Below are positions 1-64,000 of a stretch of 64,000 nt of DNA, piece after piece. The position numbers and the translations under genes are program-made. Numbering within the stretch: position 1 is the stretch's first letter; each line of letters opens with the position of its first letter. Source of the stretch: Kutzneria kofuensis (GTDB taxonomy: Bacteria > Actinomycetota > Actinomycetes > Mycobacteriales > Pseudonocardiaceae); contig NZ_JACHIR010000001.1 of assembly GCF_014203355.1 (NCBI RefSeq), positions 2,296,038-2,360,037 on the forward strand, in the 5' to 3' direction. The notes beneath the pieces are model-generated. The model did not search any database, was not told the origin of the DNA, and saw only the letters and a list, made by a program, of their open reading frames with translations.

Positions 1-1320
1 ACCGGCTAGCTGACGCATCTTGAGCTGGTTGTACGGGGAGTCGGGCCGCACGCTGATCCGCTCCCCGACCAGCGTCCGAGCCTGCGCGGTGCGGCCCGCA
101 CGAATGGCGGCCTCGACGAGCGTGCGCTGCATGACGTCTCGCTGGGCGTGACTGCCGCCAAATTCGTGCACGTAGCGGCGGATGGGCCAGAGCAGGTCGA
201 CCGCCTCGGCATAACGGCCGCGACCGAATGCGAGCAGTGCTTCACAAACAGGTAGACCGACGCGGGCGGTCATGGCGACGTTGGTCGCTGGCCCAGCTTC
301 GGCGACGTAGCGCTGACGGTCGGCGATGAGGTCGGCGGCGAGATTGTCCTCGCCGGCGCCGACGTAGGACATGACGGCGTGCATGTCGTTGAACGCGTTG
401 AACGGGATCGTCATTCGCGGCGGCCAGGTCGCGGCGAGCTTGGCCCATCGGTCGCCGGCGTCCTCGCCGAGCAGGTGCAGCCGCCACATCAGGCTGGCGG
501 CGTTGACGACCTCGGTGACGGTGGAGTCCTCGGTCGGCGCGAGCCGCTCGTCGTAGAGGTCGAGTGCCTCGCGGTAGCGGTTGGCTTCGAGCAGGAACAG
601 GCAGTAGTGCCACCAAATGTGTACGCGAAGCAGGTTGCCCTGGTCCCAGTCGGCGCGCCGGCGGTCCAGCATGGCGATGCCGTCGTTGTAGCTGGCCCGC
701 ATCTCGTGGGTGTGGCCGACGGCATGGACGCTCCAGACGTCCGCCGCATCCAGCTCCATCGCACGCAGGCCAGTCTGTTCGGCACGTTCCCAGTGCCCGC
801 ACTCCTCCAGGCCGAAGGCGTACATGCCGAGAAGGTTGGCGTAGTGCGGATCGGCCGTGCCCCAGGCCGGCAGCGCACCACCGATGCGATCGCGCAACGA
901 AATGGCGTTCCCTGTGAGGAAGTCGATCTGGTGGCCGACCGCGAGCGCCAAGGCATCGCGGGGCTGCTCCGCCGTCAAGTCGGCGAGCAGCGCTCCGGCG
1001 GCGTGCAGATCGCCGTCGAGCAGCTTGGCCGCAGCTTTGACGTGCAAGCGCTCGCCGTCGGTAAGGTCGCCGACACGTTGCCGGAATTCGCCGAACTTCG
1101 CCGCGACGGGCGGCACGTACTGCGGGTCGGTGCTGAGCACCGCCAGGTAAACGCGCATGGCATTGGCCGTGGGCTGCAGCGGGTCCTCGGTGACGACGCG
1201 CTCGGACCGTTCGCCGACGTCGGCGCGGAAGTGCAGCAACGAGTCGACGGCACCGTCCAACTCGTCGACCGCGGCGGCGGTTGCGGCGTGCACCGAAATT
1301 CCGTGCTGATCCTGGCGCAT
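1..1320 (-). CDS. TTC38-like tetratricopeptide repeat protein, 3' end cut by window
   Basis: Reading the minus strand from the ATG at 1320 gives 440 codons with no stop before the window edge, so the C-terminus is missing. The protein contains WGTADPHYANLLGMYAF, GLEECGHWERAEQTGLRAME and HIWWHYCLFLLEANRYREAL, with helical pairs and the order typical of the TTC38-like TPR family, which is usually about 440-470 residues. A GGAAGA ribosome-binding site lies directly before the ATG. Members are soluble proteins of unknown biochemical role; TPR solenoids normally bind peptides or proteins. The start faces, 18 bp away, the start of a decayed 2'-5' RNA ligase-like gene on the other strand. Family assignment is from remembered sequence pattern; function is not known. 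Confidence 0.75.
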   Translation of the reverse strand, partial: MRQDQHGISVHAATAAAVDELDGAVDSLLHFRADVGERSERVVTEDPLQPTANAMRVYLAVLSTDPQYVPPVAAKFGEFRQRVGDLTDGERLHVKAAAKLLDGDLHAAGALLADLTAEQPRDALALAVGHQIDFLTGNAISLRDRIGGALPAWGTADPHYANLLGMYAFGLEECGHWERAEQTGLRAMELDAADVWSVHAVGHTHEMRASYNDGIAMLDRRRADWDQGNLLRVHIWWHYCLFLLEANRYREALDLYDERLAPTEDSTVTEVVNAASLMWRLHLLGEDAGDRWAKLAATWPPRMTIPFNAFNDMHAVMSYVGAGEDNLAADLIADRQRYVAEAGPATNVAMTARVGLPVCEALLAFGRGRYAEAVDLLWPIRRYVHEFGGSHAQRDVMQRTLVEAAIRAGRTAQARTLVGERISVRPDSPYNQLKMRQLAG

Positions 1321-1338
1321 TCTTCCGACAATACGGCC

Positions 1339-1691
1339 ATGACCTTGCCGCTCGGCGTCACTGGCGTGATCATTCCCGTGCTCGCGGCGGAGCCGCTCCT
1401 GGGCCGGCCGGGCGTGCCACCGCGCGTTGTCGAAGCTCACGCGGCGGGTCTGGGCGCGGTGGCCGGACCACCCCCTACGACGGCGAGTTCGGCGACGACG
1501 TCCAACCGCATCTGACCGTCGCGATGGACGTCTCCGACGAAATCCAGAACTTCGTCGAAAACGAGCTCGTCGGCGAACTCCCGGTCCACGACCGCCTTGA
1601 CGAGGCGTGACTGGTCTACTCCGACGGCGAGCGGTGGCGGCGCCGGGCGACCTTCTCGTTCGGCGCGCAGACGCCGAACGAGAACCGCTGA
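1339..1691 (+). pseudogene. Decayed 2'-5' RNA ligase (LigT)-like gene
   Basis: Three pieces in two frames resemble a small LigT/2'-5' RNA ligase-type phosphoesterase. From ATG 1339 one frame reads VTGVIIPVLAAEPLLGRPGV, which looks like the family N-terminus. After a frameshift near 1470 the next frame reads TPYDGEFGDDVQPHLTVA, carrying one HxT-type motif (HLT). This frame hits TGA at 1608-1610 and continues in the same frame as VYSDGERWRRRATFSFGA, resembling the family C-terminus, to TGA 1689-1691. The first HxT motif is not recognisable. One frameshift and one in-frame stop argue for a dead gene. The stretch is only about 350 bp, so the family call is moderate. Confidence 0.45.
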
Positions 1692-1808
1692 GCGCCGGAG
1701 CCGGCGGCACAGGATGGTCGGGACCGGGGCCGATGTGGGCAGGATCGACGAGCCGGGAGTCGGTTAGCCGCCGGGTGGTCGGGATCGGTTGATCGAGAGC
1801 CGGACCGT

Positions 1809-2813
1809 TCAGAGCAGGCCGAGTTGGGCCGCTCGCACGCCGGCTTGAAAGCGGCTGCGGGCGTCGAGGCTGAGCATGGCGGCGGCCATGTCGTTGCGGA
1901 CGGTCCGGACACTGACGCCGACCTGGCGTGCGATGGCGTCGTCGGTGAGGCCGTCGGCCAGCAGGCGCAGGACCCTGTGGTGGCGGGGCGTTTGATCGGG
2001 AAGGCTGTGGCGGCGAGGGCTCGGGTTGCCCTGGGACCAGACCTGGTCGGCGAGCACGCAGAGCGGCGCCACCGAGGCGGGCGTGCGGTTGACGACGGCG
2101 TCGTCCCCGGTGATGACCATCGCGACGGAGCGGTCGACGAGCAGCATGGTGGTGGGCAAGGCCGGCACGATCCGAGGTGCGGCGCCACGGGTCCGGAGCC
2201 AGGTCGCGTGCGCGGCGACGGTGGGCGTGCGAATCAGGTCACTGCGCCAGACGAGCCGGAGTTGGGCACCGCAACGGAGCACGGCCTCAGCGACAGGAAC
2301 GGCGAACTCGAACGAGCCGGTCCGGTGCTGGCCGCTGAGGATGACGACCTCGCGGCGGGCGTTGGCGACGAGATGTTCGGCGAACGAGTTCATTTCGTCC
2401 AGGCCGTGGAGTTGGTCGGGGCCGGGCGGCTGGTGGCGGGCGATGAGCTGGGCGATCGACAGTGCCTGAGGTCGGGCGTCGCCAGCGCTGAGGCCCCACA
2501 CCCGGCTCGCGGCGAGTGCCGGCAGTGCGAGCGCGGGGGCGACCGCACGAACGGCGCCGCTTTCCTCGGCGGAAGGGACGAGCAGACCGTCGGCACGGAG
2601 TTGGTCGACGGCGGCGGTTAGCCGGAGATCGGCACGGGGCTGGTCGACGGCGTCCGTCAGGCGGCCGTCGGAGTGGAGCTGGTCGACGTTGGTGGGGTGG
2701 ATGCCGTGGCCGAGGTTGAGCTGGCGGGCTAGGTCGGCGATCCGCCATCGGACGCGTGTGAGCGCCGTCAGATAGACGGTCTCGGCGACGGCGTCGAGGC
2801 CCAAGCCGCTCAC
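1809..2813 (-). CDS. LuxR-type HTH regulator with TrmB-like sensor domain
   Basis: 334 residues from a GTG start at 2813, preceded by a strong GGAGGT Shine-Dalgarno seven bases upstream. The C-terminal 65 residues form a LuxR/NarL helix-turn-helix: VLRLLADGLTDDAIARQVGV followed by SVRTVRNDMAAAM. The N-terminus (LTRVRWRIADLARQLNL) resembles the winged-helix start of TrmB-like regulators. The middle (about 130-255) looks like the TrmB/phospholipase-D-like domain seen in many actinobacterial LuxR proteins without a receiver. There is no obvious phosphorylation site, so activation by a small ligand or another protein is likely. Its closest neighbours are a TPR membrane protein upstream and a pseudogene downstream. 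Targets are unknown. Confidence 0.75.
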   Translation of the reverse strand: MSGLGLDAVAETVYLTALTRVRWRIADLARQLNLGHGIHPTNVDQLHSDGRLTDAVDQPRADLRLTAAVDQLRADGLLVPSAEESGAVRAVAPALALPALAASRVWGLSAGDARPQALSIAQLIARHQPPGPDQLHGLDEMNSFAEHLVANARREVVILSGQHRTGSFEFAVPVAEAVLRCGAQLRLVWRSDLIRTPTVAAHATWLRTRGAAPRIVPALPTTMLLVDRSVAMVITGDDAVVNRTPASVAPLCVLADQVWSQGNPSPRRHSLPDQTPRHHRVLRLLADGLTDDAIARQVGVSVRTVRNDMAAAMLSLDARSRFQAGVRAAQLGLL

Positions 2814-2906
2814 GAACCCACCTCCGGCGCGGAACCACTGCTGATCCGCGCCGAATGCTGCCGGCGGTGGCTGACGTGCCGCTTGTCCCGCGCTTGTCCG
2901 GGACGG

Positions 2907-4472
2907 CTACGCCTCGTTGACCAGCGCAACGGCGCCGGCACAGACCGCGCAGACCAGGGCGAAGATGAGCGGCTCCATGGTGCCGGCGTTCGCCCGGTCG
3001 AGCATCGCCCAGAGCAGCACCAGTGCGTTGGACAACGCGAGCAACACACACGACAGCCCGATCACCGGGCGACGCAGCGGCATGGTGAGCACAGCGAACC
3101 GGCAGCCGGACGGAACCCGGAACAGTTCGACGACAGCCACCAGGATGACGACGCACGGAATGGCGAAGCCGAGCCAGGCCAGCACCGGCGTCGGCTTCGG
3201 TAGGCCAGCGACCATCAGGAACATGCCGCCGACGACCAGGGTCATGGACAGCTGACGGACGCCACGCCAGGCCAGCTTCTCCGGCACCGGCGACCGGCCG
3301 GCTCCCAAGGATCGGCCGGTGCCCGGGGACGGGTCGGTACCCCAGGGTCGGTCGGTCCCGGAGGATCGGTCGGCCCCACGAGATCCGTGGCCGCTCGCGC
3401 TGTCGACCGCCGAACGACCGTCGCGGACGGCCCGACGGTCCGACGGCGTTCGACCGTCGTCCGGAGTGCGGTCGTCGTCGGGAGTTCGGCTACGGCGCGA
3501 AGCGCGACCGGCTGCTGAAGTTCGGCGAAATGCTCGACTTCGACGAAAAGCGGAAGTTCGACCGTGGGCGGGTTGGTCGCTGGAGAGGTGCTGGAGGGCG
3601 AGATCGTCGACGGCGGCGGCCTGGCCAGCGGCGGAACGATCGACAGCGGCCCGGCCGATGGCGGGACGATCGGCGGCGAGGTCGTGGCCGGCGGCGGAGC
3701 GGTCGGCGGCGAGGTCGTGGCCGAAGGGGCGTGGCCAGCGGTCGGGCTGGGCGGACCGGTCGGAGGAAGTCGCCCAAGAGCGGGCCAGCTCGGTGCTGCG
3801 GTCGCCAGAGGTGGGCTGGTGGAAGCGGCTGAGGCGGGTGTGCTCGGCGCCCCGTTCGTGGGCCGGGAGCTGACCGAGGCGAGTCTGCTCGGCGGCGTGG
3901 TCACGGGAGGAAGGCCGGCGGAGGCGGGCTAGTTCGGCGCGAACGCGAGGGTCGCCCGGTTTGCGACGCATGGCGGTCCGGTACGCGCGCTCGGCGGTGG
4001 CGAGGTCGCCGGTCCGCTGAGCGGCGTCGCCCAGGACGAGGTACGGCCGGACGTGGTCGGGCTGATATCGCACGGCCTGGGCGGCGGCGTCGACGGCGTC
4101 GGGCCAACTGCCGGCGGCGCCGAAGGCCTCGGCCAGGGCGATGCGGCACCGCCAGTCGGACGGCGCGGCGCGGACGGCCTGCCGCGCGGCGGAGACGGCT
4201 TCCTCGTGTCGGGAGAGCCGGCTCAAGGCCTTGCTGGCGAGGCGGTGCGTCCAAGCCTTGTCCCCACCGAGCGGCATCGCGCGGCGCACGGCGGTCAGGG
4301 CGGCGGTGGCGTCGCCACGGTCCAGCAGCGCGGCGGCGAGCCGACACCAGACCTCGGGGCTGTCGGGATGGGAGCTGGCGGTGCTGCGCAGCAGGGCCAC
4401 AGCTTTGCGTCGCCGGCCGGAGGCACTCAACTTGGCTGCGCGATCGAGTACGTCTCCGAGCGGTTCGACCAT
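2907..4472 (-). CDS. TPR protein with disordered low-complexity linker and C-terminal membrane segments
   Basis: The start is ATG 4472, with GGGAGGA eight bases upstream; an upstream in-frame ATG at 4514 lacks such a site. The 521-residue protein has an N-terminal TPR block (about 1-175; for example DSPEVWCRLAAALLDRGDAT and PDHVRPYLVLGDAAQRTGD). A long Arg/Asp/Ser/Gly-rich region (about 180-405) follows, with degenerate short repeats such as GTDRPWGTDPSPGTGRS. Four hydrophobic helices lie at the C-terminus (about 415-520), including LSMTLVVGGMFLMVAGL and VIGLSCVLLALSNALVLLW. The likely arrangement is a membrane anchor with a cytoplasmic TPR scaffold on a flexible tether. No enzyme motif is seen, and the role is unknown. 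Confidence 0.7.
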   Translation of the reverse strand: MVEPLGDVLDRAAKLSASGRRRKAVALLRSTASSHPDSPEVWCRLAAALLDRGDATAALTAVRRAMPLGGDKAWTHRLASKALSRLSRHEEAVSAARQAVRAAPSDWRCRIALAEAFGAAGSWPDAVDAAAQAVRYQPDHVRPYLVLGDAAQRTGDLATAERAYRTAMRRKPGDPRVRAELARLRRPSSRDHAAEQTRLGQLPAHERGAEHTRLSRFHQPTSGDRSTELARSWATSSDRSAQPDRWPRPFGHDLAADRSAAGHDLAADRPAIGRAAVDRSAAGQAAAVDDLALQHLSSDQPAHGRTSAFRRSRAFRRTSAAGRASRRSRTPDDDRTPDDGRTPSDRRAVRDGRSAVDSASGHGSRGADRSSGTDRPWGTDPSPGTGRSLGAGRSPVPEKLAWRGVRQLSMTLVVGGMFLMVAGLPKPTPVLAWLGFAIPCVVILVAVVELFRVPSGCRFAVLTMPLRRPVIGLSCVLLALSNALVLLWAMLDRANAGTMEPLIFALVCAVCAGAVALVNEA

Positions 4473-4718
4473 CGCTTGTGTCCTCCCGCACACCGGACCA
4501 GGCAACTCGGGCAAGTCTGGCAGCGGGCGGCACGGAACACCGGGACCGCCTTATACCGGCGTGTCGCGGAGGTGAAAACCGCTGGACGGCCTAATGATCG
4601 ACACCCTCCGCGGGAGGCGTCGGCATGGTCGACTCACAGCGGCATCTTGGTCGCCGAAGTGGGGGCGTCCGGGCACGGAGGCGGCTTTGGCCAGGTCAAG
4701 GCACGTACGATTTGGAGT

Positions 4719-5213
4719 GTGGAGACCGAGCAGCAGCACGTCTGCCCCACCGCGGAGGCCTGCGGTGAGCGCGACGACCTGAACTGGCTGCTGCACCGCG
4801 CCGCCCAGCGGATGGGGGCGGCGATGGAGCGCCACGCGCTCGAGGCCGGCAGCATCGGCATCCGGGGCCAGCTGGTGTTGTCCGCCCTGTTGGAAGGCCG
4901 CCAGCACACGCAGCTGGCGCTGGGCAACCGCCTCGGCCTCGACAAGACGACCATGACCTCCACCCTGGACCGGATGGAACAGCAGGAACTGATCGTCCGC
5001 CGACCTGATCCGCGTGACCGCCGCGTGCGTATCCCCGAGCTGACCGAGAAGGGTCGCCAGGTCCAGGCGGCGGTCCGGCTCGAACTGGAACTGGTCGAAC
5101 GGGCCGTGCTCGAGGGTTTGAGCGCGGAGGAGGAGGCGGTGCTGCGGCGCGTGCTGCTGCGGCTGGCGGTGCCCGAGGCGGGCGGCGCCGGCCCGGGCGG
5201 CTCGTGCGTGTAG
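4719..5213 (+). CDS. MarR-family transcriptional regulator
   Basis: 164 residues. The winged-helix core is clear: IRGQLVLSALLEGRQHTQLA, LGNRLGLDKTTMTSTLDRME, then the wing with RRPDPRDRRVRIPELTEKG. This is the MarR signature (D-x-R-D-x-R before the beta-wing), with long helices at each end for dimerisation. GTG 4719 is chosen because the dimerisation helix DDLNWLLHRAAQRMG would be lost with later starts. The nearest ribosome-binding site is poor, so the start could lie elsewhere. MarR proteins usually repress an adjacent efflux or redox gene. The DHA2 pump at 5974 is two genes downstream and is a possible target, but no linking operator is proven. Confidence 0.85.
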   Translation: METEQQHVCPTAEACGERDDLNWLLHRAAQRMGAAMERHALEAGSIGIRGQLVLSALLEGRQHTQLALGNRLGLDKTTMTSTLDRMEQQELIVRRPDPRDRRVRIPELTEKGRQVQAAVRLELELVERAVLEGLSAEEEAVLRRVLLRLAVPEAGGAGPGGSCV

Positions 5214-5451
5214 CCATCATCACGTTGGAAAGTGGTCACAACAGGGGCAAGACCGTTCCCCTTTTCAGGTCATATCCCCACACTTTCGTACGGTGAATGA
5301 CGAAACCGCTGGACCGCCACCCGGATGAGTGACAGATTGAGCGGGCAACTCCGCCTGGGGGCGACATTGAGTGAACGTGGACAAGTTCTCCAGAGGACTC
5401 CGCCACTGTTGACTCAGGACGAGTGTCGGGAAGCCGAGGGGTGACAACACG

Positions 5452-5877
5452 ATGCGTAACGACCACATGACGCTCCGCTCGATGGCGGTGCTGGACCTGC
5501 TGGTGCCGGACGCACCGTCGGTCCCGGTCGAGGTCGAACTCCGCTACGACACCCGTGACCCGTACGCAGTCACCGCGGCGTTCCGCTCCGGCCCGTCGGG
5601 CTGGGTGGAGTGGTGCTTCGCCCGCGACCTGCTCGCCGACGGCCTGATCGCCGAGGCCGGCTCCGGTGACGTCCGCATCCGCCCGGCGGTCGACGACATC
5701 GAGCTCGTCGTGCTGGTCGTCAGCTCGCCGGCCGGCCTGGCCATGTTCGAGGCCGCCGCGCAGGAGCTGGCCGACTTCCTCGACCGCACCTACGACCTGG
5801 TGCTGCCCGGCACCGAGGCCCAGTGGGTCAGCGTCGACGACGCGCTCACCACCCTGATGCCGTACGACCTGAGCTGA
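5452..5877 (+). CDS. SsgA/SsgB-like sporulation and cell division protein
   Basis: 141 residues with features of the SsgA-like protein family: ELRYDTRDPYAVTAAF, GWVEWCFARDLLADGL, GDVRIRP and FLDRTYDLVLPGTE near the C-terminus. These proteins occur only in morphologically complex actinomycetes. They help localise FtsZ and control septum and peptidoglycan events during sporulation; SsgB recruits FtsZ. The length matches the family. The ATG at 5452 has a GAGGGG-type ribosome-binding site. Which paralogue this is cannot be decided from the sequence alone. The 238-bp upstream gap probably holds its promoter, but no clear consensus was found. Confidence 0.88.
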   Translation: MRNDHMTLRSMAVLDLLVPDAPSVPVEVELRYDTRDPYAVTAAFRSGPSGWVEWCFARDLLADGLIAEAGSGDVRIRPAVDDIELVVLVVSSPAGLAMFEAAAQELADFLDRTYDLVLPGTEAQWVSVDDALTTLMPYDLS

Positions 5878-5925
5878 GGCCCGGCTCACCCGAACGCCGA
5901 GGAACAACCCCACGCCCGCCCCTGT

Positions 5926-5958
5926 TGGAATGTTTCGTTGCCGCATGCAAACATTCCA
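5926..5958. promoter_or_regulatory. Inverted repeat, candidate repressor operator of the DHA2 pump
   Basis: Perfect 10-bp arms TGGAATGTTT (5926-5935) and AAACATTCCA (5949-5958) are separated by 13 bp and end 15 bp before the GTG of the efflux gene. The position and the AT-rich arms in a GC-rich background fit a TetR- or MarR-type operator overlapping the promoter. No adjacent TetR gene exists; the MarR gene at 4719 is the nearest regulator. Confidence 0.6.
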
Positions 5959-5973
5959 CGAGGGAGCCGAGCG

Positions 5974-7422
5974 GTGGGGTTACGCCAGCTGAGCCCGAAG
6001 GTTGTCGTCAGCGTCGTCTTCGTCGCCGCGCTCTTCGTCAACATCCTCGACACCACCATCGTCAACGTCGCGCTGCCGACGATCGCCGGCCAGTTCCACG
6101 TGACCGCCGCCGACGCGGGCGCGGTCGTCGTCGGCTACCTGCTCAGCCTCGCCCTGGTGATCCCGGCCTCGGGCTGGCTGGGCGACCGGTTCGGCACCAA
6201 GCGGGTGTTCCTGACCGCGCTGGCGATCTTCACGGTGGCCTCGGCGCTGTGCGGACTGGCCCAGTCGCTCCCCCAACTCGTCGCGTTCCGGCTGCTGCAG
6301 GGCCTGGGCGGCGGCATGCTCGCGCCGATCGGCCTGGCCATGCTGTACCGGGAGTTCCCGCTGGCCGAGCGGATGCGGGTGAACCGCGTGCTCATCCTGC
6401 CGACGGCGGTCGCGCCGGCGATGGGTCCGGTACTGGGCGGCCTGCTGGTGGACACGCTGTCGTGGCGCTGGGTCTTCTACGTCAACCTGCCGGTCGGCGT
6501 GCTGACCTTCCTGTTCGGCCTGTTCCTGCTGCGCGAGCATCGCGAGCCCGGCGCCGGGCGGTTCGACCTGGCCGGCTTCGTGCTGTCGGGTGTCGGCTTC
6601 GCGCTGCTGATGTACGCCCTCACCGAGGGCGCCACCCTGGGCTGGGGCTCGCCGCAGATCCTGATCACCGGCATCCTGGGCGTGGTGCTGCTGGCCGCGA
6701 CGGTGTTCGTGGAGCTGCGGGTGCCGGAGCCGATGCTGGACCTGCGGCTGTTCGCCGACCGACTGTTCCGCAGCGTCAACATCGTGCAGCTGGTGTCCAC
6801 GGCCGGCTTCCTCGGCACGCTGTTCGTGTTCCCGCTGCTCTACCAGTCCGGGCTCGGTGTCTCGGCGTGGCAGACCGGGCTGACCACGTTCCCCGAGGCG
6901 GTCGGCGTGCTGGTCGGCACCCAGATCGCCAGCCGGGTGTACTCGACGCTGGGGCCGCGGCTGCACATCGTGCTGGGCGTGGTGAACGCGGCGGTCGCGA
7001 TGATGCTGCTGACGCTGGTGGGGCCGGCCACGCCGCAGTGGGTGGTCATGTTGATCATGTTCTACCTGGGGCTGGGCATGTCCAACAACTTCAACCCGGC
7101 GCAGACGGCCGCGTTCGCGCAGGTGCCGGCGGCGAAGACGGGCCGGGCGTCCACGCTGTACAACTCGGGCCGGCAGGCCGGGTCGGCGGTCGGCGTCGCG
7201 GTGTTGGGCAGCGTGCTCGCCGCGGTCGGTGGCGGTGCCTCGGCCGGGACGGGCAACCTGCTCGGCTATCACGTGGCGTTCGCGGTGGCGGCCGGGCTGA
7301 TGATCGCGTCCGGGGTCGCTGCGCTGCTGATCAAGGACGACGACGCGGCGGCGACCATGACCCGGCCGGCGCGGGCGGTGCCCGGGGAGACGGTGGTCGG
7401 CGCAGCGGGTGCGCGCCGCTGA
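5974..7422 (+). CDS. DHA2-family (EmrB/QacA-type) drug efflux MFS transporter
   Basis: 482 residues with 14 predicted membrane helices. Helix 1 carries VNILDTTIVNVALPTIAGQF, the DHA2 hallmark (D in helix 1 followed by IVNVALP). The loop after helix 2 has GWLGDRFGTKRVF (motif A), and PTAVAPAMGPVLGGLLVD matches motif C of drug/proton antiporters. It should export hydrophobic toxic compounds at the cytoplasmic membrane using the proton gradient. GTG 5974 is preferred over an ATG at 5938 because GAGGGAG lies eight bases upstream and the ATG falls inside the operator-like palindrome at 5926-5958. The substrate is unknown. Confidence 0.9.
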   Translation: MGLRQLSPKVVVSVVFVAALFVNILDTTIVNVALPTIAGQFHVTAADAGAVVVGYLLSLALVIPASGWLGDRFGTKRVFLTALAIFTVASALCGLAQSLPQLVAFRLLQGLGGGMLAPIGLAMLYREFPLAERMRVNRVLILPTAVAPAMGPVLGGLLVDTLSWRWVFYVNLPVGVLTFLFGLFLLREHREPGAGRFDLAGFVLSGVGFALLMYALTEGATLGWGSPQILITGILGVVLLAATVFVELRVPEPMLDLRLFADRLFRSVNIVQLVSTAGFLGTLFVFPLLYQSGLGVSAWQTGLTTFPEAVGVLVGTQIASRVYSTLGPRLHIVLGVVNAAVAMMLLTLVGPATPQWVVMLIMFYLGLGMSNNFNPAQTAAFAQVPAAKTGRASTLYNSGRQAGSAVGVAVLGSVLAAVGGGASAGTGNLLGYHVAFAVAAGLMIASGVAALLIKDDDAAATMTRPARAVPGETVVGAAGARR

Positions 7423-7435
7423 CACCAGACGCACG

Positions 7436-7476
7436 TGAGTGGCTCATTCGGCCTCGGAGGCCAAGTGAGCCACTCA
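7436..7476. repeat. Palindromic dispersed repeat, copy 1 (hairpin after efflux gene)
   Basis: TGAGTGGCTCA (7436-7446) and TGAGCCACTCA (7466-7476) are perfect 11-bp arms. The inner bases GGCCTC/GAGGCC extend the stem almost to the loop, giving a long hairpin 13 bp after the efflux gene stop. It can serve as a terminator, though no T-run follows. The same arms, with flanking CACG and GGTG, recur at 9952-9993. Confidence 0.75.
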
Positions 7477-7755
7477 GGTGACTCGGCGAGCGGGTAATCG
7501 CCCGAACGGTCGTGCTCCGCTTCCGCCCTTCTGCGTAAATGCGGTGGTAGGAGTGCGTGCGGGAGTGCCTGATCACCCTCCCAGGTGACGATCGGCCGCC
7601 TGATCGTGCGAGGCTAGGCGACAGCACGGCGTGATCATCCACGGGGAAGGCACGATCTGGCCGCGAAACCCGCGTCACGTCGTCGGCCGGGGTGCGTCAC
7701 ACCGCTGCGAGCGCCGCGATGTTGTCAGGCACCGAAAGGCTGGGAGGCGGAAGAC
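7477..7755. other. Intergenic stretch
   Basis: About 280 bp with no convincing coding frame between the hairpin at 7436-7476 and the small gene at 7756. It should hold the promoter of the 7756-8447 pair. TGATC-containing half-repeats near 7570 and 7600 are visible, but no clear -10/-35 could be assigned. Confidence 0.4.
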
Positions 7756-7953
7756 GTGGTTGACCGCAAGGAATGGTTGGTGACCTGCAGGGACGTGGCG
7801 GGCCGTCGCCGTGACCTCACGGTGTTCGTCAGCCAGGGCCATGTGGTGCTGGTCGCCCCGCCGGGAGAGACAGCAGTGCTGGCGCCGCTCGAGGTGGGCC
7901 GGCTGCGGGCGGCGCTGCGCGATGCGGTGGTGACCGCGTCCGAGCCGGCATGA
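7756..7953 (+). CDS. Small conserved-type hypothetical protein
   Basis: 65 residues from a GTG start with GGAAG just upstream. The sequence is compact and well mixed: MVDRKEWLVTCRDVAGRRRD, then VFVSQGHVVLVAPPGETAVL. That suggests a small alpha/beta fold with strands about 18-38 and a C-terminal helix. Its stop overlaps the start of the next gene (ATGA at 7950-7953), so the two are translationally coupled. No signal peptide or membrane segment is seen. The family was not recognised. Confidence 0.65.
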   Translation: MVDRKEWLVTCRDVAGRRRDLTVFVSQGHVVLVAPPGETAVLAPLEVGRLRAALRDAVVTASEPA

Positions 7954-8447
7954 GGCTCCGCCGTGCCACGGCCGACGACCTGGACACGGTCGGCGCACTG
8001 TTCGACGACGCCGTGCGGTGGCTGACGGAGCAGGGCCGCACGGGCCAGTGGGGCACGGAGCCGTTCTCTACGGTCCCGAAGCGGGTGGAGACCATGCGGC
8101 GATGGTTGGCCGGCGAGGCGTGGATCGCCGAAGTCGGGGCGAGAGCGGCGGGGTTTGCGGCATTCGGGGAGCCGCAGGCGCACATCCCGCCGAGCGACGT
8201 GCCGGAGCTGTACGTCTCGGGGCTGGTGGGCGCGAGATTCCCGGAAGCGCGCGGCGCGGGCCGGATGTTGCTCAAGCACGCGGAGACCCGAGCGGCCGAG
8301 CAGGGCGTCGAACGGGTCCGGGTGGACTGCTACGCCGGCGACGACCGAGCGTTGGTCGCGTTCTACGTCTCGGCGGGCTTCACTCCGACGGACACCTTCA
8401 CGGTCGGCACGTGGCCGGGTCAGGTGTTGGAGCTGCGCCTGCGCTGA
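7950..8447 (+). CDS. GNAT-family N-acetyltransferase
   Basis: 165 residues starting MRLRRATADDLDTVGALF, the usual first strand and helix of the GNAT fold. The acetyl-CoA binding region is the segment ELYVSGLVGARFPEARGAGR at about 90-110 (R/Q-x-x-G-x-G/A type: ARGAGR), followed by VRVDCYAGDDRALVAFYVSA and a C-terminal strand. The family transfers acetyl from acetyl-CoA to an amine. The substrate cannot be read from sequence. It is coupled by ATGA overlap to the small protein before it. Its last 28 bases overlap the convergent membrane protein gene. Confidence 0.85.
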   Translation: MRLRRATADDLDTVGALFDDAVRWLTEQGRTGQWGTEPFSTVPKRVETMRRWLAGEAWIAEVGARAAGFAAFGEPQAHIPPSDVPELYVSGLVGARFPEARGAGRMLLKHAETRAAEQGVERVRVDCYAGDDRALVAFYVSAGFTPTDTFTVGTWPGQVLELRLR

Positions 8448-8644
8448 CGGACCAGCGCCCACGACACGAACCCGACCCACACGAGGCCGGCGCAGCCGAG
8501 CACGATCCAACCGGCGCGCAGCACGGCGTCCTCCATGAGCGAAGCGCTCACGACGGCGCACGCGATCGCCAGCGCGCCGAAGCCCAAGTGGAACGGCCTG
8601 GCCCGGAACTCTCCCCACCTCGCCATGGTCGGCCATGCTGCCAC
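8420..8644 (-). CDS. Small two-helix membrane protein
   Basis: 74 residues with two hydrophobic stretches (LGFGALAIACAVVSASL and AGWIVLGCAGLVWVGFVSWAL) and a basic C-terminus RQRRR, so the tail is probably cytoplasmic. The start at 8644 has GGAAG about twelve bases upstream; a second ATG at 8626 is possible. The gene overlaps the 3' end of the GNAT gene on the other strand and is divergent from the SDR gene at 8687. The family was not recognised. Confidence 0.6.
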   Translation of the reverse strand: MAAWPTMARWGEFRARPFHLGFGALAIACAVVSASLMEDAVLRAGWIVLGCAGLVWVGFVSWALVRQRRRSSNT

Positions 8645-8652
8645 GACCGCTT

Positions 8653-8668
8653 CCTACTCACGAGTAGG
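8653..8668. promoter_or_regulatory. Short palindrome CCTACTC-AC-GAGTAGG
   Basis: Perfect 7-bp arms with a 2-bp centre sit in the 42-bp gap between two divergent starts (8644 and 8687). The size and position suit a TetR-type operator controlling the SDR gene, the small membrane protein, or both. Confidence 0.5.
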
Positions 8669-8686
8669 TAGTGGCATCATCGGGTC

Positions 8687-9475
8687 ATGAGCCGATCGTC
8701 GCCGCTGGCCGGCAAGCGCATCCTGATCACCGGCGCGTCCTCCGGCATCGGCCGTGCGACGGCCTTCGCGGTCGCGGGGCTCGGCGCCGTTCCGCTGCTG
8801 GTGGCCCGGCGCGCCGATGAGCTGGCGCAGGTCAGGGACGGAATCGTGGCGCGCGGCGGCGAGGCCCACAGCTACCCGTGCGACCTGACCGATGCCGAAT
8901 CCGTGGAGACGGTGCTCAAGCGGGTGCTGGCCGAGCAGCCGCGGGTGGACATGCTGGTCAACAACGCCGGCCGGTCCATCCGGCGCTCGCTGAACAGCTC
9001 GCGGGACCGTCATCACGACTTCGAGCGCACGATGGCGATCAACTACTTCGCGCCGGTGCGGCTGGTGCTCGGTCTGCTGCCGCACTTCCGGGACAACGGC
9101 GGCGGGCACGTGGTCAACATCTCGTCGATGGGCGTGCAGACGCGCACGCCGAGGTTCGCCGCGTACCTGGCGTCCAAGGCGGCGCTGGACGAGTTCAGCC
9201 AGGTCGCGGCGGCCGAGACGCTGCGCGACCGGATCACGTTCACCACCGTGCACATGCCGCTCGTGCGCACGCCGATGATCGGCCCGAGCCGGGTCTACGA
9301 CCGGATGCCGGCCGCCACCCCGGAACAGGCCGCCCGGCTGGTCGTCCGCGCGCTGGTCAAACGGCCCAAGTCCGTGGACCTGCCGTTCGGTCTGCTCGCG
9401 GCCGCCAGCTACGCGGTCGCGCCGAAGTTGGTCGAGCGGGTGCTCAACGTCGCGTATCGCACCCGCTCGGTCTGA
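8687..9475 (+). CDS. Short-chain dehydrogenase/reductase
   Basis: 262 residues of classical SDR type. The cofactor motif GASSGIGRA is at residues 17-25, NNAG at about 93-96, Ser at about 145 (NISSMG) and the catalytic YLASK motif (Y and K) at about 162-166. The C-terminal extension is hydrophobic, as in SDRs that act on lipids. It oxidises or reduces a hydroxyl/keto group with NAD(P)(H). The TPMIGPSRVYDRMPAATPEQ region followed by AARLVVRALVKRP is common in mycobacterial lipid-related SDRs. A palindrome at 8653-8668 lies in its promoter. Confidence 0.88.
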   Translation: MSRSSPLAGKRILITGASSGIGRATAFAVAGLGAVPLLVARRADELAQVRDGIVARGGEAHSYPCDLTDAESVETVLKRVLAEQPRVDMLVNNAGRSIRRSLNSSRDRHHDFERTMAINYFAPVRLVLGLLPHFRDNGGGHVVNISSMGVQTRTPRFAAYLASKAALDEFSQVAAAETLRDRITFTTVHMPLVRTPMIGPSRVYDRMPAATPEQAARLVVRALVKRPKSVDLPFGLLAAASYAVAPKLVERVLNVAYRTRSV

Positions 9476-9476
9476 A

Positions 9477-9656
9477 TCACGCCGCGCGCCACGATTCGCC
9501 GGTGCGGTTCACGTGCGTCGGCAGCCACGTGCCGGCGTCGCTGTTCAACGGCACCACCCGGCGGGCGTGCCAGTCGCGCTGGCACTGGTCGGAGCAGAAG
9601 AAGTCCGACGGAGAACTAGGCCGCTCCGCACCGCAGACGACACAGTGACCGGTCAT
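9477..9656 (-). CDS. Small zinc-finger-like protein
   Basis: 59 residues. CVVCGAERPS and FFCSDQCQRDWHARR give two cysteine pairs (CxxC and CxxxC), a treble-clef-like zinc knuckle seen in many short actinobacterial proteins. ATG 9656 is chosen because CCTCC on the plus strand (9665-9669) places a strong Shine-Dalgarno eight bases upstream. A GTG at 9665 would overlap that site. It is tail-to-tail with the SDR gene. Zinc binding is inferred; function is unknown. Confidence 0.65.
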   Translation of the reverse strand: MTGHCVVCGAERPSSPSDFFCSDQCQRDWHARRVVPLNSDAGTWLPTHVNRTGESWRAA

Positions 9657-9951
9657 CCCACCCACCTCCCGGGTCGACGTCCACCATGGACGCTAAATCG
9701 GCAAGAGGACGGCCGTGTTTCGGGATTGTGTCGACTCGACACCCGAAAAGGCCCACGATTTCACGCTCCCGGCGGATAGGTGGGGACGGCGGCGGGGCGA
9801 GGAAGGGTGGCGGCCGGCAGATGGGTAGCGGCATCGGCGGTGTGCCAGGAGGCGACAAGGGCCGCGGGCGGCGGGTGTGGCGGAGGTTGGGTGGCCGAGA
9901 AACCTGCGCCGCCGGCTGAAGCCGGCGACCACCCTCATAGCCAGGCCCACG
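9657..9951. other. Intergenic stretch with small hairpin
   Basis: About 300 bp without a credible gene. The composition is skewed to G on the plus strand (runs such as GGCGGCGGGGCGAGG). A hairpin CGCCGGC-TGAA-GCCGGCG lies at 9910-9927, just before the second copy of the palindromic repeat. Confidence 0.45.
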
Positions 9952-9993
9952 TGAGTGGCTCACGTGCATCCTGGGGCGAAAGTGAGCCACTCA
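9952..9993. repeat. Palindromic dispersed repeat, copy 2
   Basis: TGAGTGGCTCA (9952-9962) and TGAGCCACTCA (9983-9993) repeat the arms of the 7436-7476 hairpin exactly, with the same flanks (CACG before, GGTG after) but a different 20-bp loop. It lies just downstream of the HerA-like gene on the minus strand, again in a terminator-like place. Confidence 0.75.
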
Positions 9994-10029
9994 GGTGCGG
10001 GAAGGAGGGCGTGGCGAGGTGGGCCGTGT

Positions 10030-11559
<1,530 letters not shown>

Positions 11560-11634
11560 CCCGACCTCCAGATAGCCCGAACGGCATCAGAGACACTAGT
11601 ACTGCAACGGCACTTGTGTGAGTTGTAGTGGATC

Positions 11635-12777
11635 ATGTTCGTCGTGGTGATTGACGTTGCGGTCGCAGAGCTGGACCGGGTGCACGCGCGGATCAGTGCT
11701 CGGTTCACCCGGTCTGAACCGCGTGCTCGGTCTCGGGAGTACCTGCTCGGACTGACCGCGGGACTGGAGCGGAAGAACGGCTGGACGTTGGCCGAACGCG
11801 CAGGCCAGACCAGCCCGGACGGTATGCAACGACTGCTGCGGCGGGCGGACTGGGATGTCGACGGCGTCCGTGACGACCTGCGGGACTACGTCGCGGAGCA
11901 GTTGGGCGAGCGCGACGGCGTGTTGATCGTGGACGACACCGGGTTCCTGAAGAAGGGGACCCGGTCGGCCGGGGTGCAGCGGCAGTACTCGGGCACTGCC
12001 GGGCGGACGGAGAACTGCCAGGTCGGCGTGTTCCTGGCCTATGCCTCGACCCGTGGTCACGCGTTGATCGACCGCGAGCTGTACCTGCCGGAGTCCTGGA
12101 CGAGTGACCGGGATCGATGTCGTGCCGCCGACGTGCCCGACGAGGTCGAGTTCGTGACCAAGCCTCGGCAGGCCATGGCGATGATCGACCGCGCGGTCGC
12201 CGCCGGCGTGCCGTTCGGCTGGGTGACCGCCGACGAGGCGTACGGGCAGGTCAAGTACCTGCGGGTCTGGCTCGAGCAGCACGATCTTCCGCACGTGTTG
12301 GCCACCAAGGTCAACGACACCCTGGTTACCACGACGATGCGCCAAGCCCGTGCCGACGAACTGGTCGCCGCGGTGCCGGCGCGGGCCTGGCGCCGGTTGT
12401 CGGTGGGAGCTGGGGCGCATGGGCCGCGCGAGTACGAATGGGCTCGGGTGCCGTTGCGGGTGCTGTGGGCGCCGGGTCGTGGGCATTGGCTGCTGGCGCG
12501 ACGGTCGATCACTGACCCGACCGACATCGCATACTACGTCTGCTACGGGCCCCGTCGGTGCACGGTTGTGGACCTGGCATGGATCGCGGGGGCGCGGTGG
12601 CGGATCGAGGAGTGCTTCCAGCAGGCCAAGAACGAAGCCGGGTTGGATCACTATCAGGTTCGTTCTTGGCGTGCCTGGTACGCGCACGTCACGCTGTCGA
12701 TGCTTGCTCATGCCTGGCTCGCCGTCACGCGATCCCTTGTCGCAAAAGGGGAACGAGTGACCGCGACACGGGCATGA
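11635..12777 (+). CDS. IS701-family DDE transposase (main frame)
   Basis: 380 residues. DDE-type catalytic positions are visible: DGVLIVDDTGFLKKGTRS (first Asp), GWVTADEAYGQVKYL (second Asp) and RWRIEECFQQAKNEAGL (Glu). The frame stops at 12777 in VAKGERVTATRA, short of the usual IS701 length. The missing C-terminus, ending in WSCWRRRRQHQARLSHYKRR, is read in the -1 frame up to 12938. The switch point is an A4G4 run (12744-12751). This is either a 1-base deletion or a -1 translational slip. The ATG at 11635 lies 35 bases inside the left end. Confidence 0.9.
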   Translation: MFVVVIDVAVAELDRVHARISARFTRSEPRARSREYLLGLTAGLERKNGWTLAERAGQTSPDGMQRLLRRADWDVDGVRDDLRDYVAEQLGERDGVLIVDDTGFLKKGTRSAGVQRQYSGTAGRTENCQVGVFLAYASTRGHALIDRELYLPESWTSDRDRCRAADVPDEVEFVTKPRQAMAMIDRAVAAGVPFGWVTADEAYGQVKYLRVWLEQHDLPHVLATKVNDTLVTTTMRQARADELVAAVPARAWRRLSVGAGAHGPREYEWARVPLRVLWAPGRGHWLLARRSITDPTDIAYYVCYGPRRCTVVDLAWIAGARWRIEECFQQAKNEAGLDHYQVRSWRAWYAHVTLSMLAHAWLAVTRSLVAKGERVTATRA

Positions 12778-12938
12778 TCGGCTTCACGTTACCGGAGGTG
12801 AGGCGACTGTTGATCAACCTGGTCTTCCGGACCGCAGCCAGCGTCGACCACGTCTGGTCCTGGTCGTGTTGGCGCCGGCGACGTCAACATCAAGCCCGTC
12901 TCAGCCACTACAAACGGCGCGGTTACCCACTGACCTAA
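12744..12938 (+). other. C-terminal part of the IS701 transposase in the -1 frame
   Basis: From the A4G4 run the -1 frame encodes RGTSDRDTGMIGFTLPEVRR, then a WSCWRRRRQHQARLSHYKRR segment typical of IS701 transposase tails. It ends at TAA 12936-12938, inside or next to the right inverted repeat. It has no start of its own beyond ATG 12774 and should be made only as a frameshift fusion with the upstream frame. Confidence 0.7.
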
Positions 12939-13019
12939 GTGCCGTTGCAGTACTAGGCCGAACGGCCCGAAAGCGCGCGTTCAGACGAACACGGACCGTG
13001 GCGGGATAGGCTCCTACGG

Positions 13020-13631
13020 GTGACTGATCGTCTGGTGTGGATCGACTGCGAGATGACCGGGCTCGACCTGGGCAAAGACGCCCTGATAGAGATCGCCGCC
13101 CTGGTCACCGACGCAGAACTGAACGTGCTCGGAGACGGCGTCGACGTGGTGATCCACGCCGACGACGAAGCGCTCGACGCGATGCCGGACGTGGTGCGGG
13201 ACATGCACGCCCACAGCGGCCTCACCGAGGAAGTGCGCCGCTCCACGACCACGCTCGAAGAGGCCGAGCAACTCGTGCTGGACTACATCCGGCAGTGGGT
13301 GCCCGACCCCCGCACCACACCGCTCGCCGGCAACAGCATCGCCACCGACCGCGGCTTCATCGCCCGCGACATGCCGACGCTGGACAGCCACCTGCACTAC
13401 CGCATGGTCGACGTGTCCAGCATCAAGGAACTCTGCCGGCGCTGGTACCCGCGCATCTACTACGCGCAGCCGGCCAAGGGCCTCGCGCACCGGGCGCTGG
13501 CCGACATCCACGAGTCCATCCGCGAACTCGCCTACTACCGGGCCACGGCGTTCGTGCCGCAACCGGGCCCGACCAGCGAACAAGCGCAGGCCGCGGCGGC
13601 CGAGATCCTTCGCGCGGCGGGCCAGGGGTAA
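13020..13631 (+). CDS. orn: Oligoribonuclease
   Basis: 203 residues from a GTG start. It is a DEDDh 3'-5' exonuclease that degrades 2- to 5-mer RNAs, and pGpG in c-di-GMP turnover, to mononucleotides in the cytoplasm. Exo I is [12 protein letters not shown] (D and E), Exo II is [10 protein letters not shown] (D), and Exo III is [15 protein letters not shown] (H and D). [20 protein letters not shown] is highly typical of Orn. The length is slightly above the E. coli form (181). It lies upstream of tRNA-His, an order often seen in actinobacteria. The IS701 element now sits 64 bp upstream of the start. Confidence 0.96.
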
Positions 13632-13638
13632 CCCGTTT

Positions 13639-13666
13639 TTGAGCCTGAGCGCGCATGCGCTAGCCT
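13639..13666 (+). promoter_or_regulatory. Sigma-70-type promoter of tRNA-His
   Basis: TTGAGC (13639-13644) and TAGCCT (13661-13666) are separated by 16 bp and lie 38 bp upstream of the tRNA 5' end. This fits a housekeeping promoter for the single-gene tRNA unit that ends at the hairpin at 13785-13817. Confidence 0.7.
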
Positions 13667-13704
13667 TACGGAGGTCAACGCCGCCTAAGGCGAAGACCTC
13701 TGAT

Positions 13705-13778
13705 GGTGGGTGTAGCTCAGTCGGTAGAGCACTGGGTTGTGGTCCCAGGTGTCGCGGGTTCGAATCCCGTCACTCACC
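13705..13778 (+). tRNA. tRNA-His (anticodon GTG)
   Basis: Full cloverleaf. Acceptor GTGGGTG (13706-13712) pairs with CACTCAC (13771-13777). The D arm is GCTC...GAGC. The anticodon stem CTGGG/CCCAG encloses loop TTGTGGT with anticodon GTG. The T arm GCGGG TTCGAAT CCCGT is intact. An extra 5' G at 13705 opposite C73 (13778) is the His-specific G-1 identity element. CCA is not encoded. Confidence 0.97.
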
Positions 13779-13784
13779 CGCGCG

Positions 13785-13817
13785 AAATGGCCCGGCGATG
13801 CTATCGCCGGGCCATTT
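13785..13817 (+). terminator. Intrinsic terminator of tRNA-His
   Basis: Perfect 15-bp stem AAATGGCCCGGCGAT / ATCGCCGGGCCATTT with loop GCT, seven bases after the tRNA 3' end and followed by CTCTT. Confidence 0.92.
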
Positions 13818-13832
13818 CTCTTGGTGTGCCTT

Positions 13833-13877
13833 GTGGGGGCCCGGCCCCCACGCCCCCACGCCGGGGCTGCGCCCCGG
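13833..13877. repeat. Two tandem GC-rich hairpins
   Basis: GTGGGGGC-CCG-GCCCCCAC (13833-13851) is followed by CCGGGGC-TGC-GCCCCGG (13861-13877). This pattern of two adjacent G/C hairpins is found scattered between genes in many actinomycetes. Here it lies between the tRNA terminator and the 3' end of the histidine kinase gene and may end that transcript on the minus strand. Confidence 0.6.
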
Positions 13878-13915
13878 ACCCCATCGCGTGTGTGATTCGC
13901 GTCGCGCCTTCGGCT

Positions 13916-15355
13916 TTATGAGCGCACCGGTAGGCGGACGCAGAAGCGGGTGTCGCCGGGTTCGGAGGAGACGGAGATCGCGCCGCCGTGGCGGCGGGCG
14001 ACGATCTCGTGTGACAGGTACAGGCCGAGGCCGGTGCCGCGGCCGACGTCCTTGGTGGTGAAGAACGGCTGGAACAGCCGGGGCAGGGCGTCCGCGGGCA
14101 CGCCGCAGCCGGTGTCCCGGAACTCCACCAGGAGGTCGTCGCCGACGCCGTCGGCGGTGATGGTCAGGGTGCCGCCGCCGGGCATCGCGTCCACGGCGTT
14201 GTCCACCAGGTTGGTCCACACCTGGTTCAACTCGCTCGGCCGGCCGCAGATCGTCGGCAGCCCGTCCCGGTAGTCCCGCACCACGCGGATCCCGGACAGC
14301 TTGGACACCAGCATGGTCAGGGTGGCCTCGATGCCCTCCACGACGTCCACCTCGTCCCGCTCGGAGGCGCGGTCCATGTCGCTGTACGCCTTGGTGGAGG
14401 CGATGAGGGTCGAGATCCGGGACGACGCGCCGACAACCTCGGCGACGGTGGCGTGCCCGCGCAGCGAACCGGCGACGACCTCCACGGCGGGGCCGACGAC
14501 GTCGGGCCGGAGCTGGGCGGCGAGCGCGTCGAGGTCGGCGACGCGCAGGCCGCACTCGACGAGGTCGTCGGCGAGGGAACCGGAGTCGATGCCCCGATCC
14601 TCCAGCCAGTCGGTGACCTCGTCCATGGCGTCCATCGCGTCGAGCGGATCGACGGCCCGCAGCGGCGCCCGGTTGCGGATCCCGTCGATGGTGGCGTTGA
14701 CGGCGGCCAGTTCCTCCGGCTCGGCGCGGCGGCCGAGGCACGAGCAGTCCCTGAGCAGCTGTGGCATCAGGTCGGCCAGCTCGGACGCGGAGCGGGACAC
14801 GGCGGCGGCCGGGTTGTTCAACTCGTGCGCGAGGCCGGCGGCCAGCGTGCCGAGGGCCTCCAGCGTGGCCCGCCGACGGACGGCGACCTCGGAGGCGTGG
14901 ATACGCCAGGCCAGCACCGGCAGCAGCACCGTACAGACCTGCGGGCAGCGCACGAGCATCTCGAAGAACTGCGGCTTGGCATAGCGAAGGACCTCGGTGG
15001 GGCCTACGGCGACTGCGGTCGCCATGTAGTCGGCGTCGGCGAGCAGCGGCAGCTCCCCGGTGAACTCGTGCGCCGCCCGGGGTTTGCCGTCATGGTCGGT
15101 CTCGGCCCGCCCGACGACGGAGTTCGCGCGGCGCACGTGTCGGGTCAGGAACTGCTCCCGCCCGCTGGCGTCGCGAGCGCTGAACGCCAGCTCGCCGTCC
15201 ACCAGCACGTAGAAGGCATCGGCCCGCTCGCCGTCGCGGAACAGCACGTCGCCGTCCGCCAGCGAATGCTGTGTGCCGGCCTGCGCGAGCCACGCCAGCT
15301 GCTCGCCGTCCAGCGCGGCGAACAGGGCGATCCCCCGCAACGTCTCGACGTCCAT
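13916..15355 (-). CDS. Sensor histidine kinase with N-terminal cyclic-nucleotide-binding-like domain
   Basis: 479 residues from ATG 15355 (GGAGGGGG six bases upstream). Residues about 5-130 form a Crp-type cNMP-binding beta-barrel (LFRDGERADAFYVLVDGELA). The H-box is LAAGLAHELNNPAAA at about 177-191, the N-box ELNQVWTNLVDNAVDAM, and the G boxes DTGCGVP and GRGTGLGLYLS. There is no membrane helix, so it is cytoplasmic. In other actinomycetes such kinases sit beside a response-regulator/thioredoxin-reductase-like fusion. Here that fusion is about 21 kb away at 35987. The ligand is unknown; the canonical cAMP phosphate-binding cassette is not evident. Confidence 0.88.
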   Translation of the reverse strand: MDVETLRGIALFAALDGEQLAWLAQAGTQHSLADGDVLFRDGERADAFYVLVDGELAFSARDASGREQFLTRHVRRANSVVGRAETDHDGKPRAAHEFTGELPLLADADYMATAVAVGPTEVLRYAKPQFFEMLVRCPQVCTVLLPVLAWRIHASEVAVRRRATLEALGTLAAGLAHELNNPAAAVSRSASELADLMPQLLRDCSCLGRRAEPEELAAVNATIDGIRNRAPLRAVDPLDAMDAMDEVTDWLEDRGIDSGSLADDLVECGLRVADLDALAAQLRPDVVGPAVEVVAGSLRGHATVAEVVGASSRISTLIASTKAYSDMDRASERDEVDVVEGIEATLTMLVSKLSGIRVVRDYRDGLPTICGRPSELNQVWTNLVDNAVDAMPGGGTLTITADGVGDDLLVEFRDTGCGVPADALPRLFQPFFTTKDVGRGTGLGLYLSHEIVARRHGGAISVSSEPGDTRFCVRLPVRS

Positions 15356-15387
15356 ACGGTCCCCCTCCGGGCCCATGCGGCGAAGAA

Positions 15388-15428
15388 CTGTGCTGACGCC
15401 CCGGCAAGGGGGCGGGGCGTCAGCACAG
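15388..15428 (-). terminator. Terminator after maltokinase gene
   Basis: Perfect 16-bp stem CTGTGCTGACGCCCCG / CGGGGCGTCAGCACAG with a 9-base loop, ten bases past the maltokinase stop and just upstream of the histidine kinase ribosome-binding site. It should separate the two minus-strand transcripts. Confidence 0.8.
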
Positions 15429-15437
15429 GGGGGGCGG

Positions 15438-16772
<1,335 letters not shown>

Positions 16773-16784
16773 GTGACCTCCCGA

Positions 16785-17981
16785 TCAGGCGTACGGCCGG
16801 AGGGTGGCCAGCTCGTCGGCGTACTCCTCGTCCATCGCCGACAGGGTGGCGTAGGCGTGCGCCGCGGACGCCAGCGTCACGTGGTGGTGCCAGCCCCGGA
16901 AGCTGCGGCCCTCGAAGTGCCGCAGGCCGAAACCGTCGTTGAGCCGGGCCATGTCCTCCCCGGTGCGCCGGCGCAGCCGGGTCAGCGCGACCAGCTCCGG
17001 CAGCCGCACGTTGTGCATGTTGGTCAGCCACACCGAACTCGGCGCGATGCTGCCCGGCAACCACTCGGCGGCGATCCGCCGCATCCGCCGGTACGCCGCG
17101 TGCGGCGCCATCTGCACGACGTTCTCCGCGTTCGGAATCATCCCGAGGATCCACCGGGAGGTGCCGACCCGCCGGGTCGCCGGGTCGCGCCAGCTCATCG
17201 TCAGCTGGCCGCGACGGGCGGCGAGCATGGCCAGCTCGCCCGCGGTGAACCGGCGGCCGTTGACCGGCGGCACCGAGGTGTCCGCCGGAATCCGCACCAG
17301 GTAACGGAGTCCGCGCTGCTCGAGGCCGTCGATCAGGTCGGTCATGTCGGCGTGGCTGCTGGCGTCGATCACGATGGGCGCGGGAGCCAGCCCCCACTGC
17401 GTGATCATCTCGTCCACGGCGTCCAGCGCGCATGACCACATGGGACGGTGCCGTTCCTCTTCCGGCACATGGGTTCGGGCGCGGCGGACGTCGTCGTCGG
17501 ACCAGGCCCGCGGCAGCAGCAGCCGCCAGTTCACCGGGCAGCTGGCCGACTCGTTGGCCATGAACACCGCGATGCCCAGCTGGCAGTTGATGGTGCGCCG
17601 CGCGGCCGGCACGTACTGCTTGGCCACGCCCACCGAGCTGTCGCCGTTCTTGGGGAAGACGGCCTCCTCCAACACCCACGCCTGGGGCGGCGAGGTGGCG
17701 GCGAACTGGGTGGCCAGGCTGCGCCGCACCGGCTCCCACAGCCACGGGCTCTGGTTGACGAACTGCTGCAGGCACTGGTCGGCGCGCCAGCCCAGCACGT
17801 GGTCGGAAATGCGGCGGATGGACTTGCGGCCCGGCACCTCGATCAGGCCACGCACGTACACCTCCGCCCAGCGCCGCTGGTCGGACCGGGGTAAGGAGGC
17901 GAACAGCCCCTGGCAGAACCAGGACAATCCACTCCCCGCGCGGCTGGTTTCCGGGTTCATCGTCTTCGTGATCGTGTGCAT
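16785..17981 (-). CDS. IS701-like transposase homologue, probably catalytically dead
   Basis: 398 residues related to IS701-type DDE proteins: WFCQGLFASLPRSDQRRWAE at the N-terminus, INCQLGIAVFMANESASCPV, and GLRHFEGRSFRGWHHHVTLA at the C-terminus. The first acidic motif, normally VIDDTxFPKxG, reads VLEEAVFPKNG. The second Asp is kept (IVIDASSHADM). The Glu region, usually LKEELGL before DHFEGRS, reads LNDGFGL. The Asp-to-Glu change and the lost Glu make transposition unlikely. No inverted repeats or target duplication were found, and the gene is 12 bp upstream of mak. It may be a fixed, domesticated protein. Start 17981 has a very close GGGGGAG; ATG 17960 is an alternative. Confidence 0.75.
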   Translation of the reverse strand: MHTITKTMNPETSRAGSGLSWFCQGLFASLPRSDQRRWAEVYVRGLIEVPGRKSIRRISDHVLGWRADQCLQQFVNQSPWLWEPVRRSLATQFAATSPPQAWVLEEAVFPKNGDSSVGVAKQYVPAARRTINCQLGIAVFMANESASCPVNWRLLLPRAWSDDDVRRARTHVPEEERHRPMWSCALDAVDEMITQWGLAPAPIVIDASSHADMTDLIDGLEQRGLRYLVRIPADTSVPPVNGRRFTAGELAMLAARRGQLTMSWRDPATRRVGTSRWILGMIPNAENVVQMAPHAAYRRMRRIAAEWLPGSIAPSSVWLTNMHNVRLPELVALTRLRRRTGEDMARLNDGFGLRHFEGRSFRGWHHHVTLASAAHAYATLSAMDEEYADELATLRPYA

Positions 17982-18011
17982 TTCTCCCCCACCATGACGA
18001 ATAGTGAATTC

Positions 18012-19007
18012 TCACTGGATCGAGTGCGGTGCGACTGTTTCCCCCTTGGCGCCGTTTTCCCTCTCCGGCCCCCATGCCCCGTTCAGATACCTCAGGTGCG
18101 AGCAGATCGCGTCCGCGTGCGGCGCGTACCTGGTGCGGCTGTCCTGGAATGCCAGCCAGGACCTGTCGCTGTCCCTCTCCTTGGGCAGCCCGGCGGCCAC
18201 CGCGCAGCGCACGGAGTCGGTGAACGCCCGCTCCTCGCGCCCGTGCATGCTCACGCTCGGCACGGCCAGCCGGATGTTCAGCTGCCAGGCCAACCGCTGG
18301 ATGCAGTCGCTGCCCGCGGCGAGCAGCACCCGCACGCTGGGCGGCGCCCAGGCCGGCGCCACCGCCTCGGTCAGCGCGGCCGCGTCCAGCACGATCACCG
18401 CCGCCTCCACCCAGCACATCTCGCCGGCCGGGCGCTGGTACAGCAGGGCCGGGTAGCCGGCGTGGCTGGAACGGACGTCGGCCATCCAGTCCGCCCAGTG
18501 CTCGAAGGCCGTGCCCAGGTCGGACCGCGAGCCGCCGCGCAGCCGGTCGGCGAGCACCACCTCGGCGTCCAGCGGGCTCGTGGCCCGCGCCTGCAACCGG
18601 GTGGTGATCGCCTCCCGGCGCTGGTAGCCGTCGATCAGCTTGCTCAGGTAGACCGTGAACAGCAGGCCCTCGATCACGGCCAGCGACCATCCCGTCACAC
18701 GGACGACTTCCTCGGCCCCGCTGGGCAGGCCGAACGCGACCAGCCAGCACGCCGCCGCAGTGGCGGCAAGCCACCCGCCGAGCAGCACCGTCAGACTCAA
18801 CGGCACGCACAGGTCGAGCGCACGCTCGCGGCGCTGGTGCGGCAGCGCCGACGCACCCAGCAACAGAGCCCGGTAGGTCAGGCGCGCGGTCAACCGGGCC
18901 GCCCGTGACGACCGGTCCCGCGGGTTGACCACGGTCCGCAGCACGCTCAGCCCCGTGACGCCGCCCAACGCGATTCCGGTCAGCACGGCGATCAAGTCGA
19001 CCACCAC
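18012..19007 (-). CDS. Membrane protein of unknown function with cytoplasmic C-terminal domain
   Basis: 331 residues from GTG 19007, chosen because AGGGAGGG lies five bases upstream; the frame stays open further upstream but has no ribosome-binding site there. Three membrane helices are likely: near the N-terminus (DLIAVLTGIALGGVTGLSVL), LSLTVLLGGWLAATAAACWLV and GWSLAVIEGLLFTVYLSKL. The remaining 210 residues are soluble, with WADWMADVRSSHAGYPALLY and WVEAAVIVLDAAALTEAV. The overall plan (three helices then a cytoplasmic domain) resembles a family of actinobacterial ion-channel-like proteins, but no selectivity filter is seen. No function assigned. Confidence 0.65.
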   Translation of the reverse strand: MVVDLIAVLTGIALGGVTGLSVLRTVVNPRDRSSRAARLTARLTYRALLLGASALPHQRRERALDLCVPLSLTVLLGGWLAATAAACWLVAFGLPSGAEEVVRVTGWSLAVIEGLLFTVYLSKLIDGYQRREAITTRLQARATSPLDAEVVLADRLRGGSRSDLGTAFEHWADWMADVRSSHAGYPALLYQRPAGEMCWVEAAVIVLDAAALTEAVAPAWAPPSVRVLLAAGSDCIQRLAWQLNIRLAVPSVSMHGREERAFTDSVRCAVAAGLPKERDSDRSWLAFQDSRTRYAPHADAICSHLRYLNGAWGPERENGAKGETVAPHSIQ

Positions 19008-19269
19008 GGAAGCCCTCCCTGCCTCGTCGGGGCTCCAGCATGGGTCGGGCGGCGGCCGGGCGGGCAGACTCAGCTTGTGGTGGCACTGGCAATACCAGGC
19101 CAACGAATCAGACATAGAGGTCACGCCGCCGATCAGGCGAACGGTTCCCCACACCCGGGGGCCGGATAACCCATTTGGTATCCGAAGGTGTAGCAACCCG
19201 AGTGGGACATGCCGCTGGTGCGGGGATTTTGCGATAACCTGGTGTCGGGGGAGTTGACTTGGGGGTGAC

Positions 19270-20070
19270 ATGGTGTCGGCCGAGGGAGGCAATCGCCACA
19301 TACTGGCTGCATTCCTGCGCAGCCGACGCGAACGGGTGACACCGGAATCCGTCGGCCTGCCGGCCGGACCACGCAGACGAACGGTCGGCCTCCGACGCGA
19401 GGAGGTCGCCGTTCTGGCCGGGCTGAGTCCGACTTGGTACACATATCTGGAACAGGGCCGAAACATCAGGCCGTCCGCCGAGGTGCTCGACAGCCTGGCC
19501 AGGGTGCTCAAGCTGTCCGAGGACGAGCGGCGCTACATGCACACCCTCGCCTACGGGCACACCAGCGTCGCGCCGGCCGAGCGCACCGAGCAGGAGGGCG
19601 TGGATCTGATCCGCGGTGTCGTCGCGACCACCGCGAACGGGGCGGAACCGGTGTACGCCCCCGACCGCTTCTGCGACGTCTACGCCTGGAACCAGGCGGC
19701 CGTGGAGTGGTACACGGACTTCGGAAAGATCCCTTACGAACAGCGGAACATGCTGCTGTGGATGCTGACCGATCCCCTGGCCCGGGAACGCTTCGTGGAC
19801 TGGGAGTACGACGTCACCGATGTGATCGCCCGGTTCCGCTGGGTATCGGCGCCCTACCGCGGGCATCCGCGACTCGAGGCCATCATCGCGGCGGCGGAAC
19901 AGGCCCATCCACGGTTCCGCGACTGGTGGCAGGATCACGACGTCCGAGTTCAGCGCAGCCGAACCCGACGTTTGCGCCACCCGGAACTCGGCGAACGCTC
20001 ATGGCGAATCTCCGCACTATACCTCGCCGATTTTGACAACCTGATGATGGTCTTTCACCTTCCCACATGA
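19270..20070 (+). CDS. XRE-family regulator with MmyB-like ligand-binding domain
   Basis: 266 residues. The HTH is at about 15-90: LRREEVAVLAGLSPTWYTYL then EQGRNIRPSAEVLDSLARVL, the standard start of actinomycete MmyB-type regulators. The rest is the MmyB-like (PAS-related) domain, recognised by YEQRNMLLWMLTDPLARERF and VDWEYDVTDVIARFRW, thought to bind a lipid or fatty-acid-like ligand. It precedes the ATPase fragment and the PKS gene and is a good candidate for a local regulator. A decayed relative lies at 24263-24500. ATG 19270 is preceded by a G-rich TGGGGGT site. Confidence 0.88.
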   Translation: MVSAEGGNRHILAAFLRSRRERVTPESVGLPAGPRRRTVGLRREEVAVLAGLSPTWYTYLEQGRNIRPSAEVLDSLARVLKLSEDERRYMHTLAYGHTSVAPAERTEQEGVDLIRGVVATTANGAEPVYAPDRFCDVYAWNQAAVEWYTDFGKIPYEQRNMLLWMLTDPLARERFVDWEYDVTDVIARFRWVSAPYRGHPRLEAIIAAAEQAHPRFRDWWQDHDVRVQRSRTRRLRHPELGERSWRISALYLADFDNLMMVFHLPT

Positions 20071-20100
20071 TGACAAGCAATCATCCCACCGCGGGCATTC

Positions 20101-20140
20101 CGTTAAATTAACGTTGACCGCGCGGCACTTGCCCGGTCAA
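20101..20140. promoter_or_regulatory. AT-rich palindromes before the PKS unit
   Basis: CGTTAA-A-TTAACG (20101-20113) is a perfect palindrome and overlaps TTGACC (20114-20119), which pairs with GGTCAA (20135-20140). The A+T-rich block stands out in the 252-bp gap between the XRE gene and the ATPase fragment and is a likely regulator binding site. A precise -10 element was not identified. Confidence 0.45.
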
Positions 20141-20322
20141 TGATTGACGAGGGGAGGATTCATCCGCACGCCATGGTCTCGACCGGCACTCGCGGGATGA
20201 GAACTCGAGTTGTCTGCCGCGGGTGCGTCACACGGATCCACGACAACGAGGGCGTAGGTCGGTCGCCACACGCCCCGCCACCGATTTTTCAAGCAGGTTG
20301 ACACCTTTGGGGGGTAACAACG

Positions 20323-20748
20323 ATGGCTTGGAACTTTGTCGGAAGAATCGAGCAGATCTCGCCTCTGCTCGCCGTGTGCGACCAGGACGACCCTGCCGTG
20401 GTCATCATGTCCGGCGCACCGGGAATCGGAATGAGCAGTCTGCTCGACCAGGTCGCGCGCCGGGCGACGCGAGGCACGAGAGCCCCGATCCGGCCGCACG
20501 CCAGGGCCGGCCACACCGCGTTCGGTCTGCTCGGCCCGCTCTTACCGGCCGGCTTCGGCGCCGGCACGCCACAGTGGACGGCCGTGTCCGAGGCGGCACG
20601 GCCGATCGTCGACCGGGTCGGCGGCGGGACCCACGGTGCCCGCCGCGGCAGCGGGTGGCCGGCCGCGGTCGCCCTGTCGGCACCGGCCGCCGGGCCGCAG
20701 CAACCGCCGAGTACCGGCGATCCGCGAGTCCTGGCGGTGGCCCGGTGA
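20323..20748 (+). CDS. Truncated LAL-type ATPase fragment upstream of PKS
   Basis: 141 residues. The N-terminus matches the ATPase start of large LuxR (LAL) regulators: FVGRIEQISPLLAV, then Walker A-like GAPGIGMSS with Gly-Met-Ser-Ser in place of GKS/T. Past residue about 60 the similarity fades, and no Walker B, TPR-like region or LuxR HTH exists. A GGGGGG ribosome-binding site precedes ATG 20323. The stop overlaps the PKS start (GTGA, 20745-20748), so translation of the PKS may depend on this gene. The missing Walker lysine argues against ATP hydrolysis. It is either a regulatory leader peptide or a remnant. The gene at 24814 is its longer paralogue. Confidence 0.6.
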   Translation: MAWNFVGRIEQISPLLAVCDQDDPAVVIMSGAPGIGMSSLLDQVARRATRGTRAPIRPHARAGHTAFGLLGPLLPAGFGAGTPQWTAVSEAARPIVDRVGGGTHGARRGSGWPAAVALSAPAAGPQQPPSTGDPRVLAVAR

Positions 20749-23700
20749 GCGCCATGGACGACCGTGCCATCGCCATCATCGGGATGAGCTGCCGGTTCCC
20801 CGGCGCTTCGTCCGTGCGGGAGTACTGGGACGTGCTGGTGGCGGGCCGGTGCACGATCGGCGAAGTGCCGCCGGAGCGGTTCGACGCGAAGGCGCTGCAC
20901 CACCCCGATCCGCACCACGAAGGCACGATCGTCAGCACCAGCGGTGGTTTCCTGCCCGGGGTGGCGGACTTCGACGCCGACTTCTTCCGCCTCACGCCGC
21001 ACGAGGCGGTCCGGATGGACCCGCAGCAGCGGCTGCTGCTGGAGTCGGCGTACGAAGCGATCGAGGACGCGGGTCTGCGGCTGGAGGACATCGCCGGCAG
21101 CAACACCGCCGTGTACACGGGTGTCGGCCTGATGTCGGAGTACTGGGACCTGCTGCGCGACTGCGGCATGACGGACCTGCACTCGTTCGTCGGCGCCGGC
21201 ACGCACAGCACGGCGGCCGGTCGGCTCTCCCATGCGCTCGATCTGCGCGGGCCGAGCCTGTCGGTGGACGCGTCGTGCGCGACGGGGCTGACCGCGGTGC
21301 AGGTGGCGTGCGACGCGCTCCGCGCCAACGACATCGAGATGGCCGTGGTCGGCAGCGTGTCGCTGCAGCTGGCACCCGACTACTCGGTGGCGCTGTCGAA
21401 GGGCACGGTGATCTCGCCGACCGGGCGCTGCCGGTTCGGCGACACGGGAGCCGACGGCTACGTCCGCAGCGAGGGCGTGGCCACGCTGGTGTTCAAGCGG
21501 CTGACCGACGCCGTCGCGGCCGGGGACCGGATCCACGCCGTGATCGCGGGCATCGCCAGCAGCAACGACGGCCGCAGCGGCGGCTCGATGATCAGGCCGA
21601 GCGTGGTCGGCCAGGAGCGCGCGCTGCGCGCCGCGTACCGCGACGCGGGCATCAGCCCCGGCGACGTGGACTACGTGGAGGCGCACGGCACCGGCACGGT
21701 CACCGGCGACCAGATCGAGCTGAGCGCGCTCGGCGCCGTGCTCGGCGAGGGGCGGCCGGCGGGCAACCGCTGCCTGGTCGGCTCCGCGAAGTCCAACATC
21801 GGGCACGTGGAGGCCGCTGCCGGGCTGGCCGGCCTGATCAAGACCGTGCTGGCGCTGCGGCACGGCACCGTGCCGCAGACGCTCCATGTGGACAGTCCAC
21901 TGCCGTTGATCGCGGACAAGAACCTGCCGCTGGAGCTGGCGACCTCACTCCGGCCCTGGCCGCGCACCGACCGCCGGGTCGCCGGCGTGAGCAACTTCGG
22001 CATCTCGGGCTCGAACACACACGTGGTGCTGGTCGCGCCGCCGGAACCGACACGGACCACGACCGCCGCGTGGCGGCGGCCGTACCTCGTGCCGCTGTCG
22101 GCGCGGGAGCCGAAGGCGCTGGAGCGGCTGGCCGAGTCGACCGCGAACCGCCTCGCCGACGGCCTCGACCTCCGGGACGTCGCGTTCAGCGCGGGCCTGC
22201 ACCGGTCGCACCACCCGCACCGGCTCGCCGTCGTCGGTGACGACACCGCGGAGGTCTCACGGCTGCTCGGCGGCCGACCACGTGGCGGTCGGGCCGTCGA
22301 AGGCCCGCCGAAGGTGGTGTTCGTCTTCTCCGGGCAGGGATCCCATTGGGCGGGCATGGCTCGCGAGCTGCTCACCGAGCCGGTGTTCCGCGACCGGCTG
22401 CGGGAGTGCGACGCGGCGGTCCGCGCCGAGACCGGCTTCTCACCGTTGCGGCTGGTGGCCGCGGGACGGCTGCCGGTGGGGCCGTGCGAGGTGCAGTCGA
22501 CGCTGTGGGCGGTGCAGGTGGCGCTGGCCGCGGCGTGGCGGCGCTGGGGCGTCGAGCCGGACGAGGTGATCGGCCAGAGCATGGGCGAAATCTCGGCGGC
22601 GACGGCGACCGGCGTGCTGTCCGTGGCCGAGGGTGCGGCGGTCGTCTGCCGGCGGGCGCGGCTGGTCGACAAGTTGCCGTCCGGCGGCGGCATGGCGATG
22701 GTGCGGCTGCCCGTGCTGGACGCGGCCGTTGAGATCGCCGAGTTCGCGGACCGCGTCGCCGTCGGCGTGGTCGCCGGCCGAACCAGTACTGTGCTGTCCG
22801 GCGACCGGGACGCGCTGGCGACCGTCGTCGACCGACTGCGGGCGGACGGCACCTTCGGCCAGCTGGTCGACGTGAACTACGCCTCGCACTCCCCGCACGT
22901 GGACCGGTTGCGACCGGCGCTGCTGGACCAGTTGGCCGGGCTGCGGCCGACCGCGGGTCGGGTGCCGCTGTGGTCGACGGTGACCGGCGAGCTCATCGAC
23001 GGCTCCGAGATGGACGCCGAGTACTGGGCGGACAACCTGCGCCAGCCGGTGCTGCTGGCGCCGGCGATCCGCGCCGCGGCGGCGGTCGACCGGCCGACCG
23101 TCTTCCTGGAGATCGGCCCGCATCCGCTGCTGCTCAACGAGATCGAGGAGCTGCTGGCGGCCGACGGCCGGGACGGCGTCGCGATCGGGTCCCTCCGCCG
23201 GGACGAGCCCTCGTTGCGGTCGCTGCTGCGGTCGGCGGGCGAGGCGTACACGGCGGGTTGTGAGCTGGACTGGCGCGCCGTCAACGGCACGGGCCGCTAC
23301 GTGGACCTTCCTGCCTATCCTTGGCAGCGCAAGACATTCTGGCCCACCGACGGCAACATCCAGACCGACACGGTCCTCACCTGGGACGGCTCGATGGCGG
23401 CCTCGGTGGAGGAGACTCTGGCCGGGGCGGCCGAGGAGCTGCTGGCGAGCGGCGGCTACGAGATCAGGCGCGTGCGGGTCGTGCGACCGCTGCCGGGAGA
23501 CGCCTCGACGCTGGCGGCCCGGGTGACGCTGCGCGCGACCGGCAACGGCTGGTCGTTCGAACTGCACGGCGCGCGACCGTCGCCGGGGTCGACCCGGCGG
23601 TGGTGCGTGCACGCCACCGGCCTGCTCGCCAGGACGGCGGCACGCTTCACGCCGCCGGCCGAGCAGGCCACGCAGAACACCCGGCCGACACCGCACGACG

Positions 23701-23930
23701 TGGCCAGGCTCCTGGTGGACAACGTGGTCACGCTGTTGGAGCTGCCCAGGGAGGAGATCGACCTGAGCAGGCGCCTACCGGCGCTCGGCCTGGACTCGCT
23801 GCTGGCGGCGCGGTTGTGCACCGAGCTCAGCACCGAGCTCGGCGTCTCCGTGCCGGTGCGAACCGTGCTCAGCGGCGCCCCGCTCGGCGAGCTGGCGGAG
23901 CAGCTGAGCCTCCTGGTGGCCGGCCGCTGA
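20745..23930 (+). CDS. Single-module type I polyketide synthase (KS-AT-DH remnant-ACP)
   Basis: 1061 residues from GTG 20745 (or ATG 20754). The KS spans about 7-430 with Cys178 in VDASCATGL, His314 in EAHGTGT and His354 in KSNIGH. The Cys motif is DASCATG rather than the common DTACSSS. The AT spans about 525-830, with Ser612 in GQSMGE and YASH at 712-715, a motif associated with methylmalonyl-CoA. Residues about 885-970 resemble part of a dehydratase hot-dog fold (RVRVVRPLPGD, WCVHATGLLA), but its catalytic HxxxGxxxxP is absent. The ACP carries Ser1018 in LGLDSLLAARL. No KR, ER, TE or docking domain is evident. Such a protein would extend a starter once, or act with partners encoded elsewhere. 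The product is unknown. Confidence 0.9.
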   Translation: MSAMDDRAIAIIGMSCRFPGASSVREYWDVLVAGRCTIGEVPPERFDAKALHHPDPHHEGTIVSTSGGFLPGVADFDADFFRLTPHEAVRMDPQQRLLLESAYEAIEDAGLRLEDIAGSNTAVYTGVGLMSEYWDLLRDCGMTDLHSFVGAGTHSTAAGRLSHALDLRGPSLSVDASCATGLTAVQVACDALRANDIEMAVVGSVSLQLAPDYSVALSKGTVISPTGRCRFGDTGADGYVRSEGVATLVFKRLTDAVAAGDRIHAVIAGIASSNDGRSGGSMIRPSVVGQERALRAAYRDAGISPGDVDYVEAHGTGTVTGDQIELSALGAVLGEGRPAGNRCLVGSAKSNIGHVEAAAGLAGLIKTVLALRHGTVPQTLHVDSPLPLIADKNLPLELATSLRPWPRTDRRVAGVSNFGISGSNTHVVLVAPPEPTRTTTAAWRRPYLVPLSAREPKALERLAESTANRLADGLDLRDVAFSAGLHRSHHPHRLAVVGDDTAEVSRLLGGRPRGGRAVEGPPKVVFVFSGQGSHWAGMARELLTEPVFRDRLRECDAAVRAETGFSPLRLVAAGRLPVGPCEVQSTLWAVQVALAAAWRRWGVEPDEVIGQSMGEISAATATGVLSVAEGAAVVCRRARLVDKLPSGGGMAMVRLPVLDAAVEIAEFADRVAVGVVAGRTSTVLSGDRDALATVVDRLRADGTFGQLVDVNYASHSPHVDRLRPALLDQLAGLRPTAGRVPLWSTVTGELIDGSEMDAEYWADNLRQPVLLAPAIRAAAAVDRPTVFLEIGPHPLLLNEIEELLAADGRDGVAIGSLRRDEPSLRSLLRSAGEAYTAGCELDWRAVNGTGRYVDLPAYPWQRKTFWPTDGNIQTDTVLTWDGSMAASVEETLAGAAEELLASGGYEIRRVRVVRPLPGDASTLAARVTLRATGNGWSFELHGARPSPGSTRRWCVHATGLLARTAARFTPPAEQATQNTRPTPHDVARLLVDNVVTLLELPREEIDLSRRLPALGLDSLLAARLCTELSTELGVSVPVRTVLSGAPLGELAEQLSLLVAGR

Positions 23931-23940
23931 CGGACACGGA

Positions 23941-23971
23941 AAAGGGCCGCTCCCGACGGGAGCGGCCCTTT
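23941..23971 (+). terminator. Terminator of the PKS transcript
   Basis: AAAGGGCCGCTCCC / GGGAGCGGCCCTTT with the short loop GAC, ten bases after the PKS stop, followed by CCC. The core is nearly identical to the hairpin at 26334-26384. Confidence 0.88.
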
Positions 23972-24262
23972 CCCATGCCTCGCGTCAGCCGGCGATCCCG
24001 GGCGGCCCGCAGGTCCTATCGGTCCCCTTTCTGGGTCAAGCCATGGATCAACAGACCTTGGGGTGAGGCATGTCGGGGACAATCGCCACGGCATCCTGCT
24101 TGCCACGACCGGGCGCGAGAAAATGCGCCCGGCGCGATAGTCACGCGACCGAACAGCCGAACCGGCCACGCCCCACGGCACTGGATTTCCTGACCGCGCG
24201 CCCGTTCGGCATCACAGTGCGTGGACTACTCTGAACGACGAGTAGCGAAAGGGGCCCACGGA

Positions 24263-24500
24263 TCGGACGGCCGCGACAAAAGGAACAAATTCGCCGCATT
24301 CCGCGTACGAAGAGAGCAGATCCCACCGGAGTCGGTCGGCTCCCCGCCGGCACCGAAGGCGCACCGACGGTTGCGCCGTGAGTAGGTCGCGGTGCTGGGG
24401 TTTTCCGAGGACGAGCGGGCCCCCGTCCGGTGATCCGGTGGCTTCGGGGCGACGACGGCGGGCCGCCGCAACATCATGTGGCGGGCGTTCACCGAGCCGT
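24263..24500 (+). pseudogene. Decayed XRE/MmyB-type regulator gene
   Basis: One frame reads KFAAFRVRREQIPPESVG, then PPAPKAHRRLRRE, a TAG stop at 24383-24385, then VAVLGFSEDERAPV. This aligns with the live regulator at 19270 (LRSRRERVTPESVGLPAG, RRTVGLRREEVAVL, LKLSEDERRYMH). The second Glu codon of the EE pair has become TAG, and about 30 residues between VAVL and SEDER are deleted. Further on in the same frame, RNIMWRAFTEP (24467-24499) matches the MmyB-domain motif RNMLLWMLTDP. No start codon is left. It sits just upstream of the second ATPase gene, as the live copy sits upstream of the first. Confidence 0.7.
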
Positions 24501-24813
24501 CGCCCAGCGGACCGGCGCTCGTTTGCCGCGCCGTCCGGAGCACGGGATCAGGGCGGCGCATTCGGCGGTTCGCTATATGGCCGAAACAGTTTCGGCGCAG
24601 CGCGAATCTTTGATCCCCACCGGACATCGTTACATAGCGGTTGACCCGGTGTTTTGAAGTAGTTGATACTCGAACCATCGTCAGCGGCGACCAGGATCTG
24701 CTACCGCATGCCATTCCGCGCATTAGCGCACCGAATGCGGTGACACCGCCATCTCGAGTCGACGGCGATGGTGCTGGCTCCGCGGACGCGTCTGGTGGGG
24801 AGGACATGCGACC

Positions 24814-26247
24814 ATGGTTCGGGGATTCATCGGGAGAACCGACCAGCTGAGGACCATTCGGGCCGCGTTGACGGCGCCGGTTCCGGCCTCGCTGGTGATC
24901 ACGGGGGAACACGGGGCCGGGCGCAGCAGTCTGCTCGCCGCCGCGCTGAGCGGGATCGACCTGAGCGACACACTGCTTCTGCGGGTCACTCCGGCCGCAT
25001 CTCCGCAACCGCTTTCCGCGCTGCGCGCGGTGTTGCCGGCGGACGTGCGGACCGCGGCGGAGGCGGTGCACGCCATCGCGGACCTGGCGGCCGGCAAGCG
25101 GCTCATCATCACCGTGGACGACGCCCATCTTGTCGACCACACCTCGATGTTCGTGCTCAGCGAGCTCAACCACGACAGCCGGACCACGCTGGTGGTGACC
25201 GAACCCCATGGCGCGAGCGGCTCGCCCGCGGCCGTGGATTTCGTGCGCTACCGGCACGACACGACGACGGTCCGGCTGGGCGCGCTGACCACGCACGAGG
25301 TCGCCGCGCTGGTCGGTGAGATGCTCGACGGCGAGATCCGGGTCGGCACGGCGACGGCCGCCGCACTGCACGCCGCCACCCGCGGCAACGCCGGGCTGCT
25401 GAGCCGACTCGTGTCGCAGGGCCTGCTCGACGCCCTGCAACAGCACCCGGAGGGCTGGCAACTGGCCGAGTTCCCGACGCCACGCGAGTGCCCGGCCGAC
25501 GAGGAGCTCGCCGCGCGCTTGCTCCAGGCGCTGGAGGATGCCTGGCGGGCTGTCGCGCTCGGCCGGGTGGACATGCTGTGCCGGCTCGCGACGTGGGTGG
25601 GGCTCGGGCAGGAAGTGTTGTGCAGGTGGGCAATCGTGTTGCTGCTGCGCGGCCGGCCCGACGACAGCTGGCGCCTGCTGCAGTCGGCCGAGGGCGCGGT
25701 GGACTGCCGCCGACGGTTCGTCGAGGCGATCGTGCTCGCGTTCGGGCACGGCCATGGCGCCGACGCGGTGGCCGCGCTGCAAGCGGCGATCGCCGACAAA
25801 CCCGACGAGCGCTCGATCGCGCACCTGGCGTGGTTCCAGTCCCTGACCGGCGACCGGGCCGCGGCAGCCGCGACGCTGGCGGCGCTCGCCGACCGCGTCG
25901 ATCCCGAGGTTCGCCTCTTCGCGCACACCGCGCGGGCGTGCAACGCCGTCGCGATCGGCCACTACGTGGAAAGCGTCCCGGAACTGCGCCGGGCGTTGAT
26001 CTGCGCCGACCTCCTCGCCGAGGAATTTCCGTGGCTGCCGGGCTACCTGACCGGCTGCCTCATCGACTCGCTGCTGCTCGGTGGCCGCATCGGGGAGGCG
26101 ACCACTCTCGCCCGCGAGTTCCACGCGGCGGCGCGCAACTCGGGCTGGGCCGTCGCGGTCGCCCTCGGCACGTTGGCCGGGCGGCACGGTGGCCAGTCGC
26201 CCGCGGCGCCCCGAGTGGCCGCCGTGAGTCCGAGACGTGACGGCTGA
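24814..26247 (+). CDS. LAL-type regulator ATPase without DNA-binding domain
   Basis: 477 residues. It begins FIGRTDQLRTIRAAL, with a Walker A-like ITGEHGAGRSSLLAA (Gly-Arg-Ser-Ser where GKS/T is expected) and Walker B LIITVDDAHLVDH. The middle has LGALTTHEVAALVGEML and AATRGNAGLLSRLVSQGLL, as in the AAA part of LuxR LAL regulators. A TPR-like helical region (about 290-450) follows. The protein ends at VSPRRDG without the LuxR HTH; such proteins usually have about 900 residues. ATG 24814 has GGGGAGGA nine bases upstream. It may act as a partner that titrates or senses a ligand, or be a truncated relic. It is paralogous to 20323-20748. Confidence 0.75.
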   Translation: MVRGFIGRTDQLRTIRAALTAPVPASLVITGEHGAGRSSLLAAALSGIDLSDTLLLRVTPAASPQPLSALRAVLPADVRTAAEAVHAIADLAAGKRLIITVDDAHLVDHTSMFVLSELNHDSRTTLVVTEPHGASGSPAAVDFVRYRHDTTTVRLGALTTHEVAALVGEMLDGEIRVGTATAAALHAATRGNAGLLSRLVSQGLLDALQQHPEGWQLAEFPTPRECPADEELAARLLQALEDAWRAVALGRVDMLCRLATWVGLGQEVLCRWAIVLLLRGRPDDSWRLLQSAEGAVDCRRRFVEAIVLAFGHGHGADAVAALQAAIADKPDERSIAHLAWFQSLTGDRAAAAATLAALADRVDPEVRLFAHTARACNAVAIGHYVESVPELRRALICADLLAEEFPWLPGYLTGCLIDSLLLGGRIGEATTLAREFHAAARNSGWAVAVALGTLAGRHGGQSPAAPRVAAVSPRRDG

Positions 26248-26333
26248 GGGCGAGGCACGGGCTTCGAAGCGCCGGCATGACCGCGACCCGTGGCAGCGCC
26301 GGCGGCACTGGCTGGACCCGGTGCCGGCCGACT

Positions 26334-26384
26334 GGGCATGCGAAAGGGGCCGCTCCCGTCGGGAGCGGCCCCTTTCGCATGCCC
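26334..26384. terminator. Bidirectional terminator with 25-bp perfect stem
   Basis: GGGCATGCGAAAGGGGCCGCTCCCG and its exact complement are separated by one base. The stem lies between the convergent ends of the ATPase gene (26247, plus) and the SpoIIE phosphatase gene (26389, minus) and can end both transcripts. Confidence 0.93.
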
Positions 26385-26388
26385 GGCG

Positions 26389-27621
26389 TCAGTCCCGGCG
26401 GACGGCGAGCATGGTGATGTCGTCGAACTGGTCGGCCTGGCCGACGTGCCGGCCCAGGTGCGTGTCCATGATGTTCAGCAGCTGCTCGGGCGTGTCGCAC
26501 GGGGTGCGGACGGCGTCGAGCATGCGCTCGTAGCCGAACAGGCCGCCGTTGGCGTCGCGGGCGTCGACCACACCGTCGGTGTAGACGAACAGGAAGTCGC
26601 CCGGGCCGAGCGTGGTGTGCCCCAGTGTGTAGGAGCTGTCGGCCAGTATGCCGACGGCCGGCCCGGTCGGCCGCAGCGTAGTGATCTCGCCGTCGGCGCG
26701 GACCAGCACCGGCGGGTTGTGCCCGCCGTTGATGTACAGCAGGGCCCCCGAGGTCGGGTCCAGCACGCCGAAGAACAGCGTGGCGAAGTAGCCCTGCCGC
26801 AGGTGGTTGCGGGCCATGTAGCGGTTGGTGCCGACGACGGACTGCACCAGCGGCCCGGCGCCGACCGACACCAGCGCCGGAAGCGCTCCGCCGGCCTCCA
26901 CCTCGCTGTCCACCAGCACCTCGTGCACGATGTCGTCCTGCCACCAGCTGCCGGTGTGCTCGGCAGTGTGCCGCAGCAGCGTCCGGATCAGCGCCATGAA
27001 CAGCGCCGCCCCGACTCCCTTGTCGCACACGTCGGCGACGAGGAACCCCAGTCGGCGGCCGTTGACCAGCTCGAAGCCGTCGTAGAAGTCGCCGGCGACC
27101 TCCTTGGCCGGGCGGAACCGCACCGCGAAGTCCCAGCCGTGCGCGGACGGCAGATGCTCGGGCAGGAAGCCGGCCTGGATCTCCCGAGCGATGCTCATGT
27201 CCCGCTCGTACTCGCGCAGGTTGGCCACCGCCGCCATGTCCTCCACGGCGATCGCCAGCTGCGATCTCTCCCAGCAGGTGGACAGCCGGCTGCGCAGCAG
27301 CGTGGGCAGGTACGGCGGCACCACCCAGTCGAAGCCGGCGCCGACGCACGCCTCCAGCGCGCCGTAGTCGTCCTGGGGGAACACCACGATCGTCGGGTTC
27401 AGCTCGTCGGCGGCGAACCGCTGCCCGAGTGTGGCCAGCCGGTGCAGCCCCAGCGAGGCCGACACCAGCACGATGTCCGGCGGTTCGGCCGAGGCCGCCA
27501 CGGAGTGCTCCTGCCCGGGCACCGCATGGCGCACGGCGAATCCCGCCGCGCGCAGCGCCTCGTCCAGCTCCCGTGTCGCGGCGTGCTCCTCAGCCACCAC
27601 CAGCGCGATCGTCGCCGCCAT
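26389..27621 (-). CDS. SpoIIE/RsbU-type PP2C phosphatase with receiver-like N-terminus
   Basis: 410 residues. The C-terminal PP2C domain (about 170-410) has EVAGDFYDGFELVNGRRLGF, LVADVCDKGVGAALFMAL, YINGGHNPPVLV and DFLFVYTDGVVDARD, with the metal-binding Asp residues in GDFYD, VADVCDKG and TDGV. It should dephosphorylate an STAS anti-anti-sigma protein, freeing it to bind the anti-sigma kinase encoded just upstream. Residues 1-125 look like a receiver fold, but the phospho-Asp position reads DIVLVSASLGL, so it is probably a pseudo-receiver. The start overlaps the kinase gene by 32 bases. It is the last gene of the nine-gene operon. Confidence 0.88.
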   Translation of the reverse strand: MAATIALVVAEEHAATRELDEALRAAGFAVRHAVPGQEHSVAASAEPPDIVLVSASLGLHRLATLGQRFAADELNPTIVVFPQDDYGALEACVGAGFDWVVPPYLPTLLRSRLSTCWERSQLAIAVEDMAAVANLREYERDMSIAREIQAGFLPEHLPSAHGWDFAVRFRPAKEVAGDFYDGFELVNGRRLGFLVADVCDKGVGAALFMALIRTLLRHTAEHTGSWWQDDIVHEVLVDSEVEAGGALPALVSVGAGPLVQSVVGTNRYMARNHLRQGYFATLFFGVLDPTSGALLYINGGHNPPVLVRADGEITTLRPTGPAVGILADSSYTLGHTTLGPGDFLFVYTDGVVDARDANGGLFGYERMLDAVRTPCDTPEQLLNIMDTHLGRHVGQADQFDDITMLAVRRD

Positions 27622-28069
27622 CCGTACCTCCGTCCGTGTCCCGGACCTCCCCGTCGGGTCGCCGCATCACCAGTGTGTTGACGTTGCGACCGTCCACATA
27701 GGCGTGATCGAGTCGGTCCAGTCCGTTCAGGGCGAGGTACAGCCCGAGGCCGCCCTCGCCGTCGTGCGCCACGCCGTTGGCCAGGCGCGGACCCGGGTCG
27801 TGGGAGTGGGGGTCGAACGGTGGCGCGTCGTCGGTGATGCGCACCCAGACGCAGTCGTCCTCGACCGCGCCCTCGATCTCGACCAGTCCCCCCCGGCCCC
27901 GGTAGCCGTGCTGGCCGATGTTGGTGGTGATCTCGTCGACGGCCAGCCGCAGCCAGTACGACCGGCGGGCGTCGAGTCCCCCGGATCCGGCGAGCGCGGC
28001 GACGAAGTCGGCCAGCCGCCGCCCCGCGCCCGCCTCGCCACCGCGCAGCGTCAGCCGGTGGCCGACCAT
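27590..28069 (-). CDS. RsbW-like anti-sigma factor serine kinase
   Basis: 159 residues from ATG 28069, whose A overlaps the TGA of the STAS gene (TGATG). The HATPase fold is seen in RLAVDEITTNIGQHGY (N-box), WVRITDDAPPFDP (G1) and GEGGLGLYLALNGLDRLDHA (G2). Proteins of this kind bind a sigma factor and phosphorylate the partner STAS protein on Ser. The neighbouring STAS and SpoIIE genes complete a partner-switching module. No sigma factor gene lies in the operon, so the controlled sigma factor must be elsewhere. Confidence 0.85.
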   Translation of the reverse strand: MVGHRLTLRGGEAGAGRRLADFVAALAGSGGLDARRSYWLRLAVDEITTNIGQHGYRGRGGLVEIEGAVEDDCVWVRITDDAPPFDPHSHDPGPRLANGVAHDGEGGLGLYLALNGLDRLDHAYVDGRNVNTLVMRRPDGEVRDTDGGTDGGDDRAGGG

Positions 28070-28385
28070 CACCGCTCCGCGAGGTCCTGCATGACCAGAC
28101 TGCGGTCGAACCCGGTCAGCCTGATCGTCTCCGCCACCTCGGGGGTGGCCCCGACGAGCACGATGTCCACGCCCCGGCCCAGCTTCTGGTGGGCGAACAC
28201 CAGGCAGCGCAGGCCGGCCGATGACAGGTAGGTCAGGTCCTCGGCCAGCAGCACCAGCCGGCGCACCGGCTTCTCGGTCGCCTCGACGATGACCTCGTTG
28301 AGCGTCGGCGCCGAGCGCGAGTCCAGCTCGCCGGTGAGCCGGATGGTCACCACGCCGTCGTCGATGTGCACCTTCGTGTTGAAAC

Positions 28386-28389
<4 letters not shown>
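28069..28389 (-). CDS. STAS anti-anti-sigma factor (downstream copy)
   Basis: 106 residues. The STAS core contains VVTIRLTGELDSRSAPTLNE and LVLLAEDLTYLSSAGLRCLV, with the phosphorylatable Ser in YLSSAGLR. In the unphosphorylated form it should bind the anti-sigma kinase encoded next. Its ATG overlaps the glgX stop (ATGA, 28386-28389). A second STAS gene lies on the other side of glgX (30500-30841). Confidence 0.9.
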
Positions 28390-30499
<2,110 letters not shown>

Positions 30500-30503
<4 letters not shown>

Positions 30504-30841
30504 GCGGCCAGGACCTCCACACCCTCGTCGACGGAATCGGCCACGGTGAAGAAGGCCAGGAACCCGGTCGCGGCCATCACCGCGCGCACCTCGTCGGAGA
30601 TGCCGGACACCATGACCCGCGTGCCCATCTGCTGGCACAGCCGATACACCAGCAGCAGCACCCGCAGGCCGGCGCTGGACATGTAGGTGGTGCGACTCAG
30701 GTCGAGCAGCACCATGCCGTGCACCGGCACCAGCTCGTCCAGGCCCTGCTGGACCTTCGGCGCCGTCGTGCTGTCCAGCTCCCCGTTCAGCGCGATCACG
30801 GTGACCGGGCCGCGCATCTGCTTCTCCAGTTCCATGTCCAC
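30500..30841 (-). CDS. STAS anti-anti-sigma factor (upstream copy)
   Basis: 113 residues. VTVIALNGELDSTTAPKVQQ and GMVLLDLSRTTYMSSAGLRV form the STAS core, with the regulatory Ser in TYMSSAGLR. It is similar in plan to the STAS protein at 28069 but clearly diverged, so the two probably have different partners or signals. Its stop overlaps the glgX start (ATGA). A gap of 27 bases separates it from the AGE-family gene upstream. Confidence 0.9.
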
Positions 30842-30868
30842 CCCTCCAGCCGCAGCGCCGCCACGGCG

Positions 30869-32686
30869 CTATCGGTTCTCCAACGGAGACAAGTGCGCCC
30901 GCACCACGAGGTCCTGTGTGGTGTCGGGCAGGGACACCGTCATCGCCACCGGGTCGAACTCCCCGTACGGCCGGCCGTCCACCTCGACCCACTCCAGCCG
31001 CACCCGCCCGGGCGGCAGCGCGTCCGGCGCCACCCGCAGCACCCGGTCGGAGAAACCGTCGGGCCGCGGCTTGAACCACAGCGTCAGCGGCTGGTCGTGC
31101 AGCAGCAGCCGGCCGTACACGGTGGCCAGGAAACACAGTTCGGACGCGTGGTACATGCTCATCGAGTGGCTGCCCTTCAGCCGCTCGGTGCCGAGCAGGT
31201 ACGGGGTCCCGTTGGCCAGCACGTTGAAGTACACGCCGCCCTCGTCGTGGTCGAGGAAGTAGGCGTTGTAGAACGACGACGCCTCCCGGGCCTGGCGCAG
31301 GAACTCCTCGTCCCCGGTGTTGCCGGCCAGGATCATGTAGGCCAGGATCGCCTGCTCCTGCTGCCACCACGCCTTGCGGTCGTGCCAGCTGAAGCGCGGG
31401 ACCTGCTCGCCGTCGCGGATCGTCCGCTCCACCACGTCGTACCAGCCGCCGCGGCGGGTGTCGCTGCCGACCGCCGGCATGGACCGGCCGATCTGCTCGG
31501 CCAGCCTCCGGTAGGACTCCTTGGGGCGGATGGCGTTCATCCGCATCAGGTTCCAGGCGATCTTGAGGTTGTGCCCGACAACGGCCCGGTCCTGCTGCCA
31601 GCCCCACTCCCGGTCCGGCGACCAGTCGGCGTGGAACCGCTCCTGCACGAAGGGACTGTCCGGATCCGGGAAGTGCTCCGTGATCAGGTCGAACGTCTCC
31701 TCCAGCATGTCGGCGTGCCGCTTGTCGCCGGTGGCCAGGAAAAGGTTGATCAGGTACGCCGGGGCGTGGTCGCCGACCGAGTTCCAGTTCTTGCGGGACC
31801 GGTTGTGCCCCAGCGACTGGTGGTGCGGGCTGAGCAGGATCGGGTCCACGTGGGAGAAGTAGCCGCCGCGCTCCGGGTCGTGGAAGAACTTGTGGAACAG
31901 CCGGAGCGTGCCGTCGATGTCCTCGGCGATGCGCGGGTCGCCGGTGACCCGGTAGGCCTGGGTCGGCCCGACCAGCGCGTAGATCTGCTCGTAGGCCGGC
32001 AGGGCGTCGTAGTCGTCGCCGAACTCGGAGGTGAACAACTTCGTCTCCACGCCGTCGCGCACGTCGATGCCGTGGTACCAGTAGACGACGTCCTCGTCCC
32101 GGTCCACGAAGCGCATGTGCGCCCGCAGGTACTCGGTGCCGCGCTCGGCGACGCCGAGGAAGTCCTCGTTGCCGGTGAGCATGTACGCCGACGCCATGCC
32201 GTAGACCAGCCGGGAGATGGTGTCGGTCTCCTGCACGTGGTGGTCGCTCTTGTCACCGCCCAGCCGCAGCATCGTGCGGTAGTCGGCGTAGTCCACCGGG
32301 TTCTTCCGGCCGAACTGGGCGCGCCGGTAGAAGCGGGCCAGCTCGTCCAGCTGCTCGGCCCACCACCCCTGCTCCTCGAAGTTGTACTCGCCGGGCCGGC
32401 GGCCGAGGAAGGTCAGGTGCTTGGCCTCGAACCGCCCGCCCGGGTAGAACGTGCCCTGCACGAACAGATGCCGACCCGGCACCAGCAGGTCCGGCACGTG
32501 CGCGGTGGCGTCGATCGCCGGCCCGCCCAGGTTGCGCAGGAACTCGGCGTCGGTCAGGGCGCTGACGTCGGCCCGCAGCGGGCGGCCGTCACTGGTTTTC
32601 AGGTCCAGCACGGCCCGCTCCGGGTCGTAACCGGTGACGTAGCCGGCGACCGTGTCGGAGAAGGTGAAGTCCAGCTCAGCGGACAT
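30869..32686 (-). CDS. AGE-family (N-acylglucosamine 2-epimerase-like) protein with N-terminal extension
   Basis: 605 residues. Residues about 125-520 look like the alpha6/alpha6-barrel of AGE/cellobiose-2-epimerase proteins: HHVQETDTISRLVYGMASAY, GVAERGTEYLRAHM, VVGHNLKIAWNLMRMN and WWQQEQAILAYMILAGNTGD. The conserved His residues and the Trp-rich centre are present. The family isomerises sugars at C2. The N-terminal 110 residues (for example VPGRHLFVQGTFYPGGRFEA) and the C-terminal strand-rich part are additions, since AGE enzymes are usually about 400 residues. The substrate is unknown; neighbouring glgX suggests a glucan-derived sugar. The start overlaps the upstream PfpI gene by 11 bases. 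Confidence 0.75.
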   Translation of the reverse strand: MSAELDFTFSDTVAGYVTGYDPERAVLDLKTSDGRPLRADVSALTDAEFLRNLGGPAIDATAHVPDLLVPGRHLFVQGTFYPGGRFEAKHLTFLGRRPGEYNFEEQGWWAEQLDELARFYRRAQFGRKNPVDYADYRTMLRLGGDKSDHHVQETDTISRLVYGMASAYMLTGNEDFLGVAERGTEYLRAHMRFVDRDEDVVYWYHGIDVRDGVETKLFTSEFGDDYDALPAYEQIYALVGPTQAYRVTGDPRIAEDIDGTLRLFHKFFHDPERGGYFSHVDPILLSPHHQSLGHNRSRKNWNSVGDHAPAYLINLFLATGDKRHADMLEETFDLITEHFPDPDSPFVQERFHADWSPDREWGWQQDRAVVGHNLKIAWNLMRMNAIRPKESYRRLAEQIGRSMPAVGSDTRRGGWYDVVERTIRDGEQVPRFSWHDRKAWWQQEQAILAYMILAGNTGDEEFLRQAREASSFYNAYFLDHDEGGVYFNVLANGTPYLLGTERLKGSHSMSMYHASELCFLATVYGRLLLHDQPLTLWFKPRPDGFSDRVLRVAPDALPPGRVRLEWVEVDGRPYGEFDPVAMTVSLPDTTQDLVVRAHLSPLENR

Positions 32687-33341
32687 GACGCACTCCTTGC
32701 AGTGCCGGCCTCGGCGTGCGCTCCCACGTCCGGCGGTGGTCGGTGCGCGCGACGACGAGGTCGATCAGCGTCCGGGCGAACAGGTGGCAGTGGCCGGCGG
32801 TGCGGCCGGTGATCAGGTCGTCGTCCACGACGACGTCCTGGTCGGTGTAGCGGGCGCCCATGTTGCGGACGTCCCCGACGAGGTTGTTGTGGCAGGTGAC
32901 CCGCCGGTCGCGGACCACCTCCGGGATCGGCGACGCCAGCCACATGCCGTGGCAGATGATCCCCTTCATGATGCTCGGCACGGCGAACGCGCGGCGCAGC
33001 AGCCGCACCGCCGGCGCCAGCTCGTGCACGTCCTCGCTGTAGCGCAACCGGTCCGACACCATGCCGCCGGGCACGATCAGCGCGTCGTAGCTGCTGAGGC
33101 GCTCGTCGTCGACCGCCTCCAGATCGCCGCTGACCGACATCGGCGCCTGGTACTCGTGGCCGTAGAAGGTGATCGCCTCCTGCCCCCACAGTCGGGTGAG
33201 CAGGTCGACCCGCGCCCCTTCCTCCGCGAACCGCCGTTCGTAGTAGGCGATTTCCGGCTCCACGTAGTCGCTCTCCATCAGGATCGCGATGTTCCGGCCG
33301 ACCAGCCGCCCGGTGTCGGCGACGGGTACCGAGATCGTCAC
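32676..33341 (-). CDS. DJ-1/PfpI-family protein (C-terminal copy)
   Basis: 221 residues. NIAILMESDYVEPEIAYYER carries the acidic residue near the active site, YDALIVPGGMVSDRL is the typical strand-turn, and GIICHGMWLAS holds the nucleophile-elbow Cys followed by His, as in PfpI/YhbO proteins. TGRTAGHCHLFA supplies further polar residues. Members act as glyoxalase III-type enzymes, deglycases or chaperones in stress; the exact activity is debated. A second PfpI-like gene lies two genes upstream, separated by a TPP enzyme. Confidence 0.85.
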   Translation of the reverse strand: MTISVPVADTGRLVGRNIAILMESDYVEPEIAYYERRFAEEGARVDLLTRLWGQEAITFYGHEYQAPMSVSGDLEAVDDERLSSYDALIVPGGMVSDRLRYSEDVHELAPAVRLLRRAFAVPSIMKGIICHGMWLASPIPEVVRDRRVTCHNNLVGDVRNMGARYTDQDVVVDDDLITGRTAGHCHLFARTLIDLVVARTDHRRTWERTPRPALQGVRHVR

Positions 33342-33351
33342 TGTCCGCCTC

Positions 33352-34956
33352 CTATCCGGTGACCAGGTCGACGAGGAACGGGCCGTCGTGGCCGAGCATC
33401 CGCTCGACCGCGGCCGGCACCTGCTCCGGCTTGTCCACGCGAACCGCTGGCACGCCGAGGCTCTCGGCCAGCCCGACGAACCCGATCTCGGGCTCGGCCA
33501 GGTCGAAGCCGCTGGGGTGCACGTGCTGGGCGATGTCCCGCTCCGCGAAGTAGCGGTCGATGTTGTGGTCCAGCAGCTGGTACCGGTGGTTGTTGCAGAT
33601 CACGAACTTGGCCGCCACGTTGTGCCGGGCGGCGGTCCACAGGGCCTGGATGGTGTACATGCTGCCGCCGTCGCCGGCGAAGCCCACCACCGGCGCGTCC
33701 GGCCGGGCCAGCTTCGCCCCGATGGCGCCGGGGATTCCGATGCCGAGCGAACCGCCCCGGGTGGCGAAGTACGTGCCGGGCACGCGCCGCGGCAGGTGCG
33801 CGGTCAGGTGCGGAGACGCCGTCAGGGCCTCTTCGAAGACGATCAGGTCGTCGCCGGCCTGGTTGTTCAGCTCCGCCGCGAACACCGCCATCAGCGGGCT
33901 GTCCGCCGTCACCTCGGGCAGCGGCAGCAACTCGAACTCGCCCCGCGCCCGGCCGGCATTCGCCAAGCCGTCCGCGATCGCGGCCAGGGTCGGCTTCGGG
34001 TCGGCCACCAGGGCGATGTCGACGGGGTGGTTCTTGGCGATCTCGTAGTCGTCCAGGTCGATGTGCACGATCTTCGCGCCGGCCGGGAACGGGTTGCCCA
34101 GCGACGGGAACACCTCGGGGAACACGTACGTGCCGACGATCAGTACAGCGTCCACATCGGACAGTGCCTTGGTGCTGTCCTCGCCGAACATGTGCCCGGT
34201 GTTGCCCTTGAACAGGGGGTGCCGGGGATCCATGTTCAGCTCGGAGTTGTCCACGCCGTAGACCGGCGCGTCCAGCAGCTCCGCCACCGCGGCCAGCTCG
34301 GCCTGGGCGCCGGAAACCGACACCCCGTCGCCCATCAGCACGATCGGACTGCGCGCGGCGGCGAGGAGTTCCACCGCCTCGGCGATGTCCTCCGCCGCCG
34401 GCACGACCGCCCGGTTGGGAATGACCGTGGGCAGCGCGGCTTCCGACGTCAGCTCGTCGAGCACGTCCATCGGCAACGCGACGAACACCGGCCCGCGCGG
34501 CGGCGTCATCGCCATCTTCACGGCCCGGCGCAGCACCCGCAGCACCGACGACGGGTCCAGCACCCGGGTCGCGTACTTGGTCACCGGTTTGGCCATCGCG
34601 ACCAGGTCGGCGGCCATCTGGGCGTCCATCGCGTCGTAGCGCACGCCGGCCTCACCGGCCACCACGACCAGCGGCGAATGCCCCCGCTTGGCCTGGTACA
34701 GCATGCCGATCCCGTTGCCCAGGCCCACGCCCGAGTGCAGCTGCACCAGGGCGGGGCGGGCGCCGGCGCGGGCGAAGCCGTCCGCGATGCCGATCGCGAC
34801 GGTCTCCTGCAACGCCAGCACGTACCCGAAGTCCGGCACCGACTCCAGCACGTCGAGAAAGCCCTGCTCGACCGTGCCGGGATTGCCGAACATCGTGGTG
34901 ATGCCGTCCGCGGCGAACTGCTCGAAGACGGCGACCTTGCCGGGCCGTGGAGTCAT
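33352..34956 (-). CDS. Benzoylformate decarboxylase-like ThDP-dependent enzyme
   Basis: 534 residues. The catalytic Glu is in LALQETVAIGIADGFARA. FGNPGTVEQGF and VQLHSGVGLGNGIGMLY match the benzoylformate decarboxylase loops (His in HSGVG). The ThDP/Mg motif is GDGGSMYTIQALWTAARHN, ending in NN about 25 residues on (FVICNNHRY). It should decarboxylate or ligate a 2-oxo acid. The true substrate is unknown and similarity does not prove benzoylformate. It is ten bases upstream of one PfpI gene and seven downstream of the other, so it is firmly in the operon. Confidence 0.88.
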   Translation of the reverse strand: MTPRPGKVAVFEQFAADGITTMFGNPGTVEQGFLDVLESVPDFGYVLALQETVAIGIADGFARAGARPALVQLHSGVGLGNGIGMLYQAKRGHSPLVVVAGEAGVRYDAMDAQMAADLVAMAKPVTKYATRVLDPSSVLRVLRRAVKMAMTPPRGPVFVALPMDVLDELTSEAALPTVIPNRAVVPAAEDIAEAVELLAAARSPIVLMGDGVSVSGAQAELAAVAELLDAPVYGVDNSELNMDPRHPLFKGNTGHMFGEDSTKALSDVDAVLIVGTYVFPEVFPSLGNPFPAGAKIVHIDLDDYEIAKNHPVDIALVADPKPTLAAIADGLANAGRARGEFELLPLPEVTADSPLMAVFAAELNNQAGDDLIVFEEALTASPHLTAHLPRRVPGTYFATRGGSLGIGIPGAIGAKLARPDAPVVGFAGDGGSMYTIQALWTAARHNVAAKFVICNNHRYQLLDHNIDRYFAERDIAQHVHPSGFDLAEPEIGFVGLAESLGVPAVRVDKPEQVPAAVERMLGHDGPFLVDLVTG

Positions 34957-34963
34957 CGCCGGT

Positions 34964-35788
34964 TCACCAGCCGTACCGGCGCAGCCCCGACTCCAGCACC
35001 TCGACCAGCTTCTGGCCGGCGAGGAAGGAGTCCGGGGTGGACCGAGCCGTGATGAACGGGTAGTCCACGATCACCGACGTCTCGTGGCCGACGTTGCCGT
35101 GGTAGCGGCCGGTCGGGCCGGTGGCGTCGCGCAGGATGTACTCCAGCGGGTACGGCGGCGGGCCCATGTTGAACTCCACGCCGACGAAGCCGGTGCCGTC
35201 CTTGTAGTCGTACTCCTTGCAGTGCCCGGTGACGTGCTTGCCGTCGATGATGCTGGCCCGGTCCTCCCAGTCGCGGGCGAAGGCCAGGCAGGCCACGCCG
35301 TAGCACTCGGCCACGACCGGCTTGTCGGCCCGCTTGAAGGCCAGGATCAGCTCGTGCACCCGGCCGTTGTTGGCCAGGTCGACGATCGGGCCGCTGCCGC
35401 CGACGATCACCATCGCGTCGAACGAGCGCAGCTCCTCGGCCACCTCGTCCAGCTCGCGGTAGTAGGCCTCGATCCGGCGCAGGAAGCCGGATTCGCTGTT
35501 GTACGGCCGGTCCGGAACCCAGTCGGCGATGCTGACCGGGTTGTCCAGCCGGCCCGAGCGGTCCAACTCGGCGGCGGCCGCGGCCACCTCCGGCGTGGTC
35601 ACCGACCGGCCCAGCGGCGGGTCGATGTAGCCGGGGTCGAGGCTGGGCGGCAGCGGCACCGGCCGCTTGCCGGTCGGCGTGGCGAACACCGTCTGGTAGC
35701 CCTGCTCGTCGCAGGCCGCCAGCGGGCCGACCAGCTCCTCGCCCCAGTATCCGTATTCGGACAGGATGAAGAGGATCTTCTTGGACAT
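34964..35788 (-). CDS. DJ-1/PfpI-family protein (Hsp31-like)
   Basis: 274 residues from ATG 35788 (GGGGAG upstream). It begins KKILFILSEYGYWGEELVGP, with the active-site Glu in the first loop. The nucleophile Cys is in PVVAECYGVACLAFA at about 150. GQTVFATPTGKRP-type text near residue 35 and SFDAMVIVGGSGPIVDL are typical of larger PfpI/Hsp31 members with an extra cap. Hsp31-like proteins detoxify methylglyoxal or act as stress chaperones. This is the first gene of the nine-gene operon; its promoter shares the 198-bp gap with the divergent response-regulator fusion. Confidence 0.85.
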   Translation of the reverse strand: MSKKILFILSEYGYWGEELVGPLAACDEQGYQTVFATPTGKRPVPLPPSLDPGYIDPPLGRSVTTPEVAAAAAELDRSGRLDNPVSIADWVPDRPYNSESGFLRRIEAYYRELDEVAEELRSFDAMVIVGGSGPIVDLANNGRVHELILAFKRADKPVVAECYGVACLAFARDWEDRASIIDGKHVTGHCKEYDYKDGTGFVGVEFNMGPPPYPLEYILRDATGPTGRYHGNVGHETSVIVDYPFITARSTPDSFLAGQKLVEVLESGLRRYGW

Positions 35789-35877
35789 GGGTGCTCCCCA
35801 CTCGATCGTCCTTCTCGGTTCGAAGTCAACCCGCCGAGTAGTTGCGCGACAACGCATCCGTCACTACTTCCGCGACT

Positions 35878-35916
35878 TGACGCAGCCATCGGCGTAGCAG
35901 TCGCGCCACTGCGTCA
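35878..35916. promoter_or_regulatory. Inverted repeat in the divergent promoter region
   Basis: TGACGCAG (35878-35885) and CTGCGTCA (35909-35916) are exact inverted copies, 23 bp apart, between the starts at 35788 (minus) and 35987 (plus). The near-central position suggests one regulator acting on both transcripts. Confidence 0.5.
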
Positions 35917-35986
35917 GGTCAGCGCGCCCGAGCACCGCTCACAGCGGGACCATCGAGAAGATGCCCGGCTGCAACGGGAGTGAGCC

Positions 35987-37621
35987 ATGCCTGACCGACA
36001 TCGCCCCATGGTGCTCGCGGTGGACGACGACCCGCACGTGCTGCGAGCGATCAGACGCGACCTGAGCCGCGCCTACCAGGACCGGTTCCGGGTCGTTGCG
36101 GTCGACTCGCCGCTGGCGGGCCTGCAGCTGCTGGAAACCGTGCGGCAGCGGGGAGAGGAGCCCGCGCTGCTGATCGCCGACCAGCGGATGCCGGAGATGA
36201 CCGGGGTGGACTTCCTGGCCCGATCGCTGGAGCTGTTCCCCCGCGCCCGCCGCGTGCTGCTCACGGCGTACGCGGACACCAACGCCGCCATCGACGCGAT
36301 CAACCGGGTGCGGCTGGACCACTATCTGGTCAAGCCGTGGGAGCCGCCGCAGGAACGGCTGTACCCGGTGCTGGACGAGCTGCTTGAGGACTGGGAGCGC
36401 TCGTATCTGCCTCCGTACGACGGAATTCGCGTGGTGGGACACCGGTTCGCACCGGCGACGCACCGCGTGCGGGACCTGTTGACGCGGCTGCACCAGCCGT
36501 TCCGGTTCGAGGACGTGGAGCGGGATTCCACCCCTCAGGTCGATGGCCCGCTGCCGGCGGTGCTGCTGCCGGACGGCAAGGTGCTGTCCCGGCCGTCCAA
36601 CGGCGAGCTGGTCGACGCGTTGGGGCTCAAAGGAACCGAGCCCCGACAGCACTACGACCTGGCCATCGTCGGCGGTGGGCCGGCGGGCCTGGCCGCAGCG
36701 GTGTACGGGGCGTCCGAGGGCCTGTCCACGCTGCTGGTCGAGTCGTACGTGCCGGGTGGGCAGGCGGGAACCTCCAGCAGGATCGAGAACTACCTGGGCT
36801 TCCCGGCGGGGGTCAGCGGCGCGGAGCTGATCCGCCGCGCGGTGGCGCAGGCGCGGCGGTTCGGCGCGGAGGTGCTGTCGCCGGCCGACGCCACGTCGCT
36901 GCGAACCTCCGGCCGCGCCCGGGTGCTGACGTTGGCCGACGGACGGGAGATCAGCGCCAGCACGGTGTTGCTGTCCCCCGGGCTGCGCTACAACCGGCTG
37001 GAGGCCGAGGGCGCGGAGCGGTTCGAGGGAGCCGGCATCTACTACGGCGCAACGACATCGGAGACGGCGTCCTGTGTCGGGCGGCACGTGTTCATCGTCG
37101 GTGGCGCGAACTCCGCCGGGCAGGCGGCCGTGCACTTCGCCAAGCACGCCGGCAAGGTGAGCCTGGTGATCCGCGGCGACCGGCTGGACAAGGGCATGTC
37201 CCAGTACCTGGTGGACGAGATCACCGCGACCGGCAACATCGAGGTGCGGCTGAACACGGAGATCATCGCGACCGACGGCGACGACCGGCTGGAGCGCGTG
37301 ACGCTGCGGGACACCTCCGACGGCACGACCTCCGAGTCCGACGCGGAATACGTGTTCACGTTCATCGGCGCCCGGCCGAACACCGAGTGGCTGACCGGGC
37401 CGATCGCCATGGACAACCGGGGTTTCATCCTCACCGGGCCGGACGTTCCGGAGGGCACCCAGTGGGACCTGCCCCGGCAGCCGTTCCTGCTGGAGACCAG
37501 CGTGCCCGGCGTGTTCGCGGCCGGCGACGCCCGGGCCAATTCGATGAAGCGGATCGCGTCCAGCGCCGGCGAGGGCGCGATGGCGGTGGCCTTGGTGCAC
37601 CGGTACCGGGCCGCCAGCTGA
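35987..37621 (+). CDS. Response-regulator receiver fused to thioredoxin-reductase-like flavoprotein
   Basis: 544 residues. The receiver (about 8-130) has DDD at the N-terminal strand, phospho-Asp in LLIADQRMPEMTG, Thr in LLTAYADT and Lys in YLVKPW. The flavoprotein part (about 220-540) has FAD motif LAIVGGGPAGLAAAVYGA, NADPH motif HVFIVGGANSAGQAA and FAD motif VFAAGDARANSMKRIAS. The redox-active CxxC of thioredoxin reductase is replaced by YYGATTSET, so it cannot act as a classical thioredoxin reductase. The likely upstream kinase is the cNMP-domain protein at 13916, judged from family gene order. It is divergent from the stress operon. Confidence 0.9.
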   Translation: MPDRHRPMVLAVDDDPHVLRAIRRDLSRAYQDRFRVVAVDSPLAGLQLLETVRQRGEEPALLIADQRMPEMTGVDFLARSLELFPRARRVLLTAYADTNAAIDAINRVRLDHYLVKPWEPPQERLYPVLDELLEDWERSYLPPYDGIRVVGHRFAPATHRVRDLLTRLHQPFRFEDVERDSTPQVDGPLPAVLLPDGKVLSRPSNGELVDALGLKGTEPRQHYDLAIVGGGPAGLAAAVYGASEGLSTLLVESYVPGGQAGTSSRIENYLGFPAGVSGAELIRRAVAQARRFGAEVLSPADATSLRTSGRARVLTLADGREISASTVLLSPGLRYNRLEAEGAERFEGAGIYYGATTSETASCVGRHVFIVGGANSAGQAAVHFAKHAGKVSLVIRGDRLDKGMSQYLVDEITATGNIEVRLNTEIIATDGDDRLERVTLRDTSDGTTSESDAEYVFTFIGARPNTEWLTGPIAMDNRGFILTGPDVPEGTQWDLPRQPFLLETSVPGVFAAGDARANSMKRIASSAGEGAMAVALVHRYRAAS

Positions 37622-37741
37622 CCCGCACCACGCCCGCCAACTCGCACCGGGACCGCGCGCGGAGCTCATCGGCCCCACCCGCCCGCGGTCCCTGTCGCGC
37701 AACGCCGAACCTCCCCCGGGCCGAGCCTTCCTGACAAAACA

Positions 37742-37776
37742 CACTTCCCCGGGACCCGCAGGGTCCCGGGGAAGTG
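37742..37776. terminator. Bidirectional terminator
   Basis: Perfect 16-bp stem CACTTCCCCGGGACCC / GGGTCCCGGGGAAGTG with loop GCA, between the convergent ends at 37621 (plus) and 37791 (minus). Confidence 0.9.
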
Positions 37777-37790
37777 CTCGTGGCCGCCGG

Positions 37791-38243
37791 TCAGGTCAGC
37801 GGCGGGGTGTCGCCCCGCGGCTCCAGGCCGTTCACCACGTAGTCGCGCAGGCCGATCCTGCCGTCGGCGCCGATGCCGACGATCCAGTCCTGGTCGGCCT
37901 CGTACTCCAGGATCGCGCTGTCCGGGTCGGGCGCGTTCCAGATCCGGGTCCGCCAGTTCACCAGCACGTGCACCCGGGCGGTGTCGCCGGTGATCTGCAC
38001 GTCGGCCAGGTCGACCCGGTGCGCCTCGTCGAAGAACTTGTGGGTGACCACGTCGTACCAGTCGTGCAGGCCCTGATGACTGTCCACAGTGGTCTCCGGG
38101 AAGACGAAGCGGACCTCGTCGTCCAGGTATTCCTCGATCTCCGCCCACGGGCGGTGCCGGTCAAGCGCCCGGTACCAGTCGGCGACGAACTGCTGGATCT
38201 GCTGGGTCAGCGTGCTGTTGGCGGTCTGATAGTCGATCGACAT
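37791..38243 (-). CDS. NTF2/SnoaL-like protein
   Basis: 150 residues with the cone-shaped NTF2-like fold pattern: an N-terminal helix (QQIQQFVADWYRALDRH), EYLDDEVRFVFPETTVD, then strands VHVLVNWRTRIW and DWIVGIGADGRIGLRDYVVN. Relatives include SnoaL cyclases, limonene-epoxide hydrolase-like enzymes and ketosteroid isomerases; which activity applies is unknown. It is the last gene of the minus-strand run that starts near 41601. One of five such proteins in 9 kb. Confidence 0.82.
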   Translation of the reverse strand: MSIDYQTANSTLTQQIQQFVADWYRALDRHRPWAEIEEYLDDEVRFVFPETTVDSHQGLHDWYDVVTHKFFDEAHRVDLADVQITGDTARVHVLVNWRTRIWNAPDPDSAILEYEADQDWIVGIGADGRIGLRDYVVNGLEPRGDTPPLT

Positions 38244-38288
38244 CGCGGAAGCTCCAGTGTGGGGTGAACGAATGTCCTCGGGCGCGAC

Positions 38289-38708
38289 CTACTCCTGGTC
38301 GCGGTAGCCCTGGCTGATCTCGACGACAACGCCGTCCGGGTCGGTCAGCCACGCCGAGCGCCACCCGGGGATGAAGTCGTGGAAGTCCAGCGGCCCCAGC
38401 TGGACCGGAATGGCGCCGTCGACCGCGGCCAGGAACGCGTCCAGGTCGTCGGTCTGGAACGCCAGGTGCCGGGGCACACCGGGCTGCTGCGGGCCGTCGT
38501 CCTTGCTCGCCTGCGCCGGCTCGGCGGTGGAGCCGAACAGCTCCAGGTACGCGTCGCCGTTGCGCAGGAACACGATCTGGTCCGCGCCCAGCTCGACCAC
38601 CCGGGCCCGGTGGAAGCCGAACCACGTGCGGTAGAACGCCTCCGTGGTGGCCAGGTCCCGGCAGTTGAGTGCGACGTGCGACCAGCGCGGCGGGGCCGGC
38701 TCAGCCAT
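38289..38708 (-). CDS. VOC-family (glyoxalase/dioxygenase fold) protein
   Basis: 139 residues, one VOC module: SHVALNCRDLATTEAFYRTW with a metal-position His, VVELGADQIVFLRNGDAYLE, PGVPRHLAFQTDDLDAFLAA with a second His, and WLTDPDGVVVEISQGY with Glu. These are the usual metal ligands, so an isomerase, lyase or dioxygenase activity is possible. The start overlaps the stop of the GMC oxidoreductase gene by eight bases, so the two are coupled. Confidence 0.85.
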   Translation of the reverse strand: MAEPAPPRWSHVALNCRDLATTEAFYRTWFGFHRARVVELGADQIVFLRNGDAYLELFGSTAEPAQASKDDGPQQPGVPRHLAFQTDDLDAFLAAVDGAIPVQLGPLDFHDFIPGWRSAWLTDPDGVVVEISQGYRDQE

Positions 38709-40272
38709 GGTGCTCCTCCTTGATCAGGTCGGCCGCCCGCTCGGCGATGGCGACGATGGCCGTGTGGCAGTTGCCCGACGGCACCGTCGGCATCACGCTG
38801 GCGTCGACCACCCGCAGGCCGTCCACGCCGTGCACGCGCAGCCGTGGGTCCACGACGGACAGTTCGTCCACGCCCATCCGGCACGAGCCGGCCTGGTGGT
38901 GGTAGCTGTCCGCGCGCGACCGCACGAACGCCGCCAGCTCGTCGCCGGACCGCACGTCCGGACCGGGCAGCAGCTCGCCCTTGAGCTGGCCGGCGAACGC
39001 CGAGGTGGCGAAGATCTCCCGGGACAGCTCGACGGCCTGCACCAGCCGGCGCAGGTCGGCCGGGTCGCCCAGGTAGTTCGGGTCGACCAGCGGCTTGGCC
39101 AGCGGGTGGTCGCTGGCCAGGCGCACGCTGCCGCGCGAGTACGGCCGCACCACGCCCGGCAGGATGCTGACCGCGTTGGGGTGCTGCTGGCCGACGATGA
39201 TGTCGAACGGCACGTGCACGAACGCGATCTGCAGGTCCGGCGCGGGCAGGCCCGGCTCGGACGTGGTGAACAGCGCCGACTCGGACAGGTTCTGGTGCCC
39301 CGGCTCGACCGGCTCCCGCGTCTCCGCGATCAACCCGGTCAGCACGTGGTTGTGGAAGTTCTCGCCCACACCGCGCAACGGGGACACCACCGGGATGTCG
39401 AACGCCCGCAACTGCTCCGGCGCACCGATGCCGGACAGCAGCAACAGCTTCGGCGACTCGATCGCGCCCGCGGACACGATCACCTCGGCGGTCGCCCGCA
39501 CCTCGAACGTGCCCTGGTGCCGTTCCTGGCCCGCGATCGCGTAGCGGCCCTCGCCCGTCGGCTCGGCCGGCGGGTTCTGCCGGTACCGGACGCCGGTGCA
39601 GCGTGTGCCGTCGAACGTCAGGTTCAACGCCTGGGCGTCGGTCCGCACGGTCAGGTTCGGCCGGTCCGCCGCGGGCTCCAGATAGGACACCAGCGCGCCG
39701 CGCCGCCGACCGTCCTCGACGTCGAGATGGTGCCAGCCGGCGCCGATCATGCTGGGGCCGTTGAAGTCCGCGACCTCCGGGTAGCCCAGCTCCACACACG
39801 CGTCGATGAACGTGCGGGACAACGGGTTCGGCTTGTGCTGGCCCGCGTTGGTCACACGCTGCGGGCCCTGTCGGTTCGCGCCGTCCTCCTGGTTCGCCAG
39901 CCGGGCGAAGTACGGCGCCAGGTCGTTGTAGGACCAGCCCGCCGCCCCCTGGTACGCCCAGCTGTCGAAGTCGCTGGGGTGCCCCTGGACGTGCATCATG
40001 ATGTAGAGATTGCTGCTGCCGCCGAGGCCCTTGCCGCGCGGCTCGTACGTGCTGCGGCCGTCCAGGCCCGGCTGCGGCACGCTCTGGTAGCCCCAGTCGA
40101 TGCCGGATCCCAGCAGGGTGAACCACAGCGACGCGTCGTCCACCGCCGCCGGCACCCACGCGCCGCCCGCCTCCAGCAGCAGCACCCGCGCCGCCGGGTC
40201 CTCGGACAGCCGGTTGGCCAGCACGCTGCCGGCGGTACCGCCGCCGACGACGACGTAGTCGAACTCCTCCAT
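38701..40272 (-). CDS. GMC-family FAD-dependent alcohol oxidoreductase
   Basis: 523 residues. FAD motif VVVGGGTAGSVLANRLSE begins at residue 7. GKGLGGSSNLYIMMHVQG is the first GMC signature and GAIESPKLLLLSGIG the second. The catalytic His pair is in SYHHQAGSCRMG and SGNCHTAIVAIAERAADL. The family oxidises primary or secondary alcohols (choline, glucose, aryl alcohols). The substrate here is unknown. Flanking NTF2-like and VOC genes with gaps of at most 16 bases place it in a pathway operon. Confidence 0.92.
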   Translation of the reverse strand: MEEFDYVVVGGGTAGSVLANRLSEDPAARVLLLEAGGAWVPAAVDDASLWFTLLGSGIDWGYQSVPQPGLDGRSTYEPRGKGLGGSSNLYIMMHVQGHPSDFDSWAYQGAAGWSYNDLAPYFARLANQEDGANRQGPQRVTNAGQHKPNPLSRTFIDACVELGYPEVADFNGPSMIGAGWHHLDVEDGRRRGALVSYLEPAADRPNLTVRTDAQALNLTFDGTRCTGVRYRQNPPAEPTGEGRYAIAGQERHQGTFEVRATAEVIVSAGAIESPKLLLLSGIGAPEQLRAFDIPVVSPLRGVGENFHNHVLTGLIAETREPVEPGHQNLSESALFTTSEPGLPAPDLQIAFVHVPFDIIVGQQHPNAVSILPGVVRPYSRGSVRLASDHPLAKPLVDPNYLGDPADLRRLVQAVELSREIFATSAFAGQLKGELLPGPDVRSGDELAAFVRSRADSYHHQAGSCRMGVDELSVVDPRLRVHGVDGLRVVDASVMPTVPSGNCHTAIVAIAERAADLIKEEHHG

Positions 40273-40288
40273 GATCCGGCTCCCTGCC

Positions 40289-40660
40289 TCAGGCTCCCGA
40301 CAGCACCGCGAACGGGGCGGTGTCGTGGAAGTTGGCCATGTAGCGGATGCGGCCGTCCACGATCTGGAAGTAGTTGGCCACCTTGGCCGTGATCGTGTCG
40401 CCGCCGTGCGTGCGGGCGGTGATGCGCGAGACCACGGCCGCCTGCTCGCCGTCGACCACGATGTGCTGGGGCACGTTGTGGAACTCCGCGTACATGTCCG
40501 GGAAGCCGGCCATCATCGAGCGCAGCGTCTCCCGGCCCTCCACGCGGCCGGCCAGCTGCTCCTCCATGACCTGGTCCTCGGCGAACAGGTCGGTCCACGC
40601 GTCCCACTCGCCGCGGTTGGCGAGCTCGTAGTAGCGGTTGACGACATCCCTGGTGTTCAT
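40289..40660 (-). CDS. NTF2/SnoaL-like protein
   Basis: 123 residues from ATG 40660, with GAGGAAGAGG upstream; an upstream in-frame start would add a basic low-complexity tail without a ribosome-binding site. TRDVVNRYYELANRGEWDAW, LFAEDQVMEEQLAGRVEGRE and MMAGFPDMYAEFHNV match SnoaL-like ester cyclase/hydrolase text, with further strands to the end (GRIRYMANFHDTAPF). It could act on a polyketide- or terpenoid-like substrate. Catalytic residues cannot be fixed without a structural comparison. Confidence 0.82.
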   Translation of the reverse strand: MNTRDVVNRYYELANRGEWDAWTDLFAEDQVMEEQLAGRVEGRETLRSMMAGFPDMYAEFHNVPQHIVVDGEQAAVVSRITARTHGGDTITAKVANYFQIVDGRIRYMANFHDTAPFAVLSGA

Positions 40661-40733
40661 CGACTGCCTCTTCCTCGATGATTCGCCGCGACGGCGGCGG
40701 GCGCCCGGCGGCTGCGCGGGCGCCCGCCGGGGG

Positions 40734-41141
40734 TCAGCCGACGAAGCGGCTGAACTCACCCGTGCCGTCGCCGAACATGGCGCCCTTGCCCTCGACGATC
40801 TTGCCGTCCCGCCACCGCAGGTAGTGCACCTCGTCGATGCTCAGGGTGACCGACGGGTCGTCCGCCCGGTGCGCGGTGTTGTGCGTGAGCACGACGGCGA
40901 TGTCCTCGCCCACGAGCAGGCCGGTGCGCTCCATCGCCAGCGAGCCGCCGGTCACCTCGCCCATGGTCTTCATGAAGCCGAGGAAGCCGTCGATGCCCTT
41001 GTGCACGCCGGAGACGCGGCCGTCGCCGGCGGCGAGCCAGGTCATGTCGGCGTCCCAGTACTGCCCGATGATCGCCGGATCGCCGCTGCCCAGCGCCTCG
41101 TACGCGGCCAGCACCCGTTCTTCAGTCAGCTCGGTGGACAT
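40734..41141 (-). CDS. NTF2/SnoaL-like protein
   Basis: 135 residues: LTEERVLAAYEALGSGDPAI, IGQYWDADMTWLAAGDGRVS, GVHKGIDGFLGFMKTM and IDEVHYLRWRDGKIVEGKG. This is the typical SnoaL-like order (helix, W/F-rich strand, G-x-x-G-x-x-G loop, D-E-V-H strand, R-DGKI strand). It is ten bases downstream of the 41152 gene and 73 bases upstream of 40660, in the same direction. Confidence 0.84.
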   Translation of the reverse strand: MSTELTEERVLAAYEALGSGDPAIIGQYWDADMTWLAAGDGRVSGVHKGIDGFLGFMKTMGEVTGGSLAMERTGLLVGEDIAVVLTHNTAHRADDPSVTLSIDEVHYLRWRDGKIVEGKGAMFGDGTGEFSRFVG

Positions 41142-41151
41142 CCGCGTCCCC

Positions 41152-41601
41152 TCACTTGGCCCAGCGCTGCGGGATCGGCGCCAGCGCGATGGCCTGCCAG
41201 AAGAAGTTGTCCGCCGAGTACTGGTCGCTCAGGTAGACCTGGACCTCCTTGATGCGGCCGTTCTCGATCCGGTAGTGCGTGCAGTTCATCGCGTCCAGCT
41301 TGGCCCCGGGCACCTCGCCCACGCCGCGGTGGGTCTCCACCACGGTGTCCTCGCCCCACGCGTCGATCTTGATCGGCAGCACCTGCACGCCGGTGGAGAC
41401 CAGGCCGGCGAAGAAGGCGATGACCTCGTCGACGCCGTTCTTCGTGCCGCCGACCGGGCTGCGCCCCGGCAGCGTCCACACCACGTCCGGCGCGAACACC
41501 TCACGCCGGACCGTCTCGAGGTCGCCCTCGTTGAAGCGGTCGTACATCTTCTGAACCAGCGCAACATTGCTGGTGCGCACGTCGACCACAGTTTCCGTCA
41601 C
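41152..41601 (-). CDS. NTF2/SnoaL-like protein, first of the operon
   Basis: 149 residues from GTG 41601 (GGAGGAG upstream). LVQKMYDRFNEGDLETVRRE, FAPDVVWTLPGRSPVGGTKN and VVETHRGVGEVPGAKLDAMN mark the SnoaL-like fold; THYRIENGRIKEVQVYLSDQ is the last strand pair. It heads the run 41152-37791 (three NTF2, GMC, VOC, NTF2). A long bulged inverted repeat at 41626-41667 lies just before its ribosome-binding site and probably controls it. Confidence 0.85.
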   Translation of the reverse strand: MTETVVDVRTSNVALVQKMYDRFNEGDLETVRREVFAPDVVWTLPGRSPVGGTKNGVDEVIAFFAGLVSTGVQVLPIKIDAWGEDTVVETHRGVGEVPGAKLDAMNCTHYRIENGRIKEVQVYLSDQYSADNFFWQAIALAPIPQRWAK

Positions 41602-41625
41602 GGCCGTTCATCTCCTCCGGCTGAA

Positions 41626-41667
41626 TGGGTGTCGCGGGCACCGTTTCGCGTGCCGTCGCGACACCCA
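41626..41667. promoter_or_regulatory. Long bulged inverted repeat before the NTF2/GMC operon
   Basis: TGGGTGTCGCG (41626-41636) pairs with CGCGACACCCA (41657-41667). Inside, GGCAC pairs with GTGCC, leaving an 8-base loop and a 2-base bulge. It lies 24 bp before the GTG at 41601 and could be an operator or a 5'-UTR hairpin. Confidence 0.55.
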
Positions 41668-41797
41668 GTGAACCCGGCCGGCCGACGTCACGGCAACGAG
41701 ATCCCGTTCGGCACAAGTACTTCCGGATGTCGACGGAGGAAAGACCTGCTGGGGCAACGGATTACGTTCGGTCTACCGGAACAGTCCACAATAGACC

Positions 41798-41831
41798 GCA
41801 ACGCCGGCCGCGTGGTCGCGGCCGGCGTTGC
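41798..41831 (-). terminator. Terminator after the SDR gene
   Basis: Perfect 15-bp stem GCAACGCCGGCCGCG / CGCGGCCGGCGTTGC with loop TGGT, 13 bases beyond the stop at 41845 on the minus strand. It separates the upstream gene set (46.8-41.8 kb) from the NTF2/GMC operon. Confidence 0.85.
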
Positions 41832-41844
41832 CGGAGGTGGTCCC

Positions 41845-42552
41845 TCACCACGGAATGCGCTTGCGCTCCCGGAAGAACCCGCCGTTGGGGCCGTTGTCCG
41901 GCAGCGTCGCCAGCCAGACGGCGGTGTCGGCGCCGTCGGCGACGCTCAGCGGCGCGCCACCGCCGCCCATTCGGGTCCGCACCCAGCCCGGGCACATCGC
42001 GTTCACCTTGACGCCGCGCGGCACCGCCGCCGACACCACCAGGGTCAGCGCGTTCAGCGCGGCCTTGGCGATACCGTAGGCCGGCGGGTGCGGCACGCTC
42101 TCGGTCATCGCGCCGCCGCCGGCGGACACGTTGACCACCCGCCCGTAGCCGCGGTCGATCATGCCCGGCACGAACGCCTGGCAGGTACGAAACGCGCCCA
42201 TCATGTTGATCTGCAACGACTCCGTGAACATCTCCTCGGTGACCGAGAAGAACGAGGTCGTCGGGTAGATGCCGGCGTTGTTGACCAGCACGTCGATCCG
42301 GACGCCGTCGGCGGCCAGCCGGGCGGCGCAGTCCCGCACGCTGTCGGCGTCGGTGACGTCGAGCTGCTCGGCGCGGGCGTGCCCGGCCGGCGCGCGCACC
42401 TCCGACAGCGCCGCCCGCCCGCGTTTCTCGTCCCGCGACGTCAGCACGATGTCGAGTCCGGCGGCCGCCAGCTGGCGGCACACCTCCAGGCCGATGCCCC
42501 GGTTCGCGCCGGTCACCAGGGCCGTGCGCCGGCTGTTCCCGTTGGGACTCAT
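41845..42552 (-). CDS. Short-chain dehydrogenase/reductase
   Basis: 235 residues. TALVTGANRGIGLEVCRQLA is the cofactor loop, LVNNAGIYP the NNAG motif, VVNVSAGGGAM the Ser and PPAYGIAKAALNALT the Tyr-x-x-x-Lys. The final part (DNGPNGGFFRERKRIPW) resembles carbonyl reductase-type plant-like SDRs. It reduces a carbonyl with NADPH or does the reverse; the substrate is unknown. It follows the NAD(P)-binding gene at 42571 by 18 bases. Confidence 0.9.
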   Translation of the reverse strand: MSPNGNSRRTALVTGANRGIGLEVCRQLAAAGLDIVLTSRDEKRGRAALSEVRAPAGHARAEQLDVTDADSVRDCAARLAADGVRIDVLVNNAGIYPTTSFFSVTEEMFTESLQINMMGAFRTCQAFVPGMIDRGYGRVVNVSAGGGAMTESVPHPPAYGIAKAALNALTLVVSAAVPRGVKVNAMCPGWVRTRMGGGGAPLSVADGADTAVWLATLPDNGPNGGFFRERKRIPW

Positions 42553-42570
42553 GGGTGGTGTGCTCTCCCG

Positions 42571-43263
42571 TCAGTGCGTCAGCACGTCGTCCTTGACCAG
42601 CGCGGAGAACAGCGGCGACCAGCTGTCCGGCGCCGCGCCGGCCTTGTTGTACATCTCGAAGGTAAGCCCGGCCGCCTCCGGCAGCGCGATGGCCTGCACG
42701 CAGGCTTCCGCGACGTCCTCGCGGCTGACCTGCCCGTCGCCCTGGTCGCCCTGCCCCAGGCGGACGGCGGCGATGCCCCGGTTGTGGCGGTCGATCAGCC
42801 AGCTGGGCCGGATCACCGTGTAGGGCAGCCCGCTGGCGCGCACCGCGTCCTCGCCGCGCAGCCGCCAGTCCAGCAGCCGGCCCCACTCGTTGAACTGGTG
42901 CTCCGGGTGCGTCACGTAGATCGACGAGACCAGCACGAACCGGCCCAGGTCCGGCGGGCACAGCTCCAGCACCCGGCGCACGCCCTGGTACATCGTGGTC
43001 TCCGGCCGGTTCGGGCCGCTGTTGTCGGTGCCGGGCTCGACGCTGTACACCACCGCCCGCGCGCCGGCCAGCGCCGCCTCCAGGCCACTGCCGTCGCGCA
43101 CGTCCACATCGAACGCCCGCGCACCGTCGGCGACCAGGTCCTTCGCGCCGCGTGTGGCCGAGCGGCTGGCCACCCGGACCTCCGCGCCCGCGGCGAGCAG
43201 GCGGCGGGCGACCAGGCGGCCGGTCCGGCCCGCGCCGCCGACCACCGTCACTGGGCTGAGCAT
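42571..43263 (-). CDS. NmrA-like NAD(P)-binding oxidoreductase
   Basis: 230 residues of atypical SDR type. VTVVGGAGRTGRLVARRLLA is the Gly-rich cofactor loop (GxxGxxG). VLVSSIYVTHPEHQ and GLPYTVIRPSWLID fit the NAD(P)H-binding (NmrA/HSCARG-like) family. The usual YxxxK is absent, so it may be a redox sensor or an isomerase/reductase without the classical triad. It is the middle gene between the SDR at 41845 and the DUF2306 gene upstream. Confidence 0.82.
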   Translation of the reverse strand: MLSPVTVVGGAGRTGRLVARRLLAAGAEVRVASRSATRGAKDLVADGARAFDVDVRDGSGLEAALAGARAVVYSVEPGTDNSGPNRPETTMYQGVRRVLELCPPDLGRFVLVSSIYVTHPEHQFNEWGRLLDWRLRGEDAVRASGLPYTVIRPSWLIDRHNRGIAAVRLGQGDQGDGQVSREDVAEACVQAIALPEAAGLTFEMYNKAGAAPDSWSPLFSALVKDDVLTH

Positions 43264-43359
43264 GATTTCTCCCTACGTCCTGTCGACATCGGCGACAAAC
43301 AGCATCACCGCGTCCCGGCGGGGCAGCCAGAACGCGGTGATGCTGGTACTCGTGGTTCC

Positions 43360-44127
43360 TCAGTTGCCGGCGGACGCCGCCGCGGTGGTCCGGGCGGCGG
43401 CCGCACGCCTGCGGCGCCGTGGCCGCAGCACGAACCACTCGACGAACAGCAGGTGCCCGACGAACGCCGCCCACAGCCCGGCGACCGCGCCCTCGACGAT
43501 GACCAGGCGGTCCTGGCCGGCGTAGGTCGCCGGCAGCAGCCACGTGGTCAGGGCGATGGCGATCGGCTGGGTGATTCGGACCGTGATGGTCGAGGTCGTC
43601 ATCGCGACGTTGCGGTACATCCAGCGCTTGTGGTCCTCGAACCGGTGCTGGATGCCGGCGACGAAGCCGGCGACCGTGGTGATCGCCCACAGCGTGGCCA
43701 TGGCCAGGAAGCCGTAGCGCAGGCCCTGGCCGAACGTGGTCAGGATGGCCACCGGGAAGGCCAGGATGCCGGACGGGATCACGCCGGCGAAGTAGTAGAC
43801 CCAGCCGATCTTGCGGTGCACGCCCGGGTGGTTCTCCCGCAGCCACGGCCACACCTGGGTCCAGGCCAGGCACACCGCGACCGTGCCGGTGAGCACGTGC
43901 GCGGCCAGGATCGGGTAGTGCCACGGGATTTCCGGCCGGATGCTGGCCACCGTCAGCGACGGGTCGAAGGTGATGAACCGGCCGCCGCCGTAGACGCCGA
44001 AGCCGACGCAGTACAGCGCGAACGGCAGGACCCACCACTGGCGGGCCCAGGCTCCCTTGCCCCGCTGGGGTTTGCCACCGCTCGGCGGCCGGAGCCCGCT
44101 GTCGGTCTTCTCTCTGGTGATCGTCAT
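43360..44127 (-). CDS. DUF2306-type integral membrane protein
   Basis: 255 residues from ATG 44127. About six membrane helices: LPFALYCVGFGVYGGGRFI, YPILAAHVLTGTVAVCLAW, WVYYFAGVIPSGILAFPVAI, YGFLAMATLWAITTVAGFV, VRITQPIAIALTTWLLP and LWAAFVGHLLFVEWFVL. The His residues in HYPILAAHV, PGVHRKIGWVYY and FEDHKRWMYRNVAM are characteristic of DUF2306, and suggest haem or metal binding. Its ATG overlaps the stop of the ferredoxin-reductase gene (44124-44127), so it may take electrons from it. Function unproven. Confidence 0.82.
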   Translation of the reverse strand: MTITREKTDSGLRPPSGGKPQRGKGAWARQWWVLPFALYCVGFGVYGGGRFITFDPSLTVASIRPEIPWHYPILAAHVLTGTVAVCLAWTQVWPWLRENHPGVHRKIGWVYYFAGVIPSGILAFPVAILTTFGQGLRYGFLAMATLWAITTVAGFVAGIQHRFEDHKRWMYRNVAMTTSTITVRITQPIAIALTTWLLPATYAGQDRLVIVEGAVAGLWAAFVGHLLFVEWFVLRPRRRRRAAAARTTAAASAGN

Positions 44128-45392
44128 CGCGGCCCTCCAGCCCGAGTTCTGTCCACTGTGTTCGCCCGGCCGATCACCAGCGACCGCAGGTCGACCGACT
44201 CGTCGGCGAGGCGGCCGGCGTGCACCGGCAGGCCGCGTTCGATCAGCCTTCGGGCGGCCTTCATCTCCACCGGCCGGTTGACCGCGACCGCGCCCACGCA
44301 TCTGCCGTCCACGAGCGCGAACGCGGCGAAGGACTCGCCGCCGAGCTCTCCCCGCAGCACGACCTCGCCCCGGAACTCGCCGACGACCTCCAGGTGCCAG
44401 CCGTAGCGGTCGGACCAGAAACGAGACACCGGCCGGGTCGGAGCGGGCGCGCCGATGATCGCGGCGGCCGCCGCCTTTCCCTCGTGCAGCGCCGATTCCC
44501 AGTGCTCCACGTTGGGCAGCGGACCGTCCGGCCCGGTGGGGCGGGCGGCGTCGCCGGCGGCGAAGATCCGGGGGTGCGAAGTGCGCTGGGCCGCATCGAC
44601 CAGCACGCCGCGGTCGACGGCGAGGCCGGCCGTCGCGGCCAGCGAGTCGTCGGAGACGATGCCGACCCCGACCACAACGACGTCGCAGTCGACGAACTCG
44701 TCGCTGCCGGCCAGATGCAGCCGCACCGGGCCGCCGAGGTCCTCGACCGAGGCGACCGCGCCGACCAGCACCCGCACCCCGTTGATCCGGTGCTGGCTGT
44801 GCAGCAGGTCGGCGATCTCCGTGCCCACGACCCGTTCCAGCGGCAGCGGCGCCGGGTCGATCAGCGTCGCCACACAGCCCAGCACGGTCGCGCTCGCCGC
44901 CACCTCGGCGCCGATCAGGCCCGCGCCGATCACGCCGACGCGGACACCCGGCCCGAGCCGGTCGCGCAGCGCTACGGCGTCGTCGAGCGAGCGCAGCACG
45001 GTGACCGCCCGGTGATCGCCGCCGGGCACCGGCAGCGGCCGGGGGCGGCCGCCGGTGGCCAGCAGCACCGCGTCGACGGGTTCGGTTCTGCCGTAGGTCA
45101 ACTCGATGCGGCCCTCGTCCGGACGGATCGCCGTGACGGGCGTGCTGAGCCGCAGGTCGATGTCCCGCGCGGCGTACCAGTCGGCCGGCCTCAGCGCCAC
45201 GTCGGCGGTGGTTTGCTTGCCCAGCAACAGGTCCTTGCTCAGCGGCGGCCGGTCGTAGGGCAGGTGCGGCTCGGCCCCGAACAGCGTCAGCCGCCCGTCG
45301 TATCCCAACTCCCGCAGCTGCTCGCACGCGCTCACGCCGGCCAGGCCCGCCCCGACGACGGCGACATGGCCGGGTAACTCAGGCTGGTTCAT
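44124..45392 (-). CDS. Ferredoxin reductase-type FAD/NAD oxidoreductase
   Basis: 422 residues. FAD motif VAVVGAGLAGVSACEQLREL; PYDRPPLSKDLLLGK is a hallmark of putidaredoxin/rubredoxin reductases. NAD motif VRVGVIGAGLIGAEVAASA, then HPRIFAAGDAARP and PNVEHWESALHEGKAAA. It passes electrons from NAD(P)H to a ferredoxin; the Rieske ferredoxin gene just upstream overlaps it by 14 bases and is the natural partner. The final acceptor could be the P450 at 52294 or an oxygenase elsewhere. Confidence 0.92.
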   Translation of the reverse strand: MNQPELPGHVAVVGAGLAGVSACEQLRELGYDGRLTLFGAEPHLPYDRPPLSKDLLLGKQTTADVALRPADWYAARDIDLRLSTPVTAIRPDEGRIELTYGRTEPVDAVLLATGGRPRPLPVPGGDHRAVTVLRSLDDAVALRDRLGPGVRVGVIGAGLIGAEVAASATVLGCVATLIDPAPLPLERVVGTEIADLLHSQHRINGVRVLVGAVASVEDLGGPVRLHLAGSDEFVDCDVVVVGVGIVSDDSLAATAGLAVDRGVLVDAAQRTSHPRIFAAGDAARPTGPDGPLPNVEHWESALHEGKAAAAAIIGAPAPTRPVSRFWSDRYGWHLEVVGEFRGEVVLRGELGGESFAAFALVDGRCVGAVAVNRPVEMKAARRLIERGLPVHAGRLADESVDLRSLVIGRANTVDRTRAGGPR

Positions 45393-45753
45393 GGCCGGTT
45401 CCGTCGGTCAGCTGGGACTCGTCGGGCAGCAGCCAGACCGTGCCGCCCTGCACGTCGACGCGGTGCGCCACCGTGTCGGTCACCGCCGGCAGGCCCAGCG
45501 CCTCGCCGGTGCGCAGGCAGAACGCGCCGCTGTGCAGCGGACATTCCACCTGGCCGTCCTCCACCCACCCCTCCGACAGCGACGCGCGGGCGTGCGTGCA
45601 GGTGTCGTTGAGCGCGAAGTACTCGCCGTTGTCGTTGAACACCGCGATGTCGTCGGCGGTGCCGGCCTGCTCCCGCGGGATCCGGACGGCCTCGCCGTCC
45701 TGGAGCTCGTGCACGGCGCAGACCGGAATTGCGTGGTCGATTCCTCGTGTCAT
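45379..45753 (-). CDS. Rieske [2Fe-2S] ferredoxin
   Basis: 124 residues. The cluster ligands are in DTCTHARASLSEGWVE (C-x-H) and VECPLHSGAFCLRTGEAL (C-x-x-H). It is a small electron carrier of the type that serves ring-hydroxylating dioxygenases or P450s. It overlaps the reductase gene. No oxygenase large subunit is adjacent; the P450 is 6.5 kb away on the other strand. Confidence 0.94.
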   Translation of the reverse strand: MTRGIDHAIPVCAVHELQDGEAVRIPREQAGTADDIAVFNDNGEYFALNDTCTHARASLSEGWVEDGQVECPLHSGAFCLRTGEALGLPAVTDTVAHRVDVQGGTVWLLPDESQLTDGTGHEPA

Positions 45754-45839
45754 GTGTCAGGCCCCCCAAGGGCTCTCGACGAGCGGCCCGGCTCGGTGGT
45801 GCGGAGCCGGGCCGCGCTTGCGGACGTCCTTGCCGGGAC

Positions 45840-46301
45840 TCACTTGCTGGGCAGCTTGGGCGGGTCGCCCGCCCACGGGCCGACACCGCCGATCTCCTCC
45901 ACGTGGATCCGGGTGACGTAGCCCGGGTGCACCTTCAGCTCGGCCGGCGGGATCTCCGCGCCCGGCGCGATGTAGACGTTGGCCAGCTTGCGGATCAGGT
46001 CGAAGGCCCCGCCCTTGACCACCTCGCCGCGGCCGGTCACCGTCAGGTACTGGCGCAGGCCGCTGCCGTGGAACTGCAGGCTCTCCACGGACAGCGCCAC
46101 CCTCGGGTCCCGCATCAGGTTCTTCGTCTTGCGGTAGTTGAACATCGAGGCGAAGAAGATGTCGCCGTCGTCGATGCCGACCCAGACGCAGGTCACGTGG
46201 GGGCTGCCGTCCTCGTTCAGCGTCACCACGTGCCCCAGCGGGCCACCCTCGATCAGCTCGACCGCCGACGGCGGCAGCCGCAGGCCGGTGGACTCGGTCA
46301 T
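45840..46301 (-). CDS. Pyridoxamine 5'-phosphate oxidase-like (flavin/F420-binding) protein
   Basis: 153 residues of split-barrel fold: GHVVTLNEDGSPHVTCVWVG, then FFASMFNYRKTKNLMRDPRV, and YLTVTGRGEVVKGGAFDLIR. The K-T-K-N-L-R-D-P-R segment is usual in actinobacterial PPOX-class F420- or FMN-dependent reductases. With the F420-reductase-like gene at 48561 nearby, F420 use is plausible but unproven. 86 bases separate it from the Rieske gene downstream. Confidence 0.82.
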   Translation of the reverse strand: MTESTGLRLPPSAVELIEGGPLGHVVTLNEDGSPHVTCVWVGIDDGDIFFASMFNYRKTKNLMRDPRVALSVESLQFHGSGLRQYLTVTGRGEVVKGGAFDLIRKLANVYIAPGAEIPPAELKVHPGYVTRIHVEEIGGVGPWAGDPPKLPSK

Positions 46302-46310
46302 GTCTGCCTC

Positions 46311-46775
46311 TCAGTCAATGTATTCGACGATGTCCGCGATCTGGCCGTTGCGGACCAGGTACGCGTAGTGCAGCAACACGTCGTCACCGGTCTTGGAAAC
46401 GAAGTGGTAATCCATCTGCAACCGGAAACCGTCCCAGTGCGAGCCGATGACCGTGTAGCGCGCGGATGTCTGAATGACCGCCGGAATGATCAAGCGGTTC
46501 ATGATGTCGTCCCGGCCGTTGAACAGGTTGCCGACGCTGTCCCATTTCGCGTCCGGCGCGATCAGCGCGGCGATTCCGGCGGCGTCCAGCGCGTTCGACC
46601 GGTTGATGAAACGCGCCTCGACCGAACGGGCCGACCGCTCGGCGGCCGACGGCCACCACTGGCTCGCCTGGTTCGCGACCTGCGCGGGCGCGGCCTGGCT
46701 GAGCGAGCCGGGGAGCAGGCAGGCGGCGGCCGCGAGCGCGACGGCGGCAGCCCCGTACTTCACGGAAATCCGCAT
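46311..46775 (-). CDS. Exported NTF2/SnoaL-like protein
   Basis: 154 residues. The N-terminus is a Sec-type signal peptide (basic MRISVKYG, hydrophobic AAAVALAAAACLLPG, then SLSQAAPAQ with an A-x-A-like site), so the mature protein is probably outside the membrane. The mature part has the NTF2-like order: ARFINRSNALDAAGIAALIA, GRDDIMNRLIIPAVIQT and LLHYAYLVRNGQIADIVEYI. An extracytoplasmic member in a group of four cytoplasmic NTF2-like proteins is unusual. A neighbouring GTG at 46778 is an alternative start. Confidence 0.75.
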   Translation of the reverse strand: MRISVKYGAAAVALAAAACLLPGSLSQAAPAQVANQASQWWPSAAERSARSVEARFINRSNALDAAGIAALIAPDAKWDSVGNLFNGRDDIMNRLIIPAVIQTSARYTVIGSHWDGFRLQMDYHFVSKTGDDVLLHYAYLVRNGQIADIVEYID

Positions 46776-46875
46776 CACAACAACCCTTTCGCAGGTGATT
46801 GCGTTCTCGAGCCATCATGCGATCGGGTGAGGGTGTGAGCCAGCAGCGCGGGCGGACTTCGTAACGTGGCCGAGC

Positions 46876-46894
46876 CTGGTACTTCCAGTACCAG
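46876..46894. promoter_or_regulatory. Operator-like palindrome between divergent genes
   Basis: CTGGTACT-TCC-AGTACCAG, perfect 8-bp arms, in the gap between 46775 (minus) and 47074 (plus). A further partial copy, GTACTGG, follows at 46904-46910, and GTACTGGA recurs before the 48561 start. A regulator of the whole cluster could bind here. Confidence 0.55.
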
Positions 46895-47073
46895 CACTGC
46901 GCCGTACTGGTCCGTGACCCGCCGCGGACTTAGCGTCGACGTGCCACGGGTGTGCGTTCTCCTCACTCCGGCGGGACGGATCTTCCGAAATTCCGTTCCG
47001 TTGACGCGCCGAGAGCGTTGTTCTCGCCGCGGCGTCGCGTCTTGGCCATGTTTTTTCCAGTTAGGAGTATCCC

Positions 47074-48531
47074 TTGACCACCCAATCCGAGAGGAGCGTC
47101 GACGTCTCGTCGTCGGCGCCGACCCGGTCCCAGTGGCTGGCCCTGCTCGTGATCGCCGGTGCGCTCATCCTCGATGTCAGCAGCCTGGCGGTCATCAACG
47201 CGGCGCTGCCCGCCATTGGATCCGATTTCCGCATCACCGGGTCCACGCTGCAGTGGACGATGACCTCCTACGCGGTCATCTTCGCCGGCTTCCTGCTGTT
47301 CGGCGGCCGTGCGGCCGACGTGCTGGGCCGGCGCCGGATCTTCTGCGTCGGCATCGCGCTGGTGACGTTCGCGGCACTCGCCGGCGCGCTGGCGCCGGAC
47401 GTGTCGCTGGTCATCGCCGCCCGTGCCGTGCAGGGCATCGGCGCCGCGCTGTCCGGCCCGGCGGCGCTCGCGCTGCTCACCGAGGTGTTCCCCGAGGGCC
47501 CGGCCCGCAACAAGGCGATGGGCATCTACGGCGCGGTCGGCGCCGCCAGCTTCAGCGGCGGCATGGTCGTCGGCGGCATCCTCACGCAGTGGGCCACCTG
47601 GCGCTCGGTGTTCGTGTTCTCCTTCGTCTGCGGCATCATCGTGCTGGTGCTCGGCCGGATCTCGCTGCCGGCCAGCCGGCGCAGCGACCGTCCGCTGGAC
47701 GTGCCGGGCGCGATCCTGGTGACGCTGGGCCTCGGCCTGGTGGTGTTCGGCCTGAGCAGCGGCGGCGACGCCGGCTGGGGCCAGCCGACCACCATCGGCT
47801 CGCTGGTCGGCGCGGTCATCCTGCTCACCGCGTTCGTGGTGTGGGAGAGCCGGGTCAGCGAGCCGCTGCTGCCGCTGGGCATGTTCCGCAGCGTCCCGGT
47901 CCGTGCCGGCGTGCTGGCGGCGTTCCTGCACTACGCGGCCGTCATCGCGCTGCTGTTCTTCGCCCCGCTGTACATGCAGGAGAACCTGGGCTACACGCCG
48001 CTGGAGTCCGGCCTGGCGATCGTGCCGATGGGCCTCGCGGTGATCTTCGTGTCCAGCTGGACCGGCCGCAACCTGGCCAAGTACGGCCAGCGGGTGTTCC
48101 TCGTGTGGGGCACGCCGCTGATCGGCCTCGGCATCCTGACCTGGGTGCTGGCCGGCGACACCGCCAGCTACTGGGCGCTGCTGCCGGGCATCCTGCTGAT
48201 GAGCGTCGGCGAGGGCACCACCTTCCCGGCGCTGACCGCCGCCTCGCTGACCGACGTGCCGCAGCACCAGCACGGCGTCGCCAGCGCGGTCAACGTCACC
48301 GCGCAGCAGGTCGGCTCCAGCATCGGCGTCGCCGGCCTGGTCGCCGTGGCCTCGGCGTTCGCCGTCTCGCCGCAGCCGGCCGGTCAGCTTCCCGGCTACC
48401 ACGCGGCGTACTGGGCGGCGTTCATCCTCACCGTGGTCGGCGCCGTCGCGCTGGCGGTGCTGATGCGCCGGCACGGCCAGCGGGCCGCTGCCGCCGCACC
48501 GGCCGAGGTGGTCACGGACCCGGTCGGCTGA
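47074..48531 (+). CDS. DHA2-family MFS efflux transporter
   Basis: 485 residues from TTG 47074 (AGGAG eight bases upstream). 14 helices are likely. Helix 1 has LDVSSLAVINAALPAIGSDF (the LD...IxNxALP pattern), motif A is GGRAADVLGRRRIFC, and motif C-like GAVGAASFSGGMVVGGIL. It should export a product or toxic intermediate of the cluster in exchange for protons. It is followed after 29 bases by the F420-reductase-like gene, and both have a TTAGGAGT-type ribosome-binding site. Confidence 0.9.
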   Translation: MTTQSERSVDVSSSAPTRSQWLALLVIAGALILDVSSLAVINAALPAIGSDFRITGSTLQWTMTSYAVIFAGFLLFGGRAADVLGRRRIFCVGIALVTFAALAGALAPDVSLVIAARAVQGIGAALSGPAALALLTEVFPEGPARNKAMGIYGAVGAASFSGGMVVGGILTQWATWRSVFVFSFVCGIIVLVLGRISLPASRRSDRPLDVPGAILVTLGLGLVVFGLSSGGDAGWGQPTTIGSLVGAVILLTAFVVWESRVSEPLLPLGMFRSVPVRAGVLAAFLHYAAVIALLFFAPLYMQENLGYTPLESGLAIVPMGLAVIFVSSWTGRNLAKYGQRVFLVWGTPLIGLGILTWVLAGDTASYWALLPGILLMSVGEGTTFPALTAASLTDVPQHQHGVASAVNVTAQQVGSSIGVAGLVAVASAFAVSPQPAGQLPGYHAAYWAAFILTVVGAVALAVLMRRHGQRAAAAAPAEVVTDPVG

Positions 48532-48560
48532 CACACCCCCGTACTGGATTAGGAGTGGTC

Positions 48561-49211
48561 ATGTCCAAATCGACGACTGTGGGCCGGCTGGCCGTCATCG
48601 GCACCGGGAAGATCGGCCAGGCCGCCGGCAAGCTGTGGCTGCACGCCGGTTACGAGGTCGTGTTCGGCTCGCGCAACCCCGCCGGGCCGGCCGCGGCGCT
48701 GGCCGACCTGGGGGCCACCGTCGCCACCCCGCTCGAGGCCGCCCGGGCCGCCGAGGTGGTGCTGCTGGCCGTGCCCGGGGAGACCGTCGAGGAGCTGCTT
48801 CCCGAGCTCGCCGACGCGTTGGCCGGCAAGATGGTCATCGACGCCACCAACAAGATCGCCTATGCCGACGGTCGCTGGGTGTCCACTTTGGAGCCCGGTC
48901 TGACCGAGGGCCGGTGGATGGCCCAGCAGCTGCCCCGCAGCACCGTCGTCCGGGCGTTCAGCCACATTCCCGACGAGCTGCTCTGGCCTCGGGGCACCGA
49001 GCAGGCCCTGTACTGGGCCATGGCCATCGCCGGCGACGACGTCGAGGCGAAGGCCACCCTCGCCGGCCTGATCCGGGACGCCGGCTGGGTTCCGGTCGAC
49101 GTCGGCACCCTCGACGAGTCGGGTCACCTGGACCCGGGCGGCTCGGTCTTCCACCTGTTCTACACGGAGACCGAGATGCGCGAGGTCGTCGGCCTCACCG
49201 TGGCCGCGTGA
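48561..49211 (+). CDS. NADPH-dependent F420 reductase-like protein
   Basis: 216 residues from ATG 48561 (TAGGAG upstream). LAVIGTGKIGQAAGKLWLHA is a Rossmann Gly-rich loop, and VVFGSRNPAG, VLLAVPGETVEELLPE and MVIDATNKI follow the Fno/NADP-oxidoreductase pattern. FSHIPDELLWPRG and GSVFHLFYTE are in the C-terminal part. It may move hydride between NADPH and F420, or act as an imine- or keto-reductase on a pathway compound. It ends one base before the convergent TetR gene. Confidence 0.8.
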   Translation: MSKSTTVGRLAVIGTGKIGQAAGKLWLHAGYEVVFGSRNPAGPAAALADLGATVATPLEAARAAEVVLLAVPGETVEELLPELADALAGKMVIDATNKIAYADGRWVSTLEPGLTEGRWMAQQLPRSTVVRAFSHIPDELLWPRGTEQALYWAMAIAGDDVEAKATLAGLIRDAGWVPVDVGTLDESGHLDPGGSVFHLFYTETEMREVVGLTVAA

Positions 49212-49212
49212 T

Positions 49213-49833
49213 CTACCGCTGTGGGCGGGGGACCTTGCCGGGTCCCCCGCCTTTCTCTTTCCCCTCAACCTCTTTCCCCGCGACCAGCTCGGGCAGCCGC
49301 GCCGTCACCGCCGGAGACCCTCCCGCGAGCGACGTGACCATGCAGGCCCCGATGATCAGCGTCATGATCGCCTGCGCGTCGATCGCCGGGCGGTCCTCCG
49401 CACGCAGCAGCTCCTCCAGCGAGGCGACGCCCGGCCGGCCGAATTCCTTCCACAGCGCCGACTGCAGGTCCGGATGGTCCCGCAGCGACGCCATCAGCCC
49501 CGGCAGCGCGGCCCGAACCTCCGGGCGGTTGAACAGCTCCGCGGTGTAGGCGAACGACCGGTGCACCCACTCCCGCGTGCTCGTCGACTCCAGCACCGGC
49601 GTGGGCGCGTCTTGCCAGGCGAACACGGCCTCGAACACGAGATGGGTCTTGGACGGCCACCGTCGGTACAGCGCCGGTCGGCCCACGTTCGCCCGTTCGG
49701 CGATGGCGACCATGGACAGCCGCTCCCAGCCGACCTCGACCAGCAGCTCCCGGGCGGCCCGCAGCGCCGCGTCGTCGATCGCCCGGTCCCGGGGTCGGCC
49801 GCGGCCGCGTTCGGACTGCTCCATTCCCGTCAT
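49213..49833 (-). CDS. TetR-family repressor
   Basis: 206 residues. The HTH at about 30-60 reads LSMVAIAERANVGRPALYRR, preceded by RDRAIDDAALRAARELLVEV. The C-terminal ligand domain is TetR_C-like (VRAALPGLMASLRDHPDLQS). It is probably leaderless: a TACGTT -10 on the minus strand ends seven bases before ATG 49833. That -10 is inside one arm of a perfect palindrome (49840-49862), so the gene should be autoregulated together with the divergent SDR gene. Confidence 0.9.
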   Translation of the reverse strand: MTGMEQSERGRGRPRDRAIDDAALRAARELLVEVGWERLSMVAIAERANVGRPALYRRWPSKTHLVFEAVFAWQDAPTPVLESTSTREWVHRSFAYTAELFNRPEVRAALPGLMASLRDHPDLQSALWKEFGRPGVASLEELLRAEDRPAIDAQAIMTLIIGACMVTSLAGGSPAVTARLPELVAGKEVEGKEKGGGPGKVPRPQR

Positions 49834-49839
49834 TGTGAA

Positions 49840-49862
49840 TAACGTAACACGCTGTTACGTTA
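49840..49862. promoter_or_regulatory. TetR operator with built-in divergent -10 elements
   Basis: TAACGTAACA-CGC-TGTTACGTTA is a perfect palindrome with 10-bp arms between the divergent starts 49833 and 49868. Each arm contains TACGTT, one on each strand (49841-49846 minus; 49856-49861 plus), placed seven and six bases from the respective start codons, the usual distance for leaderless actinobacterial transcripts. Binding of the TetR protein would block both promoters. Confidence 0.85.
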
Positions 49863-49867
49863 ATCGG

Positions 49868-50635
49868 GTGGTCCTCGACGGCAAGACAGTGATCGTGTCC
49901 GGGGTCGGAGCCGGCCTCGGCCGGCAGACCGCGCTCGCGGCGGCCCGGGACGGGGCGAACGTCGTCCTCGGCGCCCGAACGGAAGCCAACCTCAAGGCGG
50001 TGGCCGAGGAGATCGGGTCGCGGGCGGCCTACGCCGTCACCAACATCACCTCGGCGGCGGACTGCGACGGCCTCGTGTCGGTCGCCATGGAGAAGTTCGG
50101 CGCGGTCGACGCCGTGATCCACGTGGCCGCCCGGGACCGCGTGTTCGGCGGGCTCGACGGCGCCGACCTGGACCTCTGGCGCAAGGTGCTGGACGTCAAC
50201 GTCATCGGCACCATGCGGCTGACCCAGGCCGCGCTGCCCGCGCTCTCCGTCCGCGGCGGCTCGGTCGTGATCATCGGCACCCAGGCCGCGTTCAGCCCCA
50301 CGCTGCCGCAGGCCGCCTACGCCACGTCCAAGGGCGCGCTGCACGCCGCGATGTTCTCCCTGGCCCGGGAGCTCGGCCCGCGCAAGATCCGGGTCAACTC
50401 CGTGGTGCCCGGCTGGATGTGGGGCCCGAACGTCGAGATGTACATCAAGTGGACCGCGCAGAGCCGGGGCGTGCCCGAGGACGAGGTGAAGGCCGAGCTC
50501 AACGCCAAGACCGCGCTGAACGAGATCGCCGAGGACGCCGACGTGGCCGAGGCGGCCGTGTTCTTCGCGTCCGACCGGGCCCGGATGCTGACCGGGCAGA
50601 CCCTGTTCGTCAACGGTGGCGAGTACTTCCGCTGA
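49868..50635 (+). CDS. SDR-family oxidoreductase
   Basis: 255 residues from GTG 49868. VIVSGVGAGLGRQTALAAAR is the cofactor loop. The usual NNAG is VIHVAARDRVFG. VVIIGTQAAFSP holds the region of the Ser, and AYATSKGALHAAMFSL gives Tyr-x-x-x-Lys. RVNSVVPGWMWGPNVEMYIK and LFVNGGEYFR complete the fold. Such genes are common in mycobacterial sterol and xenobiotic loci. Transcription is leaderless, from the TetR-controlled promoter. The DHDPR-like gene follows after 11 bases. Confidence 0.88.
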   Translation: MVLDGKTVIVSGVGAGLGRQTALAAARDGANVVLGARTEANLKAVAEEIGSRAAYAVTNITSAADCDGLVSVAMEKFGAVDAVIHVAARDRVFGGLDGADLDLWRKVLDVNVIGTMRLTQAALPALSVRGGSVVIIGTQAAFSPTLPQAAYATSKGALHAAMFSLARELGPRKIRVNSVVPGWMWGPNVEMYIKWTAQSRGVPEDEVKAELNAKTALNEIAEDADVAEAAVFFASDRARMLTGQTLFVNGGEYFR

Positions 50636-50646
50636 GGGGAAACACG

Positions 50647-51717
50647 ATGGCGCACAAGGTGATCGTCTGGGGCACGGGTGTCGTGGGCAAGCTCGTGATC
50701 CGGGAGCTGCTCGACCATCCGGAGTTCGAACTGGCCGGCGTGATCGTGCACGACCCGGCCAAGGACGGCGTCGATGCCGGCACCCTGATCGGCGGCTCTC
50801 CCGTCGGCATCGCGGCCACCACCGACGTTCAGTCCGCTTTGGACACCGATGCTTCCGCCGTGGCCTACTTCGGTCCCACGGCCGAGTTCGCCCTGGAGAA
50901 CATCCAGAACATGGGCCTGGCCCTGCGTTCCGGCAAGCACGTCGTGTCCACCTCGATGACGCCTTTGGTGTATCCCGACGCCTGCCCTGTGGAACTCCGC
51001 GCCGAACTCGAGAAGGCCTGCGCCGAGTCCGGCAAGGCCTGTTTCACCACCGGCATCGACCCCGGCTTCGCCAACGACCTCTTCCCCCTGACCCTGCTGG
51101 GGGTCTGTGGGCGGGTCGACAGCGTCCGGATCCAGGAGCTCGTCGACTACGCCAGCTATGCCGGCGACTACAGCAAGGTCATGGGCTTCGGCCTGCCGGT
51201 CGACTCCCAGGCCGTGCTGGAGATTCCCGAGGTCCTCGTCTTCGCGTGGGGCCACACCATTCCCATGATCGCCGATGCCGTGGGTGTGAAGCTCGACCGT
51301 GTCGACACCGTTTATGAGAAGTGGGCCGCTCCGTCGCCGATCTCGTATCAGTACGGCACCATCGAGGCCGGCCACTGCGCCGCCGTGCGGTTCGAGATCC
51401 GTGGCTGGGTCGGCGACCGGGCCCCGATCGTCATCGAGCACGTCAACCGCATCACCAACGCCGCCGCCCCCGACTGGCCCCGAGCCGCGTCCGTGGAGAA
51501 CGACGCCTACCGGATCATCGTCAAGGGCAGCCCCGAGATCACCCAGGAAACCGCCTTCCGCCACGAGGTCGACGGCGACCCCGTCAGCGGCGGGTGTCTG
51601 GCCACCGGCATGCGGGCCGTGAATGCGGTTCCCTACCTCGACGACCTCCCGCCGCGGCTCGTGTCGGCGCTCGACCTGCCCCTGATCCCGGGCCGCGGAG
51701 TGATCCGCCGGAGCTGA
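50647..51717 (+). CDS. Dihydrodipicolinate reductase-like NAD(P)-binding protein
   Basis: 356 residues from ATG 50647 (GAGGGG upstream). VIVWGTGVVGKLVIRELLDH is a Rossmann loop; HPEFELAGVIVHDPAKDGVD, then GKHVVSTSMTPLVYPDACP and TTGIDPGFANDLFPL follow the actinobacterial DapB-like family that is found with SDRs and P450s. It is not the lysine-pathway enzyme, because it is longer and lacks the DapB HHxxKxDxPSGT motif. A 2,4-diaminopentanoate-dehydrogenase-like or ketone-reducing activity is possible; the substrate is unknown. Confidence 0.82.
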   Translation: MAHKVIVWGTGVVGKLVIRELLDHPEFELAGVIVHDPAKDGVDAGTLIGGSPVGIAATTDVQSALDTDASAVAYFGPTAEFALENIQNMGLALRSGKHVVSTSMTPLVYPDACPVELRAELEKACAESGKACFTTGIDPGFANDLFPLTLLGVCGRVDSVRIQELVDYASYAGDYSKVMGFGLPVDSQAVLEIPEVLVFAWGHTIPMIADAVGVKLDRVDTVYEKWAAPSPISYQYGTIEAGHCAAVRFEIRGWVGDRAPIVIEHVNRITNAAAPDWPRAASVENDAYRIIVKGSPEITQETAFRHEVDGDPVSGGCLATGMRAVNAVPYLDDLPPRLVSALDLPLIPGRGVIRRS

Positions 51718-51904
51718 CTCAACACAAGGCGATCTTCGGCCGCACAACACAGCCCCCGTTTCCATCCAAGCACAGCGGCCCGACAATTCGGCCGGCCCAC
51801 AGAAGATGATCATGCGGGCCCCGCACTTCGTCGGTCCCACGTGCTTGGATTGATTCGGGGGCTGCTCATCTCCGCCGGCAGCCCGCTCGCGGCGGCGGTA
51901 GCCG

Positions 51905-52261
51905 CTAGTCCAGGACGGAGCGGACCGCCTCTTCCGTTCGCGCGACCACAGCCGGGCCGTCGTCCGCGGTGATGATCGGGCGCTGGATCAGGATCGGGTG
52001 CTCGGCCAGCGCCTTGATCCACCGGTCGCGCGTCGCCTCGGTCCGTTCCCACGTCTTCAGCCCGATTTCGGCGGCGACGGCCTCACCGGTGCGGGCGATG
52101 TCCCACGGCTCCAGCCCGAGCCGGTCGAGCACGGCCACCAGCTCGGCCTCCGTGGGCGGGTCGTCCAGGTAGCGGCGCACCGTGTACTCGGCGCCGGCCT
52201 CGTCCAGGATCGACAGCGCCGACCGGCACTTGGAGCAAGCGGGGTTGATCCAGATTTCCAC
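51905..52261 (-). CDS. ArsC/Spx-family thioredoxin-fold protein
   Basis: 118 residues from GTG 52261. MEIWINPACSKCRSALSILD has the ArsC-type loop, here with Cys-x-x-Cys rather than a single Cys. Family features YLDDPPTEAELVAVLDRLGL and IQRPIITADDGPAVVART (RPI motif) are present. It may be a glutaredoxin-like arsenate reductase or an unassigned oxidoreductase; no other ars gene is near. The start is divergent from the P450 gene, and a TAAGCT -10 lies six bases upstream, so it is likely leaderless. Confidence 0.85.
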   Translation of the reverse strand: MEIWINPACSKCRSALSILDEAGAEYTVRRYLDDPPTEAELVAVLDRLGLEPWDIARTGEAVAAEIGLKTWERTEATRDRWIKALAEHPILIQRPIITADDGPAVVARTEEAVRSVLD

Positions 52262-52267
52262 GGGTGG

Positions 52268-52286
52268 AGCTTACGGCTGGTAGCTT
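52268..52286. promoter_or_regulatory. Back-to-back -10 elements for two leaderless genes
   Basis: TAAGCT on the minus strand (52268-52273) ends six bases from GTG 52261. TAGCTT on the plus strand (52281-52286) ends seven bases from GTG 52294. Both match the TAnnnT -10 pattern with start codon at or near the transcription start. Confidence 0.65.
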
Positions 52287-52293
52287 CGACGCC

Positions 52294-53442
52294 GTGTTCC
52301 GAGTCGGTGCCGAGGCCACGATCGAGCAGCTCACGGCGGATCCCCATCCGCTGCTGGCCCGGCTGCGCGCGACCGAGCCGGTGTCGTGGCTGCCGGCGCT
52401 GAACGGCTGGCTGGTGACGCGGCACGACCTGGCCCTGCAGGTGATGCGTGACGCGGCGACCTTCACTGTCGACGACCCGAGGTTCTCGACGGCGCAGGTC
52501 GTCGGTCCCTCGATGCTGTCGCTGGACGCCGACGAGCACGCCCGGCACCGGGCGCCGTTCTCCCGGCAGTTCCGGCCGAGGGAGATCGCGGACCGGTTCG
52601 GCGACTTCGTGCGCGCCGAATGCGACCGGCTGGTCGACGGCTTCGCCGCCACGGGACACGCCGAACTGCGGCGGGCGCTGGCCGGTCCGCTGGCGGTCGC
52701 GGTGGTGGCCGACGCGTTGGGTCTGGACGGCACGGACGCGAAGCGGGTCCTGGCCTGGTACGACGCGATCGTGTCCACAGTGGCCGACATCTCCGCCGGT
52801 CGGGAACCGGATTCCGTTGGGACGGCGGCGTTCGGCGAGCTACGGGCGCACATCGAGGGATCGGTGGCCCGGCACAACCCGTCGCTGCTGACCGAAGCGG
52901 CGCAGACGCTGGCGCTGCCCGAGGTGGTGTCGAACGCGGCGGTGCTGATGTTCGGCGGCATCGAGACCACCGAGGGCATGATCGCCAACGTCCTGCTGCA
53001 TCTGTTGAGCAATCCGTCCCAACTGGACATCGTGCGCACGGATCGGTCCCGGATTCCCGACGTCGTCGAGGAATCGCTGCGGATGGAGCCGGCAGCGGCG
53101 GTCGTCGACCGGTACGCGACCCGGGACGTCGAACTGGCCGGGGCGACGATCGCGCGTGGCGACCTCGTCACCGTGTCGCTGACGGCGGCCAACCGGGATC
53201 CGGCGGTGTTCGACAACCCGGACGTCTTCGATCTGCGGCGACCGAACCTGCGCAAGCAGTTGGCGTTCGCGCACGGCCCGCACTTCTGCCTCGGCATCGA
53301 TCTCGCCCGGCTGGAGACGCGGATCGCCGTCGAGACGGTGCTGGACCGGTTGCCGGGACTGGAACTGACCGAGCCGGCCGCGCCGGCGGGCCTGGTGTTC
53401 CGCAAGCCCGACGGCGTGCACGTGCGATGGGCGACCCCGTGA
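52294..53442 (+). CDS. Cytochrome P450
   Basis: 382 residues from GTG 52294. The I-helix has FGGIETTEGMIANVL (with acid and Thr), the K-helix EESLRMEP (ExxR), and the haem loop FAHGPHFCLGIDLARLETR with the Cys ligand. It is a soluble bacterial class I type that needs a ferredoxin and reductase; the Rieske/FdR pair at 44-45 kb is a possible donor. A GTG at 52264 would extend it by ten residues but lies between two promoters, so 52294 is preferred. The substrate is unknown. The stop overlaps the next gene (GTGA). Confidence 0.92.
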   Translation: MFRVGAEATIEQLTADPHPLLARLRATEPVSWLPALNGWLVTRHDLALQVMRDAATFTVDDPRFSTAQVVGPSMLSLDADEHARHRAPFSRQFRPREIADRFGDFVRAECDRLVDGFAATGHAELRRALAGPLAVAVVADALGLDGTDAKRVLAWYDAIVSTVADISAGREPDSVGTAAFGELRAHIEGSVARHNPSLLTEAAQTLALPEVVSNAAVLMFGGIETTEGMIANVLLHLLSNPSQLDIVRTDRSRIPDVVEESLRMEPAAAVVDRYATRDVELAGATIARGDLVTVSLTAANRDPAVFDNPDVFDLRRPNLRKQLAFAHGPHFCLGIDLARLETRIAVETVLDRLPGLELTEPAAPAGLVFRKPDGVHVRWATP

Positions 53443-53783
53443 CACCGGCAGAAGTCGCCGCATACGCGCTGCAGTTCCCGCAGGTCACCGAGGAAAACCC
53501 GTTCGGGCCCGGGTTGGACGTGTACAAGGTCGAGGGCAAGGTGTTCGCGATCCTCTCCCCCAGCGGCCCTTCGGTGTCGCTCAAGTGCGAGCCCAGCCTG
53601 GCCATGCACCTGCGCCAGCAGTTCGACGCCGTGACGCCCGGCTACCACCTGAACAAGAAGCACTGGAACACCGTGCGGCTGGACGGCGACGTGCCGCCCG
53701 ACCAGGTCGAGGAGATGATCGAGCACTCCTACGAGCGGGTCGTGGCCGGCCTGCCCAAGGCCGTCCGGCTACGCCTTCGGTAG
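53439..53783 (+). CDS. MmcQ/YjbR-like protein
   Basis: 114 residues from GTG 53439, overlapping the P450 stop by GTGA; ATG 53427 is an alternative. VAAYALQFPQVTEENPFGPG, YKVEGKVFAILSPSG and LNKKHWNTVRLDGDVP match the MmcQ/YjbR fold (CyaY-like), often labelled DNA-binding without direct proof. The H-W-N and PGYHLNKKHW motif is kept. It is translationally coupled to the P450. It overlaps the convergent small membrane protein gene by 15 bases. Confidence 0.85.
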   Translation: MTPAEVAAYALQFPQVTEENPFGPGLDVYKVEGKVFAILSPSGPSVSLKCEPSLAMHLRQQFDAVTPGYHLNKKHWNTVRLDGDVPPDQVEEMIEHSYERVVAGLPKAVRLRLR

Positions 53784-54047
53784 CACCCGCACCGATTTCA
53801 GGATGTGCTCGGGCACATCGCCGCCGCGCGCCATCGTGACGGTCAGCCCCCACGCCATCAGGAACCCCAGCAGCCCCAGGGCAAGGCCGGAGATCCCGAG
53901 GACGAGGCCCACCAGCCACATCAACTGCCGCAGCGGGCTGATCAGCATCAGGATCGGCGTGGTGACCAGCGCGACGGCGATGTAGCCGGCCGAGCCGGCC
54001 TGGTCCATCTTCATCACCACGTGCAGCAGGCGGTTCTTTCCGGTCAT
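53769..54047 (-). CDS. Small two-helix membrane protein
   Basis: 92 residues from ATG 54047 (GGGGAGGCG upstream). Hydrophobic segments: AGYIAVALVTTPILMLI and LMWLVGLVLGISGLALGLLG, running into FLMAWGLTVTM. The short C-terminal tail is RGGDVPEHILKSVRVLPKA. It lies 80 bases downstream of the CDP-alcohol phosphotransferase gene on the same strand and may be co-transcribed. No family recognised. Confidence 0.65.
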   Translation of the reverse strand: MTGKNRLLHVVMKMDQAGSAGYIAVALVTTPILMLISPLRQLMWLVGLVLGISGLALGLLGFLMAWGLTVTMARGGDVPEHILKSVRVLPKA

Positions 54048-54127
54048 CGGTCTCGCCTCCCCTTCTTCCGTCACCGACGACGCTAAACGTGTCGGCGCGG
54101 CAAGGCGATTACCCGGGAGGTAACGGC

Positions 54128-54835
54128 CTACCGGTTGCGCCACAACCAGATCACGTCCCGGCCGAACGACCACACCAGCGACGCCAGCGCGATCCCCACC
54201 ACCCCGACCGACGCGACGGTCGGCAGCAGGCCGGAAGCCGCGACCACGAGCAGCACCCCCTGCGCGGCGGCGACGGTCTTGCGGGCGAAGCTCGGCGGCA
54301 GCGCGCCCTTCAGCCAGGGCAGGATCCAGCTGGCCGCGACGAACGCGTACCGCATCCCGCCGATGACCAGCACCCACGGCCCCAGCGACTCGGCGACGAA
54401 TACGCTCAGCACGAGGATCAGGAACGCGTCGACCTCCATGTCGAACCGCGCCCCGACAGCGGTGGCGGTGCCGGTGCGGCGGGCCACCTGCCCGTCGACG
54501 CCGTCGAGGACCAGCGCCACCACGGACAGCGCCACGATGGCGGGCGTCGCGGGGCCGTGCATGAGGCCGTCGGCGACCAGTGCGGTGACGCCGCCGACCA
54601 GCGTGGCCCGGAACAGGGTGACCCAGTTGGCCTGGCCGAACGTCCTGGCCCGCGACCGGTGCAGGGCATAACCGAGGGTTGCGCACGTCACCACGGCGCA
54701 GGCGGTGCCGGCCGCCAACGCGCTCGGGCCGATCCGCAGCGCCGCCCACAGCAGGGTCAGCAACACCAGCTGCGCGCCGAGCCCAGCGACCACGCCGGGT
54801 GTCGCCGTCGATACGTGCCGAATATGAGTGGTCAC
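54128..54835 (-). CDS. CDP-alcohol phosphatidyltransferase-family membrane enzyme
   Basis: 235 residues from GTG 54835. The CDP-OH-P signature DGVDGQVARR...GARFDMEVDAF (DG-x2-AR-x8-G-x3-D-x3-D) is complete and carries the metal-binding Asp residues. About six hydrophobic helices. It transfers an alcohol phosphate from a CDP-activated donor to a hydroxyl acceptor, typically making phospholipid head groups. The acceptor is unknown. It starts 61 bp from the divergent MDR/QueD-like operon. In this setting a phospholipid-linked product is a reasonable guess. Confidence 0.88.
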   Translation of the reverse strand: MTTHIRHVSTATPGVVAGLGAQLVLLTLLWAALRIGPSALAAGTACAVVTCATLGYALHRSRARTFGQANWVTLFRATLVGGVTALVADGLMHGPATPAIVALSVVALVLDGVDGQVARRTGTATAVGARFDMEVDAFLILVLSVFVAESLGPWVLVIGGMRYAFVAASWILPWLKGALPPSFARKTVAAAQGVLLVVAASGLLPTVASVGVVGIALASLVWSFGRDVIWLWRNR

Positions 54836-54896
54836 CGCGCCTCCCCACGTCCTCTTGCCTCGGTCAGAACACGTCCGCTGTGATAGAAGGGTTCAA

Positions 54897-55880
54897 ATGG
54901 ACCTGACCGCACACGCGTTCTGGCTGCTACGCCCGGGTGAGGGCGAGATCCGTCCGGTGCAGCTGACCCCACCCGGCCCCGGCGAGGTGCTGGTCAGGGC
55001 GCTGTTCTCGGGTGTCAGCCGCGGCACCGAGACGCTGGTGTTCCGTGGCGGCGTGCCCGCCAGCCAGCACGACCTCATGCGAGCCCCGTTCCAGGACGGC
55101 GACTTCCCCGCCCCGGTCAAGTACGGCTACCTCAGCGTCGGCGTCGTCGAGGCCGGCGAGCCGGACCTGGTCGGGCGGACGGTGTTTTGTCTGTATCCCC
55201 ATCAGACACGGTACGTCGTCCCGGTGTCGGCGGTGACCGTCGTGCCCGACTCCGTGCCGTCTGCGCGCGCGGTGCTGGCCGGGACGGTGGAGACGGCCGT
55301 CAACGCCGTGTGGGACGCCGCTCCCCTGCTCGGCGACCGGATCGCGGTCATCGGCGCCGGGATGGTCGGGTGTTCGGTCGCCGCCGTGCTGGCCAAGTTC
55401 CCGGGGGTGCGGGTGCAGCTCGTGGACGTCGACGCCGCGCGGGCGTCGGTGGCCTCCGCGTTGGGCGTGGAGTTCGTGTCGCCGGACGACGCGGCCGGCG
55501 ACTGCGACCTGGTCGTGCACGCCAGCGCGACGTCGGCGGGGCTGACCCGGGCGCTCGAGCTGCTCACGCCGGAGGGCACGGTGGTGGAGCTGTCCTGGTA
55601 CGGCGACAAGCAGGTCAGCGTCCCACTCGGGGAGTTCTTCCACTCCCGGCGGCTGGTCGTGCGGAGCAGCCAGGTCGGCACCATTCCGCCGGCGCGGCGG
55701 GGCCGGCACACCTATGCCAGCCGACTCGCGCTGTCGCTGAACCTGCTGGCCGACCCGGTCTTCGACGCCCTGATCACCGGTTCCAGCGACTTCACCGAAC
55801 TGCCCACCGTCATGCCGCAGCTGGCCGACGGCCGGCTGCCGGCGCTGTGTCACCGCATCGTTTACCCGTCAGGAGGATGA
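54897..55880 (+). CDS. Medium-chain (zinc-independent-like) dehydrogenase
   Basis: 327 residues from ATG 54897. The MDR fold is seen in [40 protein letters not shown] and the cofactor loop [20 protein letters not shown]. The usual zinc Cys/His pair near residues 38 and 60 is missing (SGVSRGTE, no GHE), so it is probably a zinc-free reductase/dehydrogenase such as those acting on polyol- or sugar-like substrates. It is the first gene of the operon: its TGA overlaps the ATG that precedes the QueD-like start. Confidence 0.85.
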
Positions 55881-55882
55881 CC

Positions 55883-56281
55883 TTGTTCAGCATCACCGTC
55901 CGTGACCACATCATGGTCGCGCACAGCTTCAAGGGCGAGGTGTTCGGGCCGGCCCAGCGGCTGCACGGCGCGACGTTCGTGGTGGACGCGACGTTCCGGC
56001 GGGCCGAGCTGGACGACGACAACATCGTGGTGGACATCGGCCTGGCCAGCCAGCAGCTGGGCGAACTGCTCGGCGAGCTGAACTACCGGAACCTGGACGA
56101 GGAGCCGGCCTTCGCCGGCATCAACACCTCGACCGAGTTCCTGGCCAAGGTCATCGCCGACCGGCTGGCCGACCGCGTGCACGCCGGCGCCCTGGGCCCG
56201 TCGGCGAGCGGCCTGTCCGGCATCTCCGTCGCACTGCACGAGTCGCACAACGCCTGGGCCAGTTACGAGCGTTCACTGTGA
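55883..56281 (+). CDS. PTPS/QueD-like protein lacking canonical catalytic residues
   Basis: 132 residues. TTG 55883 is the likely start because AGGAGG (55871-55876) is six bases upstream; the ATG at 55877 directly touches that site. [14 protein letters not shown] and [13 protein letters not shown] place it in the 6-pyruvoyl-tetrahydropterin synthase/QueD family. The usual Cys before the second zinc motif is missing (GPAQRLHGA) and the HGH pair reads HGA. The catalytic His of the DH-xx-LN motif reads LNYRNLDE. The terminal Glu remains in ALHESHNAW. It probably catalyses a changed reaction or binds a pterin-like compound. Stop overlaps the next gene (GTGA). Confidence 0.82.
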
Positions 56282-57372
56282 CTTTGCCTGTGAACTCGGT
56301 TCACATGGTTTTTCCCGCCCAGGTCGCCGACGTTGCCGCCCCCAGCGGCGGCAACGTCTACGACCGGCGGGTGAGTCGCGGCTTGTCGTCGCTCGGCTGG
56401 AATGTCGACGAAATTCTGGTCGGCGGCGACTGGCCACGGCCCGACGCGGCGGCGCGGGCGAAGTTGCGGACCGCGCTCGACAATTTCGATTCCGGCGAAG
56501 TTGTGCTCGTCGACGGTTTGGTGGCGTGCGGCGTCCCGGAGATTGTTGTGCCGGCGGCCCGTCGACTGCGCGTCGTTGTGCTCGTCCACCTTCGGCTGGC
56601 GGCGGAGACCGGTTTGTCGCCGGTCGACCGCGACGACCTCGACCGCCGCGAACGAGAAGTCCTCCACGCGGCGCACTCGGTCGTCGCCACCAGCCCGTGG
56701 GCCGCCCGTGAACTGGCGCAACACCACGATTTGCCTGTGAATCGGGTTCACAGCGTCGACCCGGGTGTCGACCGTTCACCGCTGGCCCGCGGCACGGACG
56801 GCGCCTCGCGACTGCTCTGCGTTGCGTCGGTGACCCCACGCAAGGGCCACGACCTGCTTCTCGACGCATTGCTCACGATCGACGATCTCGACTGGCACCT
56901 CGTCTGCGTCGGAGCGCTCCACCACGCGCCGGAACACGTCACGCAGTTGCGGACTCGGTTGAAAACCAGCAGTGCGTGCGAAAAGGTCGACTTCGTCGGT
57001 CCGCAGCACGGCGACGAACTCGAGCAGAGCTACGACGCCGCCGATCTGTTCGTGCTCGCCTCCCGTGCGGAGACATACGGGATGGTCGTCACCGAAGCGT
57101 TGGCCCGTGGCATCCCCGTTCTCGCGACAAATGTCGACCCACTGCCGCAGACCGTCGGCCTGGCGCCGGACGGCAGCATGCCCGGGCTGCTCGTCCCCCC
57201 GGACGGGTTGGCGACCGCGCTCCGTAGTTGGCTAACGGAGTCTGACCTGCGGCGACGGCTGCGGACTTCGGCCCGTGACCGCCGTGGCATGCTGAAGGGG
57301 TGGGCGGAAACCTCGAACAGCCTGGCCAGAGTGTTGACGCAGGTGACGCGGAGTTCACCCCCGAGTGGCTGA
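56278..57372 (+). CDS. Family 4-type glycosyltransferase
   Basis: 364 residues from GTG 56278. N-terminal [20 protein letters not shown] is the donor/acceptor Gly-rich loop of GT-B enzymes. C-terminal [20 protein letters not shown] and [20 protein letters not shown] (the E-x7-E motif) are the GT4 signature, followed by [14 protein letters not shown]. It transfers a sugar from a nucleotide donor, probably in the cytoplasm. Start and stop overlap its neighbours, so it is part of one polycistron. Two similar palindrome-containing stretches occur at 56286-56304 and 56732-56750. Confidence 0.88.
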
Positions 57373-58145
57373 CGCTGCGTGAGCCGGTCGACGCGGCGGC
57401 CCGGTCCGCCGAACTCGTCGACCGCCTGGTCCGGCTCTTCGCCGGCCGGGACCGGCTCGTCATCCGCGATCTGGGCTGCGGAACCGGCTCGCTGGGCCGC
57501 TGGCTGAGCCCGCTGCTGCCGAATCCGCAGCACTGGATCATGCAGGACCGTGAACCAGATCTGCTGAGGCACGTGTATATGGATGTGACCTCCACAGCTC
57601 CCGTCACGGTCGAGACCCGGTTGGGTGATCTCGGCGGCGTCACCGCCGCCGACCTCGCCGGCACCTCGCTGGTGACCGCATCCGCCCTGCTCGACATCCT
57701 CACCGCCGGGGAAGTCGACCGGCTCGCCGCGGCGTGCGTCGACGCCCGCGTGCCCGCGCTCTTCACGCTTTCCGTGCTCGGCGAGGTCGAGCTGTCCCCC
57801 GCCGAGCCGTTCGACGCCGAGATCGCCGCGGCGTTCAACGATCACCAGCGCCGCGTCCAGGACGGTCGTCGGCTGCTCGGTCCGGACGCCCCCGCGGCGA
57901 TCGTCGAGTCGTTCGAGAAGCGCGGCGCCGCCGTGCAGGTCGCGCCGAGCCCGTGGCGGCTGGGCGAGGAGAACGCCGACCTGACCGCCGAGTGGTTGCG
58001 GGGCTGGGTCGGCGCCGCCGTCGAGCAGCGCCCGGAACTGACCGCCGAAGCCGCGAGCTACCTGCGGCAGCGTCTCGACGCGGTCGAGGCGGGTCGGCTG
58101 CGCGGCACCGTCGGGCACGTCGACGTGCTGGCGGTGCCGGCATGA
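57300..58145 (+). CDS. SAM-dependent methyltransferase-like protein
   Basis: 281 residues from GTG 57300; the first 73 bases overlap the glycosyltransferase gene. LVIRDLGCGTGSLGRWLSPL is motif I for SAM, with acidic DREPDLLRHV at the end of strand 2 and LVTASALLDILTAGEVDRLA as motif post-I. Members near QueD-like and GT genes are common in actinomycetes. Methylation of a glycolipid or pterin intermediate is plausible. Substrate unknown. The stop overlaps the next start (ATGA). Confidence 0.83.
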   Translation: MGGNLEQPGQSVDAGDAEFTPEWLTLREPVDAAARSAELVDRLVRLFAGRDRLVIRDLGCGTGSLGRWLSPLLPNPQHWIMQDREPDLLRHVYMDVTSTAPVTVETRLGDLGGVTAADLAGTSLVTASALLDILTAGEVDRLAAACVDARVPALFTLSVLGEVELSPAEPFDAEIAAAFNDHQRRVQDGRRLLGPDAPAAIVESFEKRGAAVQVAPSPWRLGEENADLTAEWLRGWVGAAVEQRPELTAEAASYLRQRLDAVEAGRLRGTVGHVDVLAVPA

Positions 58146-59158
58146 TGCGCGCGATCTGGCCCTGGCTGAAGATCGTCGCCGGCGCGGCCGTCATCGGCAT
58201 CCTGTTCTGGCGGCTGGGCACCGGGGCCTTTGTGGACGGTCTCCGCGAGATCAACCTGTGGGGCGTCGCCGCCGCGCTCGGCATCGGCTTCCTCACCACG
58301 CTGTTCAGCGCCTGGCGCTGGTGCGTCGTCGCCGACGGCCTGGGGCTGAAGCTGTCCCTGCGCACCGCGGTCGCCGACTACTACCGTGCGCTGTTCATCA
58401 ACGCCGTGCTTCCCGGCGGTGTGCTCGGCGACGTGCATCGCGCCGTGCAGAACGGTCACGACACCGGTGACGTCGGCCGTGGCGTGCGGGCGGTCGTGCT
58501 GGAGCGGACCGGCGGCCAGCTGGCGATCCTCGGCGTCGGCGTCGGCGTGCTGCTCACCGATCCCACGTTGATCGCCCGGGTCATCGGGGACATCGTGCCC
58601 GCGCCGGCCGCGATCGTCGTCGGCGTCCTGATCGTCGTCGCCGCCGGCGTCGTGCTGGCCACGTCCTCCCGCCTGCCGCGCTGGCGGGAGGCCATCGCCA
58701 GGACGATGGTCGACATCCGCCGCAGCCTGCTGAGCCGCCAGTCGTGGCCGGCCGTCGTGGTGCTGTCGGCCGCGACGCTGGCCGGGCATCTCACGCTGTT
58801 CGTCGTCGCCGCGCGGTCCGCCGGCTCCACCGCGTCGATCGGCCAGCTGCTGCCGCTGCTGGTGTTGGCGCTGATCGCGATGGGTCTGCCGATCAACGTC
58901 GGCGGCTGGGGCCCGCGCGAGGGTGTCGCCGCGCTCGCCTTCGCCGCCGCCGGGCTCGGTGCCACGCAGGGCGTCACCACCGCCGTTGTCTACGGGGTGC
59001 TGACGCTGATCTCCAGCCTGCCCGGCGCCGCCGTGCTCGTGCTGCAACGCGTGCACCGCCCGACCGCCACGGTCACCGTCGAACGGACCGCGCCGGAACC
59101 GGTCACGGTCATCGCCGAGCCGATCGTCCGCCGGAAGGTGCAGCCGCAGGCCGCCTGA
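58142..59158 (+). CDS. Flippase-like integral membrane protein (LPG synthase TM family)
   Basis: 338 residues from ATG 58142. Eight or so membrane helices include AAALGIGFLTTLFSAWRWCV, PLLVLALIAMGLPINVGGWG and VVYGVLTLISSLPGAAVLVL. YYRALFINAVLPGGVLGDVH and GGWGPREGVAALAF are highly typical of the lysylphosphatidylglycerol synthase TM/AglD-like family, here without the aminoacyl transferase domain. Proteins of this type are thought to move or modify lipid-linked compounds at the cytoplasmic membrane. Last member of the overlapping operon that starts at 54897. Confidence 0.88.
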   Translation: MMRAIWPWLKIVAGAAVIGILFWRLGTGAFVDGLREINLWGVAAALGIGFLTTLFSAWRWCVVADGLGLKLSLRTAVADYYRALFINAVLPGGVLGDVHRAVQNGHDTGDVGRGVRAVVLERTGGQLAILGVGVGVLLTDPTLIARVIGDIVPAPAAIVVGVLIVVAAGVVLATSSRLPRWREAIARTMVDIRRSLLSRQSWPAVVVLSAATLAGHLTLFVVAARSAGSTASIGQLLPLLVLALIAMGLPINVGGWGPREGVAALAFAAAGLGATQGVTTAVVYGVLTLISSLPGAAVLVLQRVHRPTATVTVERTAPEPVTVIAEPIVRRKVQPQAA

Positions 59159-60181
59159 GTGGGCAGCCCGGATGTCACGATCAGGTGGTCAGAGGTGGCC
59201 GCGGTTCACAAGTTGATCTGGGATCCTGTGCCGGTGACCGAGTACGCCTACGACCGGACCCGAAACGTCCTGCTGGCGGTGTGGAGCGTCGGCATCGGCA
59301 CCGTCGCGGACACGGTCGTGGCGTTCGATGACCTACCCGCTCCCGAGTACGCCCTGCAGCTGGGCTACGAGCTGACGCAGCTGTCCAAGCACCTGTGGCG
59401 CACCTACACCCATCCGCTGACCGAGGCCGTCGACCAGCCGGACGAGGCGCTCAGCCGGGCCCGCAACCAGTTGGCGATCGACCTGGTGACGGGGGCCATG
59501 CGGGATCCGCACCTGCCGGTGGGCGACCAGATGCAGATCTGCGAGAGCGAGGTGCTGGAGGCCGGCCACCAGGTGGGCCGGATCCTGCACCGCATCGGCG
59601 ACCGCGGCGTCACCGATCAGGCCGTCACCGACGTCGAGGCGGAGATCGACGCGCTGCGCCGGGCCGCGCTCGGCGACCTGACCGGCCGTGCCAACCAGGC
59701 GGTGGTGCTGACCAGGTCGGATCCGCAGCCGCAGCAGGTGGCCGCCGCGCACGCGTACTTCGAGAAGGACCCGATGGGGCCGCCCGAGCTGTACACGAAG
59801 ATCGACGCCACCTCGGCGGCGGTCGCCGCCGTGCACTGGCTGGACGCCGCCCTGATGATCGCTTCCCGCGCCGCCAGCGGCAATCTGTCCGACGCACCGC
59901 CGACGTGTCGACACAACCACGTGGATGAACTGGCCGACGAGGTGCCGGTGCTGGTCGTGCAGCGGCTGGATCGTGGCGAGCTGCCCCGGGACGTGGTGAT
60001 GGCGCTGGTCAGGGACGGCATGCCGGCGCGGACGCTGCTGGAGCAGCTGCTGATCGGCATCCACAACGCCTGGCAGCTCTACGGCGAGTGGAACAAAACT
60101 GTGCCGGCCGACCAGATTAATGACACATTTCGCGCCCGGACGAGGAGAATGGCCGTCGAAGGACGAGACCGCATCCTGTAG
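59159..60181 (+). CDS. Hypothetical protein of unknown family
   Basis: 340 residues from GTG 59159, immediately after the flippase-like stop; GTG 59195 is an alternative because no clear ribosome-binding site precedes 59159. The protein is largely helical and acidic, without signal peptide or membrane segment. Features seen: VAAVHKLIWDPVPVTEYAYD, LQLGYELTQLSKHLWRTYTH, and LPPDVV-type loops; CRHNHVDELADEVP holds a Cys-His pair. No catalytic motif recognised. It might belong to the preceding operon, although it has no overlap with it. Confidence 0.65.
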   Translation: MGSPDVTIRWSEVAAVHKLIWDPVPVTEYAYDRTRNVLLAVWSVGIGTVADTVVAFDDLPAPEYALQLGYELTQLSKHLWRTYTHPLTEAVDQPDEALSRARNQLAIDLVTGAMRDPHLPVGDQMQICESEVLEAGHQVGRILHRIGDRGVTDQAVTDVEAEIDALRRAALGDLTGRANQAVVLTRSDPQPQQVAAAHAYFEKDPMGPPELYTKIDATSAAVAAVHWLDAALMIASRAASGNLSDAPPTCRHNHVDELADEVPVLVVQRLDRGELPRDVVMALVRDGMPARTLLEQLLIGIHNAWQLYGEWNKTVPADQINDTFRARTRRMAVEGRDRIL

Positions 60182-60196
60182 CCGTGGAGGACCGCC

Positions 60197-61222
60197 GTGG
60201 TGACCATTGTGGACGTCGCGCGGGCCGCCGGCGTCGCGCCGAGCACGGTGTCCTACGTGATCAGCGGCAAGAGACGCATCTCGCCGACCACCCGCCGACG
60301 GGTCGAGCAGTGCATCCGCGACCTCGGCTACCACCCCAACGCCGGCGCCCGCGCGCTGGCCAGCAGCCGCACCAACGTGCTCGCCCTCGCCGTGCCGCTG
60401 CGCACCGATCTCAACCTGTCGGTGATCATGCAGTTCGTGTCCTCGGTCGTCACCTCCGCCCGTGAGCACGACCTGGACCTGTTACTGCTGACCAAGGACG
60501 ACGGTCCCGCCGAGCTCCGCCGGGTGGCGTCCTCCGCCATCGCCGATGCGCTCATCGTCATGGACGTCGAATCCAGCGACGGCCGCATCCCCATGCTGTC
60601 CGCCCTGGACCGGCCGGCCGTGCTGATCGGACTTCCCGAGCAGCACAGCGGCCTCAGCTGCGTCGACCTGGATTTCGTCGCCGCCGGCTCGACCTGTGTG
60701 CACCATCTCGCCGATCTCGGCCACCGTGACATCGCGTTGATCGGCCCGTCGCCCGAGGTCTACCGCCGTGGCACCAGCTTCGCCGGCCGCTTCCGCCTCG
60801 GTTTCGACTCCGCCGCCGACGAGCGCCGGGTCCGCGCCACCGCCCACCCTTGCGGCCACTCCTACGACGCCGCCATGGCCTGCCTCGACCAGGTCTTCGC
60901 CGGCGACCGCCACGTCACCGGCCTTGTCGTGCACAACGAGGCCGTGCTGCCCGACGTTCTCACCGGTCTCGCCGCCCGCGGCCTCCGTGTCCCCGACGAC
61001 ATCTCCGTCGTCGCGGTCTGCCCCGACAACATGACCGAGGACGGCGCCATCCCCCTCACCTCCGTCGCCATTCCCGCCCCCGAGGTCGGTGATCTGGCCG
61101 TGCGGATGACCATCCGCCAACTCGCCGGGCCGCCCCAGCCCGAGGTCCACCTCCTGCCGCCGCGCCTCACCGTGCGTCGCAGCTCCACCGCCGCCCCCGC
61201 CGTCGCAGCGACGCACCGCTGA
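60197..61222 (+). CDS. LacI-family transcriptional regulator
   Basis: 341 residues. The HTH at residues 3-23 reads TIVDVARAAGVAPSTVSYVI followed by SGKRRISPTTRRRVEQCIRD and LGYHPNAGARALASSRTN (hinge). The rest is a periplasmic-binding-like ligand fold with AGSTCVHHLADLGHRDIALI and GLVVHNEAVLPDVLTGLAAR. It likely responds to a sugar or nucleoside. GTG 60197 has GGAGGACC upstream. No sugar transport gene is adjacent, so the regulon is unknown. Confidence 0.92.
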   Translation: MVTIVDVARAAGVAPSTVSYVISGKRRISPTTRRRVEQCIRDLGYHPNAGARALASSRTNVLALAVPLRTDLNLSVIMQFVSSVVTSAREHDLDLLLLTKDDGPAELRRVASSAIADALIVMDVESSDGRIPMLSALDRPAVLIGLPEQHSGLSCVDLDFVAAGSTCVHHLADLGHRDIALIGPSPEVYRRGTSFAGRFRLGFDSAADERRVRATAHPCGHSYDAAMACLDQVFAGDRHVTGLVVHNEAVLPDVLTGLAARGLRVPDDISVVAVCPDNMTEDGAIPLTSVAIPAPEVGDLAVRMTIRQLAGPPQPEVHLLPPRLTVRRSSTAAPAVAATHR

Positions 61223-61352
61223 CCGCTGGGCGGCTTGCGCGGCGGGGAGCGATTTGAGCGGTAGAGAGACGGCAGCGCCAAGACGACGAGGCTGCGGGCC
61301 GCCGGCTCCGGACTCCGGCTGTCGGGCTGCGCCGCCGACCGCGGGCCGCCGA

Positions 61353-61398
61353 CTGCTGGCTGCTGGCTGCTGGCTGCTGGCTGCTGGCTGCTGGCTGC
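61353..61398. repeat. Heptanucleotide tandem repeat (CTGCTGG)n
   Basis: Six perfect copies of CTGCTGG (61353-61394) plus CTGC, in the 232-bp gap between the LacI gene and the MFS gene. The frame across it is open, so coding signal alone does not exclude translation, but the start at 61455 fits better. Copy number could vary by slippage. Confidence 0.85.
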
Positions 61399-61454
61399 GG
61401 AAACCAGTCGATCGGGGCGGGTGGGCGGGGTACCGAACCCGGCAAGATCAGGGC

Positions 61455-62597
61455 ATGGCGGACGTGAGCAGGATTCGGCTTGGGGCGGTGTATGCCGGGG
61501 CGACGATCGGGCCGCTGGCGGGTGGGCTGGTCGCGCCGATGCTGCCGGAGTTGAGCGAGTCGCTGCGCACGTCGGTGACGGATGTGGCCAGCTCGGTGAC
61601 CGTGTACTTCATCCCGTTCGCGGTGCTGCAACTGGTGTCGGGGACGCTGGGTGAGAGGTGGGGGCTGCGGCGGACGGTGAGGGCGGCGTACCTGGTGTTC
61701 GTGGTGGCGTCGCTGGGCTGCATGGTGGCGCCGAATCTGGGGGTGTTCCTGGCGGGAAGGGCGGTTCTGGGCGCGGCGAACGCGTTCACGTCGCCGTTGT
61801 TGCTGGCGAGCCTGGGAGACCTGGTGCCCAGGGAGCGCCTGGGCCGAGCGGTGGGGATGTACGCGAGCTGCATGTCGGGCGGGCAGTCGTTCTCGCCGCT
61901 GATCGGAGGCCTGGCGGCGGGAGTGGACTGGCGGCTCGGGTTCGCGGTGGTGGCGGCGGTGTCGGCGATGTTGGCGTTCGCGCCGCCGCTGGGCGAACCG
62001 AGGCCAGGGACGGAGGCGCCGCCATGGCGACCGTTGTTGAGCCCGAGGATGGGCCTGCTCTCGACCAGCGCCCTGGTGTCGTTCCTCGGCAGCGCGGGCC
62101 TGCCCTTCCTGGTGGCGTTGTACGCGCACGACTTTCTGGCGGCCTCGCCGGAGATGGCGGGTGTGGCGCTGGTCGGGTTCGGCCTGGCGGGCCTGGTGTT
62201 GGGGCCGGTATGGGGCACGGTGTGCGATCGGATCGGCGGCAGAGCGGTGGGGGTGATCGGCGCGCTGGCCGGAACGGGGCTGGTGGCGGTGATCGGGTTG
62301 ACGGGCTCACTGTTGTCGCTGGCGCTGTGGTGGACGGTGGCGGGAGCGGCGTCGAGCATGCTGACGGTGTCGTTGCAGAACCTGACGATGAGCGCGGTGC
62401 CGGGCAACCGGGCGGGGGCGGTCTCGGTGGTGTCGGGCTTCCGGTTCGCGGGCAGCGCGTTGGCGCCGACGGCATGGCTTCCCGTGTACCACAACGGCTC
62501 CACAATCGCCTTTGTCGCCGCCGGGAGCAGCCAGCTGATCGCGGCGGCTGCGTTACTCTGCCTTCGTGGCCGAGACGATCCTGCCGCGGTACGGTGA
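61455..62597 (+). CDS. MFS transporter (12-helix drug/metabolite type)
   Basis: 380 residues from ATG 61455. AGATIGPLAGGLVAPMLPEL is helix 1; SGTLGERWGLRRTVRAAYLV carries motif A (G-x-x-x-D/E-R-x-G-x-R-R). 12 helices are likely. VGMYASCMSGGQSFSPLIGG resembles motif C. It exports small molecules by proton antiport; substrate unknown. An in-frame extension to 61254 would add a low-complexity N-terminus over the heptamer repeat and is not favoured. The last 32 bases overlap the next gene. Confidence 0.85.
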   Translation: MADVSRIRLGAVYAGATIGPLAGGLVAPMLPELSESLRTSVTDVASSVTVYFIPFAVLQLVSGTLGERWGLRRTVRAAYLVFVVASLGCMVAPNLGVFLAGRAVLGAANAFTSPLLLASLGDLVPRERLGRAVGMYASCMSGGQSFSPLIGGLAAGVDWRLGFAVVAAVSAMLAFAPPLGEPRPGTEAPPWRPLLSPRMGLLSTSALVSFLGSAGLPFLVALYAHDFLAASPEMAGVALVGFGLAGLVLGPVWGTVCDRIGGRAVGVIGALAGTGLVAVIGLTGSLLSLALWWTVAGAASSMLTVSLQNLTMSAVPGNRAGAVSVVSGFRFAGSALAPTAWLPVYHNGSTIAFVAAGSSQLIAAAALLCLRGRDDPAAVR

Positions 62598-63675
62598 GCG
62601 CTCGCTGTGCGAGGTGACACCGTCGCTGCTCGCGGCGCTGGGTGTGCCAGGGTTTGACAACGTGCTGGACGCCGAGCGGGTGTCGGCGGCGTGCCTGCTG
62701 GTGATCGACGGTCTCGGCTGGGACCTCCTGCAAGCCCACGCCGAGGATGCACCGTTTCTAAACGCCCACGCGGCCAACAGAGAGCCGCTGACGGCCGGAT
62801 TTCCCAGCACGACGGCGACCAGCGTGTCGTCGTTCGGCACGGGGCTGACCTCCGGCACTCACGGCATCGTGGGCTACAGCTTCGCCGCGCCGGAACTGCT
62901 GTACGCGTTGCCGTGGCGGGTCAACGGCGCGGATGCGCGGGAAACCCTCGTGCCGGAGGAGATCCAGCCGTTGCCGACACTGTTCGAGCGAGCCGGCATA
63001 GACGTGACGATCGCGGCCCCCTTGCTGCAACGCGGCTCGGGCCTGACGCGGAGCGTCCTGCGCGGCGGCGCGTTCGAGCCGGTGTTCGCACTGGGCGACC
63101 TCGCCGCGAAGATCCTGGCGAACCGGAGCGGGTTCTGCTACGCGTACCACGGCGATCTGGACACCGTGGGCCACCTCTACGGGCCGGGGTCACAGGCGTG
63201 GCGGTGGCAGCTCAACCACATCGACCGGCTCGTGGCGACGGTTGTCGCCGCGTTGCCGCCGGGCGCCCTGCTCGCCGTCACAGCAGATCACGGCATGGCG
63301 CAGATGACGTCCATAGTGGACTTCGACACCGAACCCCAGCTGCGGGAAGGGGTTCGCCTGCTCGGCGGAGAGCCTCGCGCACGGCACGTCTACGCCGAAC
63401 CGGGCGCCGCCGACGACGTACGAGAGGCGTGGCGGAACGTGTTGGGCGACAGGGCGTTGGTCGTCAGTCGAGAGCAGGCGATCGACGAGGGCTGGTTCGG
63501 CCCGGTCGCCGATCGCGTGCTGCCGAGGATCGGCGACGTCATCGCGGCGGCCCTCGGCGAGGTCGGCATCGTCCGCACGGTCAAGGAGAAGTTCGAGTCG
63601 GGCCTCCTCGGCGTGCACGGCTCGCTGACGCCCGCCGAGATGCGGGTGCCGTTCCTGACCTTCGTCGGCAGCTAA
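62566..63675 (+). CDS. Alkaline-phosphatase-superfamily nucleotide pyrophosphatase/phosphodiesterase-like protein
   Basis: 369 residues from GTG 62566. AACLLVIDGLGWDLL has the first metal Asp. GFPSTTATSVSSFGTGLTSG supplies the nucleophile Thr, as in NPP-type enzymes, and GTHGIVGY follows. CYAYHGDLDTVGHLYGP (D, H) and AVTADHGMAQM (D, H) complete the two-zinc site. It should hydrolyse phosphodiester or pyrophosphate bonds; the substrate is unknown. No signal peptide is seen. A TACTCT -10 six bases before the GTG suggests a leaderless transcript starting inside the MFS gene. It ends on a stop shared with the opposite gene. Confidence 0.88.
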   Translation: MAETILPRYGERSLCEVTPSLLAALGVPGFDNVLDAERVSAACLLVIDGLGWDLLQAHAEDAPFLNAHAANREPLTAGFPSTTATSVSSFGTGLTSGTHGIVGYSFAAPELLYALPWRVNGADARETLVPEEIQPLPTLFERAGIDVTIAAPLLQRGSGLTRSVLRGGAFEPVFALGDLAAKILANRSGFCYAYHGDLDTVGHLYGPGSQAWRWQLNHIDRLVATVVAALPPGALLAVTADHGMAQMTSIVDFDTEPQLREGVRLLGGEPRARHVYAEPGAADDVREAWRNVLGDRALVVSREQAIDEGWFGPVADRVLPRIGDVIAAALGEVGIVRTVKEKFESGLLGVHGSLTPAEMRVPFLTFVGS

Positions 63676-64000
63676 CCGCCGTAACGCTTGCGCAGCTCGA
63701 ACTTCTGCACCTTGCCGGTGGCCGTCCGGGGCAGGCTGTCGACGACGATCAGCGCCGTCGGCTTCTTGAACGACGCGAGCCGGTCCCGGCAGTGCTCGAC
63801 CACATCGTCCAGCGTCGGCGGGTCCGCCGGGTCGACAGCCGTGACGACGGCGACGGGCGTCTGCACCCACTTCTCGTGCCGCGCACCGATGACGGCGACA
63901 TCGCCGACCTTGGGATGGCTGTCGATGACCGCCTCCACCTCGGCGCAGTAGATGTTCTCACCACCGGAGATGATCATGTCCTTCTTCCGGTCGACCACCC
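63672..64000 (-). CDS. Acyl-CoA synthetase (ANL family), C-terminal part
   Basis: About 109 residues, with the 5' part beyond the window edge. DRKKDMIISGGENIYCAEVE is the A8 hinge region, VGDVAVIGARHEKW follows, and LPRTATGKVQKFELRKRYGG includes the A10 Lys (TGKV). This is the C-terminal domain of an AMP-forming fatty-acid or aryl CoA ligase. The substrate is set by the missing N-terminal domain. Its TAG (63674-63672) overlaps the TAA of the convergent phosphodiesterase gene. Confidence 0.92.
   Translation of the reverse strand, partial: VVDRKKDMIISGGENIYCAEVEAVIDSHPKVGDVAVIGARHEKWVQTPVAVVTAVDPADPPTLDDVVEHCRDRLASFKKPTALIVVDSLPRTATGKVQKFELRKRYGG

Follow-up and report, generated by a model that had tools for sequence, protein, structure and literature searches.

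Pterin glycosides of cyanobacteria and Chlorobium start from tetrahydrobiopterin, which is made via GTP cyclohydrolase I. In S. coelicolor, the GTP cyclohydrolase II (GCHII) that halts at FAPy (2-amino-5-formylamino-6-ribosylamino-pyrimidinone 5'-phosphate) is presumably SCO6655; Spoonamore et al. are said to have reported in 2006 that GCHII of the SCO6655 type makes FAPy and has Met in place of Tyr. A creatininase-family enzyme that deformylates FAPy, BrbF, has been demonstrated in S. meliloti (available text of PMC9478397). The reductase of the archaeal riboflavin pathway, which acts on an un-deaminated substrate, is described by the model TIGR01508. A neighbourhood of PTPS-IV genes that includes PF00925 and PF01872 is already in print (accessible part of PMC5445326), and the structure of a PTPS-IV protein, SCO6650, has been deposited (PDB 3d7j).

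The window, the whole stretch of 64,000 nucleotides analysed here, contains an ortholog of SCO6650 among six genes that a preliminary description had proposed as a possible undescribed pathway. The word undescribed was too strong, since the published neighbourhood and 3d7j are on record, but no product of the pathway was found in the literature searched, as far as the available text of those sources goes.

The six genes and their products

All six genes claimed for the locus are present, and five of them overlap at 54897-59158:

54128..54835, minus strand: CDP-alcohol phosphotransferase (CDP-AP); GTG start; PF01066 at 2e-11
54897..55880, plus strand: MDR dehydrogenase; ATG start at 54897; ADH_zinc_N at 3.2e-6, under the cut-off
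55877..56281, plus strand: PTPS-IV protein with FGPAQ signature, SCO6650 ortholog; PF01242 at 1.3e-23
56278..57372, plus strand: GT4 glycosyltransferase (GT); PF00534 (Glycos_transf_1) at 1.4e-24
57300..58145, plus strand: class I SAM methyltransferase of an operon-specific family; fold from an AlphaFold model
58142..59158, plus strand: flippase-like integral membrane protein, LPG_synthase_TM type; PF03706 at 4.9e-31

The sequence bears out the overlaps as first described: ATGA between the MDR and PTPS genes (55877-55880), GTGA between the PTPS and GT genes (56278-56281), 73 bases between the GT and methyltransferase genes (57300-57372) and ATGA between the methyltransferase and flippase genes (58142-58145). 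The CDP-AP gene is indeed divergent from the MDR gene, at a distance of 61 bp (54836-54896). The overlaps suggest that the five genes form one transcript. Scanning for patterns gave one terminator-like site, against a mean of 1.7 in shuffles, and nothing that resembled a promoter. The window itself contains neither GCHII nor RibD_C, and no creatininase-family gene adjoins the operon.

The third gene product had been labelled QueD-like. It carries the FGPAQ signature of the PTPS-IV subfamily (COG0720) and lacks the motif residues of QueD, and the label is replaced accordingly. FGPA and HGA are invariant in all 24 aligned sequences, and the Q of FGPAQ is kept in at least 90% of the 24. The profile match to 3d7j (3.7e-79) is at ortholog level. 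The CxxxHGH motif of QueD and PTPS-I is absent from the window protein, with AQRLHGA in its place, and the PTPS-II and PTPS-III motifs (CxxxxxHGH or ExxHGH) are also absent, HGA being found with neither Cys nor Glu at that place. The QueD model, NCBIfam TIGR03367, gives 34.6 bits, under its cut-off of 89.25. The aligned QueD chains have a Cys, a second His in HGH and an Asp-His pair, none of which PTPS-IV has; E122, whose role in the PTPS family is pterin binding, is invariant in the 11 aligned rows.

The best NCBIfam match of the MDR protein is bchC (49.3 bits against a cut-off of 291.25), and in Pfam only 3HCDH_N, a short Rossmann match, stands just above its own cut-off; the protein would be a dehydrogenase distant to the BchC and threonine dehydrogenase families. 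Among the solved relatives that a profile search with the GT4 protein gave at E <= 1e-20 are D-inositol-3-phosphate and phosphatidylinositol-mannoside glycosyltransferases. The methyltransferase matches no Pfam family above cut-off (Methyltransf_25 at 4.8e-4 lies under it). Its AlphaFold model (pLDDT 90.7) matches class I methyltransferases and gives a confident class I fold; the fold search returned many unrelated class I enzymes and indicated no substrate. This methyltransferase was found in seven of 197 genomes of the phylum, the same seven that have a close PTPS-IV.

Conserved order and GTP-linked neighbours in relatives

The locus set comprises 81 loci, the window and the best 80 of 360 confirmed relatives, the latter fetched from five families, and its counts lean to close relatives. 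In the scripted calls, 73 of the 81 loci share the order and strand of the five genes; the window is counted in the 81 and not in the 73, since the script overlooked its GT gene, as it did the methyltransferase gene of locus L029. Gene by gene, MDR was called in 80 of these loci, CDP-AP and the methyltransferase in 77 each, and the flippase and GT in 76 each. The GT gene follows the PTPS gene in most loci, and two (L029 and L038) have no GT or flippase call adjoining the operon. The MDR and PTPS genes are called more than 50 bp apart in 59 of the 79 pairs (window and best 80 of 360), so that tight overlap is not general. An order called in 73 of 81 loci is not a chance arrangement. Synteny, which the preliminary description had left for checking, thus extends far beyond the genus, and part of the order recurs in a distant actinobacterial family.

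In that distant family, all 14 fetched loci have FolB adjoining the order RibD_C-MDR-PTPS-GT, with MDR next to PTPS in each, and the one FolB scanned scores 97.1, over the NCBIfam cut-off of 72.15. A methyltransferase gene follows the GT gene there too, without BLAST similarity to that of the window. In locus L103 the GT and methyltransferase genes are fused. Glycosylation and methylation therefore look like conserved pathway steps, the methyltransferase following the GT even in the distant family. A tblastn search of the 14 loci with the window proteins as queries, which far relatives may escape, gave no match to CDP-AP or the flippase in any, so that the lipid part is not universal; a flippase match is present in the distant locus L101. 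Streptomyces, Actinomadura, Micromonospora and Amycolatopsis retain the gene set, as the distant family does in part, and it is probably of biological importance.

What is new is the occurrence of GCHII, creatininase-family or RibD_C genes as neighbours of the PTPS-IV operon in relatives. Motif scans found GCHII in 71 and a creatininase-family hydrolase in 65 of the 81 loci (window and best 80 of 360), with RibD_C in fewer; contig ends truncate L025 and L078, where a missing GCHII says little. The residue at the place of Tyr105 was read from an alignment to 2bz0, which we take to be E. coli RibA. Among the 71 operon-linked GCHII proteins of this set it is Met in 51, His in 11, Gln in 2 and Tyr in 7. 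A creatininase gene lies alongside all 64 GCHII genes without the Tyr and none of the seven with it. Loss of the Tyr together with this pairing fits FAPy production followed by separate deformylation. The GCHII tree contains one Tyr change, one creatininase change and one independent pair, so that the association is statistically a single event, and repeated joint origin was rejected as support. Four of 24 GCHII loci (L120, L121, L126 and L128) are outside the motif used, with the Tyr state unread, and do not enter this tree. L085, L089 and L125 were left out as duplicates, identical GCHII rows were used once, and RibD_C rows shorter than 150 residues were omitted.

The genomes of L005, L050 and L076 have one GCHII match each, in a long RibBA-like frame, and thus no dedicated GCHII. 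On the stretch fetched from genome G028, a creatininase of the operon type occurs but the operon does not. The creatininase-family protein of L006 matches PF02633 at 1.7e-63 and is above no NCBIfam cut-off (MftE 133.8 of 172, ArfB 36.3 of 180 bits).

RibD_C is present in all seven Tyr-type loci of the best 80 of 360 and window, and together with Tyr-type GCHII in L101, L143 and L148; in the creatininase-linked loci of the same set, only 9 of 64 have it within the fetched stretch. TIGR01508 is the best match of RibD_C from L005 and L096 (145.8 and 142 bits, below the cut-off of 186.45; bacterial RibD model, 90.3 and 79.9 bits). RibD_C from L103 (140.7 archaeal against 125.1 bits bacterial) and L037 (92.7 against 91.5 bits) shows no clear preference.

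The genome of the window has a GCHII and operon-type RibD_C pair at G000:C1:631697-633123, 1.7 Mb from the operon. The GCHII copy (C1:631697-632458) keeps the Tyr105 equivalent and belongs to a lineage that occurs also apart from any operon, and the RibD_C nests among operon-linked RibD_C proteins (tree support 100/97). The two PF02633 genes of this genome are only about 32% identical to the L006 protein. The first two steps proposed below are probably served in this genome by the distal pair.

A proposed pathway and its alternatives

We lean to the reading that the six genes encode the later steps of a conserved actinobacterial pathway starting from GTP, whose pterin-like head group receives a sugar and a methyl group and, in Actinomycetia, is also linked to a lipid and flipped. 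All reactions, the sequence in which they occur, the pterin ring and the link to a lipid are inferences from protein families, residue patterns, co-occurrence and the order of genes. Weighing against this reading are the single event behind the Tyr and creatininase association, the small share of creatininase-linked loci with RibD_C in the fetched stretch (9 of 64), the undecided RibD_C matches of L103 and L037, the lack of a dedicated GCHII in the genomes of L005, L050 and L076, the creatininase of G028, the lineage of the window genome's GCHII, the distant loci without CDP-AP or flippase matches, the lack of GT and flippase calls adjoining the operon in L029 and L038, and the QueD residues missing from PTPS-IV. 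The head group is likely GTP-derived and pterin-like because GCHII, creatininase-family, RibD_C and, in the distant family, FolB genes are neighbours. The pterin-like glycolipid pathway first proposed is partly supported: the synteny is conserved, a pterin-like head group is likely, and the sugar and methyl steps look conserved. The window lacks the genes that would form the head group, and the lipid part is not universal.

In the first step, GCHII would make FAPy, to be deformylated by the creatininase-family enzyme, or Tyr-bearing GCHII would give DARoPP (2,5-diamino-6-ribosylamino-4(3H)-pyrimidinone 5'-phosphate) directly. The stand-alone RibD_C reductase would then work on an intermediate that still has its 2-amino group. 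MDR and PTPS-IV would turn this intermediate into the pterin-like head group, with MDR presumably oxidising the sugar side chain, after which the head group would be glycosylated by GT4 and methylated by the methyltransferase. In Actinomycetia, CDP-AP would join the head group to a lipid derived from CDP-diacylglycerol and the flippase-like protein would move the product outward.

The motif D..DG..AR-x8-G...D...D, which we take to be that of CDP-alcohol phosphotransferases, is found in 76 of the 77 called CDP-AP proteins of the window and best 80 of 360, the window's included; the single miss (L036) is a shortened gene call. The nearest solved folds to the CDP-AP model (pLDDT 87.3) are PGP synthase 7drk/7drj, with weak E values of 0.005-0.04; there was no fold match at E <= 0.001, and phmmer matched no solved structure. 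CDP-AP is the probable lipid-linking enzyme, acting on CDP-DAG and a head-group alcohol. The flippase-like protein reaches only 26.4 bits with TIGR00374, against a threshold of 43.2.

A soluble glycosylated and methylated pterin or pyrimidine, with CDP-AP and the flippase as later or unrelated additions, is possible but unlikely. All 14 distant loci have RibD_C-MDR-PTPS-GT(-MT) with no match to CDP-AP or the flippase, which agrees with it, as do the fusion in L103 and the pterin glycosides known from cyanobacteria and Chlorobium (available text of PMC13259868 and PMC5683033, respectively), whereas CDP-AP in 77 and the flippase in 76 of the 81 loci (window and best 80 of 360), and the flippase match in distant L101, speak against it. 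It is unlikely, too, that no pterin ever forms and the head group remains an open pyrimidine (a nucleoside-like ribosyl- or ribitylamino-pyrimidine), PTPS-IV having a different chemistry. Such an end product is consistent with the riboflavin-type early enzymes (GCHII, RibD_C and the creatininase-family deformylase) and with the QueD residues missing from PTPS-IV; membership of the PTPS family with its invariant E122, FolB in all 14 distant loci and the resemblance of two of the four reductases scanned to the type acting before deamination speak against it.

A role of PTPS-IV in coenzyme F420 (deazaflavin) synthesis, the subject of an unpublished remark on archaea in section 7 of PMC5041015, is very improbable: CofH is over cut-off in most of the 23 locus-bearing genomes, but also in 97 of the 197 phylum genomes, at least 74 of which are without the locus (present in 23 at most), and G008, G155 and G194 have the locus without CofH over cut-off, G155 and G194 being fragmented drafts. 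Hardly any credence is given to a QueD-type step in queuosine or 7-deazaguanine synthesis: the family match and a weak QueD model match (1.9e-8) are outweighed by the missing motif and low score, and the genome has two more PTPS domains, both in the single frame C1:3369294-3369986 beside a gene that is QueE-like by eye. That unrelated genes merely sit together, as loose MDR-PTPS spacing in many loci might suggest, is scarcely credible with the order kept over five families and partly in the distant one. Folate supply was rejected as a role: all 23 locus-bearing genomes (of 197) also have GTP cyclohydrolase I, so that the locus is not the sole pterin source there.

Within the favoured GTP-started pathway, a more specific version is rather doubtful: a pterin route independent of GTP cyclohydrolase I, with a redox-active pterin glycolipid facing outward as its product, perhaps belonging to aerial or sporulating hyphae (SCO6652 in PMC3610822; SCO6655 in PMC2853524). 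GCHII, with or without the creatininase, would lead to DARoPP, RibD_C would reduce the ribosyl C1' and MDR would oxidise the C2' alcohol. The resulting 2'-keto amine, similar in kind to what GTP cyclohydrolase I forms through an Amadori rearrangement, would close, alone or on PTPS-IV, to 7,8-dihydroneopterin 3'-phosphate. After glycosylation and methylation, this pterin would be attached to a phospholipid and flipped. If a lipid-anchored or glycosylated pterin is made by the GCHII route, pterins would have a second biosynthetic route and membrane lipids a new head-group class, PTPS-IV (3d7j) would gain a function, and the retention by S. coelicolor of a GCHII that stops at FAPy would be accounted for.

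Comparison with known systems

The published PTPS-IV neighbourhood includes PF00925 and PF01872; of the 81 loci (window and best 80 of 360), 71 have the corresponding GCHII and fewer the RibD_C, and the window has neither, the pair in its genome lying 1.7 Mb away. The available text of PMC5445326 names no product and does not mention the GT, methyltransferase, flippase, CDP-AP or creatininase. Of the operon-linked GCHII proteins, 64 of 71 (window and best 80 of 360) are without the Tyr, as is the SCO6655 type, whereas the GCHII of the window genome keeps it and lies far from the operon. The relatives' creatininase shares the family PF02633 with BrbF of S. meliloti and archaeal ArfB, and the same reaction is proposed for it, although the L006 protein falls short of the ArfB equivalog score. 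RibD_C from L005 and L096 is closest to the TIGR01508 reductase, yet below the equivalog cut-off, and for L103 and L037 this model scores at best slightly above that of bacterial RibD. With the pterin glycosides of cyanobacteria and Chlorobium and their pteridine glycosyltransferase, the pathway would share a pterin joined to a sugar by a glycosyltransferase; it would differ from them in its GCHII start and its lipid step.

Gene layout and conservation of the operon

The six genes that the preliminary description had placed at 54128-59158 were confirmed there, including the 61-bp gap and the overlaps.

Genes of the PTPS-IV locus (window coordinates)
54128-54835, minus strand, CDP-alcohol phosphotransferase (CDP-AP), 61 bp from the MDR gene
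54897-55880, plus strand, MDR dehydrogenase
55877-56281, plus strand, PTPS protein
56278-57372, plus strand, GT4 glycosyltransferase (GT)
57300-58145, plus strand, methyltransferase (MT)
58142-59158, plus strand, flippase-like protein

The successive plus-strand genes, from MDR to flippase, overlap by ATGA, GTGA, 73 bases and ATGA. A pattern scan turned up a single terminator-like site, within chance, and nothing resembling a promoter, so it is from the overlaps that a single transcript of the five genes is predicted. A 340-aa gene (59159-60181), which starts directly after the flippase stop and has no Pfam or NCBIfam match at E <= 0.001, may have been added to the operon in Kutzneria; the gene after the flippase in Kutzneria buriramensis (L004:13508-14464) is similar to it by eye. 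Two exact copies of the operator-like palindrome TTTGCCTGTGAANNNGGTTCACA lie inside the GT gene (56283-56305 and 56730-56752), where 0.01 copies are expected in the window for a pattern picked after being seen, and one exact copy occurs in the K. buriramensis locus. The pair may reflect merely a repeated PVNxVH peptide.

A protein search of named genomes with the PTPS protein confirmed 360 relatives, the best 80 of which were kept and, with the window, form a set of 81 loci. The 80 belong to Streptomycetaceae (53), Pseudonocardiaceae (12), Micromonosporaceae (7), Thermomonosporaceae (6) and Nocardiopsidaceae (2). Genes were called and clustered by script across the set, yielding PTPS in 81 loci, MDR in 80, CDP-AP and MT in 77 each, and flippase and GT in 76 each; the script overlooked the window's own GT and the MT of locus L029. 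Order and strand of the five genes from MDR to flippase are identical in 73 of these 81 loci, which bears out the earlier suggestion of a gene order shared among actinobacteria. Two Amycolatopsis loci (L029 and L038) contain a reduced operon of CDP-AP, MDR and PTPS, with the MT of L029 directly after PTPS. Neither GT nor flippase was called adjoining the operon in these loci, which suggests that the two act together. Extra genes were called between GT and MT in L077 and between MDR and PTPS in L036.

In an even sample of the phylum (197 genomes, the window's own among them), the MT is present in seven genomes, and a close PTPS-IV (E <= 1.2e-73) in those same seven. It is highly improbable that the PTPS-IV locus serves F420 synthesis: CofH scored over the cut-off in 97 of the 197 genomes as against at most 23 with the locus, and three genomes (G008, G155 and G194) carry the locus without CofH over the cut-off. 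Folate supply was also considered as a role, but GTP cyclohydrolase I is present in 23/23 genomes with the locus, which would thus not be their sole source of pterins.

Identity of the PTPS protein

The window protein matches the Pfam PTPS family. The motifs given in two papers are CxxxHGH for PTPS-I (QueD), CxxxxxHGH for PTPS-II, ExxHGH for PTPS-III and FGPAQ for PTPS-IV (PMC5445326; PMC5041015). The window protein carries FGPAQ. It has neither the QueD cysteine nor the second His of HGH, and its score against the QueD model is 34.6 bits (cut-off 89.25), so the initial label "QueD-like" was abandoned. A step in the queuosine pathway can practically be dismissed, since motif and score both speak against it and the window genome has separate PTPS domains adjoining a gene that is QueE-like by eye. 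These two domains lie within one 324-aa open frame (G000:C1:3369294-3369986 in the window genome), probably a tandem QueD. The Asp-His pair is also missing from the window protein in alignments, and the only solved structure found by its profile at E <= 0.001 is 3d7j, named SCO6650. Distant PTPS members of the actinobacterial family f17 have kept HGH but not the cysteine.

GTP cyclohydrolase II, creatininase and RibD_C partners

Motif scans of the best 80 of 360 loci plus the window detected GTP cyclohydrolase II (GCHII) in 71/81 and a creatininase-family gene in 65/81. The position equivalent to Tyr105 in 2bz0 (E. coli RibA) was located by alignment. Within this set 51 loci have Met there, 11 have His and two have Gln, with creatininase in 64/64 of them, and seven have Tyr, with creatininase in 0/7. 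The 65th creatininase gene (L014:13009-13611) has no GCHII nearby and its C-terminal end is apparently degraded. Spoonamore et al. reportedly found in 2006 that SCO6655 of S. coelicolor carries Met at this position and stops at 2-amino-5-formylamino-6-ribosylamino-pyrimidinone 5'-phosphate (FAPy). Deformylation of FAPy by a creatininase-family enzyme of S. meliloti has been demonstrated (PMC9478397). The pattern fits two ways to one intermediate, the deformylated product DARoPP. In the GCHII tree (92 rows), all 62 non-Tyr rows cluster together and each trait has changed a single time, so the association represents one evolutionary event. Operon-type creatininase (E < 1e-90) was detected in 6/197 genomes, namely five of the seven MT-bearing genomes and G028. 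The G028 gene (L147:9338-10033) is 54.5% identical, and no operon or GCHII matches lie beside it in the 12.4 kb fetched.

The RibD_C reductase gene is present in 7/7 loci of the Tyr type, where L080 has it as a fusion with GCHII, and in 9/64 of the creatininase type. Tyr-type GCHII and RibD_C, with no creatininase match, also occur in L101, L143 and L148. Operon-linked RibD_C falls into three groups on the tree, which suggests repeated recruitment, uncertainly given the long branches. The best-scoring model for the reductases of L005 and L096 is that of the archaeal enzyme acting on the un-deaminated substrate, though both scores are below its cut-off, and those of L103 and L037 have no clear preference between models.

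Neither GCHII nor creatininase adjoins the operon in the window's genome. A stand-alone Tyr-type GCHII followed immediately by RibD_C is located about 1.7 Mb from it (G000:C1:631697-633123), and K. buriramensis has the same pair. The distal RibD_C is nested within operon-linked RibD_C (support 100/97; L031, one of its neighbours, has a long branch). The GCHII comes from a lineage that also occurs away from any operon, so a connection of the pair with the window operon is likely, short of proven. This genome contains two creatininase-family genes, which share only about 32% identity with the operon type.

A distant version was found in f17, where all 14 loci fetched, picked by PTPS matches, have the order FolB (divergent), RibD_C, MDR, PTPS and GT, with an additional GCHII ahead of RibD_C in L143. 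An MT follows GT in 12/14 loci (fused to it in L103), and L141 and L144 stop there at the contig end. This MT has no BLAST similarity to that of the window, and CDP-AP and flippase matches are absent from the 14 loci. At least four further f17 genomes of the sample (G084, G115, G125 and G135) gave no PTPS match at threshold. Elsewhere, L100 has just MDR and PTPS plus a weak GT, and the 3.8 kb contig of L101 contains GCHII, RibD_C, flippase, GT and PTPS. A comparable locus is absent from L104, L145 and L146, three of the sample's four remaining PTPS matches (G175 left out).

Proposed function and relation to known systems

In the simplest reading of these sequences, the product would be a head group made from GTP, to which a sugar and a methyl group are added; in Actinomycetia it would also be attached to a lipid and flipped. 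A pterin is the favoured head group because FolB lies beside the f17 loci and the 2-amino group is possibly retained. In a bolder reading, RibD_C would reduce C1' and MDR would then oxidize C2', giving an intermediate like the one formed through Amadori rearrangement in the GTP cyclohydrolase I reaction, so that dihydroneopterin phosphate would be obtained without that enzyme; this route, drawn from established chemistry, appears rather unlikely.

From their gene numbers we infer that SCO6652 and SCO6655 are members of the S. coelicolor cluster. In MII, SCO6652 is raised by 4.3 log2 units at 48 h and by 4.1 at 72 h (PMC3610822). SCO6655 is listed with genes that anticorrelate with predicted flux, the majority of them reportedly higher in stationary phase (PMC2853524). 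Both papers suggest that the cluster is expressed late.

No product of the gene set was found in the open literature searched. The PTPS-IV subfamily, part of its neighbourhood and one structure are already known; the creatininase/Tyr pattern, the distal GCHII and RibD_C pair in the window genome and the distant FolB-linked version are new.
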